The position numbers and the translations under genes were made by a program. DNA of 40,929 nt, taken from Halopseudomonas sabulinigri. GTDB lineage: Bacteria > Pseudomonadota > Gammaproteobacteria > Pseudomonadales > Pseudomonadaceae. The notes beneath the pieces were generated by a model, which was given only the letters and a program-made list of their open reading frames with translations, was not told where the DNA came from and ran no database searches. Positions 1 through 40,929 of this stretch are shown piece by piece (position 1 is the first letter of the stretch; each line of letters starts with the position of its first letter). The stretch covers positions 1-40,929 of the forward strand of contig DRHT01000014.1 in NCBI GenBank assembly GCA_011053055.1, given 5' to 3'.

Positions 1-149
1 AATTTGTTGTCGCGGTGGGTCCGTGAAGCGGACGATGTGCCAAGCAAAGCGTTCAAGGGCTCTGGTACGCCTCGTGACGAGGAGCTTGCCAATCTGAAAC
101 GCGAACTGGCGCGGGTAAAAAAGGAGCGCGATTTTTTGCGCTTGGACAT
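1..149 (+). pseudogene. IS3-family transposase OrfA fragment (truncated at both ends)
   Basis: Frame 1 from the window edge reads as the middle of an IS3-family (IS51/IS150-like) OrfA: N-L-L-S-R-W-V-R-E-A, then a G-T-P-R-D-E-E-L linker and the leucine-zipper stretch L-K-R-E-L-A-R-V-K-K-E-R-D-F-L. In intact OrfA proteins this is followed by a short E/K-A-A-x-F-F-A-K-like tail. Here the reading departs from the family after D-F-L-R, about position 140, and runs into unrelated codons that stop at 196-198. The upstream helix-turn-helix part would lie outside the window. No OrfB follows, so the copy cannot transpose by itself. The break coincides with an inverted piece of what looks like the start of the same kind of gene (see the next feature). 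Confidence 0.75.
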
Positions 150-194
150 GAACACTCCTTTGGCACATTGTGCCTCTTTTCAAGAGTGTCCGCA
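130..194 (-). mobile_element. Inverted left end of an IS3-like element joined head-on to the OrfA fragment
   Basis: Read on the minus strand from 194, the sequence begins TGCGGACACTCTTGAAAAG, which looks like a TG-starting terminal inverted repeat. It then has an AGGAG ribosome site (complement of 155-159) and an ATG (149-147) coding M-S-K-R-K-K, a typical start of IS3 OrfA. Six codons later it runs into the opposite-facing OrfA fragment; the two share the A/T run at 131-140. I infer an inversion or illegitimate join between two ends of the same or a related insertion sequence. The assignment rests on pattern recognition of a short segment and is not certain. Confidence 0.5.
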
Positions 195-383
195 GTAACG
201 GGGTAGAACCCGATCTCTACACAGCCGCTCACCACACTTTCTCCTAGGGCACCGGCCTCGTAGCCCCATCAACACCAACCGTGTCTCACCATTGAAACAT
301 TTCCCACTTTACGGGTCGGATGGGTATCAATCCAAATCACCATCGCCGACGGTGTAAAGCCGCCCGTGACGCTGGAGTAATGA

Positions 384-2159
384 ATGCCCCGTACTTTGCC
401 CAATAAACGCACTCTGTGGCCTGCACTGCTGTTACTGACCTTGCCCTTTACTGCCGCAGCGGCTGAAGATCCGATTCGCATTCAACAGCTGCAGCGTTGC
501 GGTGATTTGTTGGAGACGCAGAAGCAGACCTTTTGTCTGCGAGTTAAAGGTTTACAGGCAGGTGATTGGCAGGCACGGCTGAATGGCGAGGCGCTGAGTG
601 CAGAGCAGATAAGCGGCGAGGATGAGGTGCTGCAACTGCAACTTGATGCCGAGGCTAAACAGAGCGGCCCGCTGGTGCTTGAACAGCAGGGGCAGCAAAG
701 TAATCCGGTCTGGCTATCGCTGGGTACTAGCCACGTGGTGGCTGCCAAGGCGGATGAGGTGGCCAAGAACATGGATGGGCTAACTTCTTATGTTGACCTT
801 ATTAGTGTGGTGGTCGAGGAAGATTACGACGGCGCGAAAGAAGCCAAGCGGCTGGCAGAAAAGTACGATGCCAAGGTAGTCGGCATGATCCCGCCGCTGA
901 ATACCTATCAACTGCGTCTCGCAGCTAAAAATCTGGATGAGCGCGATGCTACCGTCCTCCGTCTGGGTGGCGAAGTCAGCGTGGATGCAGTCGTGATTGA
1001 GGAGTCGGGGGCAGAGGAAAGTATTGAAGCGGACGCCGATAAGGGACCACCGGCGGACAACGAGGAGTGGGCCTCAAACCGTTTTCTTGACGCAGTGAAT
1101 TTTTATCAGCGCCGCCTACAACGCGAGAGCGGTGGTGTAGAGACACACCCGGTGCGTATCGGCGTTATCGAGCGTGATGTGGACTTTGATGCGCCCGACT
1201 TTGCTGACTATAGCGGCGGTGATTGCCGTACCGACAGCAAGCGGATTTGCCTTTACGCGCGCGATGCCGACGAGCCGAGTGGCCATGGCAGCACGGTTAG
1301 CGGAATATTGGCGGCCGCCTGGAACAAAGGCGGCAACAGTGGCTTTCTCCGTGGCCTGGATGACGTCGGCCCCGGTTTTGACGTCATAGTTGGACGTGAC
1401 TCGGACGCCGGCATTACCGCCAATATCGCGGCCTCCGTGAACATGGTGGAAGACGGCGTTCGCGTGTTGAACTGGAGCTGGGGTATTCACCGCGTCGGTG
1501 CAATTGACGTAAACGGCGATCCTATCGACTCGCTGGTGCGCTCGGGCATTGCCATGAGTGGCTACGAAGAGTTGCTGGAGGAGTTCTTTCTTTGGCTGCG
1601 CGAAGAGCATCCCAACGTAGTGGTGGTCAACTCGGCGGGTAATGGCTCTTCATTCTCCGGGCGGGATGAGTATCGGCTGCCTTCCTCCTTCGTGACCGAT
1701 CAGCTGTTTGTAGTGGGTGGTCATCAGCGTAGCGAGAAAGACGTGCCGGTCGAGGACGCTGAATACGCTATTAAGCGCAAGGCCTCCAACATCGACATGC
1801 GCGTGGATATTACCGCCGCTGCCTGCGTACATGGCTCTACCGCCAAGGCAGACGAGGAGGGCGATGTACACTGCGGCACCTCTTACGCCACGCCGCTGGT
1901 TGCGGGTTTGCTGGCCGCTATGCTGTCGATTAATCCGGAGCTAGAGCCGGATCAGCTGCGCATGTTGCTGCGCCGCAGTGCGATGACCATAGGTGAGGAA
2001 TACGACTTCGAGCCGACCGAGGGCGACGATCTGACTGCACCGATTTTGCCGTCCGAACGCGCGAACGAATTGAACAACCCGGATGTCGGTCATTCCGCCC
2101 GTCTGGATATGTACAAGGCGCTGGATCTGACAGTGAAGAGTCTCGATCGGGTGCGGTAA
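384..2159 (+). CDS. Secreted S8 (subtilisin-like) serine peptidase, atypical first catalytic motif
   Basis: A 591-residue exported protein. The start ATG has GGAG at 374-377, six bases upstream. Residues 1 to about 27 form a signal peptide (basic start, leucine core, A-A-A-A end). Residues 30-225 are acidic and not recognised; they may be a prodomain or adaptor. The peptidase domain spans about 255-560. The His motif S-G-H-G-S-T-V-S-G gives His301, S-A-G-N gives the oxyanion Asn420, and G-T-S-Y-A-T-P gives the nucleophile Ser500. The strand that should carry the catalytic Asp reads V-I-E-R-D-V-D, so the aligned position is Glu263, with Asp265 and Asp267 close by. Family membership is secure; activity is an inference because of this substitution. 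It stands alone between the IS remnant and a convergent gene. Confidence 0.85.
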   Translation: MPRTLPNKRTLWPALLLLTLPFTAAAAEDPIRIQQLQRCGDLLETQKQTFCLRVKGLQAGDWQARLNGEALSAEQISGEDEVLQLQLDAEAKQSGPLVLEQQGQQSNPVWLSLGTSHVVAAKADEVAKNMDGLTSYVDLISVVVEEDYDGAKEAKRLAEKYDAKVVGMIPPLNTYQLRLAAKNLDERDATVLRLGGEVSVDAVVIEESGAEESIEADADKGPPADNEEWASNRFLDAVNFYQRRLQRESGGVETHPVRIGVIERDVDFDAPDFADYSGGDCRTDSKRICLYARDADEPSGHGSTVSGILAAAWNKGGNSGFLRGLDDVGPGFDVIVGRDSDAGITANIAASVNMVEDGVRVLNWSWGIHRVGAIDVNGDPIDSLVRSGIAMSGYEELLEEFFLWLREEHPNVVVVNSAGNGSSFSGRDEYRLPSSFVTDQLFVVGGHQRSEKDVPVEDAEYAIKRKASNIDMRVDITAAACVHGSTAKADEEGDVHCGTSYATPLVAGLLAAMLSINPELEPDQLRMLLRRSAMTIGEEYDFEPTEGDDLTAPILPSERANELNNPDVGHSARLDMYKALDLTVKSLDRVR

Positions 2160-2247
2160 TAGTCAGCGGCTTAGTGCTTGGTGGTCTGATCCCGGCGCTG
2201 CTTCATCGCATCATGCCGGACGATGTAAGAGAAATGTTGGCGCCGAT

Positions 2248-2937
2248 TCAGTGAAGGCAGCATTTCTTGAACTTCTTGCCACTACCGCAGTGGCAAGGGT
2301 CGTTGCGGCAAATATTGTTTGTTGCCCTCACTGGCTCTGGAGCTTCCCGCGGCAGGTTTTCCGCCGGAGTTCTCTGGGTTAACCAATAGGCATGCAGGTA
2401 GCGTGCGGCTGGCGCTATCTCAGCTATTGTCTGCTGATGTTCCTGCAGGGTCAGATCGGCAAGTACGGAAAAATTCTCTTCAATGCCATGCAGGGCGATC
2501 GCGTCCAGCCAGGTATCGGCGCTCTCTGGCAACTTGGGCCAGGCGCCCAAGGCAACGCCGCGCATATAGCCAAAGCACCATTCTTCGGCGATCAGGACAG
2601 GCTCCTCGGTGAAGGAGTTCATATTGAAAATGGGCTCAAACTGTTCGGGGTTCTGCATCAGCGAGCTGACGATTTGATTCATATGCTGGATCAGAATCGC
2701 CATGAAATCTTGTATTTGCTGTTGGTTTTCCCACTCCGGCTGCTTGTCAGCACCACCCCACAGGGCTGGCAACCATCGGCTGGGCGGGATCAGCTCTGGC
2801 CCAGATACGATGGCGGTAAAAAAGCCATCCAGCTCAGAGACACCCAGTACTGAGTCGTCGTTGCCGTAGTCGAGCAGCGTTTCTTCGAGAGCGTCCAGTT
2901 CCTCGTCGGTCAGCGGAGCGATAAGTGGAAGTTTCAT
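2248..2937 (-). CDS. UPF0149 (YecA-like) family protein with C-terminal SEC-C zinc motif
   Basis: A 229-residue cytoplasmic protein. Residues 1-190 match the UPF0149/YecA pattern: an acidic start with D-E-E-L-D-A-L-E and L-x-x-L-D-G-F-F, then the central C-F-G-Y-M-R-G-V helix. The C-terminal 20 residues carry the SEC-C motif C-R-N-D-P-C-H-C-G-S-G-K-K-F-K-K-C-C, which binds zinc in SecA and related proteins. The ATG is preceded by AAGGAG seven to eight bases upstream on the minus strand. Established knowledge for the family is a zinc-binding role, sometimes linked to the SecA/ribosome; the exact function is not established. It is convergent with the S8 peptidase and separated from the upstream sulfatase by a strong terminator. 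Confidence 0.85.
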   Translation of the reverse strand: MKLPLIAPLTDEELDALEETLLDYGNDDSVLGVSELDGFFTAIVSGPELIPPSRWLPALWGGADKQPEWENQQQIQDFMAILIQHMNQIVSSLMQNPEQFEPIFNMNSFTEEPVLIAEEWCFGYMRGVALGAWPKLPESADTWLDAIALHGIEENFSVLADLTLQEHQQTIAEIAPAARYLHAYWLTQRTPAENLPREAPEPVRATNNICRNDPCHCGSGKKFKKCCLH

Positions 2938-3124
2938 GCAAGGGTCTCCTTGTTGCTGACGCGGCCTTTGCAGCGATTATCTGTGGATTGGAAATCTTAT
3001 CACTACTGTCGGGCAGGCAAGCGCGGACGGAGTGTAAACGCTGGCGGCGAGGCTCTGCCAGCTTGTGTGCTCTGCCCCGCACAACGGATAGGGTTGCCGC
3101 TTTTTTGCTTGATTAGGTGATAGT

Positions 3125-3166
3125 AAAAAAGCACCCACCCAGAAACGTTCTGGGTGGGTGCTTTTT
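3125..3166 (-). terminator. Bidirectional rho-independent terminator downstream of the sulfatase gene
   Basis: A perfect 14-bp stem (3131-3144 paired with 3148-3161) encloses a three-base ACG loop. It is flanked by an A run on the left and a T run on the right, so it can act on both strands. It lies about 45 bases past the sulfatase stop codon and before the UPF0149 gene, both on the minus strand. Confidence 0.9.
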
Positions 3167-3206
3167 GTTGCTTACACCGATTGGTGTCAGCTAGCGGATG
3201 TGTTTC

Positions 3207-4859
3207 TCAGTTGGATGAGCCGTTGGGGTTTGACAGCTTCTGCATTGCCTCATCAATGCCTTTCTTCAGACTAAGCGTATCGGCGCCCTGGCTTGGTGGG
3301 TACTCCTGCATACTCTTTAGGTGAGCGGCAAGGTAAGGGCCTGCGGCGGTGGGAGCCCACATCTTCTGAGCAAAGAACTTGCGTCCTGCGTATCCCCATT
3401 CATGCGATTGCGGATCCATTTTTTCCATTGGGTCCATCAGCAGATTGAAAAGGTATGGAACGCTCGGATAGTACTTCTCGTCGAACCAGCTGCCATCGGG
3501 CTTGATACCGATGTGCATCTTCCAGGCGTTGACGCGTACCGCCATCAGATCGGTTTCGTCGTAGTAGAAAAACTCTTTGCGTGCTGACTTATCCGACGCA
3601 CCTGTCCAATAGTCGAGGTTGTTGTACCCATCAAGATGGTTTTTGTAGGTCTTGCCGTTCATCTTGTAGCCGTCGAGCAAGTTTTCCTTGATGTCTGGTG
3701 AGCCAGCGGCAGCGGCCAAGGTTACAAAGAGATCCTCGTGGGACTGGATGCCGTTCGCTGAGGTCCGCGCAGGGATATGCCCAGGCCAGCGGATCAGTAG
3801 AGGTACACGCACACCGCCTTCCCACGTAGTGCCTTTCTCGCCGCGGAAGGGTGCATAACCGCCATCTGGCCACATCATCAGTTCGTTGCCGTTGTCAGTG
3901 GTGTAGACGACGATCGTGTTATCAGCAACGCCGAGTTCGTCGAGTTTGGCAAGCAGGGCACCGACCTGTTCGTCATGCTCAAGCATTTTGGCCCGAACGA
4001 TGTCAGATTCCGCGCGTCCTTCGTCTACAGCCTGCTGAACATATTTGTTCTGCGGGTGTGACCAGATGTGGATCGCTGTGGTGTTGAACCAGACAAAGAA
4101 GGGTTCTTCGTCCTTACCTTTGCGGTCGAGATAGTCGAGTGTTGCATCCAGTACCTCGCCATCGAAGGTTTCCATACGTTCGCGAGTCAGGGGGCCGGTA
4201 TTTTCAATGGTTTGTCTGCCAACTCGGCCAAACTTTGGATCTTCGGTCGGATCGTCCACGTCGGTAGCGACGGTGCGCAGCACGCCACGTGGGCCGTACT
4301 GATCGTGATAAGCCGGGTCTTTTTGTCCTGGATAATCCAGTTGCTCGGGTTCTTCTTCGGCGTTCAGGTGATACAGGTTACCAAACCATTCGTCGAAGCC
4401 GTGGACAGTCGGTAGAAACTCATTTCGGTCGCCGAGATGGTTCTTGCCGAACTGGGCCGTGTTGTAACCATCTGCTTTCAATACCTCGGCCAGCGTGGGG
4501 TCTGACGCTTGAATGCCGCGCTCGGAGCCGGGGATGCCGATGGTAGTCATGCCGGTGCGAACCGGCAGTTGGCCTGTGATAAAGGCTGCACGTCCCGCCG
4601 TGCAGCTTGGTTGGCCGTAGTGGTCGGTGAACAGAATGCCGTCATCGGCAATGCTGTCGATGTTGGGGGTTCTGCCCATCATCCCGTGTGTATAAGCGCC
4701 GACGTTCCACATCCCGATGTCATCGCCGAAGATAACCAGGATGTTTGGCTTTTTTTCGTCTGCGGCATGAGCGGGAGTGATTATGACGGCCGCAGCAAAA
4801 CTGAATGCAAAAGCCGTAGCCCTAAGCACTCCTTGTGGCGCCAAACTTAATGTTTTCAT
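3207..4859 (-). CDS. Exported Cys-type arylsulfatase (sulfatase family S1)
   Basis: A 550-residue sulfatase with a signal peptide (residues 1-32, ending A-H-A). The alkaline-phosphatase-like sulfatase fold is visible in order: I-L-V-I-F-G-D-D metal ligands (Asp46, Asp47), then P-S-C-T-A-G-R with Cys86 as the residue oxidised to formylglycine, G-K-N-H-L-G (Lys139, His141), T-A-I-H (His264) and T-T-D-N-G-N-E (Asp322, Asn323). All residues expected for hydrolysis of sulfate esters are present. Conversion of Cys86 requires a maturase (FGE or anSME), and none is encoded in the window. The substrate cannot be read from sequence; the family includes arylsulfatases and marine polysaccharide sulfatases. 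It is monocistronic or preceded by a very small ORF, and ends at a strong terminator. Confidence 0.92.
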   Translation of the reverse strand: MKTLSLAPQGVLRATAFAFSFAAAVIITPAHAADEKKPNILVIFGDDIGMWNVGAYTHGMMGRTPNIDSIADDGILFTDHYGQPSCTAGRAAFITGQLPVRTGMTTIGIPGSERGIQASDPTLAEVLKADGYNTAQFGKNHLGDRNEFLPTVHGFDEWFGNLYHLNAEEEPEQLDYPGQKDPAYHDQYGPRGVLRTVATDVDDPTEDPKFGRVGRQTIENTGPLTRERMETFDGEVLDATLDYLDRKGKDEEPFFVWFNTTAIHIWSHPQNKYVQQAVDEGRAESDIVRAKMLEHDEQVGALLAKLDELGVADNTIVVYTTDNGNELMMWPDGGYAPFRGEKGTTWEGGVRVPLLIRWPGHIPARTSANGIQSHEDLFVTLAAAAGSPDIKENLLDGYKMNGKTYKNHLDGYNNLDYWTGASDKSARKEFFYYDETDLMAVRVNAWKMHIGIKPDGSWFDEKYYPSVPYLFNLLMDPMEKMDPQSHEWGYAGRKFFAQKMWAPTAAGPYLAAHLKSMQEYPPSQGADTLSLKKGIDEAMQKLSNPNGSSN

Positions 4860-4906
4860 TCTATATTCTTAACGGGCTTGTCAGTTGCTGAGTTTTAACG
4901 CTTTTT

Positions 4907-5065
4907 TCAGGCTTGCTCAAAGAGCCGCGCAAGCAAGGTTGGGGATGACAAATTTTGGGGTGAAAACGGATATTTTTTCGGCAGCCGTTTTTCTTCGTGC
5001 CTGATCAACTCTTTGTGGTCGGCGGCCATCAGTGCAGAGGCAAGGATATGTAAGGCGTCCAGCAT
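4907..5065 (-). CDS. Possible small protein (52 aa), unrecognised
   Basis: A short open frame upstream of the sulfatase gene on the same strand encodes an amphipathic start (M-L-D-A-L-H-I-L-A-S-A-L-M-A-A-D-H-K) followed by a charged stretch and a hydrophilic tail. Codon use resembles the neighbouring genes and it ends 47 bases before the sulfatase ATG. There is no clear ribosome binding site and I recognise no family, so this could equally be chance. The frame stays open upstream of the ATG. Confidence 0.25.
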   Translation of the reverse strand: MLDALHILASALMAADHKELIRHEEKRLPKKYPFSPQNLSSPTLLARLFEQA

Positions 5066-5318
5066 GATATCAACGCCGCTGCCTGAGCGGCGGCACCGTT
5101 AGGGCTGACGAGGCCGGTGAGGTGCCTTGTGGCACTTTATACATAACCCCCCTAACGGTAATTTGCTAAGCGCAACCCCTAAACAGTTTGCGATCTTTGG
5201 CCCATTGATACCCCGTCAATCAGCGCACGCATGACTGCTATCCTCGGTTGGCATCAGTTAGTCGTCGGCCTATGCTGTGTCATCAACGAGACACCAGACA
5301 TTAAACCAAGGCCCCCCG
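5066..5318. other. Intergenic region between sulfatase side and the selenocysteine cassette
   Basis: No gene or RNA is recognised here. A GC-rich imperfect repeat sits around 5080-5100 and a C-rich stretch around 5140-5185. The promoter of the downstream operon should lie here, but I could not pick -35 and -10 boxes with confidence. An alternative in-frame GTG at 5277 is rejected as start of the next gene. Confidence 0.4.
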
Positions 5319-6755
5319 ATGAATAGAGTACTGCCCGATGGCCTGATAGTGGTGGCCAAGGCTGATTGTCCGACCTGTCGTCTGGTTGAGCCGCTGCTCG
5401 CCGAGATAGCGCAAAGCGATCAGTTGACTGTCTATGTGCAGGATTCGGCCGAGTATGCCGCCGATCTCTCTGGCTCCCTGTATGACAAAACGCTGGAGCA
5501 TTCTTACCGCCTTGGCATCGAGTTTGTGCCAACGCTTATCCGCGTTGAAAACGGTAAAGAAGTAGAGCGTACCTACGGCTGGCACAAGGAAGATTGGCGC
5601 CAACTGAGTGGTGTGGCAACGCTGGGCGAAGAATTACCCGTAATGCGCCCCGGCTGCGGCTCGAAGACGCTGGAACCGGGAATATCCGAAGAGTTGGAAC
5701 TGGCCTTTGGTGACTTCAAGCTGCAATCGCGAGAGATCGATATTGCCGGCGCTGATGACCCGATGGAGACCTGTTACGAGCGCGGCTGGAGCGACGGGCT
5801 GCCGGTCGTGCCGCCCACGCCCGTGCGCGTGCTACGCATGCTCAAGGGCACAGAGCGCAAGCCTGAGGAAGTAGTTGGTTTGATGCCACCGGATCTGGTG
5901 CCGGTTAGCGTGGAAAAGGTCGCTATCAACGCCGTGCTGGCGGGCTGTAAGCCTGAGTACATGCCGGTGCTGCTAGCTGCGTTAGAGGCTTCGCTTACGG
6001 ATGAATTTGGCCTGCACGGCCTGATCTGCACCACTATGTTTGGTAGCCCGATGATCATGGTCAACGGCCCAGCAGCCAAGGCGATTGGCATGAACTCGGG
6101 GGTAAACGCTCTAGGGCAGGGTAATCGTGCCAACGCCACTATCGGCCGTGCGCTGCAGTTGATTATTCGTAACGTCGGCGGTGGTCGGCCCGGTGAGATT
6201 GACCGCTCGACTATGGGTAATCCAGGCAAGGTCGGTTTTTGTTTCGCTGAGGCGGAAGACAGTGACTGGTTGCCGCTGGCGCAGGAGCGTGGCGTAGCCC
6301 CCGGCCGCTCTGCGGTGACCTTGTTCCCCGGTGAAGGGGTGCAGGGCATTGTTGACCAGAAGTCCCGTGACCCTGAATCCCTGGCGCGCTCCTTTGCGCT
6401 GTCGTTGCGCACCGTCGACCATGCCAAACTGGCGATGGCAGGCGATGCGGTATTGGTTGTCTCGCCTGAGCATGCGCGGGTATTCATCGATGCTGGCTGG
6501 TCCAAGCAGCGGCTGCGTGAAGAGTTAGAAAAGCTGCTGCTGGCGCCGGGCGAACAGTTAGTCGCGGGCGCCGGCGGCATAGCCGAGGGTATCCCGGCAC
6601 GTTTCAAGGATCAGCAAGTGCCCAAGTTTCGCCCCGGCGGCTTGTTGATCGTCAGGGCTGGCGGCACCGCTGGCCTGTTTTCCGCCATTATTGCTGGCTG
6701 GGCAGCGTCAGGCCCAGTCGGTTCGTCTCCGGTAACTCGTGAGGTAAATATATGA
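5319..6755 (+). CDS. Thioredoxin-domain fusion protein, partner of the UGSC selenoprotein
   Basis: A 478-residue cytoplasmic protein. Residues 1-105 are a thioredoxin fold: C-P-T-C redox motif (Cys17, Cys20) and the V-P-T cis-proline (Pro71). A P-G-C-G-S-K segment follows (Cys113). Residues about 140-470 form a large conserved domain of unknown function (W-S-D-G-L-P-V-V-P-P-T, F-G-S-P-M-I-M-V-N-G-P, G-N-P-G-K-V-G-F-C-F-A-E). I chose ATG 5319 over an in-frame GTG at 5277 because the thioredoxin strand begins directly after it; the AAGG upstream is weak. Its stop overlaps the ATG of the selenoprotein gene (ATGA), which implies translational coupling and a shared complex or pathway. I infer that the CPTC site supplies electrons to the Sec centre of the next protein. 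The overall reaction is not known to me. Confidence 0.75.
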   Translation: MNRVLPDGLIVVAKADCPTCRLVEPLLAEIAQSDQLTVYVQDSAEYAADLSGSLYDKTLEHSYRLGIEFVPTLIRVENGKEVERTYGWHKEDWRQLSGVATLGEELPVMRPGCGSKTLEPGISEELELAFGDFKLQSREIDIAGADDPMETCYERGWSDGLPVVPPTPVRVLRMLKGTERKPEEVVGLMPPDLVPVSVEKVAINAVLAGCKPEYMPVLLAALEASLTDEFGLHGLICTTMFGSPMIMVNGPAAKAIGMNSGVNALGQGNRANATIGRALQLIIRNVGGGRPGEIDRSTMGNPGKVGFCFAEAEDSDWLPLAQERGVAPGRSAVTLFPGEGVQGIVDQKSRDPESLARSFALSLRTVDHAKLAMAGDAVLVVSPEHARVFIDAGWSKQRLREELEKLLLAPGEQLVAGAGGIAEGIPARFKDQQVPKFRPGGLLIVRAGGTAGLFSAIIAGWAASGPVGSSPVTREVNI

Positions 6756-7291
6756 ACGACAGCATATTGCTCGATCCGACGGCCGAACAGGCCCCGACGC
6801 AGCGTGCGCGTTTGGCTCGGCCTGTCAGCCTTGAGGGCAAAGTGGTTGGCTTGCTGGATATTTCCAAGCCGCGCGGCAACGTATTCCTTGATCGTATAGA
6901 GGAGCAACTGGCGGCAATGGGTGTGGAGGTCAAGCGTTACAGCAAGCCGACCTTCACGCGCGTCGCACCGACTGAACTCAAACAGCAGATGGCCGCTGAG
7001 GTCGATTTGTTGGTAGAAGGGCTGGCTGACTGAGGGTCTTGTACGTCGTGCTGTATGCATGACATAGCAGACCTGGAGTCACGTCAGATCCCAGGAGTAG
7101 GGGTTGCCTCTAGTGAATTTGTACAAGCGGCTGCATTGCAGTCCAAAGCGCTTGGTTTTGATGCGGCCATGGTCTTTGTACCGCACCCGATCCAGGATCG
7201 TACCGATGATGAAATGCGCGCGCTGGCCGATGGCGCTCTGGCGGATATTTTGCGCCTGTTGCGTGCAGATCCTGAGGGCGCCAGCGTTTAA
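6752..7291 (+). CDS. UGSC-family selenoprotein, Sec94 encoded by in-frame UGA at 7031-7033
   Basis: Read through the UGA, this is a single 179-residue protein. Residues 30-93 form a Rossmann-like half (K-V-V-G-L-L-D-I-S-K-P-R-G, then V-D-L-L-V-E-G-L-A-D), followed at once by U-G-S-C-T-S-C-C (Sec94, Cys97, Cys100, Cys101) and a second half with I-P-G-V-G-V-A-S-S-E-F. Support for Sec rather than stop: the frame stays open and family-like on both sides, a SECIS-like hairpin starts two bases after the UGA, and selA, selB and selC follow. UGSC proteins are a known selenoprotein family of unknown reaction. The U-x-x-C-x-x-C spacing is that of GrdB/PrdB reductases. A standard gene caller would report a 93-residue truncated protein and a separate small ORF. 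The start overlaps the previous stop; the true stop is TAA 7289-7291. Confidence 0.92.
7035..7073 (+). promoter_or_regulatory. Bacterial SECIS-like hairpin for Sec insertion at UGA 7031-7033
   Basis: A 39-nt hairpin begins two bases after the UGA. The lower stem is 5 bp (7035-7039 with 7069-7073), then a 2x2 mismatch, 2 bp, a C-A mismatch, and a 7-bp upper stem (7045-7051 with 7057-7063, including one G-U). A five-base U-G-U-A-U loop (7052-7056) closes it. Position, size and a G within the apical loop fit bacterial SECIS elements bound by the SelB C-terminal winged helices. It lies inside the coding region, so it also constrains the residues after Sec. Pairing was worked out by hand. Confidence 0.8.
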
Positions 7292-7312
7292 GTCGCGTGG
7301 AAGGGCAGCCGC

Positions 7313-8701
7313 ATGACGGAACTTGCCCAACCACATTCCCGTCCACCAGCGGTGGACAAAGCATTGAGCTGGCCTGGCATGCAGGCGTTGATCGCAAGCC
7401 ATGGCCGCGCACTCGTGCTGGATTGCCTGCGCACCGCGCTGGATGCATGGCGTGCTGGCCAAATCACCGGTGAAGCTGAATTGCTGTACGCCGTACAGCG
7501 GCAGATAGAGCGGTTGCTGATGCCGTCGATGCGACCGGTGTTCAACCTTACCGGCACCGTATTACACACCAATCTGGGCCGCGCCCCGCTGCCGGTTGAA
7601 GCCATTGAGGCGATGACGGCGGTGGCCTTGGGTGCCAGTAATCTAGAGTTTGATCTAGAGACGGGGCAGCGAGGCGACCGCGACGATCACGTTGAGGCCT
7701 GGATCTGCCGCTTAACCGGCGCCGAAGCCGCGACTGTGGTTAACAACAACGCGGCGGCGGTATTGCTGGTGCTCAATGCGCTGGCGCAGCGCCGTGAAGT
7801 GGTGGTATCTCGCGGTGAGCTGATCGAGATTGGTGGCTCCTTTCGACTGCCCGACATTATGGCTCGCGCGGGCTGCAAGCTGCGTGAGGTAGGCGCTACC
7901 AACCGTACTCACGCAAAAGATTACATCGAAGCTATCGGGCCGCGCACCGCGTTGCTGCTCAAGGCGCATACCAGTAATTACCGCATTGAAGGTTTTAGCA
8001 CCGCGTTGAGCGAGGCGCAGCTGGCTGAGATCGCACGTGAGCACCAGGTGCCTTTGGTGGTGGATTTGGGTGCCGGCTCCTTGATCGATTTGCAGGCGTT
8101 GGGTTTACCGGCTGAACCGGTGGTGTCTCGGGTACTACAGCAAGGTGTGGATGTGGTTACTTTCAGCGGCGATAAACTGTTGGGTGGTCCGCAGGCTGGC
8201 ATTATTGCTGGTCGGGCAGATTTGATTGCGCGCATTCGCAAGAGCCCACTCAAGCGGGCGCTACGTTGCGACAAGATGACCCTCGCCGCGCTGGAAGCCG
8301 TCTTGCGCCTGTACGCTGACCCCGACAGCCTGGTGCAGCGTGTGCCGACGCTGCGCCTGCTGACACGCAGCCAGTCGGATATTCAGCTGACAGCAGAGGC
8401 ACTTTTGAGCTGTTTACAAGGCTGGGCAGGTGAGGCGTTCGCGGTAGATGTGTGCGCGGTAAGTAGCCAGATAGGTTCGGGCTCTTTGCCGCTTGAGGTG
8501 CTGCCGAGCGCAGCGTTGCGACTGCGCAGTCGCAGCACTAATAAACGCACGCGTAGCCGAGATTTGCGCACGTTAGCGGAGCGTTTGCGGCAACTCCCGC
8601 AACCGGTAGTCGGGCGCATTGCCGATGACAGCTTGCTTCTTGATTGCCGATGTTTGGAGGATTCAGAACCCTTGCTGGCGCAGTGGGCAGCTAACGCATG
8701 A
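7313..8701 (+). CDS. selA: L-seryl-tRNA(Sec) selenium transferase SelA
   Basis: This 462-residue PLP enzyme converts seryl-tRNA(Sec) to selenocysteyl-tRNA(Sec) using selenophosphate. Length and motifs fit the bacterial SelA family: N-L-T-G-T-V-L-H-T-N-L-G-R (78-90), N-N-N-A-A-A-V-L-L, R-G-E-L-I-E-I-G-G-S-F, V-G-A-T-N-R-T, V-D-L-G-A-G-S-L, and S-G-D-K-L-L-G-G with the PLP-binding Lys288. GGAAGG at 7299-7304 precedes the ATG by eight bases. It follows the selenoprotein gene by 21 bases and its stop overlaps the selB ATG (ATGA), so it is part of one operon. Confidence 0.97.
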   Translation: MTELAQPHSRPPAVDKALSWPGMQALIASHGRALVLDCLRTALDAWRAGQITGEAELLYAVQRQIERLLMPSMRPVFNLTGTVLHTNLGRAPLPVEAIEAMTAVALGASNLEFDLETGQRGDRDDHVEAWICRLTGAEAATVVNNNAAAVLLVLNALAQRREVVVSRGELIEIGGSFRLPDIMARAGCKLREVGATNRTHAKDYIEAIGPRTALLLKAHTSNYRIEGFSTALSEAQLAEIAREHQVPLVVDLGAGSLIDLQALGLPAEPVVSRVLQQGVDVVTFSGDKLLGGPQAGIIAGRADLIARIRKSPLKRALRCDKMTLAALEAVLRLYADPDSLVQRVPTLRLLTRSQSDIQLTAEALLSCLQGWAGEAFAVDVCAVSSQIGSGSLPLEVLPSAALRLRSRSTNKRTRSRDLRTLAERLRQLPQPVVGRIADDSLLLDCRCLEDSEPLLAQWAANA

Positions 8702-10548
8702 TCATTGCTAGCGCGGGGCATGTGGATCACGGCAAAACCGCCTTGATTAAGGCACTAACAGGCGAAGACACCGATCGATTGGCGGAAGAAAAGCGTCGGG
8801 GCCTGACCATCGAGCTGGGCTTTGCGTGGCTACCGACTGAAAAGGGCGCGCCCTTAGGCTTTGTTGATGTACCCGGCCATGAGCGGTTTATCAGTACTAT
8901 GTTGGCGGGTGTGACCGGTGTTGATATGGCGATGCTGGTGGTGGCTGCGGATGACGGCATCATGCCGCAGACCCGTGAACACCTGAATATTTTACGGCTG
9001 CTCGGCGTGGGTGAGTTGTGTGTGGTGCTTAGCCGTTGCGATCTGGCGGATGCTGCGCAGCAGCAACAGGTGGCAGAACACGTTGTTGAGTTGCTGGCAG
9101 ATGATTGGCCAGCTGCGCCGGTATGGACGGTGTCCAGCCTGACCGGGCAAGGCATTGACGATCTACGCGCGCATCTGGTTAAGCGCGCCAGCGAGCTGGC
9201 GGCTCAATCTTCCAGTGGCCATGCAAGGCTGATGGTTGATCGCCGCTTCAGTATTCCAGGCTCTGGCTGTGTGGTGACCGGCACCTTGGTCAGCGGAGCG
9301 TTGCAGCCCGGCCAACGATTGCTGTGTGGCAGTGCAGAGCTGCGCGTGCGTGGTCTGCAGATTGCCAGCAAAGAAGTTGCCACAGTGCAGGCTGGGCAGC
9401 GCTGCGCGATCAATCTGACGGGGGCAGTCACTGAAGATCAGCCGCGCCGGGGCGACTGGCTCAATGCGGTGGCATTGCCGCCAAGTGACCGGCTGGATGT
9501 GGCTTTGCAGCAACTACCTGACAGCCATTGGCACCGTGGCGTATTACAGCTGCACATGGGCACCGGCGTTTACCCGGTGAAAGTAGTCGTGCTAGATGGC
9601 AGCGCTGAGCCGGTACTTGCTCAGCTGGTGTTGGAGCAACCATTGCAGGCAGTCTGGGGCGACCGCTTTATTATTCGTGATCCGGCCGCCAACACCACCC
9701 TGGGTGGCGGAAGAATACTTGATCCGCGCGGGCAGCGACGTGGCCGAAGCAAGCCGCCGCGGTTGGCTTTGCTGCGCGATTGGCAGAGTGCGAAGAGCCC
9801 AGAGCAGGCGCTAATTGCAGTATTGGCGCAGAGCGAGGTTGAACTGCAGCCCTTCGCCCAGCGTTTTAACCTAACGGAAGCTGAGCTGCATGCGCTTCTG
9901 GGGCAGACGCAAGTGCTGCAACTGGCTGGTTTCGTGCTTTCACCAACGCGTAGTGAGCTGGCTTTGCGGCAGCTGCATGCGCGTTTGAGTGACTGGCATG
10001 CGGCGCATCCGGAGCAACTAGGGCCGGGCGAAGGGGAGTTGGCGTTGGTTGCTACCTTGCAGTTGCCGCTGCCACTAGGTCGCGCCTTATTACGCCATTG
10101 GTTGGATGCCGGGCGGCTGCAACGTCAGGCTTGGGCCTGGTATTTGAACGATCACAAGCCGCAACTGCAGGGAGAAGATCAGGCGCTACTGGAGAGGGTC
10201 AGTGTGCAGTTGCTACCCGGCGAACTCAGGCCGCCGATCGTGGGTGAACTGGCCACACAGTTGGGAATGGAGCTTGATCAGTTGAAGCTGTTTTTACAGC
10301 GCATGCAGCGCGCGGGCGAGCTAATTGCAGTCGCACCAAACCGCTATTATCTGCCGGCGCAGGTAGAAGCGCTGGTTGCAGTGGCAAAGCAGTTGGCGGC
10401 AGCCTCGCCCTCTGGTAGCTTCAACGCCGCCGAGTACCGGGATGCTTCCGGGATCGGCCGCAATCTGACTATTCAGGTGCTGGAATATCTCGACCGCGCC
10501 GGCGTCACCCGCTTTGTACGCGAACAACGCTTTCTTGCCGCAGGCTGA
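8698..10548 (+). CDS. selB: Selenocysteine-specific elongation factor SelB
   Basis: This 616-residue translation factor delivers Sec-tRNA(Sec) to UGA codons marked by a SECIS. The EF-Tu-like GTPase domain shows G-H-V-D-H-G-K-T (7-14), the switch region [10 protein letters not shown] and D-V-P-G-H-E (57-62). The fourth G motif reads S-R-C-D (112-115) instead of the usual N/T-K-x-D. Two beta-barrel domains follow (about 175-340), then the C-terminal winged-helix region (about 380-616) that binds the SECIS. Length is close to the E. coli protein. The start overlaps the selA stop and selC lies 21 bases downstream. Confidence 0.97.
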
Positions 10549-10569
10549 TTCTCAGGCCTGCACCGCATA

Positions 10570-10664
10570 GGAAGGACATCGTCCCCGGTGGGGCGCCCGG
10601 ATTTCAAATCCGGTGAGATGCGCAACGCGTGTCTGGTGGGTTCGACTCCCATGTCCTTCCGCCA
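10570..10664 (+). tRNA. selC: tRNA-Sec (UCA anticodon)
   Basis: A 95-nt tRNA with the long 8-bp acceptor stem (GGAAGGAC with GTCCTTCC), an extended variable arm, the TGGGTTCGACTCCCA T arm and encoded GCCA end. The anticodon loop TTTCAAA has TCA at 10604-10606. Its size and features match bacterial tRNA-Sec, and its place directly after selB confirms it. It decodes the UGA in the UGSC gene. Confidence 0.97.
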
Positions 10665-11224
10665 TCCTATCTTTTGTCTCTGAATGGATCATTTTCTTGT
10701 TTTGCTGTGCGAGAAAATGTGCGTCATTAATGTCATGAATACCTATTGATTGGGTACTTTTTTGTGGCTTAGCCTTGCCCATTTTTGTCTCATTCCGCGC
10801 TGTTTAGCGACACTGTTCAACGCTGATATTTGATTGAGAAAATCCCTTTTTTGCTAACCGGCGGAGCGCCTGATTTCGCGCCTTGAGTGCACAGTTGTAT
10901 ACTTTTTATTTTGCAGGCTAGAGCTTCCTATGCTCAATCTGACCCGTCGGTCATTTATCCGAAGTGTCTCTCCACTCGTAAGCTCGAATTGGCCTGCAGA
11001 ACCTGCCATAGACGCCTTTTGGGTTTTGCGAACGAGCTAAATCGAGGTCTATGCTCTGGGCGGATTGACGGTCAACCGGTTTGATCAAGTTGGTCGTTAA
11101 GAGCTTAGCGTGGACGCCCGGCAGTGGATTAGGAGTACAGCACCGAGAGGCGCAGTACTCCTGAATTTCACTCGCCAGCGCGCCTCTTGAGTAACTCCAT
11201 TACAACAATAAAGCGGAGATCTGT
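10665..11224. other. Intergenic region between selC and the esterase genes
   Basis: About 560 bases without a convincing gene. The first 250 bases are AT-richer than the flanks. A 36-codon frame at 10930-11040 begins M-L-N-L-T-R-R-S-F-I-R, resembling a twin-arginine start, but lacks a hydrophobic core and ribosome site; I do not call it. An inverted repeat lies at 11131-11162 (separate entry). The promoter of the esterase gene should be here but is not clear. Confidence 0.5.
11131..11162 (+). promoter_or_regulatory. Inverted repeat upstream of the first esterase gene
   Basis: AGGAGTAC at 11131-11138 pairs perfectly with GTACTCCT at 11155-11162 around a 16-base centre, about 60 bases before the ATG. 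There is no T run after it, so it is more likely an operator or leader hairpin than a terminator. Function is unknown. Confidence 0.4.
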
Positions 11225-13228
11225 ATGAACGTTTTCAATACCCAGGTTCCTGTGCGCTCAGCCTTGCTGACCGCTTCTCTACTGCCGCTTGTCGTTGCCT
11301 TGGCAGCCTGTAATAGCGGCTCAAGTTCCGATGATGACGATGAGGTATCCAGCCGTACCGGTATCTTTGTTGACAGTGCAGTAGCCGGGCTGGATTACGA
11401 GGGTGATACCAGCGGCAGCGGCACCACCAGTGCCAACGGCGAATTCACTTATGCCAGCGGTGAAACCATCCGCTTTGCGTTGGGTGAGCTAGAGCTTGGC
11501 TCGGCCGCAGGGTCCGACACTCTCACGCCCTTGAGTATTGTCGAGGGTGCTACCGGCGTAGCCGATCAGCGCGTCAATAACATGCTGGTGCTGCTGCAAA
11601 CGCTGGATGCGGATGGCAATCTGAACAACGGTATTAAGATTACCGAAGCCATCCGCGATATGGTTTCGCTGAACGCCAGCAGCTTGATGCTGGACCAGGC
11701 CCCGGCCGATTTCATCGCCAGCCTGACCACACTGGTGGCCGAGCTTGAGTCCGCTGGCGAGTTTACCGACACCGACTCGCGCGCCCGTAAGTTGGTCAGC
11801 GCAGCGGATGCACAGGCGCATTTCGCCCGCTCCACTAGCCCACGGCTGACTGTGTCAACCACAGGTGGCGAGCTCAGCGGTTTTGAGGCAGATGAGGCGA
11901 CCTGGCAATTTCTTGGCGTGCCTTACGCCAAACCGCCATTGGGCGACCTGCGCTGGCGCGCACCAGAACAACCGGAACCCTGGGAAGGCGTACGTGACGC
12001 TGTGGCCTGGAGCGATCAGGCAGCTCAGAATCCGGGGCTGGAGCGCTTTGGTGAAGGCGGCATGAGTGAAGACTCGCTGTACCTCAATGTCACTGCGCCC
12101 AAGGACGCAGAAGAGCTACCGGTAATGGTCTGGTTTCATGGTGGCGGTTTTACCTCGCTGACCAGCAATACCACACCGTTCAACAATCCCGCTGCGGTCG
12201 CCAGCAGAGGCGTGGTGCAGGTTGCAGTTAATCAGCGGTTAGGGCCATTCGGTTACATTGCCCATCCTGAGTTGAGCGCAGAAAGCGGCTACAACGGTTC
12301 GGGAAATTACGGCCAGATGGATTTGGTCATGGCACTTGAGTGGGTGCAGGACAACATCGAAGCATTTGGCGGCGACCCGGATAACGTCACCATCTTTGGT
12401 GAGTCCGGTGGCGGCCGTAAGGTGTTGTCGTTGATGTCGTCGCCCAAGGCGAAAGGTCTATTCCACAAGGCAATCAGTCAGAGCGGTACGCTCTATCCGG
12501 ATACCCGCAGTTTGGCCGCAGCTGAGGCCATTGGCAGTGATCTGCAAAGCAACCTCAAGGCCGCTTCACTGGCAGAGATGCGCGAGAAAAGCTGGCTGCA
12601 AGTGATGGCGGCATCGGCGGCTCTGGTGCCTTACACCAACGTGGACAACAACTATCAGCCGATCACCGAGCGCGCCAGCTTCGAGACAGGCGTCGATAAC
12701 GATGTGCCCTTCATGTTTGTGGTCAACACCAACGACACCATTGATCCGATCAATACGGTGAAGGATGTCTTCCCGTGGATGGCGCCGCTGCGCGATGCAC
12801 CTACCTACGCCACATTGTTCAGCCATCAACCTGCCGGCTGGAAGGCGCGCGGTGTGCAGGCGTATCACGCGGCAGAACTGGCTTATGTGTTCAACATGCC
12901 GGAAAGCGTTATCACTCATTACCAACTCGGCCTGGTGCTGGACCCGGCTACTGGAAAGTCGCTGGTGATTGGTGACCTCAACGGCAATGGTGTTTCAGGT
13001 TCGGCGGGTGACCCGGCGGATATTTACGCCTCGGCCGGCTTCGATGCAACCGATGAAGTGGTAACCGACCGCATGCTGACGATCTGGACCAACTTTGCCA
13101 AAACCGGTAACCCTAGCATTTCCGGAGAAATTGAATATCCGGAGTACGACGCCGAGACCCAGCAATACGTCGAAATCAGCGACATCGCCGAAGCAAAATC
13201 CGGTATTGCTGAGGAGTTTGCAGACTAA
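11225..13228 (+). CDS. Type-B carboxylesterase lipoprotein (first of a tandem pair)
   Basis: A 667-residue exported lipoprotein. The signal ends in a lipobox L-A-A-C (Cys29), followed by a serine- and aspartate-rich tether. Residues 44-200 form a domain common in bacterial lipoproteins (G-I-F-V-D-S-A-V-A-G-L-D-Y, L-D-A-D-G-N-L-N-N-G). The carboxylesterase/lipase fold starts near 208: F-L-G-V-P-Y-A-K-P-P, oxyanion H-G-G-G-F (305-309), S-E-D-S-L-Y-L-N-V, and nucleophile G-E-S-G-G-G (Ser394). The likely catalytic His is in H-A-A-E-L-A-Y-V-F. A G-D-L-N-G-N-G-V-S-G loop looks calcium-binding. GGAG lies upstream of the ATG. It is likely an outer-membrane or surface ester hydrolase; the substrate is not known. 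Confidence 0.9.
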   Translation: MNVFNTQVPVRSALLTASLLPLVVALAACNSGSSSDDDDEVSSRTGIFVDSAVAGLDYEGDTSGSGTTSANGEFTYASGETIRFALGELELGSAAGSDTLTPLSIVEGATGVADQRVNNMLVLLQTLDADGNLNNGIKITEAIRDMVSLNASSLMLDQAPADFIASLTTLVAELESAGEFTDTDSRARKLVSAADAQAHFARSTSPRLTVSTTGGELSGFEADEATWQFLGVPYAKPPLGDLRWRAPEQPEPWEGVRDAVAWSDQAAQNPGLERFGEGGMSEDSLYLNVTAPKDAEELPVMVWFHGGGFTSLTSNTTPFNNPAAVASRGVVQVAVNQRLGPFGYIAHPELSAESGYNGSGNYGQMDLVMALEWVQDNIEAFGGDPDNVTIFGESGGGRKVLSLMSSPKAKGLFHKAISQSGTLYPDTRSLAAAEAIGSDLQSNLKAASLAEMREKSWLQVMAASAALVPYTNVDNNYQPITERASFETGVDNDVPFMFVVNTNDTIDPINTVKDVFPWMAPLRDAPTYATLFSHQPAGWKARGVQAYHAAELAYVFNMPESVITHYQLGLVLDPATGKSLVIGDLNGNGVSGSAGDPADIYASAGFDATDEVVTDRMLTIWTNFAKTGNPSISGEIEYPEYDAETQQYVEISDIAEAKSGIAEEFAD

Positions 13229-13320
13229 GCGATTTACAACAACAAAAACCAAGGACTCGTCTTCCCGTGTACAGCAAGGCTGCTGCGCACGGGAACCCGA
13301 GCGTCTGTAAGGAGAAACAC

Positions 13321-15351
13321 ATGAGCAATCGCTACAACGAGAAATTCCCCTTTCGTATGGCACTGCTGAGCGCTGCATTGCTGCCGCTGCTGTCGCTGAG
13401 TGGCTGTAACGACGGTGATAGTGACGACGACAACACCGATGCGGCCCCGGCAACGGGCACCTTTGTCGATAGCCCAGTTAGCGGGCTGGATTATCAGGGT
13501 GCCAAGGTCGGTAGCGCTCAAACCGATGCGGCTGGCCAATTCGATTACTTCCCGGATGAAACCATCACCTTTACCATTGGTGATCTTGAGCTGGGTGCGG
13601 CAGCCGGCGCGGAGCAATTGACGCCGCTGAGCATTACCGAAGGCGCAACACAAGCAAGTGATCCGCGCGTACGCAACATGCTGGTACTGCTGCAGAGCCT
13701 GGATGCCGACGGCAACCTGAACAACGGTATTCAAATTACCCAGCAGATCAGTGATGAAGTGTCCTTTAGCGCTGCCGAACTTGACCTTAGCCAAGCGGCT
13801 GCTGACTTCAACAGCAAGCTGGCTAAGGTGCTGGATACCTTGGAAACCGCTGGTGCCTTCACCGATACCGATCCGCGTGCTCGCACCGCCACCAGCGCCG
13901 CTGACGCGCTCGCGCACTTTGACCGCTCGACCAGTGAACGTATTGTGGTTGCTACTGAGGCGGGAGAACTGCGCGGTTTTGCGGCCAACGAAGATACCTG
14001 GCAGTTTCTCGGTGTACCCTATGCCAAGCCGCCGTTGGCCGAGTTGCGCTGGGCCCCGCCCCAACCTGCTGAGCCTTGGGATGGCATTCGCGATGCCGCA
14101 GCCTGGCCCGATCAGTCGGCTCAGGACACCGCGTTGGAGAGTATCAACGAAGGTGGCATGAGCGAAGACTCGCTCTATCTGAATGTTACCGCGCCCAAGG
14201 ATGCGGAAAACTTGCCGGTCATGGTCTGGTTCCACGGCGGCGCTTTCGCCATTCTTTCGGCTAACTCGAAGCAGTACAACAATCCGGATGGCCTGACCGA
14301 GAAAGGCGTGGTGCTGGTTACCGTAAATCATCGTCTAGGACCGTTTGGCTACGTTGCTCACCCACTACTAACCGCAGAGAGCGGCTACGGCGGCTCTGGT
14401 AACTACGGGCAAATGGATTTGGTAATGGCGTTGGAGTGGGTGCGTGACAATATTGCTGCCTTCGGTGGTAATCCGGGCAACGTCACGCTGTTTGGCCAAT
14501 CCGGCGGCGGTGGCAAAACCTACTCATTGATGAACTCGCCTCAGGCCACTGGTCTGTTCCACAAGGCCATAGTGCAGAGCGGCGTGGCGCCACTGGATGA
14601 GGAGGGTGGGCCAGAGGTATCGTTGGCTGCTTCCGAAGCTGTTGGTGAGGCAATGTTCGCCCGCGCAGGCGTTAGCAGTCTGGAAGAGGCGCGGGAACTT
14701 GACTGGAATGACCTGATCAAGTCTGAGCAGGCGAATAAAATTCCGCGCGAGATCTATCGACCCAATTCCGACAATTATTATCAGCCCAATACCTATTATC
14801 AGAACGTGGTTAACGGTATGCCGAGCGATGTGCCGCTGATGTCGGGCGTGACCTCGGGTGACTACACCACCATTCGCGCAGCCTTGCCTATCTGGCTTAA
14901 ACAGCGCTCCGCGCAGTACCAGTCTGAACAGTTCATCTACAAGTTCAGCCGTGTGCCGCCGGGCTGGGTTGATCTGGGCCTGGCCAGTTGTCACGGCTGT
15001 GAATTGGCGTATTTGTTCAACTATCCGGCCGGTATGGTGCAGAACTACTTGCTGGGGCTGGTGTTGACGCCAGAAGGCAAGCGACCACCGATTGGTGATC
15101 TGAATAACAACGGCGTGAGTGGCTCGCAGGGTGATGCGGCGGACGTGTTTGCTTCGATGCGATACGGTGCCACTGATGTCGCCGTAGCCGACGAGACCAT
15201 GTCCATGTGGACCAACTTTGCCAAAACCGGCAACCCGAGCACGGAGAGCACCAACTGGCCAGCCTATACCCTGGCCAACGATACCTTCGTGGAAATTGGA
15301 CCGGAGGGTGAAGCCACCGTTGAGACTGGCTTGGCCGAGTCAATCAAGTAA
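13321..15351 (+). CDS. Type-B carboxylesterase lipoprotein (second of a tandem pair)
   Basis: A 676-residue paralogue of the upstream gene, colinear without gaps through at least residue 400: both have the lipobox Cys at 29 and the nucleophile at 394. I chose ATG 13321 because AAGGAG lies just upstream and the signal peptide begins there; an in-frame earlier codon would add an unlikely leader. Lipobox L-S-G-C is followed by an acidic tether. The oxyanion motif is H-G-G-A-F and the nucleophile motif G-Q-S-G-G-G, differing from the first copy (HGGGF, GESGGG). The likely catalytic His is in C-H-G-C-E-L-A-Y-L-F. A D-L-N-N-N-G-V-S-G loop is again present. It probably shares a transcript with the first copy, 92 bases upstream, and its substrate range has likely diverged. 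Confidence 0.9.
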   Translation: MSNRYNEKFPFRMALLSAALLPLLSLSGCNDGDSDDDNTDAAPATGTFVDSPVSGLDYQGAKVGSAQTDAAGQFDYFPDETITFTIGDLELGAAAGAEQLTPLSITEGATQASDPRVRNMLVLLQSLDADGNLNNGIQITQQISDEVSFSAAELDLSQAAADFNSKLAKVLDTLETAGAFTDTDPRARTATSAADALAHFDRSTSERIVVATEAGELRGFAANEDTWQFLGVPYAKPPLAELRWAPPQPAEPWDGIRDAAAWPDQSAQDTALESINEGGMSEDSLYLNVTAPKDAENLPVMVWFHGGAFAILSANSKQYNNPDGLTEKGVVLVTVNHRLGPFGYVAHPLLTAESGYGGSGNYGQMDLVMALEWVRDNIAAFGGNPGNVTLFGQSGGGGKTYSLMNSPQATGLFHKAIVQSGVAPLDEEGGPEVSLAASEAVGEAMFARAGVSSLEEARELDWNDLIKSEQANKIPREIYRPNSDNYYQPNTYYQNVVNGMPSDVPLMSGVTSGDYTTIRAALPIWLKQRSAQYQSEQFIYKFSRVPPGWVDLGLASCHGCELAYLFNYPAGMVQNYLLGLVLTPEGKRPPIGDLNNNGVSGSQGDAADVFASMRYGATDVAVADETMSMWTNFAKTGNPSTESTNWPAYTLANDTFVEIGPEGEATVETGLAESIK

Positions 15352-15365
15352 TCTATAGCGCATTT

Positions 15366-15423
15366 GCCAGGCCCGACTACGCCGCGATGCCCTCCAAGGT
15401 ATCGCGGCGTAGTCGGGCCTGGC
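15366..15423 (+). terminator. Long perfect inverted repeat after the esterase pair
   Basis: A 23-bp perfect, GC-rich stem (15366-15388 with 15401-15423) closes a 12-base loop 15 bases after the stop codon. No T run follows, so it is not a classic rho-independent terminator. It may block exonucleases or transcription between the esterase genes and the PhoX gene. The stem is unusually long and perfect for a terminator. Confidence 0.6.
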
Positions 15424-15550
15424 TGTCATCTGTCGGCAACTTGATCGACCTGCAAACGCCTTAAAACCTTCATCTCTCGTTGGTCAATCTGTCATCTGAA
15501 GTTTCCATTCTATTCCGGTTCGCAACTAAAAACCTGAGAGGAAGGAACCG

Positions 15551-17596
15551 ATGTCCAACGTGCAAAACGATCAGCTGGTAATCATCGATCACGGCGAGGG
15601 TGATGAGCCGCTGAGTACCCGCAAGATGAACCCCCTGTTTTCCAGCATTCTTGAGGCTCGTCTGGCGCGTCGTCAGGTACTCAAGGGTAGCGCCGGTGCG
15701 GCTGCGCTGGGCTTCTTTGGTCTGGGTCTGGCAGGCTGCAATAGCGATTCTGACGACGATGATGATGAGGATGATTCGACTCCCCCCGCTGAACTGCTCG
15801 GCTTCTCTGCCGTTGCGGTTAACAGCCTGGACGTTATCACCGTGCCAGAGGGCTACAGCCATCAGGTGTTGATTCCCTGGGGCACGCCCATCATGGGCGG
15901 TATTGCTGCGTTTTCGCCTGATAACACCGGCGCTGATCAAGCCGGTCAGATCGGCTCGCACCACGACGGCATGCATTTCTACGGCATTGATGGCAGCTCC
16001 GAAGATGGTCTTTTGGTGTTGAACCACGAGTACGTTGAGCCGCGCTTTATGCACGAATCAGCCGTAGGCGTCGCGCTCGGTAGCAGTGGCTTGCCGGTGT
16101 TTGCAGGCGTACGCCCAGCGGATGAAGTGCGCAAGGAACTGAATGGGCACGGTGTTTCGGTTGTACGTGTGATCAAAGGCTCGGACAGCCAGTGGAAGGT
16201 GCAGTTTGATGCTATGAATCGCCGCATCACTGGCCTGACGCCCATGGAACTTCAAGGTCCGGTGCGTGGTACAGACTTCGTGAAAACGCTGTACAGCCCG
16301 GATGGCACCATGACCCGCGGCACCCTGAATAACTGCGGTAATGGCTACACGCCTTGGAACACCTACATGGCGGCCGAAGAAAACTGGGCTGGTTATTTCA
16401 CCAACAAGGGCGACAACCCGCGTGAGCACTCACGTTACGGCGTACCGAGCGGCGCGACTAGCACCGGACGTTATGCATGGGAGCTGGCAGATGGCGGCGC
16501 GGACGAGTTCATCCGTTTTGATGCCAGCATCAAGGGCGCAGACGCCACTCAGGATTACCGCAACGAGCCAGTGTGCTTCGGCTGGATGGTCGAAATCGAT
16601 CCGTTTGCCCCTGAAAGCAACCCGAAAAAACGCACTGCCATGGGCCGATTTGGTCATGAAGGCGTGGTGTTTGCTCCAGCAGAAGAGGGCAAGCCAGTAG
16701 TTTGCTATTCAGGTGATGACTCGCGTTTTGAATACATCTACAAGTTCGTCACTGCTGACAATTTCAGTGCCGCGACGTCCAACGGCGATATGCTGGACGA
16801 GGGCATCCTCTACGTTGCCAAATTTAATGACGACGGTAGCGGTGTGTGGATGCCACTGGTATTCGGTGAAAACGGTCTGGATGCGAGCAATGGTTTTAGC
16901 AGCCAGGCAGATGTGCTGGTCAATACCCGTCTGGCCGCTGACTTTATGGGCGCCACTCCGATGGACCGTCCAGAGTGGGGCGCGGTTGATCCGGCCAATG
17001 GTGACGTGTATTTCACCTTGACCAACAACTCTGCTCGCACCGACGCGCAGGTCAACGAAGCCAACCCGCGTTCTGCAAACCAGCATGGTCATATCATTCG
17101 CTGGTCAGAAACCGATGGTGATCAAGCTGCAACCAGCTTCAGCTGGGACATTTTCCTGTTTGGTGGCGACAGTGGCGAGAGCGGCGTGGCCAACAACATT
17201 GGTTACGACCCGAACGGTGACAAGCTAACCGCTGACAACATTCTCAGCTCACCGGATGGTCTGTGGATAGATCCGGATAGCCGTGTGTGGATTCAGATGG
17301 ACAGTGGTTATGACGATCCCTACGGCAACTGCGCCATGCTGGTCGCCGACCCCAAGACCGGCGTTCTGAAGCGCTTTCTGATTGGGCCGATTGATCAGGA
17401 GATCACCGGTATCACCATGTCGCCGGACCAGAAGACGCTGTTCATCAACGTGCAGCATCCCGGTGAGGGTACGTCTTCCGCCAACTTTGCGGCAGGCAGT
17501 TTCAGCAGCAATTGGCCGGACAAAACCGCTGGAGCTTACCCGCGCTCGGCCACCGTCGTGGTATGGAAAGATGATGGCGGTGTAGTCGGTAGTTAA
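15551..17596 (+). CDS. PhoX-family (DUF839) phosphatase, Tat-dependent lipoprotein
   Basis: A 681-residue protein of the PhoX/DUF839 family, which are Fe/Ca-dependent alkaline phosphatases folded as beta-propellers. A long n-region leads to a twin-arginine motif A-R-R-Q-V-L-K (Arg40, Arg41), a hydrophobic stretch and lipobox L-A-G-C (Cys63). A run of acidic residues follows (66-74). Family signatures are V-P-E-G-Y, N-H-E-Y-V, the N-C-G-N-G-Y-T-P-W-N-T block containing the Cys that coordinates iron in PhoX, G-R-F-G-H-E-G-V, and S-P-D-G-L-W-I-D. GAGGAAGGA precedes the ATG. The adjoining tatA-tatB pair and the nearby T2SS fit Tat export followed by surface display. A role in phosphate release from organic esters is inferred from the family; activity here is untested. 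Confidence 0.9.
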   Translation: MSNVQNDQLVIIDHGEGDEPLSTRKMNPLFSSILEARLARRQVLKGSAGAAALGFFGLGLAGCNSDSDDDDDEDDSTPPAELLGFSAVAVNSLDVITVPEGYSHQVLIPWGTPIMGGIAAFSPDNTGADQAGQIGSHHDGMHFYGIDGSSEDGLLVLNHEYVEPRFMHESAVGVALGSSGLPVFAGVRPADEVRKELNGHGVSVVRVIKGSDSQWKVQFDAMNRRITGLTPMELQGPVRGTDFVKTLYSPDGTMTRGTLNNCGNGYTPWNTYMAAEENWAGYFTNKGDNPREHSRYGVPSGATSTGRYAWELADGGADEFIRFDASIKGADATQDYRNEPVCFGWMVEIDPFAPESNPKKRTAMGRFGHEGVVFAPAEEGKPVVCYSGDDSRFEYIYKFVTADNFSAATSNGDMLDEGILYVAKFNDDGSGVWMPLVFGENGLDASNGFSSQADVLVNTRLAADFMGATPMDRPEWGAVDPANGDVYFTLTNNSARTDAQVNEANPRSANQHGHIIRWSETDGDQAATSFSWDIFLFGGDSGESGVANNIGYDPNGDKLTADNILSSPDGLWIDPDSRVWIQMDSGYDDPYGNCAMLVADPKTGVLKRFLIGPIDQEITGITMSPDQKTLFINVQHPGEGTSSANFAAGSFSSNWPDKTAGAYPRSATVVVWKDDGGVVGS

Positions 17597-17689
17597 TTGG
17601 CGGGCGGAGCCAGACGGCGCTGCTTTACTGAGTGATATTTTGCAGGGCCGGGTGCAGTGTCACCTGGCTCTGCAGTGATGGAGGTTTTT

Positions 17690-17911
17690 ATGGGTATTGG
17701 TGGAATCAGTGTGGGTTCATTGTTGATCGTTCTGGTGATTGTAATGCTGCTATTTGGCACCAAGCGGTTGCGTAACATCGGCGGTGATTTGGGGGGCGCA
17801 CTAAGTGGTTTCCGCAAGGCCATTAAGGAAACCGACGAGGTACAGGAAGGCCTGGCGCTGGATGCAGTTCAACAACCAGCCGCACAGCGTGAAAGCCAAC
17901 AACGCGCCTAA
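17690..17911 (+). CDS. tatA: Twin-arginine translocase subunit TatA (TatA/E family)
   Basis: A 73-residue protein. One N-terminal transmembrane helix ([15 protein letters not shown]) is followed by the hinge F-G-T-K-R-L-R and an amphipathic helix ([15 protein letters not shown]), the TatA pattern. I chose ATG 17690, with GGAGG at 17680-17684; the open frame extends further upstream but lacks a better start. TatA forms the translocation pore for folded proteins. It sits 93 bases after the Tat-dependent PhoX gene and 15 bases before tatB, which suggests a dedicated pair. No tatC is present in the window. Confidence 0.9.
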
Positions 17912-17926
17912 GGCAAGGAGCCGCTT

Positions 17927-18211
17927 ATGTTCGGCAACGGTATGACCGAATGGCTTTTGGTATTTGTGGTAGGACTTTTGATTTTGGGGCCTGAGCGACT
18001 GCCGGCGGTCACGCGGTCCGTGGGTCGTGTGATGGGGCGGGCGAAGAGCATGCTGGCAGATGTGCAGCGAGAGCTTAGCGAGTCTGTTCCTGCGGATGAG
18101 CTGAAAGTTGTTTCAGACAACGTCAAGATGCTGCGTCAAAGCAACGTTAAGACCTTGGTGCGCAGAGTCGTGGTTGATGAGGTAACCGAGTTGGAAAGAA
18201 AACAGGGCTGA
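17927..18211 (+). CDS. tatB: Twin-arginine translocase subunit TatB
   Basis: A 94-residue protein with an N-terminal helix (W-L-L-V-F-V-V-G-L-L-I-L-G), the TatB hinge G-P-E-R-L-P and a long charged helix (V-G-R-V-M-G-R-A-K-S-M-L-A-D-V-Q-R-E-L). Glu in the transmembrane start (T-E-W-L-L) also fits TatB. AAGGAG lies upstream. TatB pairs with TatC to recognise twin-arginine signals; here tatC would have to be supplied from elsewhere. The stop codon lies inside the following terminator stem. Confidence 0.9.
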   Translation: MFGNGMTEWLLVFVVGLLILGPERLPAVTRSVGRVMGRAKSMLADVQRELSESVPADELKVVSDNVKMLRQSNVKTLVRRVVVDEVTELERKQG

Positions 18212-18228
18212 GGATCAGCCCTGTTTTT
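18201..18228 (+). terminator. Rho-independent terminator after tatB
   Basis: An 11-bp stem (18201-18211 with 18215-18225), a GGA loop, and a T run from 18224. It overlaps the tatB stop codon and separates this operon from the convergent hydrolase gene. Confidence 0.9.
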
Positions 18229-18243
18229 GCTGCTGTAACGCTA

Positions 18244-19713
18244 TTAAAGAACTGGTACAGCTGGTGTGCAAGCTGGTAACGAGGCGCGCACTGCGTTTGT
18301 GCCGTTGACAGTATATGTACAGCCAAAATCCTTATCTGCCACAGTGGCTGGGGTCAACCAGTCATCACCGCCAGGTTTAGGTCCGCCTTGTTCCCATTTC
18401 AGCATCGCGTCAAGCGTGTTCGCGAACTCGGCCGGTGTGAAGTCGCAGTGACCTGGCGCGCGGACGGCACGTTGCACCAACATGTTATCCGTCCCGTTAG
18501 CTTCGGCACGCTGCCGGTACACCTGTTCCATGATAATCGGAACGAAGAGATCGCCAGTTGTGTGAACCGTGACTACTGGGATGTCGAACTCGGCGTTCAC
18601 TTTTGGAACCCAACGCAGGCCATCGTCGCGAAGGCCATTGGCGTCAGCGACCGCTTCCGCCTTAATTATCATGCTGTTGAAGTTAATTTCATCGGTGGTT
18701 AGCGGATCACCCAGATTGGTTTGGTAGCGGTAGGTGATGCCTGTTGTGTCCACCACATTATCTAGCGTAATGCCATCTACAGTGCCATCTGAACCAGAGA
18801 ATCCTTGGAGCAAGTCCTGGAAGAAACCGAAGCTGATGTTGTAGATAGGTCGTTCGCCACCACTCAGGTTTTTAAGCGCTTGGAAGAAAGTGAAACCTTG
18901 AGCAGTCAGCCCCAATGCACTTTTGTCTTTATCGTAGTCGTTCCAAATCACCGCACGCGCTTTCGCAAGCATCTCTGCTGCTTGTGTCTCGGTAAGTGGG
19001 AAGGTATCCAGAGGTACGCCGGCCAGCGCCGCTAAAGCAATTGTGTAACCAGCAAAATAATCGAACAATTCAGTATCGCCAACTACGCCACACATAGGCG
19101 AAGCGCCGGCGTATTCCACTACGTTGTTGGCAGTCTCCATGGTTTCTTTTTCGATGGCGGCGGCTGTGACATGCCCACCCATGGATACACCGGTTATGTA
19201 ATACTTGGTAGGCGCTGCCAATGTACGGCCATTTGTCGCTGCTATATCGGTGAAGGCGAGTGCTAGTGCATTGGTATCTTCAACCCCTGCACGCACGTCG
19301 TAATAATTAGTGCTGTAGCTAGAAGCGGCCCAAGCATAGCCGTTATCCAGCAGGTACTCGCGCATCGGTGCGTTATCGACCGTTAGGCTTGAACCTTCAC
19401 CGCGGAAACCGTGGGCGTACATTACTAAGTAGCCGTTCCAGTCTTCAGGTACTTCGACTCGGTAGGCCGCACCGTTTAGAACTCCGACCCAGCGATCCGT
19501 CGTGTTATAGGGAGCTTCGTCTCTCAGAACGGTAAAGTCTGCTGTTGTCTCTTGTACTGGCTTGAAGAAATTCGCATCTATCCGTTGTTGTTGAACCCGA
19601 ACGCGTGCCTGTTCCTCGTCATCGTCATCGCCACCTCCGCTGCTCAGGCACCCGGTGAGCGCAAGGCTGCTGATTGCCAAACCGATCAGCGCGGTTTTCT
19701 TGAATTCAAACAT
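18244..19713 (-). CDS. Alpha/beta-hydrolase lipoprotein (secreted esterase-like)
   Basis: A 489-residue exported lipoprotein. The signal peptide ends in lipobox L-T-G-C (Cys22), followed by S-S-G-G-G-D-D-D-D-E-E, an acidic tether like those of the neighbouring hydrolases. The alpha/beta-hydrolase core shows Y-A-H-G-F (oxyanion region, 99-103), the nucleophile elbow G-V-S-M-G-G (Ser177), H-T-T-G-D-L-F-V-P (Asp388) and A-P-G-H-C-D-F (His422), a full Ser-Asp-His set. GGAG lies about ten bases before the ATG. It could be an esterase, a PHB-type depolymerase or a secreted peptidase-like hydrolase; the substrate is unknown. It is divergent from the T2SS operon. Confidence 0.85.
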   Translation of the reverse strand: MFEFKKTALIGLAISSLALTGCLSSGGGDDDDEEQARVRVQQQRIDANFFKPVQETTADFTVLRDEAPYNTTDRWVGVLNGAAYRVEVPEDWNGYLVMYAHGFRGEGSSLTVDNAPMREYLLDNGYAWAASSYSTNYYDVRAGVEDTNALALAFTDIAATNGRTLAAPTKYYITGVSMGGHVTAAAIEKETMETANNVVEYAGASPMCGVVGDTELFDYFAGYTIALAALAGVPLDTFPLTETQAAEMLAKARAVIWNDYDKDKSALGLTAQGFTFFQALKNLSGGERPIYNISFGFFQDLLQGFSGSDGTVDGITLDNVVDTTGITYRYQTNLGDPLTTDEINFNSMIIKAEAVADANGLRDDGLRWVPKVNAEFDIPVVTVHTTGDLFVPIIMEQVYRQRAEANGTDNMLVQRAVRAPGHCDFTPAEFANTLDAMLKWEQGGPKPGGDDWLTPATVADKDFGCTYTVNGTNAVRASLPACTPAVPVL

Positions 19714-20129
19714 TATTTTTATTCTCCGTTGGGCAAACCCTTGTTGTTTTGGTCCCTGGCGCGCAGGGTTTGGGTTTGATCGATAAAGTTAAGCTTTGTT
19801 TGCAGTGTCTCGCAAGTTATAGATGGCTTGCTTTGAGACAGTTTCGCAGGCAACGATGATGGCTCATAAGTTCAGGTGATATCTGTAACTAAAATGTCAC
19901 TCATTTGGGTGATAGGGTAGCGAGACCAATACCGATAGCGTCTCATTTTGAAGGCGGGCCTCTGGAATAACCTGTTCAGGGGGTTGCCGCTAGATGGCAA
20001 AATCGTGACAATCGATTTAATCGCGTGACCTGTTTCAGGCGTATAACAATAATTTTGCAAAGAAAGGTCAGTATTGTTGCTATCACTGGCCCGGAAGTCG
20101 TCCCCCGGCCCCTTTGCTATGGAGAATGC
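19714..20129. other. Divergent promoter region between the hydrolase gene and the T2SS operon
   Basis: 416 bases with no gene. It holds a Pho-box-like repeat (19883-19900) and two CGTGAC copies 20 bases apart (20004-20009 and 20024-20029). An open frame upstream of gspC from 20025 lacks a usable start; the real gspC start is later. Confidence 0.55.
19883..19900 (+). promoter_or_regulatory. Pho-box-like site (candidate PhoB binding)
   Basis: CTGTAAC-TAAA-ATGTCAC matches the PhoB site layout of two 7-bp repeats (consensus CTGTCAT/C) at 11-bp spacing with an A/T-only spacer. The first half matches 5 of 7 positions and the second 6 of 7. Its orientation faces gspC, whose start is 229 bases away. 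No convincing -10 was identified after it. It would explain phosphate control of the secretion operon and fits the nearby PhoX gene. Confidence 0.5.
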
Positions 20130-20996
20130 ATGCCTTTGGTCGCCCGCTTTTCATCGGATATCGTCGTCAGATTGGTGACGGGTATTCTGGTACTACTCTG
20201 TGCATGGTTGCTGGCGCACCTCACATGGATGCTGATTGAGCCGGATAGCATTCTGCCCGCGCCATCAGCGCTGGGTTACTCCGCCTCCAATAGTGATTCG
20301 GTTGAGGAAATCCCTGGCTTTCGTGAGCTGGCTAGACTTTCGGTGTTGGGCCGCGCACCTGCTGCTGATGGCCCGGTGGTTGTTAGCGCGCCAGATACCA
20401 AGCTCAGCTGGACCTTAAAAGGCGTACTCTCTGACCCTGATCCTAGGCGCAGTGCTGCCATCCTGGCCACCCAAGGTCAGCCAGAAAAGCTCTATCGTGT
20501 CGGCGCTGAATTACCCGGTCAGGTTCGTCTTGATCAGGTATTAGGCGATCGCGTGATGCTGGTGCGCGACGGCCAGCTTGAGACTTTGCGGCTCAAGCGT
20601 AACGAGTTAGGTACAAGTACCCGCAGCCCCAGCCGCAAAACAGCTCTCCCCACTACTGATTCCAACGTCACTCTCGCACCGGATGGCCAGGTAGCGCGTA
20701 TTGATCGCACCGCATGGCTGAATGACCCGCAACGCTTTATGGAAGTAATCAGCGCAACCCCCGTGATGGTGGATGGCGCGATGTATGGTCTGGAAGTGAC
20801 CCCGTCGCGCAATGTGCGCGAGTTTGAAGCCGCCGGCTTGAAGCCCGGAGATGTGATCACCGATGTGGACGGAACTCCGATCGCTGACATCGAGGATTAT
20901 CGCGACATTCTCAAGGAAATGACCGACGCCAGCTCGGTGTCGATATCCCTTGAGCGCGATGGTGAGCCCATGAACATAACGATAACGATGGATTGA
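20130..20996 (+). CDS. gspC: Type II secretion protein GspC
   Basis: This 288-residue inner-membrane protein links the inner-membrane platform to the secretin. It has one transmembrane segment (about 11-36), a homology region (about 65-165, L-K-G-V-L-S-D-P-D-P-R-R-S-A-A-I-L) and a C-terminal PDZ domain (about 195-288, L-K-P-G-D-V-I-T-D-V-D-G-T-P-I-A-D). I chose ATG 20130 because GGAG at 20121-20124 precedes it and the membrane segment then starts at the expected distance. It is the first gene of a twelve-gene T2SS operon. Confidence 0.92.
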   Translation: MPLVARFSSDIVVRLVTGILVLLCAWLLAHLTWMLIEPDSILPAPSALGYSASNSDSVEEIPGFRELARLSVLGRAPAADGPVVVSAPDTKLSWTLKGVLSDPDPRRSAAILATQGQPEKLYRVGAELPGQVRLDQVLGDRVMLVRDGQLETLRLKRNELGTSTRSPSRKTALPTTDSNVTLAPDGQVARIDRTAWLNDPQRFMEVISATPVMVDGAMYGLEVTPSRNVREFEAAGLKPGDVITDVDGTPIADIEDYRDILKEMTDASSVSISLERDGEPMNITITMD

Positions 20997-21002
20997 AATA
21001 CG

Positions 21003-23042
21003 ATGCCAATGCAGTTTCGCCTTAATCGCTTTACTCTTTCGTTGGCATTGAGCCTGTGTTTGAGCAGCACCCCACTGGCAGCTCAGGCGCTGGTTGAGCC
21101 ACAGGGGGATGGTTCCGAAGATTTGATACTTAATCTTCGCGGCGCCGACATCAATGGGTTGATCGAGATCGTTAGCCAGGAAACCGGCATCAACTTCATT
21201 GTTGATCCTCGGGTGCGTGGTGAGGTTAACGTGGTGTCCGGCAAACCGATCCCACGCGATGAGCTGTATCCATTGTTTCTTGGGGTGCTCAAATCCTACG
21301 GTTTTGCTGCGGTGCGCGGGTCTGATGATGTCGTACGTATCGTGCCGGAAGTGCAGGCCAAGGAAAACGAGTTGGCGGGGCTCACTAGCAGTACTCCTGG
21401 CGATGAGGTCATTACTCACGTCATCAATGTAAAGAACATCAATGCGGGGCAGTTGGTGCGCATTTTGCGCCCACTGGTACCCAAAGGTGGGCATTTGGCA
21501 GCCGCGGCGGAGTCCAATACGCTGGTCATCGCTGATACCGCTGCCAACGTACGACGTATTCAGGCGCTGGTAGAGCGTATTGATCAGGAGTCGATGGAAG
21601 ACTTTGAGGTACTGCCGCTAGAGCATGCATCAGCGTTGGATGTTGTGCGAATTGTGCAGGGGCTGGAAAGCAACACACCAAGCGAAGAATTCACTAAAGG
21701 CCCACGGCTGATTGCCGATGAGCGCACCAATACCGTGATTTTGCGTGGCGATCCGCAGAGCCGCATGGCGCTACGCAGCGTGGTAAGAAAATTGGATTTA
21801 CCGGGCCAGGATGGTAATACGCAGGTGCACTATCTGCGTTACGCCAAAGCCGAAGAAGTTGCCGAGGTATTACGCGGCATCGCTGAAGGTCGTGAGCAAA
21901 ATGGGGGCACCTCGTCGCAAGCCGGTGGCGCACCCACCACCAGCAGCATGAGTAATCAAACACGGGTCCGTGTTGAGGCCCATGAAAGTACTAACTCGGT
22001 GGTGGTTTACGGTCCTGCAGAGTTATCCCGGGAGCTATCTAGCATCATCCGCCAGCTGGATATTCGCCGAGCTCAGGTGTTGGTAGAAGCGGTTATCGCC
22101 GAAGTGTCTTACGAGCGTGCCAAGGAGCTGGGGGTGCAGTGGGGCTTTGGTAGCGAGAGCTCTGGTTTGGGGGTGATCAACTTTAACCGCAACGGTAATG
22201 GCATTGTCGATCTGGCGGCGGGCGTCAGTGGCTTTTTGGATGGGGATTTGGCGTCGCCACCGTCGCTGGGCAGTGGCCTAAGCCTAGGGGGTATCGGCAG
22301 TATTGGTGGCGCACAGATTGCGCTGCTGATCAACGCACTACAAGGCGACAGCGCCAGCAATATTCTGTCCACGCCCAGTCTATTGACGCTGGATAACGAA
22401 GAAGCCGAAATCGTAGTAGGCCAGAACGTACCCTTTATTACTGGCCGCTCGGTTGAGGATTCGGGTCAGGCGTTTGACACCATCGAACGCCAAGACGTGG
22501 GTATCAAATTGAAGATTCGCCCGCAGATCAACGAAGGTAATGCGGTGCGATTGGAGATCGCGCAGGAAGTCTCGCAAATTGCGCCTGGCATCACGGGTGC
22601 CGCCGACATTATTACTAATACACGCAGCCTGACCACCCACGTGATGGTCGATGATAACCAACTGATTGTGCTGGGCGGTTTGATCGATGATCAGTTGGTT
22701 GAGACCGCTGACAAGGTGCCAATACTGGGCGATATTCCGGGTCTGGGTCGCCTGTTTCGTTACGACACCTCCAATGTGCAGAAGCGCAATTTGATGGTGT
22801 TCTTGCGTCCGGTCATCGTGCGCGATACGGCGGTTGCCGAAAGCCTAACTCACAGTAAGTACAGCTATATACGTGATCAGCAGCTCGCAGAGCAGAATCG
22901 TCGTGGCCGTATGAAAACTGATAACGTCGTGCCGATACTACCGGACTGGAATTACCTCTTGTCGCTGCCAGCGCCGTTTGAGAATGCTATGCAGGGTGCG
23001 GCCAGACCGTCTGCCATTTCTGCACCGCCGTCACCGCTCTAG
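21003..23042 (+). CDS. gspD: Type II secretion outer-membrane secretin GspD
   Basis: This 679-residue protein forms the outer-membrane channel. The signal peptide ends A-Q-A near residue 29. The N0 domain follows (L-N-L-R-G-A-D-I-N-G-L-I-E-I-V-S-Q), then repeated N1-N3 domains (e.g. L-R-Y-A-K-A-E-E-V-A-E-V-L-R-G) with a Gly/Ser linker near 305-315. The secretin domain contains V-P-F-I-T-G and the C-terminal L-G-D-I-P-G-L-G-R-L-F. Six bases separate it from gspC. The tail after the secretin domain could bind a pilotin lipoprotein. Confidence 0.95.
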   Translation: MPMQFRLNRFTLSLALSLCLSSTPLAAQALVEPQGDGSEDLILNLRGADINGLIEIVSQETGINFIVDPRVRGEVNVVSGKPIPRDELYPLFLGVLKSYGFAAVRGSDDVVRIVPEVQAKENELAGLTSSTPGDEVITHVINVKNINAGQLVRILRPLVPKGGHLAAAAESNTLVIADTAANVRRIQALVERIDQESMEDFEVLPLEHASALDVVRIVQGLESNTPSEEFTKGPRLIADERTNTVILRGDPQSRMALRSVVRKLDLPGQDGNTQVHYLRYAKAEEVAEVLRGIAEGREQNGGTSSQAGGAPTTSSMSNQTRVRVEAHESTNSVVVYGPAELSRELSSIIRQLDIRRAQVLVEAVIAEVSYERAKELGVQWGFGSESSGLGVINFNRNGNGIVDLAAGVSGFLDGDLASPPSLGSGLSLGGIGSIGGAQIALLINALQGDSASNILSTPSLLTLDNEEAEIVVGQNVPFITGRSVEDSGQAFDTIERQDVGIKLKIRPQINEGNAVRLEIAQEVSQIAPGITGAADIITNTRSLTTHVMVDDNQLIVLGGLIDDQLVETADKVPILGDIPGLGRLFRYDTSNVQKRNLMVFLRPVIVRDTAVAESLTHSKYSYIRDQQLAEQNRRGRMKTDNVVPILPDWNYLLSLPAPFENAMQGAARPSAISAPPSPL

Positions 23043-23051
23043 GAGCAGGTC

Positions 23052-24566
23052 ATGAGTGAGACCGATTTTAGTGTTGCGGCCACGCCAGCGAGTGCACCGG
23101 CGGAAACCGGTTACCGCTTCGCTCGACGTTTTGGTGTGCTGCCGGGTGGCGTACGCGAAGATGGTCAGCTGGAAGTGTTTGTGCGTGCCGATTGCGACCC
23201 TCAGGGATTGCTCGAGCTGCGTCGTCACAGCAGTCATCCGTTGAGTCCGACATTGCTGGATGACGATGCTTTTGCCGCGCGCCTGCGCAACAAATACGAA
23301 CGCTCGTCCAACGATGCCATGCAGTTTGTTGAAGGCCTCGGGGAAGACGCGGACCTCATGTCGGTCGCGCAGTCACTGGCAGAACCCGAAGATTTGCTTG
23401 AGTCGCAGGACGAAGCGCCGATCATTCGTCTGATCAATGCGTTGTTGTCCGAGGCCGTAAAAGAAAACGCCTCGGATATTCATATCGAGCCCTTTGAAAA
23501 TCGTCTGTCTATCCGCTTGCGGGTCGATGGCGTGTTGCGTGAAGTGCTGGAGCCGCCGCGTGCGTTGGCGCCTGTGATTGTGTCGCGTATTAAGGTGATG
23601 GCTAAGCTGGATATCGCCGAGAAACGCTTACCGCAGGATGGGCGTATTGGCTTGCGTCTGGTGGGGCGTGCGGTAGACGTGCGGGTCTCGACGTTGCCAT
23701 CCGGGCACGGCGAGCGAGTGGTGCTGCGTCTGCTCGACAAACAGGCGGGACGGCTGGAACTTCGTCAGCTGGGCATGTGCGATGAACATTACGATGCCAT
23801 GGAACGGGTGATTAGCCGACCGCACGGTATCGTGTTGGTGACCGGGCCAACGGGCTCGGGTAAGACGACAACCTTGTACTCAGCACTGATGCGCTTAAAC
23901 GACCGTACGCGCAATATCCTGACTGTCGAAGACCCCATCGAATATTACCTGGACGGTATCGGCCAAACACAGATCAATAACAAGGTCGATATGACCTTCT
24001 CCCGTGGCTTGCGGGCAATCTTGCGCCAAGACCCGGATGTAGTAATGGTCGGTGAAATAAGGGACGTGGATACAGTTCAGATCGCCATTCAGGCCAGTTT
24101 GACCGGTCATTTAGTGTTTTCCACTCTGCACACCAACACCGCTGTTGGCGCGATTACGCGTCTGCGCGATATGGGTATTGAGCCTTTTCTCCTGTCTTCC
24201 ACCCTTAATGGTGTGTTGGCCCAGCGGCTGGTACGTACTTTGTGTGGGGAGTGTCGCACGTCGCACCAAGCGACGCCGAGTGAGTGCAGGTTGATGGGCG
24301 TTGCCCCTGAGCAAGCACCCACGCTTTATAGCGCAGCGGGTTGTGATGCCTGTAATGGCAGCGGTTACCGTGGTCGTACTGGTATCTATGAGCTGATTGA
24401 GATCGACGACACTCTGCGCGGCTTAATTCATGAAGGCGCTAGCGAGCAAGCCATGGTCAAACACGCACGGCTCGGCCAGATGGGTATTCGTCAGGATGGC
24501 TTAAGGCGCGTTTTGGCGGGTGATACCACGCTGGAAGAAGTCCTGCGCGTCACCCGGGAGGATTAG
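23052..24566 (+). CDS. gspE: Type II secretion ATPase GspE
   Basis: This 504-residue cytoplasmic hexameric ATPase drives pseudopilus assembly. Walker A G-P-T-G-S-G-K-T is at about 265-272, the Asp box V-E-D-P-I-E-Y and Walker [17 protein letters not shown] follow, then a His box. A zinc motif with two C-x-x-C pairs (Cys398/401 and Cys431/434) is typical of GspE. The N-terminal 130 residues form the GspL-binding domain. AGGAG precedes the ATG. Confidence 0.96.
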
Positions 24567-24568
24567 GC

Positions 24569-25780
24569 GTGCCTGCTTTCGAATATGTCGCGCTGGATAA
24601 CGCCGGTCGCACCAAAAAAGGCGTGGAGGAGGGTGACTCACCGCGCCAGGTACGTACTCGTCTGCGTGACCAGGGCCTCACGCCCATGTCAGTCAATCAG
24701 GTGGCAGAGCGTTCTTCTGTGCTGCGCATGCCGGTCATGCAAAAACGCATCAAGCCGCTGGAGCTGTCTCTGGCAACACGGCAGATGGCAACGCTGGCGC
24801 GGGCTGGTCTACCGATTGAAGAAGTATTGGGTACAGTCGCGCGGCAGAGTGAGTCGCCGCGCGTCAAGTCAGCACTGTCTGCGGTGCGCACGCGAGTGAT
24901 GGAAGGCTTGCCACTGGCGCATGCTCTGAGTGAATTTCCGTCGGTATTTCCGGCGATCTATCGCACTACCATCGCGGCAGGCGAGCAAGCTGGCCGTTTG
25001 GATGTAGTGCTGGAGCGGTTGGCGGATAACGTCGAGGCGCAGAACGCCATGCGCCAAAAGATTCAGCTGGCTATGTTCTATCCGGCTATTTTGACCTGTG
25101 TAGCGTTGCTGGTGACGGTCGCGCTACTAACCTACGTGGTGCCTGAGGTGGTGCAGGTGTTTGATGGCATGAACAAGGAACTGCCGTTGCTGACGCGCTC
25201 TTTAATTGCGGTTAGTGACACGCTGCGCGAGTGGGGCTGGCTGATACTGCTGGTGCTGGTCGCCATGGGCTTTGGCGCACGGGCGCTGTTGAAGAAAGAC
25301 AGCTATCGTCGCCGTTGGCATGAGCTTTTGCTCAAGCTGCCGCTGCTCGGCCGGTTGAACCGGGGCCTTAACACCGCGCGCTTTGCGCGTACGCTGAATA
25401 TCCTCGCCGGTAGCGGCGTACCTTTGCTGGATGCGCTCAATATGAGTGCCAGCGTGATCAGCAATCTGCCCATGCGCGAAGCCGTAAGCGAAGCCGCTAA
25501 ACGCGTGCGTGAGGGGGCTGGCGTCGGCCACTCGTTGGAACGCAGTGGCTATTTTCCGGCGATGACCCTGAGCTTGATTAAAAGTGGTGAAAGCAGTGGC
25601 ACCCTGGATCAGATGTTAGAGCGTGCCGCCGAAACGCAGGAGCGAGAACTGGAAGCGCGCATCGCGATAGTCATGGGGGTATTTGAGCCCCTGCTGATTC
25701 TCGCCATGGGCGGTGTTGTGCTGCTTATCGTGCTGGCAATTCTGTTGCCGATCTTTGAACTCAACCAATTGGTGAACTGA
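24569..25780 (+). CDS. gspF: Type II secretion inner-membrane platform protein GspF
   Basis: A 403-residue polytopic membrane protein with the duplicated T2SF domain. Each copy includes the pattern A-x-x-R-Q-M-A-T-L-A-R-A-G-L-P or A-R-F-A-R-T-L-N-I-L-A-G-S-G-V-P. Membrane segments lie near 165-190, 220-240 and 375-398. It starts at GTG two bases after the gspE stop, which fits translational coupling. Confidence 0.94.
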   Translation: MPAFEYVALDNAGRTKKGVEEGDSPRQVRTRLRDQGLTPMSVNQVAERSSVLRMPVMQKRIKPLELSLATRQMATLARAGLPIEEVLGTVARQSESPRVKSALSAVRTRVMEGLPLAHALSEFPSVFPAIYRTTIAAGEQAGRLDVVLERLADNVEAQNAMRQKIQLAMFYPAILTCVALLVTVALLTYVVPEVVQVFDGMNKELPLLTRSLIAVSDTLREWGWLILLVLVAMGFGARALLKKDSYRRRWHELLLKLPLLGRLNRGLNTARFARTLNILAGSGVPLLDALNMSASVISNLPMREAVSEAAKRVREGAGVGHSLERSGYFPAMTLSLIKSGESSGTLDQMLERAAETQERELEARIAIVMGVFEPLLILAMGGVVLLIVLAILLPIFELNQLVN

Positions 25781-26256
25781 TGAAGTGTATTGCAAACAAA
25801 CCTGCGCGCGCGGCTCAGCGCGGCTTTACCTTGATTGAGATCATGGTGGTAGTGGTGATTCTGGGCATTCTCGCCGCCGTGGTCGTTCCGCGCGTTATGG
25901 ACCGGCCGGATCAGGCGCGTACCACCAAAGCGCAGAGTGATATTCGTTCGCTGGAAAGCGCACTCAACCTGTACCGGCTAGACAACTTCAATTACCCGAC
26001 CACCGAGCAGGGCCTGAACGCGCTGGTGCGTTTGCCGACGGGCCAAAACGCACCTCGTAACTGGCGTGTAGGTGGCTATCTCGATCGCCTGCAGAAAGAT
26101 CCGTGGGGCAACGATTATCAATATCAGACGCCGGGTCGTGATGGTCGTCAGTTCGATATTTATAGTTTGGGTGCCGATGGGCGTCCTGGCGGAACTGAAG
26201 CTAATTTGGATATTGGTAACTGGGACTTGGACCTGGAACAGACGAATCAACGCTGA
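25780..26256 (+). CDS. gspG: Type II secretion major pseudopilin GspG
   Basis: A 158-residue type IV-pilin-like protein. The prepilin site R-G^F-T-L-I-E is followed by a long hydrophobic helix (M-V-V-V-V-I-L-G-I-L-A-A-V-V-V-P). The C-terminal D-P-W-G-N-D-Y and S-L-G-A-D-G loop is the calcium-binding part typical of GspG. It overlaps the gspF stop by one base. Processing needs a PilD-type prepilin peptidase, which is not in the window. Confidence 0.96.
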   Translation: MKCIANKPARAAQRGFTLIEIMVVVVILGILAAVVVPRVMDRPDQARTTKAQSDIRSLESALNLYRLDNFNYPTTEQGLNALVRLPTGQNAPRNWRVGGYLDRLQKDPWGNDYQYQTPGRDGRQFDIYSLGADGRPGGTEANLDIGNWDLDLEQTNQR

Positions 26257-26792
26257 TGATACAAGCGCGGTGCTCCGGCAAGCTGGCACAGGCGGGATTT
26301 ACCCTCATTGAGCTGTTGGTGGTGATGGTGGTGATCGGCGTGATTGCCGGTCTGGCGACCTTGGCGATTGGTGATGGCGCTGACCGTGAATTGCGCCAAG
26401 AGGCGCAGCGCCTGGCTGGCGTGTTGGAGTTGGCACATGACGAGGTGTTAATCACCGGCGGGGCCGACCGCGCGCTGGGTCTGCGCCGCGAAGGGTATAG
26501 CATGCTTGATCTGGTATTACTGGATGATGCCACCCGCGAATGGCAAGCCCTGCCGGACCCGCAACTGGGACCGCATTACTTTAATGAGGGTGTCGTTGAG
26601 CTTGAGTATGAAGCGGAAGGTGGGCGGCAGAATCTGCCGCAAAACGATAGCTGGAAGCCCCACGTGCGCCTGAGCAATACGGGTGAAATGACGCCTGGGC
26701 TGATTATTTTGCGAGTGCCTGGCAAAGACCTGGTGCAATACCTGCTTATCGGCTTGGAAGGTAGTGTTGAGGTAAGCAATGAGCGCCCGTAA
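26256..26792 (+). CDS. gspH: Type II secretion minor pseudopilin GspH
   Basis: A 178-residue pseudopilin with prepilin site A-G^F-T-L-I-E-L-L and a hydrophobic helix. The rest is a soluble head typical of GspH. Start overlaps the gspG stop (TGATG) and its end overlaps the next gene by 14 bases. Confidence 0.88.
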   Translation: MIQARCSGKLAQAGFTLIELLVVMVVIGVIAGLATLAIGDGADRELRQEAQRLAGVLELAHDEVLITGGADRALGLRREGYSMLDLVLLDDATREWQALPDPQLGPHYFNEGVVELEYEAEGGRQNLPQNDSWKPHVRLSNTGEMTPGLIILRVPGKDLVQYLLIGLEGSVEVSNERP

Positions 26793-27168
26793 ATCCGCCG
26801 GTTTTACCTTGTTGGAGGTTATGGTCGCGCTGACCATTCTGGCGGTCGCGCTGGCCGCTTTGGTTAAGTCCGGCAGTGATCATGCACGCAATACCATCTA
26901 TCTGCAGGAGCGCGCGATGGCGCACTGGGCCGGCGAAAATTTGCTGGCCGAGTATCAATCGGGCATGCGGCCAGCAGCCGTAGGCGACCTGACTGGCGAC
27001 ACCGAGATGGGCCCCTATCGCTTTGGTTACAAAGCGCAGATCAGTGACTACACCGCTACCTCGCCGTTTCCGTTGCCAGCAGTGAGGCGTATCGATATTC
27101 GACTCTGGCTGCTACCTGGCGATGAGACTGGGCAGCGGGCGATTGTCAGCGGATTTGTATTGCCATGA
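26779..27168 (+). CDS. gspI: Type II secretion minor pseudopilin GspI
   Basis: A 129-residue pseudopilin, prepilin site A-G^F-T-L-L-E-V-M-V-A-L, followed by A-x-x-x-W-A-G-E-N-L-L, matching the GspI pattern. Forms the pseudopilus tip with GspJ and GspK. Overlaps gspH by 14 bases and gspJ by four. Confidence 0.9.
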   Translation: MSARKSAGFTLLEVMVALTILAVALAALVKSGSDHARNTIYLQERAMAHWAGENLLAEYQSGMRPAAVGDLTGDTEMGPYRFGYKAQISDYTATSPFPLPAVRRIDIRLWLLPGDETGQRAIVSGFVLP

Positions 27169-27791
27169 GTAAACGCCAGTCAATGGGCTTTACCCTGCTT
27201 GAACTGCTGGTGGCCATGGCGGTATTCGCGATTATGACGGTGATGGCCTATTCCGGCCTGCGCGCTGTGCTGGATGCCGATCACATTACCCGTGCCAGTT
27301 CTGGTCAACTGGCCGACCTGCAGGTGAGTTTAAGCGTACTGGAGCGCGATCTGGCCGAAATGGTAGATATCCAGGTGCGTGACGAATTTGGCGACCGGTT
27401 GCCACCCTTGCGGCTGCTCGCCGGAACCGAACAGCCATTGCTGGAAATTGTGCGTGCCGGTGCCGGCGGCGATCAACGTTTGCGGCGCACGGCCTGGCGG
27501 TTGACCGAGACTGGACTTGAGCGCGAGCTATGGCCGGGCGTCGATATCACTGACAGAGACCAGTTGCGCATACAGCCCTTCGCCGAACTGGTAGAGGAAG
27601 GCGAAAGCCTGGGCGTAGAAACCGCCTTTGCCTTTGTGGTGCGCGGGCCCAGTGGACTGGAGCGGGTTAATAGCTGGCCGCCCGAAGGGCTTGACCCGAG
27701 CAGTAGTCAGTTGCCTTTAGCAGTTGAGTTAGTGCTCGATGTGCCGAGCCTAGGGCTGATTCGGCGCTTAATACCTGTGGGGCCGCTATGA
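27165..27791 (+). CDS. gspJ: Type II secretion minor pseudopilin GspJ
   Basis: A 208-residue pseudopilin, prepilin site M-G^F-T-L-L-E-L-L-V-A-M, then the GspJ pattern Y-S-G-L-R-A-V and L-E-R-D-L-A. Part of the tip complex GspI-J-K. ATGA overlaps link it to both neighbours. Confidence 0.9.
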   Translation: MSKRQSMGFTLLELLVAMAVFAIMTVMAYSGLRAVLDADHITRASSGQLADLQVSLSVLERDLAEMVDIQVRDEFGDRLPPLRLLAGTEQPLLEIVRAGAGGDQRLRRTAWRLTETGLERELWPGVDITDRDQLRIQPFAELVEEGESLGVETAFAFVVRGPSGLERVNSWPPEGLDPSSSQLPLAVELVLDVPSLGLIRRLIPVGPL

Positions 27792-28591
27792 ACGCGCGTG
27801 CAGAACAAAGCGGCGTTGCACTCATCACCGCCTTGTTGGTTGTGGCCTTGGCGGTGACCGCGGCCGTGGGTATGGTGCTGCGCGGTCAGGCTGATATCCG
27901 CCGCAGTAGCGCGGTATTCGAGCGGGACCTGTCGCGCCATATTGCGCTAGGCGCAGAAAAGATGGTGCTGCAGGTATTGGAGCAAGCGGATGGACCGGAT
28001 GATTTGCTTTGGGATACCTGTCTGTCGCCGGTACTGCCGTTTGAGGTTGATCAGGTGAAGTTGCAAGCGACGCTGGACAACATGCGCTGCCGCTACAACA
28101 TCAATGCGCTGGCCGGTGGTGACGAGGAGCAACAGGCCGATTTCGCTCGGCTGGTGGATCGCGTCGCGCAGGAGTCGGGCGTCACCATGCCCTCGGGCGC
28201 ACAGCTGGCGGTGGCAGTCAGTGACTGGATGGACCCTGAAACGGATGATCCTTTGTATCGCCTGCAAGATCCGCCGCGACTGTCGGCGAACCGCACCATG
28301 TTGGTGGCCTCGGAGTTGAACTCGGTAGCCGGTATGACGAGTGAAGCCTGGCAGGCACTAGCACCCTATGTGACGGCTTATCCGGCACAGGAAAGTCCGA
28401 TTGATGTAGAACGCAGCTCGGATTTGATGAAAGAGGTATTCGCCGACCGCGCCGCAGGTGATGAAGCTCCTTGGTTTATGCGCCTGCAGATAGTTGCCGA
28501 ATTTGGTGAGCGGCGCTTTTTTCAATGCACCTTGCTGGATGCCCCTAACGGCAAAGTGATCCTGCGAGAACAAACGGCCTGTGAGCCCTGA
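27788..28591 (+). CDS. gspK: Type II secretion minor pseudopilin GspK
   Basis: A 267-residue large minor pseudopilin. The prepilin segment S-G^V-A-L-I-T-A-L-L lacks the usual Glu at +5, as is normal for GspK. The globular part has R-Y-N-I-N-A-L and D-W-M-D-P-E-T-D, the latter in the region that binds calcium in homologues. GspK caps the pseudopilus. Confidence 0.9.
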   Translation: MNARAEQSGVALITALLVVALAVTAAVGMVLRGQADIRRSSAVFERDLSRHIALGAEKMVLQVLEQADGPDDLLWDTCLSPVLPFEVDQVKLQATLDNMRCRYNINALAGGDEEQQADFARLVDRVAQESGVTMPSGAQLAVAVSDWMDPETDDPLYRLQDPPRLSANRTMLVASELNSVAGMTSEAWQALAPYVTAYPAQESPIDVERSSDLMKEVFADRAAGDEAPWFMRLQIVAEFGERRFFQCTLLDAPNGKVILREQTACEP

Positions 28592-28611
28592 TAACAAGTG
28601 GATCAGACAAA

Positions 28612-29850
28612 ATGTTGATAGTGCTTTTACCCGAACAACCTTTGGTGACGGGCGCGGCTGAGCCAGCCTTGTACTGGTGGCGATTTGAGCGTGATGGCAG
28701 CACCCTGGATAGTGGCCGGGACGGGCTTAGCGCTTTGCGCCAACGGTTTCCTAGTGAACGCATTCGCGCCTTGGTGCCGGCCTCCACAGTGAATTTGTTC
28801 CGCGTGCGTTTGCCAGCACAACGTGCTGCCGCTGCGCGGGTGGCGTTGCCCTACGCGCTCGAGGATCTGGTTAGCCAAGAGTTGGATGAACTGCATATCG
28901 TCATGGGGCCGCGTCGCGCCGAGGGGCATGTTAGCGCGGCTGTGGTGTCGCACACGCCTATGCAAAGCTGGCTGAATGGCTTCCGCGAGGCCGGCTGGCG
29001 GCTAGAGGCTTTGCTGCCCCAAGCGGCACTGCACGTTGACGAGAGCCCTGAGCAGGCGCTGCTGATTATGCCGTCACCCTGGCCGCAGCAGACGGATCAG
29101 GTGCTCGTGCTCTCGGCAATTGAAGAGCCTGTGCTGCTGGATCGTAGTCTTGCGGGCATCTGGGTTAGCCGTCGATTGGCTGCTATGGAAGCCTCGGCAC
29201 AGAAACTTACTTTATCGGGCCTTACCGCCGACGAACTGGGTCTGACGCTGCCTGAAACGGTAGAGCTGCAACAGAAACCGATGCGCGATCAGCTTACGCC
29301 CGCGTTGCAGCAGGCCTTGCGCAACTCGCCGCCGTTTAATCTACTCGGCGGGCCTTATGCGGTCAGCATGGGCGCCCCGCCGTGGCGCAAGTTACGACCC
29401 GTTTTAATTGCCGCAGGGGTACTGTTGGCGCTGGGGCTGGGCTGGCTTGGTGGGGAACGTATGATCCTAAGCCAGGAACGCGATAGCCTGCGGGCTGAGA
29501 TCGATCGCCTGTTCGATCGAGGCATGCCCAATAGCCGCCGCGATGATCCGGTGATGCAGTTTCGCCAGATCATTCAAGGCGGTGCGCAGATTAATCCAGA
29601 TAGCGGTATTGGGCCGTTAATGCACGCTTTCTTTGTTGTCTTGAAAAAGCATCAGAACGCTCAGGTAACGCAGGTTCGTGGCAACCTCGACAACGTCGAA
29701 GTCGAATTAAAAGTTGTCTCCTTCTCGGAATTGGAAGCCATCCGCGCTGAACTTTCGGCACTGCCGGGTATTAGCGAAAATCTGGAGGGTGCCGATTCCG
29801 AGAATGAAGGCGTTTCTGCGCGCATCAAAGTACAAAGGAGTGGCTCATGA
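28612..29850 (+). CDS. gspL: Type II secretion protein GspL
   Basis: A 412-residue inner-membrane protein. The N-terminal cytoplasmic part (1-255) is the actin-like domain that binds GspE (V-L-L-P-E-Q near the start, R-V-A-L-P-Y-A-L-E-D). A transmembrane segment lies near 263-282 (L-I-A-A-G-V-L-L-A-L-G-L-G-W-L-G-G), followed by a periplasmic ferredoxin-like domain. The start is 20 bases after gspK with no obvious ribosome site, so the exact start is less certain. Confidence 0.9.
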   Translation: MLIVLLPEQPLVTGAAEPALYWWRFERDGSTLDSGRDGLSALRQRFPSERIRALVPASTVNLFRVRLPAQRAAAARVALPYALEDLVSQELDELHIVMGPRRAEGHVSAAVVSHTPMQSWLNGFREAGWRLEALLPQAALHVDESPEQALLIMPSPWPQQTDQVLVLSAIEEPVLLDRSLAGIWVSRRLAAMEASAQKLTLSGLTADELGLTLPETVELQQKPMRDQLTPALQQALRNSPPFNLLGGPYAVSMGAPPWRKLRPVLIAAGVLLALGLGWLGGERMILSQERDSLRAEIDRLFDRGMPNSRRDDPVMQFRQIIQGGAQINPDSGIGPLMHAFFVVLKKHQNAQVTQVRGNLDNVEVELKVVSFSELEAIRAELSALPGISENLEGADSENEGVSARIKVQRSGS

Positions 29851-30326
29851 AAAGCTGGTGGGCGGGATTGGCACCGCGCGAACGAATGATTTTGTTGGCG
29901 GGTTCGGTACTGCTGCTGGTGTTGGCTGGGTGGGTCGGAGTTTGGGAGCCACTGATTGCCGGGCGAGCAGAGCTCAAACAGGAGGTACGTACGCTGTCAG
30001 CCGAGCGCCTATGGATGGAACAAGTAGTTGATGACGTACGGCGTCGTTCGCGTATGCAAAAAGGCAGCAGCAATGCCGCCGGCGGCTCAGTGCTGACGCT
30101 GGTTGAAGTCTCGGCAAATGCCGCTGGGTTGAAATCGGCCTTGTCACGCGTGCAGCCGGAAGGCCAGGGTGCGCGCCTGAGTTTTGATCAGGTTGGGATG
30201 GACGCGCTGCTGGGTTGGCTGGCCGACCTGGAGCAACGTCAGGGGTTGCAAGTAACTCAACTCGCGTTCGACGTGTCCGACACCACCGGCATGGTGTCTG
30301 CCCGATTATTAGTGGAGCGTCCTTGA
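29847..30326 (+). CDS. gspM: Type II secretion protein GspM
   Basis: A 159-residue inner-membrane protein with L-A-P-R-E-R-M, a transmembrane helix (I-L-L-A-G-S-V-L-L-L-V-L-A-G-W-V-G-V-W-E-P-L) and a periplasmic domain. It stabilises GspL. ATGA overlap with gspL; its stop overlaps the gspN start. Confidence 0.9.
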   Translation: MKSWWAGLAPRERMILLAGSVLLLVLAGWVGVWEPLIAGRAELKQEVRTLSAERLWMEQVVDDVRRRSRMQKGSSNAAGGSVLTLVEVSANAAGLKSALSRVQPEGQGARLSFDQVGMDALLGWLADLEQRQGLQVTQLAFDVSDTTGMVSARLLVERP

Positions 30327-31084
30327 TGCAGCGTCTGTTGAAGTTCAAAACGGTGCTGCTGCTGGCGGTTGTGGTGTTTTTACTGACTTTGCTGGGCAAC
30401 TTGCCGGCCAGCTTGGTATGGCGTCAGGTGGCGCCAAGCTTGCCGGCGCAGGTAAAGCTGCAGGGCATTACTGGCAGCCTATGGCAGGGCCAGGTAGCTA
30501 ACATGCAGGTAGAAGGCGTTGACCAAGGCGCGCTGCGCTGGGACTGGCGCCCGTCGGGCCTATTTAAAGGTCAGCTAGCGTTGGATTTGGATTGGCGGCC
30601 GCGCAACAGCCAGGTAAGCGCTACGCTGCGTCTGGGCTTCGGTAGTCTGGTACTGGAACAGGTAACGGGTCGCCTTGATGCGCGCAGTATGGCAGCGGTT
30701 AACAAAGCGCCGTTTATTCTCACCGGTGATTGGTTGCTGGATATTCCGGAACTCAAACTGGAAGACTTCGAGCGCGTGGTGCAAGCCCATGGACGTATTG
30801 CCTGGCAGGGTGCTGGTGGCGGTTTACCGGAGCCGCTCGGTTTGGGAAATCTGGCGGCGCAGCTGAGCAGTGAAAACGACTGGCTGATGATGACTCTTTC
30901 GTCCGATCAGAGCGGGCCATTAGGCCTCACGGGAACCGCAAAATGGCGGCCAGCGCAGGCCTTGCAATTGGATACCCGATTGCAAGCGCGCGCGCACGCG
31001 GAGGCCGGCTTGGCTGAAGGTCTCAAGCTGTTGGGGCGTCCCGATGCGGATGGTTGGATACACTGGCGAGCTAAATTGCAATGA
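30326..31084 (+). CDS. gspN: Type II secretion protein GspN
   Basis: A 252-residue protein with one N-terminal membrane segment and the GspN pattern: L-P-A-S-L-V-W, I-T-G-S-L-W-Q-G and L-R-W-D-W-R-P-S-G-L-F-K-G. GspN is present only in some T2SS clusters and its role is poorly defined. I chose ATG 30326, which overlaps the gspM stop (TGATG); an open frame from 30215 overlaps gspM heavily and is unlikely to be used. Confidence 0.88.
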   Translation: MQRLLKFKTVLLLAVVVFLLTLLGNLPASLVWRQVAPSLPAQVKLQGITGSLWQGQVANMQVEGVDQGALRWDWRPSGLFKGQLALDLDWRPRNSQVSATLRLGFGSLVLEQVTGRLDARSMAAVNKAPFILTGDWLLDIPELKLEDFERVVQAHGRIAWQGAGGGLPEPLGLGNLAAQLSSENDWLMMTLSSDQSGPLGLTGTAKWRPAQALQLDTRLQARAHAEAGLAEGLKLLGRPDADGWIHWRAKLQ

Positions 31085-31119
31085 CAGCATTAACGCAACA
31101 ATACAACGGAGTAAGCGCG

Positions 31120-31731
31120 ATGCGCGGGGTATGGGTAGTTGCAGTGGTACTGGGGTTGGCCGGCTGCGCCAGCTCCGCCGTCCAACAAAAGGAGCAGTCT
31201 GCGGCTGTCGCTGATGCTCGGGCGCGTTTGGGCATGGGGCAATGCGACATGAACCTGGCTCAGCAGGTACATCAGCTGAGTGATCCGCAGTTGGATCTGG
31301 AAGCTGCCTACCTGTGTTTGCAGCAGGGGCAGTTGCCACCGTTGGAGTTGGTGCTTGAGGATTTCGAGAAACGGCATCCTGAGGCGCCTTATCAGGACTA
31401 TGCATCTTATTTGCAGGCGATGGTCCCTTTCGCGCGTTTCGAGATGGCAGCGGGTGATGATCAAGAGCGCTTGCGGGTGGGGCGCGAGGCACATGCGCAG
31501 TTGACCGGGTTTATTCGGCATTATCCCGAATCGGCCTATCGCAGCGAAATAGTGCCGCGTCTGGAAACCTTGTTGGAAGGCATGGCGGGTTCGGAGTACG
31601 CGTTGGCAATGCAGGATGTTGAGAGGGGGCAGCGTGAACGGGGGGAGGCTCGCCTGCGTTATCTGGCTAAGTATTACCCGCGCAGTAAAGCGGCGGTTGA
31701 GGCACAGGCTTGGTTGCAAACTGGAAATTAA
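31120..31731 (+). CDS. BamD/TPR-like outer-membrane lipoprotein at the end of the T2SS operon
   Basis: A 203-residue lipoprotein. A short signal peptide ends at lipobox L-A-G-C (Cys16). The mature part is helical with TPR-like pairs resembling BamD/tetratricopeptide lipoproteins (L-T-G-F-I-R-H-Y-P-E-S-A-Y, L-R-Y-L-A-K-Y-Y-P-R-S-K). The ATG at 31120 is chosen because GGAG at 31108-31111 precedes it and it gives a clean signal peptide. A longer frame from 31081 overlaps the gspN end. It is the last gene in the operon, so I infer a role in secretin assembly, perhaps as a pilotin-type chaperone; this is not shown by sequence alone. Confidence 0.7.
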   Translation: MRGVWVVAVVLGLAGCASSAVQQKEQSAAVADARARLGMGQCDMNLAQQVHQLSDPQLDLEAAYLCLQQGQLPPLELVLEDFEKRHPEAPYQDYASYLQAMVPFARFEMAAGDDQERLRVGREAHAQLTGFIRHYPESAYRSEIVPRLETLLEGMAGSEYALAMQDVERGQRERGEARLRYLAKYYPRSKAAVEAQAWLQTGN

Positions 31732-32083
31732 TACGAGCGGAGAGGGTGCAGGCCCTAGCTCAAGATGCCGGGTTCAGGTCAAGTGTTTTTGCGTGGAATC
31801 GGACAGCTTTTTTGCGCTTATTCAGAGCATCATGCCTTGACATTGTGCACAGAGGTGGGGCGAGCTGTCATTGAACGGTAAGATAATGTCGTAAGTGCTT
31901 GAAATCCAGTGATGAATTCTTAACTTGTTGATTTTATTGAATAAAAAATAGGTTAAAAAATGATCATTTTGAATCCTCGCCCCAGCTACTCTAGCTCAGC
32001 GAGCTATTCAAACAAGCTATCCACAAAGTTATGCACAGATATTGTGGATAGCTTTTCGCAACCCGCGTTGGCGCTGGGCTGGT
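31732..32083. other. Intergenic region with inverted repeat and DnaA-box-like sites
   Basis: About 350 bases between the convergent T2SS operon and rdgC. The middle (31900-31970) is AT-rich. No gene is seen. The right part has a 12-bp inverted repeat (32015-32026 with 32042-32053) around a TTATGCACA site at 32029-32037. Confidence 0.6.
32015..32053. promoter_or_regulatory. Inverted repeat of DnaA-box-like sequences, possible terminator for converging genes
   Basis: Arms AGCTATCCACAA and TTGTGGATAGCT (12 bp) flank a 15-base centre containing TTATGCACA, which fits the DnaA-box consensus TTATNCACA. Each arm has CTATCCACA, one base off consensus. A short T run follows the right arm, so it could also terminate transcription from the T2SS side. 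It lies 30 bases beyond the rdgC stop. Confidence 0.5.
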
Positions 32084-33001
32084 TCAGATTCCCTGCGGAA
32101 TATCTTCGCCACCTAGGGCGTTGGTCAGTGCGGGGATAAGTTCGCTTAAGGTGCTGGACATGATGGTGAAACTGGCATCCAGCTGGCTTGCCATGTCGTC
32201 GCCGGCATTGTCGTCAGCCTCATCACGCAGCAGGTCTTCAAACTTTAGGCGTTTGACGGTCAGCTTGTCATCCAGGCTGAAGCTGAGCTTTTCTTGCCAC
32301 TGCAGCGCTAACTGGCTTACTTGCTTGCCCGCCGAGAGGTGTAGCTGGATCTCATCACTGGCCAGATCCTGGCGTTTGCAACGCACCACGCCGCCATCTT
32401 CGCTAGTGTCACGTAGCTCGCACTCGTCGCCAATCACCATCTGCTCGGGAGCGCTGCCCTCTTTGACCCACTGGGTCATGCAGGCGGCTGGTGCCATCTT
32501 CACGTTGAGCGGACGCACTGGTAGGGTGCCGGTACACTCGCGTAGCAGGCTCAGCAGGTCCTCTGCGCGCTTGTGGCTGCTGCTATCGATAGCGATCCAG
32601 CCTTCGGCCGGGCAAATGCAGGCATAAGTGGTCTGAGTGCGCGTGAAGGCGCGTGGCAGCAGCGACATGACGATCTCATCCTTGAGCGTATCGCGTTCCT
32701 TCTTGTAAACCTTGCGAGAGTCGCGATTCTCGATTTCTTCAACTTTTTCCGCTAATGCTTCTTTGATCACGCTGCCGGGCAGAATGCGTTCTTCTTTGCG
32801 CATCGCGATCAGCCAATAGCCGTTGCTGGCTTCGAGTCGGTTCTCTGAATGACGGCCGTAGGCCGTAGTCCAACCCAGCGTATGGGTTTCCTGGCTGGCA
32901 CAGGGTCGTGAAGGCTTTTGTTCAAGCGCGTCGAGCAGCTCGGTTTCGTTGAATGGGATAGGTTGGCTGAAGCGGTATAGAAGCAGGTTACGAAACCACA
33001 T
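32084..33001 (-). CDS. rdgC: Recombination-associated protein RdgC
   Basis: A 305-residue DNA-binding protein that forms a ring around DNA and limits RecA activity. The family start [11 protein letters not shown] is followed by [23 protein letters not shown] and L-P-R-A-F-T-R. I chose the ATG at 33001 because AAGGA lies upstream and the family begins exactly there. The open frame runs on to 33361 only because it crosses the two tRNA genes in antisense. Confidence 0.95.
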
Positions 33002-33192
33002 GATGCTGTCCTTCTGTTTTGCTGAGGGTCTGGTTGGCCCGAGAAAACGAGCAATATTGCCTGAGGCTATGCGCAACAACCAGTGTTTACAGGGCTGAAG
33101 ATTAAGATATTGAAATACGCTGGTTTTTTTTTGAAAAAGGTATTGCCATAACCGAAAAAGCTGCCTAGAATGCGGCCCACTTCGAGAGCAAA

Positions 33193-33268
33193 GGGTGATT
33201 AGCTCAGCTGGGAGAGCATCTGCCTTACAAGCAGAGGGTCGGCGGTTCGATCCCGTCATCACCCACCA
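33193..33268 (+). tRNA. tRNA-Val (UAC anticodon)
   Basis: A 76-nt cloverleaf: acceptor GGGTGAT with ATCACCC, D arm AGCTCAGCTGGGAGAGC, anticodon loop CTTACAA with TAC at 33226-33228, T arm GGCGGTTCGATCCCGTC, and encoded ACCA end. Confidence 0.97.
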
Positions 33269-33283
33269 CTCGAGGTATATAGC

Positions 33284-33360
33284 GCAGCGGTAGTTCAGTT
33301 GGTTAGAATACCGGCCTGTCACGCCGGGGGTCGCGGGTTCGAGTCCCGTCCGCTGCGCCA
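33284..33360 (+). tRNA. tRNA-Asp (GUC anticodon)
   Basis: A 77-nt cloverleaf: acceptor GCAGCGG with CCGCTGC, anticodon GTC at 33318-33320, T arm GCGGGTTCGAGTCCCGT, and encoded GCCA end. It follows tRNA-Val by 15 bases and is probably cotranscribed. Confidence 0.97.
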
Positions 33361-33523
33361 TTTCCCCCTCAGATGTACCCCTTCTTTTATCTAAATCGTG
33401 TGGTGGTTATCACTGCGTGATTTCACCTGTTTGTTTATCTCCGATCCAGTAGCCTGACCTTCAAACCCCTGTTAAGCTGATCTCTTTATTCCGCCCAGCT
33501 TGGGCCTGTCGATTGAGGTAAGC

Positions 33524-34222
33524 ATGAAGCGTAATCTGCTGGCAGTCAGTGTTGCAGTCGGTGTTTTAGTATTGTCCGGTTGCGAAAAGGAACCAGAACT
33601 CACTACCCCCATCCAGCAAGCCTCCTATGGTATTGGTTTGAATATGGGTCAGAGCCTGTTGCAGGATGGTCTTGACGATATCGATGCCCAAGCGCTGGCG
33701 CTGGGTCTGGATGATGCGTTGACCAAGGCTGAGCATCGGGTGGGTGATGAAGAGCTGACGGCTGCCTTCACTACCTTACAAGAGCGCGCGCAGGAAAAGG
33801 CCAAAAGCCTGGCTGACGATGCGGTAGAAGCTAATAAGAAGTACCTGCAAGAGAACGCTGACAAAGATGGCGTAACTACGACCGATTCCGGTATGCAGTA
33901 TGAAGTGCTCACTGCCGGCGATGCTGAAGGCGCGCAGCCAGCCGAAGATGATGTAGTGGTAGTTCACTACGAAGGTCGTCTGGTTGATGGCACTGTATTC
34001 GACAGTTCTGTAGAACGTGGCGAACCTGCTGAGTTGCCAGTTAACGGTGTAATCCCAGGCTGGATGGAAGCACTGCAACTGATGCACGTTGGCGATAAGT
34101 GGAAGGTGACCTTGCCAAGCGAGCTAGCTTACGGTGAGCGTAGCCCTAGCCCTGTTATCCCGCCGAACTCCATTCTGGTGTTCGAAATGGAATTGATCTC
34201 GATCAATCCGCGCCAGGAGTAA
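33524..34222 (+). CDS. FKBP-type peptidyl-prolyl isomerase, lipoprotein (FklB/Mip-like)
   Basis: A 232-residue exported isomerase. The signal peptide ends at L-S-G-C (Cys20). A helical dimerisation region (about 35-120, S-Y-G-I-G-L-N-M-G) is followed by the FKBP domain (about 128-230: V-H-Y-E-G-R-L-V-D-G-T-V-F-D-S-S, V-I-P-G-W-M-E-A-L, L-A-Y-G-E-R, I-P-P-N-S-I-L-V-F). ATG 33524 has GAGG upstream and gives a clean lipoprotein signal; the open frame starts earlier at 33500. It likely assists folding of periplasmic or outer-membrane proteins. Confidence 0.9.
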   Translation: MKRNLLAVSVAVGVLVLSGCEKEPELTTPIQQASYGIGLNMGQSLLQDGLDDIDAQALALGLDDALTKAEHRVGDEELTAAFTTLQERAQEKAKSLADDAVEANKKYLQENADKDGVTTTDSGMQYEVLTAGDAEGAQPAEDDVVVVHYEGRLVDGTVFDSSVERGEPAELPVNGVIPGWMEALQLMHVGDKWKVTLPSELAYGERSPSPVIPPNSILVFEMELISINPRQE

Positions 34223-34510
34223 TCGGGGTAACACGTCCCGATGCCCGGGGCAAGGCCCTCGGGCATAGAAGTGTTACCCTTATGCACAATTTGCGGTAAC
34301 ACTTTCTGTTTACTTATTCGATTTTTTCTGATTCCTCGCCAGTTTTGTAACTGGCTGAAAAATATCATTTTTTTCGCTGGTTAAAAACTATCCTGTTTGT
34401 CTGGAAGCGCTTTCTAACGGGCGTTTGAGCCGCTTATCCTGATTTTTTGCACAGAGTTATCCACAGCTTCTGTGGGTAAGCACTCAGGACCCGCAGCCTT
34501 GCTGGTTTCG
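34223..34510. other. Intergenic region with hairpins and two DnaA-box sequences
   Basis: It separates two convergent genes. A hairpin (34226-34279) has outer arms GGGTAACAC and GTGTTACCC and an inner GC-rich stem. TTATGCACA lies at 34280-34288 and TTATCCACA at 34457-34465. The latter forms a 10-bp stem with CTGTGGGTAA around a CTT loop. No protein gene is seen. Confidence 0.55.
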
Positions 34511-35254
34511 TCAGTCAAAGTGCTGGACGATCTTCCGAATCTGCCCCTGATCAATCATCCGCTCTATGCTTTTGGCCAGTTTTTGGCTGTTAGCCTCTGC
34601 GGGCCTGGCAATGGCGCAGCGCAATGCAAAGGTTTGTACTTCCCAGCTGCTGATGTGAAACGAACTTTGCTCATTCGGCAGCAACTGCTTTACCGCACGT
34701 CTTAAATCTATCGCAGCATCAAGGCGACCGCGTTCGAGCATTTTCAAGCGGGTTGGCAGATCGCGTACGTCGTGACGAATCATTATTTGCTGGCTGAATG
34801 CTTGGGTTACCGCCGGTGAGTAGTAATAGCCCAGCGTGGTACCGACGATGGCATCCTTGAGGTCATCTAACGAGTTTGGTGGGGTCTCGCCCTGACGGGT
34901 TATGACTACGTCTGCGTCGTCATACAAGCTAGGTGTCCAGAGCAGTTGATCTGGCGCATTTAGCCACTCTGGCAAGGTGTTGCAGATGATATCGATGCGA
35001 CTCTTTGCCAGTGACTCCTGGATGCGGTTATTTGGCGTGGCAACAAAACTGACTTGTCTGCCGGTAGCGGCGGCAACGGCTTCGCCAATCTCGCGGGTCA
35101 GGCTCTCCTGTAAATCGTTAGCCTGGATAACAACGTAAGGCGCGGGGTCAGAAGGGGAGTACCCCCATAACAGCGGCTCCCCTTGGCTGGACAGCGGCAG
35201 CATCACCAGGCCAGTCAAAGTTAGTCGTAGGGTAAGGGAGGCAAGAGGTATCAC
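34511..35254 (-). CDS. Periplasmic solute-binding protein (SBP_bac_3-like)
   Basis: A 247-residue exported protein with a signal peptide of about 25 residues. It resembles extracellular solute-binding family 3: L-W-G-Y-S-P-S-D-P-A-P-Y-V, S-L-A-K-S-R-I-D-I-I-C-N, W-T-P-S-L-Y-D-D-A-D-V-V-I-T, L-K-D-A-I-V-G-T-T-L-G, M-L-E-R-G-R-L-D-A-A-I-D. There are no permease or ATPase genes beside it, so it may act as a sensor or orphan binding protein. It lies downstream of and on the same strand as the EAL-GGDEF gene, 49 bases apart, which hints at a signalling link. The ligand is unknown. Confidence 0.8.
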   Translation of the reverse strand: MIPLASLTLRLTLTGLVMLPLSSQGEPLLWGYSPSDPAPYVVIQANDLQESLTREIGEAVAAATGRQVSFVATPNNRIQESLAKSRIDIICNTLPEWLNAPDQLLWTPSLYDDADVVITRQGETPPNSLDDLKDAIVGTTLGYYYSPAVTQAFSQQIMIRHDVRDLPTRLKMLERGRLDAAIDLRRAVKQLLPNEQSSFHISSWEVQTFALRCAIARPAEANSQKLAKSIERMIDQGQIRKIVQHFD

Positions 35255-35303
35255 ATTTAACCCGTTATCAATGGAGCAAATTGCAGCTTAGCTGATTGTT
35301 AGG

Positions 35304-37103
35304 CTAAATCATCTGATATTGGTTGCTTGTCGATGGCTCGGCGCTGGTCATTTGCAGTGCGTTGGACAATGTAATGCTGAAGCCGCGGATTTTTTTAGCG
35401 TCGTGCTTGGCCTTGGAAGCATGTTCAGCCAAGTGCGCAGGATCCAGTTTGTCTGTGTGCTGGCCGCTTAGCTGCAGTACGCCAATCGACAGGTTGAGCA
35501 GGTCATGTTTGCGCCAGCGTCCCTCTCTATCAAGCGCGCTAAAGCCGTTGTCCTGAATATGCTCCGCGCGGTATAGACCGCTGCACAGCTGCTGAAAGCG
35601 TTGATCGAGCTGATCAAGCCGTTGCCGCCAGTCACTGCTGCGCATGACTAGCATGAAATCATCGCCGCCGATGTGCCCGACAAAATCTTTTTGCGGATCG
35701 CAAAGCTCGCGTAGAAGTTGGGCCAATGCCAGTAAAACCTCATCACCTTTGCCGTAGCCGTACAGGTCGTTGAAGGGCTTAAAGTTGTCCAGGTCTACGT
35801 AGCACAGCTGGGCGTCCAACTGTTGCTCAAGCAAACGCTCGAGGCACTGCTGAATTGGAATATTACCGGGCAGCAGAGTTAAGGGATTGGCGTGCCTGGC
35901 TTGTTGCAGTTTGAGTTCGGTGATCTGTCGTAAGACATCGATACCGCGGCCCAGGCCCTTGTATAAGCCCTGATCGATAATAATGAAGTCATCTTCCAGT
36001 CGCTGTCGCGCGCGGCTGGTGAGCAGCCTACTGACGCGCTGCAGGCTCTGACGGATATCCACCCGTAAGCAGTCCTCGTCCATCAATTTACGGATGGGCT
36101 TACGGCCGTAGATCTCCTGCGCAAATGGTTTCAGCATAGTTTGGCTGAGCGTGTGGCGCTGCACTGCACCAATCGGCCGCTGATGGTCGTCGAGGATGGC
36201 CAGAGTGTTAAGTGTAGGCTGTTGCTGAAAGCACTCCAGTACGGTTTGCACCTTGGTATCTTCATGCAAGCCGGGAATGGGCAGCAGCAGGCTATGAATC
36301 GGTGCATCTTCGTTACGGCTACTGCCGTGCTGATTGAGACGCTCTGCCAGTTGTTCTGAATTGATCTCGGGAATGCTGGCGGGGCGGCCCAGCCAGTAGC
36401 CCTGTACCCAATCAATGCCGATTTCTTCGAGTACCGCGAGCTCTTCGGGTTGCTCTATGCCCTCGGCAATTACTTGGGCGCGGGAGGCCTTGGCCATCTG
36501 CAGGATGGAGTTAACGAATTCGCGCTTGATCGGATCGAGATGTATGCCATCGATAAAGTGACGGTCAATCTTTACATACTCTGGGTGTAGTTCGGACCAC
36601 AACCGCAAGCTGGAATAGCCGGCGCCGAGATCGTCTAACGCGATCTGGAAACCCATGTCTCGATAATGGTGAAGCGCGGTCTGCAGTAAGTTGAAATCGT
36701 CTATGGGCGCCTGTTCGGTCAGCTCGATGACCACACGATCCGGCCTCAAGCCGCTGGCTTCCAGCATCGTTAGGGTGCCGCCTGAGTAATGTTGCTGCTC
36801 TAGCAGGCTTTCTGGTGAGATGTTGAGAAACAGCTTGCCAGTCAACCCGAGCGCGCAGAAGCGGCTAATGGCTCGGCTGCGACAGAGCATTTCAAGCTCG
36901 GTCAACATGCCATGGTGACGCGCGGCGGCGAATAGCGTAAGGGGGGAGTGCAGCGGGCTGTCGGATGGACCTCTGCTCAACGCTTCATAGCCAACCACTC
37001 GTTGTTCAAGGCTGGAAACGATGGGTTGAAATAGGCTCGATACCGCGCCGCGGTTGAGAATGTTAAGCAGCGCTTGGCGTTGTTCGGAAACAGTCATTGG
37101 CAT
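35304..37103 (-). CDS. EAL-CBS-GGDEF cyclic-di-GMP signalling protein
   Basis: A 599-residue cytoplasmic protein. An EAL phosphodiesterase domain (about 10-250) retains E-A-L (40-42), L-N-I (Asn94), E-L-T-E (Glu127/Glu130 region), D-D-L-G-A-G (Asp157, Asp158), V-K-I-D-R (Lys178) and A-E-G-I-E. A CBS pair follows (about 270-395), then a GGDEF domain (about 405-570) with signature G-G-D-D-F (479-483) in place of GGDEF. The EAL site looks active, so c-di-GMP breakdown is likely; the GGDDF domain may bind GTP or have weak synthesis activity. The CBS pair may sense nucleotides. Confidence 0.92.
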   Translation of the reverse strand: MPMTVSEQRQALLNILNRGAVSSLFQPIVSSLEQRVVGYEALSRGPSDSPLHSPLTLFAAARHHGMLTELEMLCRSRAISRFCALGLTGKLFLNISPESLLEQQHYSGGTLTMLEASGLRPDRVVIELTEQAPIDDFNLLQTALHHYRDMGFQIALDDLGAGYSSLRLWSELHPEYVKIDRHFIDGIHLDPIKREFVNSILQMAKASRAQVIAEGIEQPEELAVLEEIGIDWVQGYWLGRPASIPEINSEQLAERLNQHGSSRNEDAPIHSLLLPIPGLHEDTKVQTVLECFQQQPTLNTLAILDDHQRPIGAVQRHTLSQTMLKPFAQEIYGRKPIRKLMDEDCLRVDIRQSLQRVSRLLTSRARQRLEDDFIIIDQGLYKGLGRGIDVLRQITELKLQQARHANPLTLLPGNIPIQQCLERLLEQQLDAQLCYVDLDNFKPFNDLYGYGKGDEVLLALAQLLRELCDPQKDFVGHIGGDDFMLVMRSSDWRQRLDQLDQRFQQLCSGLYRAEHIQDNGFSALDREGRWRKHDLLNLSIGVLQLSGQHTDKLDPAHLAEHASKAKHDAKKIRGFSITLSNALQMTSAEPSTSNQYQMI

Positions 37104-37241
37104 TCCCAGGCGATTGATTGTTGCCGTACCTGGCAGCCCGGGATGCTCTGGATGGGCACACTGGCGGGCAGTTGTCCTGACCGGGGCAGTGTGCCATCTA
37201 CAAATTACAGAAATGTGACAGAGAAGCGTCGTTCCAGCCGG

Positions 37242-39335
37242 TTAGTTGGCTTTAGCGACCTGATGTTCCAATTGCAGCAAATCAACCAGAATCTGGCCGG
37301 TCTCAACTAGGAACGCGTCGGGTTCTTTGTCTGCGTCGTTGTTATGCAGCGCGACCTCGTCAGCGGGATCCTCTTTCTCAAGGGATTCCAGCGGCTCCTC
37401 ACCTTTGGCGCTGCGGCGTGTGTTCTCCATCACTAACAAGCGCGACTCATAATCATCCAGTTGCTGTTTACGCTTTGCCTCATTCAACGGCAGCGTTTCA
37501 CGGCCTTTGATCTCATCGTCCAGTCCTAGGCGAGCCAGGGTGTAAACAAAGTCTGGATCTTTCGCAGCGCGTGTTTCATGGCTGGTCTGCAGCTGCTGCA
37601 CGAAAGGCTTGAGTTGCTGACTGCTGCTGTACTTGGCTGGTGGGATGGTATCCCAGGGCATAGCGTGCGGCAGGGCGCTTTCACCGATCTCCTTGCTGTC
37701 GAGCAGTGAGGGGTAACTAATGTCCGGCACGACGCCACGATGTTGCGTGCTCTGCCCGGAGACTCGGTAGAACTTGGCCAAGGTTAGCTTCAGTTCGCCA
37801 TGGTTAAGCGGTTGAATCGATTGCACTGTGCCTTTGCCGAACGTGGGCTCGCCAATGACCAAGGCGCGCCCGTAATCCTGCATGGCGCCGGCAAAAATTT
37901 CCGAGGCTGAGGCAGATAGGCGATTAACCAGTACAGCCATGGGGCCGTTATAGGTTACGCCTGACTCGGGATCGTCTAACACCTGCACGTCGCCTTCAGT
38001 ATTGCGTACCAGCACGGTCGGCCCTTGGTCGATAAATAAGCCAGTCAGTTCGGTAGCCTCTTGCAGGGAGCCGCCGCCGTTGTCGCGTAAATCGAGCACT
38101 ACGCCATCGACCTTCTCTTTCTCTAGTTCTACGAGTAAGCGGCGCACGTCACGGGTGGTGCTGCGGTAGTTGGGATCGCCCTGGCGGTAGGCTTTGAAAT
38201 CGATATAGAAACCGGGTAGGTCGATCACGCCGATGCGGTAATCGTGACCCTGATTGGTCATCTCGATGACGCGCGATTTGGCGGCTTGGTCTTCCAGCTT
38301 GATCGCTTCACGCGTCAGGTTAACGACCTTGCTATCCATATCGCCAGGCGGGTTGCTGGCGGGGATAACTTCCAGGCGTACGTTGGAGCCTTTGGGGCCG
38401 CGGATAAGCTTGACCACTTCATCCAGGCGCCAACCGATGACATCAACCATCTCATCATCAGCCTGGGCAACGCCGACGATACGGTCAGCGGCTGCCAGTT
38501 GCTGGCTGCGTTGTGCTGGGCCAGCTGGGACTAAACGCATGATCTTGGTGTATTCGTTATCGCTCTGCAGTACCGCGCCAATACCCTCCAGCGACAGGCT
38601 CATGTTGATGTCGAAGTTTTCCGCATTTTCCGGCGACAGGTATTGGGTGTGAGGGTCGTAGACCTGTGCCAGGGCGTTAATGTAATTCTGGAAAATATCT
38701 TCCGAGCGCGTTTGGCTGATACGAATCTGCTGACCTTTGTAACGCTTGACCAGCTGCGTCTGGATATCTTCCAGGTTTTTGCCGGACAGTTTAAGGCGCA
38801 GAACCTCATCTTTTATCTGGGCGCGCCACAGCTGATGCAGGGCGTCATCGTCCTTGGCCCACGCGGCCTCTTCACGGTCAACCAGGATATCCTGGTCGGT
38901 AGAGAAGTCGAAGTTAGACAGCTGGTCTTCCAAAAGCTCCAGAGTGAACTCAAGGCGCTGTTCCAGTCGAGCGAGCTGACGCTTGTGCATATCGAAGCCG
39001 ACACTCAGGTCGCCGCTGAGCAGTAAATCATCCATGCGCAGGCGATTCTTGGCGAACCCATCGATGTCTTGCTGGCTGAACAGGCTGCGCTGGGAGTCCA
39101 GATGCTTTAGGTAAGTGTCGTATACCTGCGCGGAGAGGGCGTCATCCAGCCGTGTGCGGTTGTAGTGATGACGGCGCAACAGCTCCACGGTATTTAAACT
39201 GGCGACAACCTGATCGCGGGTGGGCTGCAGCTGATCAAGGTCGAGCGGTACGGCCTTCTCTGCGGCAAAGGAGGTGGCGCTGATAGACATAAAAGCTATC
39301 AGGCATGACTGGCGCAAAGTGTTAGAACCTTTCAT
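37242..39335 (-). CDS. prc: Carboxy-terminal (tail-specific) protease Prc
   Basis: A 697-residue periplasmic S41 peptidase. The signal peptide ends at about residue 24 (S-F-A-A). The N-terminal helical part, the PDZ domain (about 238-320) and the catalytic domain follow. The Ser-Lys dyad is Ser476 in S-A-S-A-S-E-I-F and Lys501 in P-T-F-G-K-G-T-V-Q, the same spacing of 25 as in E. coli Prc. L-R-D-N-G-G-G-S-L is present as well. It trims or degrades periplasmic proteins from their C-terminus. Confidence 0.96.
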   Translation of the reverse strand: MKGSNTLRQSCLIAFMSISATSFAAEKAVPLDLDQLQPTRDQVVASLNTVELLRRHHYNRTRLDDALSAQVYDTYLKHLDSQRSLFSQQDIDGFAKNRLRMDDLLLSGDLSVGFDMHKRQLARLEQRLEFTLELLEDQLSNFDFSTDQDILVDREEAAWAKDDDALHQLWRAQIKDEVLRLKLSGKNLEDIQTQLVKRYKGQQIRISQTRSEDIFQNYINALAQVYDPHTQYLSPENAENFDINMSLSLEGIGAVLQSDNEYTKIMRLVPAGPAQRSQQLAAADRIVGVAQADDEMVDVIGWRLDEVVKLIRGPKGSNVRLEVIPASNPPGDMDSKVVNLTREAIKLEDQAAKSRVIEMTNQGHDYRIGVIDLPGFYIDFKAYRQGDPNYRSTTRDVRRLLVELEKEKVDGVVLDLRDNGGGSLQEATELTGLFIDQGPTVLVRNTEGDVQVLDDPESGVTYNGPMAVLVNRLSASASEIFAGAMQDYGRALVIGEPTFGKGTVQSIQPLNHGELKLTLAKFYRVSGQSTQHRGVVPDISYPSLLDSKEIGESALPHAMPWDTIPPAKYSSSQQLKPFVQQLQTSHETRAAKDPDFVYTLARLGLDDEIKGRETLPLNEAKRKQQLDDYESRLLVMENTRRSAKGEEPLESLEKEDPADEVALHNNDADKEPDAFLVETGQILVDLLQLEHQVAKAN

Positions 39336-39433
39336 CTGGGGTATCGTATCCGGAGAGAGTATGCTTTATAGAGGTTGCGCGGGAGCATGAGTTCCCGCCT
39401 GTATTCACCTATTTGATGAACTATGGAGGCAGC

Positions 39434-40387
39434 GTGAGAGGATTGCAAGCCGAGGGCGGAGCACTGGTTTGGCAGGATCAAGCAGCGGAAACACTGCAGT
39501 CTGGCCAGGTTCGAGTCAAGGTCATGGCCGCGGGATTGAACCGCGCTGATCTGTTGCAGAAAGCCGGTATGTATCCGCCGCCCGCTGGTGTGACCAGTGT
39601 GCTGGGATTGGAATGTGCAGGTGAAGTAGTCGAAGTGGCTGAAGGTACGCGTTGGCAAATAGGTGATCGCGTATGCGCGTTGCTGGCTGGCGGCGGTATG
39701 GCTGATGAAGTAGTGGTTGATGAACGCCACCTGCTATCGGTACCAGCCAACCTGAATTGGGCAGAAGCTGCCGCGATTCCGGAGGTCTTCAGTACCGCTT
39801 GGTTGAATATCTTCGAGCTAGGCAATGCTCGCCCAGGTGAAAAGGTGCTTATTCACGCTGGCGCCAGTGGTGTGGGCACTGCTGCGATTCAGTTGTGTAA
39901 AGCTCAAGGCAATCCTTGCTGGGTCTCTGTCGGTAGCCAGGAAAAGCTGGATGCCTGCATCAAGCTGGGTGCTGAGGGTGGTGTGTTGCGCCAAAACGGA
40001 ATCGCCGCGCTGCAGAGCGATGGCCCGTTCGATGTGGTGTTGGACCCAGTAGGTGCAAACTACGCAGCGGATCACCTCGACCTGCTGGCACTGGATGGGC
40101 GCTGGGTACTCATCGGTCTGATGGGTGGTCGTGAAGCTAAGCTGGATCTGGGCAAGATGCTGGTCAAGCGCGCTCGTCTGATCGGTTCAACGCTGCGCAC
40201 CCGCGATGCGGGCTTCAAGGCTACTTTGCTGGCTGATATGCAGCAGCGGCTAATGCCTTTGTTCGCTAAGGGTGAATTGCAGCCTCTGGTTGCTAAAACC
40301 TTCAGCTTTGAAGACGCCACCGCAGCTTTTGACGAGCTGGCGACTGATAAAGTGATTGGTAAAGTGATACTGCTGCGCGAAGTCTGA
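39434..40387 (+). CDS. NAD(P)H:quinone oxidoreductase (zinc-independent MDR, PIG3-like)
   Basis: A 317-residue medium-chain reductase. Features: A-A-G-L-N-R-A-D-L-L-Q-K-A-G-M-Y-P-P-P, L-G-L-E-C-A-G-E-V, G-D-R-V-C-A-L, and the cofactor motif A-G-A-S-G-V-G-T-A-A. The P-P-P and L-I-G-L-M-G-G-R patterns point to the TP53I3/PIG3 group of NADPH-dependent quinone reductases. I chose GTG 39434 with GGAGG at 39425-39429; an in-frame ATG is available seven to eight codons earlier but the ribosome site favours GTG. It is divergent from prc and ends at a strong terminator. Confidence 0.9.
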   Translation: MRGLQAEGGALVWQDQAAETLQSGQVRVKVMAAGLNRADLLQKAGMYPPPAGVTSVLGLECAGEVVEVAEGTRWQIGDRVCALLAGGGMADEVVVDERHLLSVPANLNWAEAAAIPEVFSTAWLNIFELGNARPGEKVLIHAGASGVGTAAIQLCKAQGNPCWVSVGSQEKLDACIKLGAEGGVLRQNGIAALQSDGPFDVVLDPVGANYAADHLDLLALDGRWVLIGLMGGREAKLDLGKMLVKRARLIGSTLRTRDAGFKATLLADMQQRLMPLFAKGELQPLVAKTFSFEDATAAFDELATDKVIGKVILLREV

Positions 40388-40392
40388 GCAGA

Positions 40393-40433
40393 TAAAAAAG
40401 CCCCGTCGTGCGTTAAGCACGGCGGGGCTTTTT
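40393..40433 (+). terminator. Bidirectional rho-independent terminator
   Basis: A 14-bp stem (40398-40411 with 40417-40430, one G-T pair) around a GTTAA loop, flanked by an A run and a T run. It serves both the quinone reductase gene and the convergent aminopeptidase gene. Confidence 0.92.
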
Positions 40434-40448
40434 ACTGCCTATCCTCTT

Positions 40449-40929
40449 TTAAATGAGATTTTCGCAGTTATAGAAATGCCGTAGTACCTCAGCCAGATAA
40501 CCCGGATCGCGGCTGCCAGCCAACTCTCTGATCGAATGCATCGCCAAGGTCGGCACGCCGATGTCGACGGTGCGCACGCCTAAGCGGCTGGCGGTGATCG
40601 GCCCGATAGTGCTGCCACAGGCCATATCGCTGCGTACCACAAAGCTTTGCACCGGTACCTTGGCTGCTGCGCAAAGCTCGCGAAAGAACGCAGATGTCTC
40701 ACTGCTAGTGGCGTAACGTTGGTTACTGTTGATTTTGATGACTGGGCCGGCGTTCAATTTTGGTCCGTGATTCTCGTCATGCTTTGCAGCGAAATTGGGA
40801 TGCACCGCGTGAGCGTTGTCGGCAGACACCAGCAGTGAGCGCTGCAACACCCGCACGCGCTGAGCGGCGTCTGGAATCAGGCGGCTTAGCACGTCTTCCA
40901 AAAAAGGACCGTCAGCCCCGCAGCAGGAG
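40449..40929 (-). CDS. apeB: M18-family aminopeptidase, C-terminal part (runs off the window)
   Basis: The last 160 or so codons of an M18 metalloaminopeptidase. The frame is open to the window edge, so the start is outside. Family motifs: [56 protein letters not shown]. These contain metal ligands and the C-terminal active-site block. It removes acidic or neutral N-terminal residues in the cytoplasm of related bacteria. Confidence 0.93.

Follow-up and report, generated by a model that had tools for sequence, protein, structure and literature searches.

The locus raises the question of whether a reading frame interrupted by UGA in Halopseudomonas sabulinigri is a degraded gene or a selenoprotein gene read through this codon and, in the latter case, what kind of enzyme its product may be. 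The window, i.e. the whole stretch of DNA analyzed here, is 40,929 nucleotides long, and we have mainly focused on positions 5319-7291 and on the selenocysteine (Sec) genes that follow. In its passages on the family, the 2008 ocean survey counts UGSC among the major selenoprotein families and considers a thioredoxin-like fold likely (PMC2398784), and those of a 2026 review list it with selenoproteins of largely uncharacterised function (PMC13188914). UGSC-motif selenoproteins are also cited in the relevant part of a report on Geodermatophilaceae, where tRNA-Sec has the anticodon CUA (PMC5330540). The UGSC passages of PMC2398784, PMC13188914, PMC5029168, PMC9312934, PMC5330540, PMC1088965 and PMC12176620 give no reaction for UGSC, and our search for literature on Halopseudomonas with selenocysteine found nothing.

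The UGSC gene and its in-frame UGA codon

The gene and its recoding signals are located as follows.

6752 to 7291, forward strand: UGSC-family selenoprotein gene, 179 amino acids when read through UGA (NF041046, 148.6 bits; PF24696, 142.1 bits)
7031 to 7033, forward strand: UGA codon for the candidate Sec94, TGA in 80/80 kept relatives
7034 to 7074, forward strand: predicted SECIS hairpin, of which the apical stem-loop at 7045-7063 (loop, 7052-7056) is conserved

The ATG frame 6752-7291 contains a single in-frame TGA, at which standard ORF calling ends the product after 93 amino acids. When this TGA is read as U, the 179-residue protein spanning the codon is obtained, carrying the motif U94-G-S-C-T-S-C-C, as the original prediction had proposed from the sequence alone. 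With C in place of U as the query, the protein exceeds the curated cut-offs of both NCBIfam NF041046 "UGSC family (seleno)protein" (cut-off 125) and Pfam PF24696 (cut-off 25) and has the U/C-G-S-C motif of the family, and thus the family assignment made in that prediction holds. Among the best 80 of 387 relatives, the closest named one is from Pseudomonas neustonica (96% identity) and the next are from Halopseudomonas species; H. oceani (L009) and H. pachastrellae (L010) are among the carriers of the module. The further expectation that annotation splits such genes is borne out by the database proteins, since 95 of the 120 listed relatives (225 found) are fragments of 98-118 amino acids. By all sequence evidence, the window gene is a selenoprotein gene and an additional member of the known UGSC family.

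When species genomes were scanned, 387 relatives were obtained, of which the best 80 (L008-L087) were analyzed. TGA is present at the codon aligned with Sec94 in 80/80 of these loci, and the protein match runs on beyond the codon in every one of them; homologues ending at this codon, named in the original prediction as one finding that would speak against recoding, do not occur in this set. After addition of seven loci from whole-genome searches (L001-L007, with the window itself represented twice, as L001 and L003), TGA is found in 85 of 87 and TGC in the other two (L004 and L006). The TGC of L004 represents a Cys homologue at the DNA level, a Cys form is present in the genome G143, and numerous rows of database proteins have Cys at the Sec position, so that Cys homologues are part of the alignment, as had been proposed.

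A SECIS-like hairpin had been predicted as 39 nt beginning two bases after the UGA; the hairpin was found, with other limits, namely 41 nt beginning directly after the UGA. It folds at -20.7 kcal/mol (z -3.98), and none of 200 shuffles folds equally well. Among 61 distinct sequences, the 7-bp apical stem is conserved, apart from a single broken pair in three of the rows. The lower stem is poorly conserved and present in only some of the sequences; RNAalifold retains the apical stem alone, in which two pairs have changes on both sides. The number of pair types in the 61 sequences is no higher than in shuffles (266/500), the covariation score is nearly equal when the partner columns are slid by -2 (0.089 vs 0.093 unslid), and an Rfam search over the hairpin region gave no family at the gathering score. 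Taken with the adjacent Sec genes described below, the TGA of the kept relatives, the Cys homologues and the conserved apical hairpin agree with the original prediction, and recoding of UGA 7031-7033 as Sec is well supported.

The upstream partner and retention of the selenocysteine system

A gene that the original prediction did not mention lies directly upstream and has the following parts.

5319 to 6755, forward strand: partner gene for a thioredoxin-like domain (CPTC) and the orphan domain Unk1, with an ATG start at 5319 or a longer GTG start at 5277
5322 to 5640, forward strand: thioredoxin-like domain of the partner, with C16 and C19
5760 to 6752, forward strand: Unk1 domain, with conserved Cys, Asp and Glu residues
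6752 to 6755, forward strand: ATGA overlap of the partner stop and the UGSC start

Unk1 is located upstream of UGSC on the same strand in 79/79 loci holding that DNA (best 80 of 387; L028, which starts inside UGSC, was left out). The partner stop overlaps the UGSC start in 65 of the 79, and the gap is at most 33 nt in these loci except for L048, in which the partner frame is broken; the ATGA overlap suggests translational coupling of the two genes. Next after UGSC comes selA or selB in 54 of the 79 loci and neither of them in 25. In a survey of 398 genomes of the phylum (UGSC at E up to 0.001; Unk1 at E up to 1e-8, with at most five candidates scored per genome), both were found in the same five genomes, own genome included, two of which have UGSC above the NF041046 cut-off and three only below it. 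Two UGSC and three Unk1 matches were found in the genome G139. Judged from gene order and joint occurrence, the Unk1-bearing protein is the constant partner of UGSC.

The thioredoxin domain was detected in 80 of 85 loci, and in the partner alignment of 84 rows its CxxC is present in 80 and Cys112 of the linker in 81. Within Unk1, Cys307, Asp158, Asp294 and Glu310 are conserved in 84/84 rows and Cys209 in 83. Unk1 (about 330 residues) was not matched above cut-off by any Pfam or NCBIfam model, nor significantly by PDB sequences. Class I fumarase was considered for this domain because of a Foldseek match (E 4e-4) and was rejected for now, with a TM of about 0.2 and a probability of 0.07% in a profile comparison with 30 fumarases. 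A UGSC/Unknown_1 fusion is described in the UGSC passages of the 2008 survey; Unknown_1 is the label of that survey and is not equated with Unk1 here (PMC2398784).

Three Sec genes were found behind UGSC.

7313 to 8701, forward strand: selA, selenocysteine synthase (TIGR00474, 579.4 bits)
8698 to 10548, forward strand: selB, Sec-specific elongation factor (TIGR00475, 372.9 bits)
10570 to 10664, forward strand: selC, tRNA-Sec with the anticodon TCA (RF01852, 79.9 bits)

All three are on the same strand as UGSC, in the place given in the original prediction, and selD is on another contig of the genome (434.2 bits), without an in-frame stop. Co-retention was analyzed in 37 genomes of the genus, own genome included. 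UGSC is above the family cut-off in 27 of them, and selB is above its cut-off in all of these 27; one of them (G411, 81% complete, with its selB match at a contig edge) has no tRNA-Sec above the gathering score. Among the ten genomes without UGSC, selB is present in G416 only and tRNA-Sec above the gathering score in G416 and G424, and both exceptions concern contig ends, the contig of G416 stopping inside selA and that of G424 starting inside selB. The remaining eight have neither selB nor tRNA-Sec, the absence being weaker in G401, G406 and G428, which are only 75-92% complete. Fisher's exact test for 27/0 vs 1/9 gave 8e-8, which is not an independent probability because the genomes are related. 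In 21 genomes of the same order outside the genus, a UGSC match below cut-off occurs with selB and tRNA-Sec in G436, selB above cut-off occurs without UGSC in G444 and G451, and weak tRNA-Sec matches only were found in G439 and G452. Within the genus, UGSC is co-retained with selB and tRNA-Sec, which adds evidence for recoding. Sec-type formate dehydrogenase, the sole other selenoprotein family checked in this genome, was below the TIGR01553 cut-off and had no in-frame stops. The pattern in the genus suggests that one selenoprotein may suffice to retain the whole Sec system.

Divergent copies and the proposed enzyme

Genes around divergent copies were compared for information on the electron source and the substrate. 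At L144 (the Cys form in G143), the C4-dicarboxylate transporter DctA (564 bits, above cut-off) is directly upstream of the partner, and beyond it are a GntR-type regulator, a thioredoxin reductase (L144 2494-3495; TIGR01292, 403 bits, above cut-off) and a LysR-type regulator. At L146 (the second copy in G139), the partner has no fused thioredoxin domain, and directly upstream of the divergent UGSC sits a thioredoxin-reductase-like flavoprotein with a CAHCD motif (TIGR01292, 169 bits, below the cut-off of 343); an enoyl-CoA hydratase gene likewise precedes UGSC. L147 (G277), which has Cys at the Sec site, is near two acyl-CoA dehydrogenase-family genes and genes for an acyl-CoA ligase, a 2-hydroxyacid dehydrogenase, a TctC receptor and an enoyl-CoA hydratase. 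The surroundings of L145 (the first copy in G139) include ABC transporter, LysR and luciferase-like genes, and those of L149 (G436) TonB-receptor, RPE65-family and other genes. Gene order is reversed in L146, L147 and L149, with UGSC before Unk1.

Three of the divergent loci give a hint that the UGSC substrate is linked to carboxylate catabolism. The electron source and this hint rest on few loci, since thioredoxin reductase neighbours were found in 2/86 loci searched and DctA in 1/86, none of them among the close relatives. Other matches to neighbour genes of L144 and L147 are also sporadic (TctC, 7/86; BhcC-like, 2/86), and clustering of neighbours gave no widely recurrent gene besides the partner and the Sec genes. 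A short-chain dehydrogenase gene is directly behind UGSC in five close loci (L063 and L066-L069).

AlphaFold models have a mean pLDDT of 91.7 for UGSC and 89.6 for the partner. The UGSC model, which is a prediction only, contains a strand-helix unit five times and has flavodoxin/receiver matches; Sec94 and Cys97 are placed where the third strand of this predicted five-strand alternating (flavodoxin-like) domain ends. We see about an even chance that positions 5319-7291 encode a two-subunit, thioredoxin-driven selenoenzyme, a reductase, to which Sec would be supplied by the Sec genes behind. In favour of this reading are the constant upstream position of Unk1, the frequent ATGA-type overlap and the joint occurrence in five genomes of the phylum, as are the thioredoxin domain with its CxxC in nearly all partners, the thioredoxin reductase near L144, and the related flavoprotein at L146, whose partner lacks that domain. 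Also in favour are the TGA of the 80 kept relatives, the selB of all 27 UGSC genomes of the genus, the two models and, with regard to a carboxylate or CoA-linked substrate, DctA, the acyl-CoA dehydrogenases, the acyl-CoA ligase, the 2-hydroxyacid dehydrogenase and the enoyl-CoA hydratases beside divergent copies.

The recoding signals, the gene pair with its overlap, the conserved redox residues and the co-retention with the Sec system can be read from the sequences themselves. Beyond these, we infer an electron path, a contact between the subunits and a substrate that would be a small carboxylate or a CoA-linked compound. NADPH would reduce thioredoxin reductase, which would pass electrons to the thioredoxin domain of the partner, and this domain, which probably delivers electrons to UGSC, would reduce the selenylsulfide of Sec94 and Cys97. 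The Unk1 domain probably binds the substrate; the Sec94 selenolate would attack the substrate held by Unk1, a bond would be reductively cleaved, and the selenylsulfide left over would be reduced anew.

Three points go further than the earlier finding, namely the constant partner, the retention of UGSC together with the Sec system, and an electron path that can be tested; the Unk1 partner, the selB co-retention and the flavodoxin-like model are absent from the UGSC passages of the literature cited above. The constant partner, the likely electron path and the two-subunit design allow a defined reconstitution test of the UGSC reaction. Only tentatively do we go further and suggest that UGSC and Unk1 together may represent a new class of two-subunit selenoenzymes driven by thioredoxin, which in Pseudomonadaceae and other bacteria would correspond to glycine and D-proline reductases and would reductively cleave a small carboxylate, and that the Sec system of the genus may be kept essentially for it.

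Alternative readings and known systems

That the UGA is an ordinary stop, and the 93-residue product and the C-terminal fragment the remains of a degraded gene, is the outcome of standard ORF calling, and many database records are such fragments. This is extremely improbable in view of the TGA in 80/80 kept relatives with the protein matching on both sides, the conserved apical hairpin, the Cys form in G143 and the fact that genomes of the genus have lost UGSC, selB and tRNA-Sec together. A recoded protein might also be a thiol or peroxide defence enzyme, a peroxidase or disulfide reductase with Unk1 as an accessory, which we consider unlikely. The UxxC motif and the partner with a thioredoxin domain are in its favour, as is the predominance of thiol oxidoreductase or Trx-like families among the selenoprotein sequences of the 2008 survey (2887 sequences, 82.3%; PMC2398784). 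However, two divergent copies have genes for an acyl-CoA ligase, acyl-CoA dehydrogenase or enoyl-CoA hydratase in their vicinity, and the predicted strand/helix order of UGSC differs from the thioredoxin-type order of peroxiredoxins and glutathione peroxidases. Peroxidases rarely require a second-subunit domain that is constant and about 330 residues long. Peroxide or disulfide reduction would be compatible with these redox residues as well, which we count against the two-subunit reductase.

The motif of UGSC, which we take to be reminiscent of GrdB, leads to another reading, in which UGSC would belong, as a remote relative, to the GrdB/PrdB superfamily (reductases of glycine, sarcosine, betaine and D-proline), Unk1 would replace the substrate-binding pro-protein, and a C-N or similar bond beside a carboxylate would be reductively cleaved; membership of this kind seems to us rather doubtful. 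In hhalign, comparison of 105 UGSC rows (61 after the filter of the program) with 89 GrdB rows gave a probability of 74.7% and a score of 42.9 (E 2.6e-5 for the single comparison), a score reached by none of 200 column shuffles (highest 24.8). The commonest residues at equal offsets from the redox motif are also the same in UGSC, GrdB and PrdB (Glu +15, Gly +18, Ile +19 and Val +22), but Rossmann-like folds commonly have an arrangement of this kind behind the motif. When UGSC residues 94-101 were masked, the score fell to 17.6, within the range of the unrelated Unk1 and fumarase controls (13-18), and the reversed GrdB profile reached 27.5. PrdB-like proteins gave only 5% and a score of 25.8 with UGSC; earlier runs had aligned the CxxC motifs in register. 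The GrdB-PrdB positive control gave 97.5%. The anchored flank test was negative, since the GrdB mean was reached by 28.6% of 91 other CxxC sites and by 12.1% of 2660 random positions, and the PrdB mean by 31.9% of the CxxC sites. A later HP motif lies at +51/52 in UGSC vs +46 to +48 in 51/86 GrdB rows (the remaining 35 gave no match to the HPLGN pattern) and vs FP at +44 in PrdB, divergent UGSC proteins (L006, L007 and L149) no longer have the third Cys of UxxCxxC, and a PF07355 search of 24 UGSC members gave no match with an E limit of 10 under the HMMER filters. A sequence search for a solved GrdB structure found none. Homology was therefore not adopted, as the motif and layout are suggestive and the signal disappears with the motif masked; a GrdB-like working mode of UGSC is possible.

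Compared with known systems, the two-subunit selenoenzyme proposed here involves a gene no different from those of the known UGSC family (NF041046/PF24696), with both cut-offs exceeded, the UGSC motif and the Sec codon. Its likeness to thioredoxin is in the N-terminal domain of the partner, whereas for the UGSC protein an alternation of strand and helix in five units is predicted. From GrdB and PrdB (PF07355, TIGR01918 and TIGR04483) it differs in the length of UGSC (179 vs about 435 amino acids), in having no match to these families, and in a profile signal that is lost when the motif is masked. It resembles them in the UxxCxxC of the window UGSC and its close relatives, as in GrdB, in the residue layout after the motif and in the presence of a second subunit, and the part of the 2026 review that treats glycine reductase gives thioredoxin as the reductant there too (PMC13188914).

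Genes flanking the module in the window

The module made up of the partner gene, the UGSC selenoprotein gene, selA, selB and the tRNA-Sec gene is flanked in the window by the following genes.

3207-4859, sulfatase-family protein, on the opposite flank of the module from PhoX
11225-15351, two carboxylesterase-family proteins in tandem, behind tRNA-Sec
15551-17596, PhoX alkaline phosphatase, on one flank of the module

The carboxylesterase family is present in seven of the compared loci, including the window itself.

Sec genes and UGSC records in relatives

Three genomes of the same genus (G412, G417 and G420) probably hold a second Sec locus, because a second selB was found over the cut-off in each of them. 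Among the best 80 of 387 UGSC relatives, UGSC is followed by selB in loci L015 and L017, within which no selA was found, and the gene order in locus L062 is selB and then selA. Fragments of 98-118 aa account for 95 of the 120 relatives of the window's UGSC protein among the database matches listed. In alignment A1, three full-length rows have Trp or Arg in the Sec column, perhaps as a result of gene calling across TGA.

Divergent UGSC copies

Two divergent loci contain the following features.

L147 (G277, C6), 8281-8592, minus strand, UGSC-like gene
L146, 5077-7049, minus strand, tandem pair of Unk1 domains (the orphan domain of UGSC's partner protein), behind a single divergent UGSC

The UGSC-like gene of L147 has Cys at the Sec site and an in-frame TGA 30 codons further on, which is aligned with Trp of the relative in L149 (F-stop-P versus F-W-P). 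This TGA is possibly a sequencing error or the mark of a dying copy.

PF07355-type proteins in Pseudomonadota

Seven PF07355-type matches (L088-L094), all without in-frame stops, were found in Pseudomonadota. The five inspected proteins (L088-L091 and L093; 301-314 aa) share the motif P-N-C-P-[VI]-C-H-Q and are distant relatives, without Sec, of the D-proline reductase subunit PrdB.
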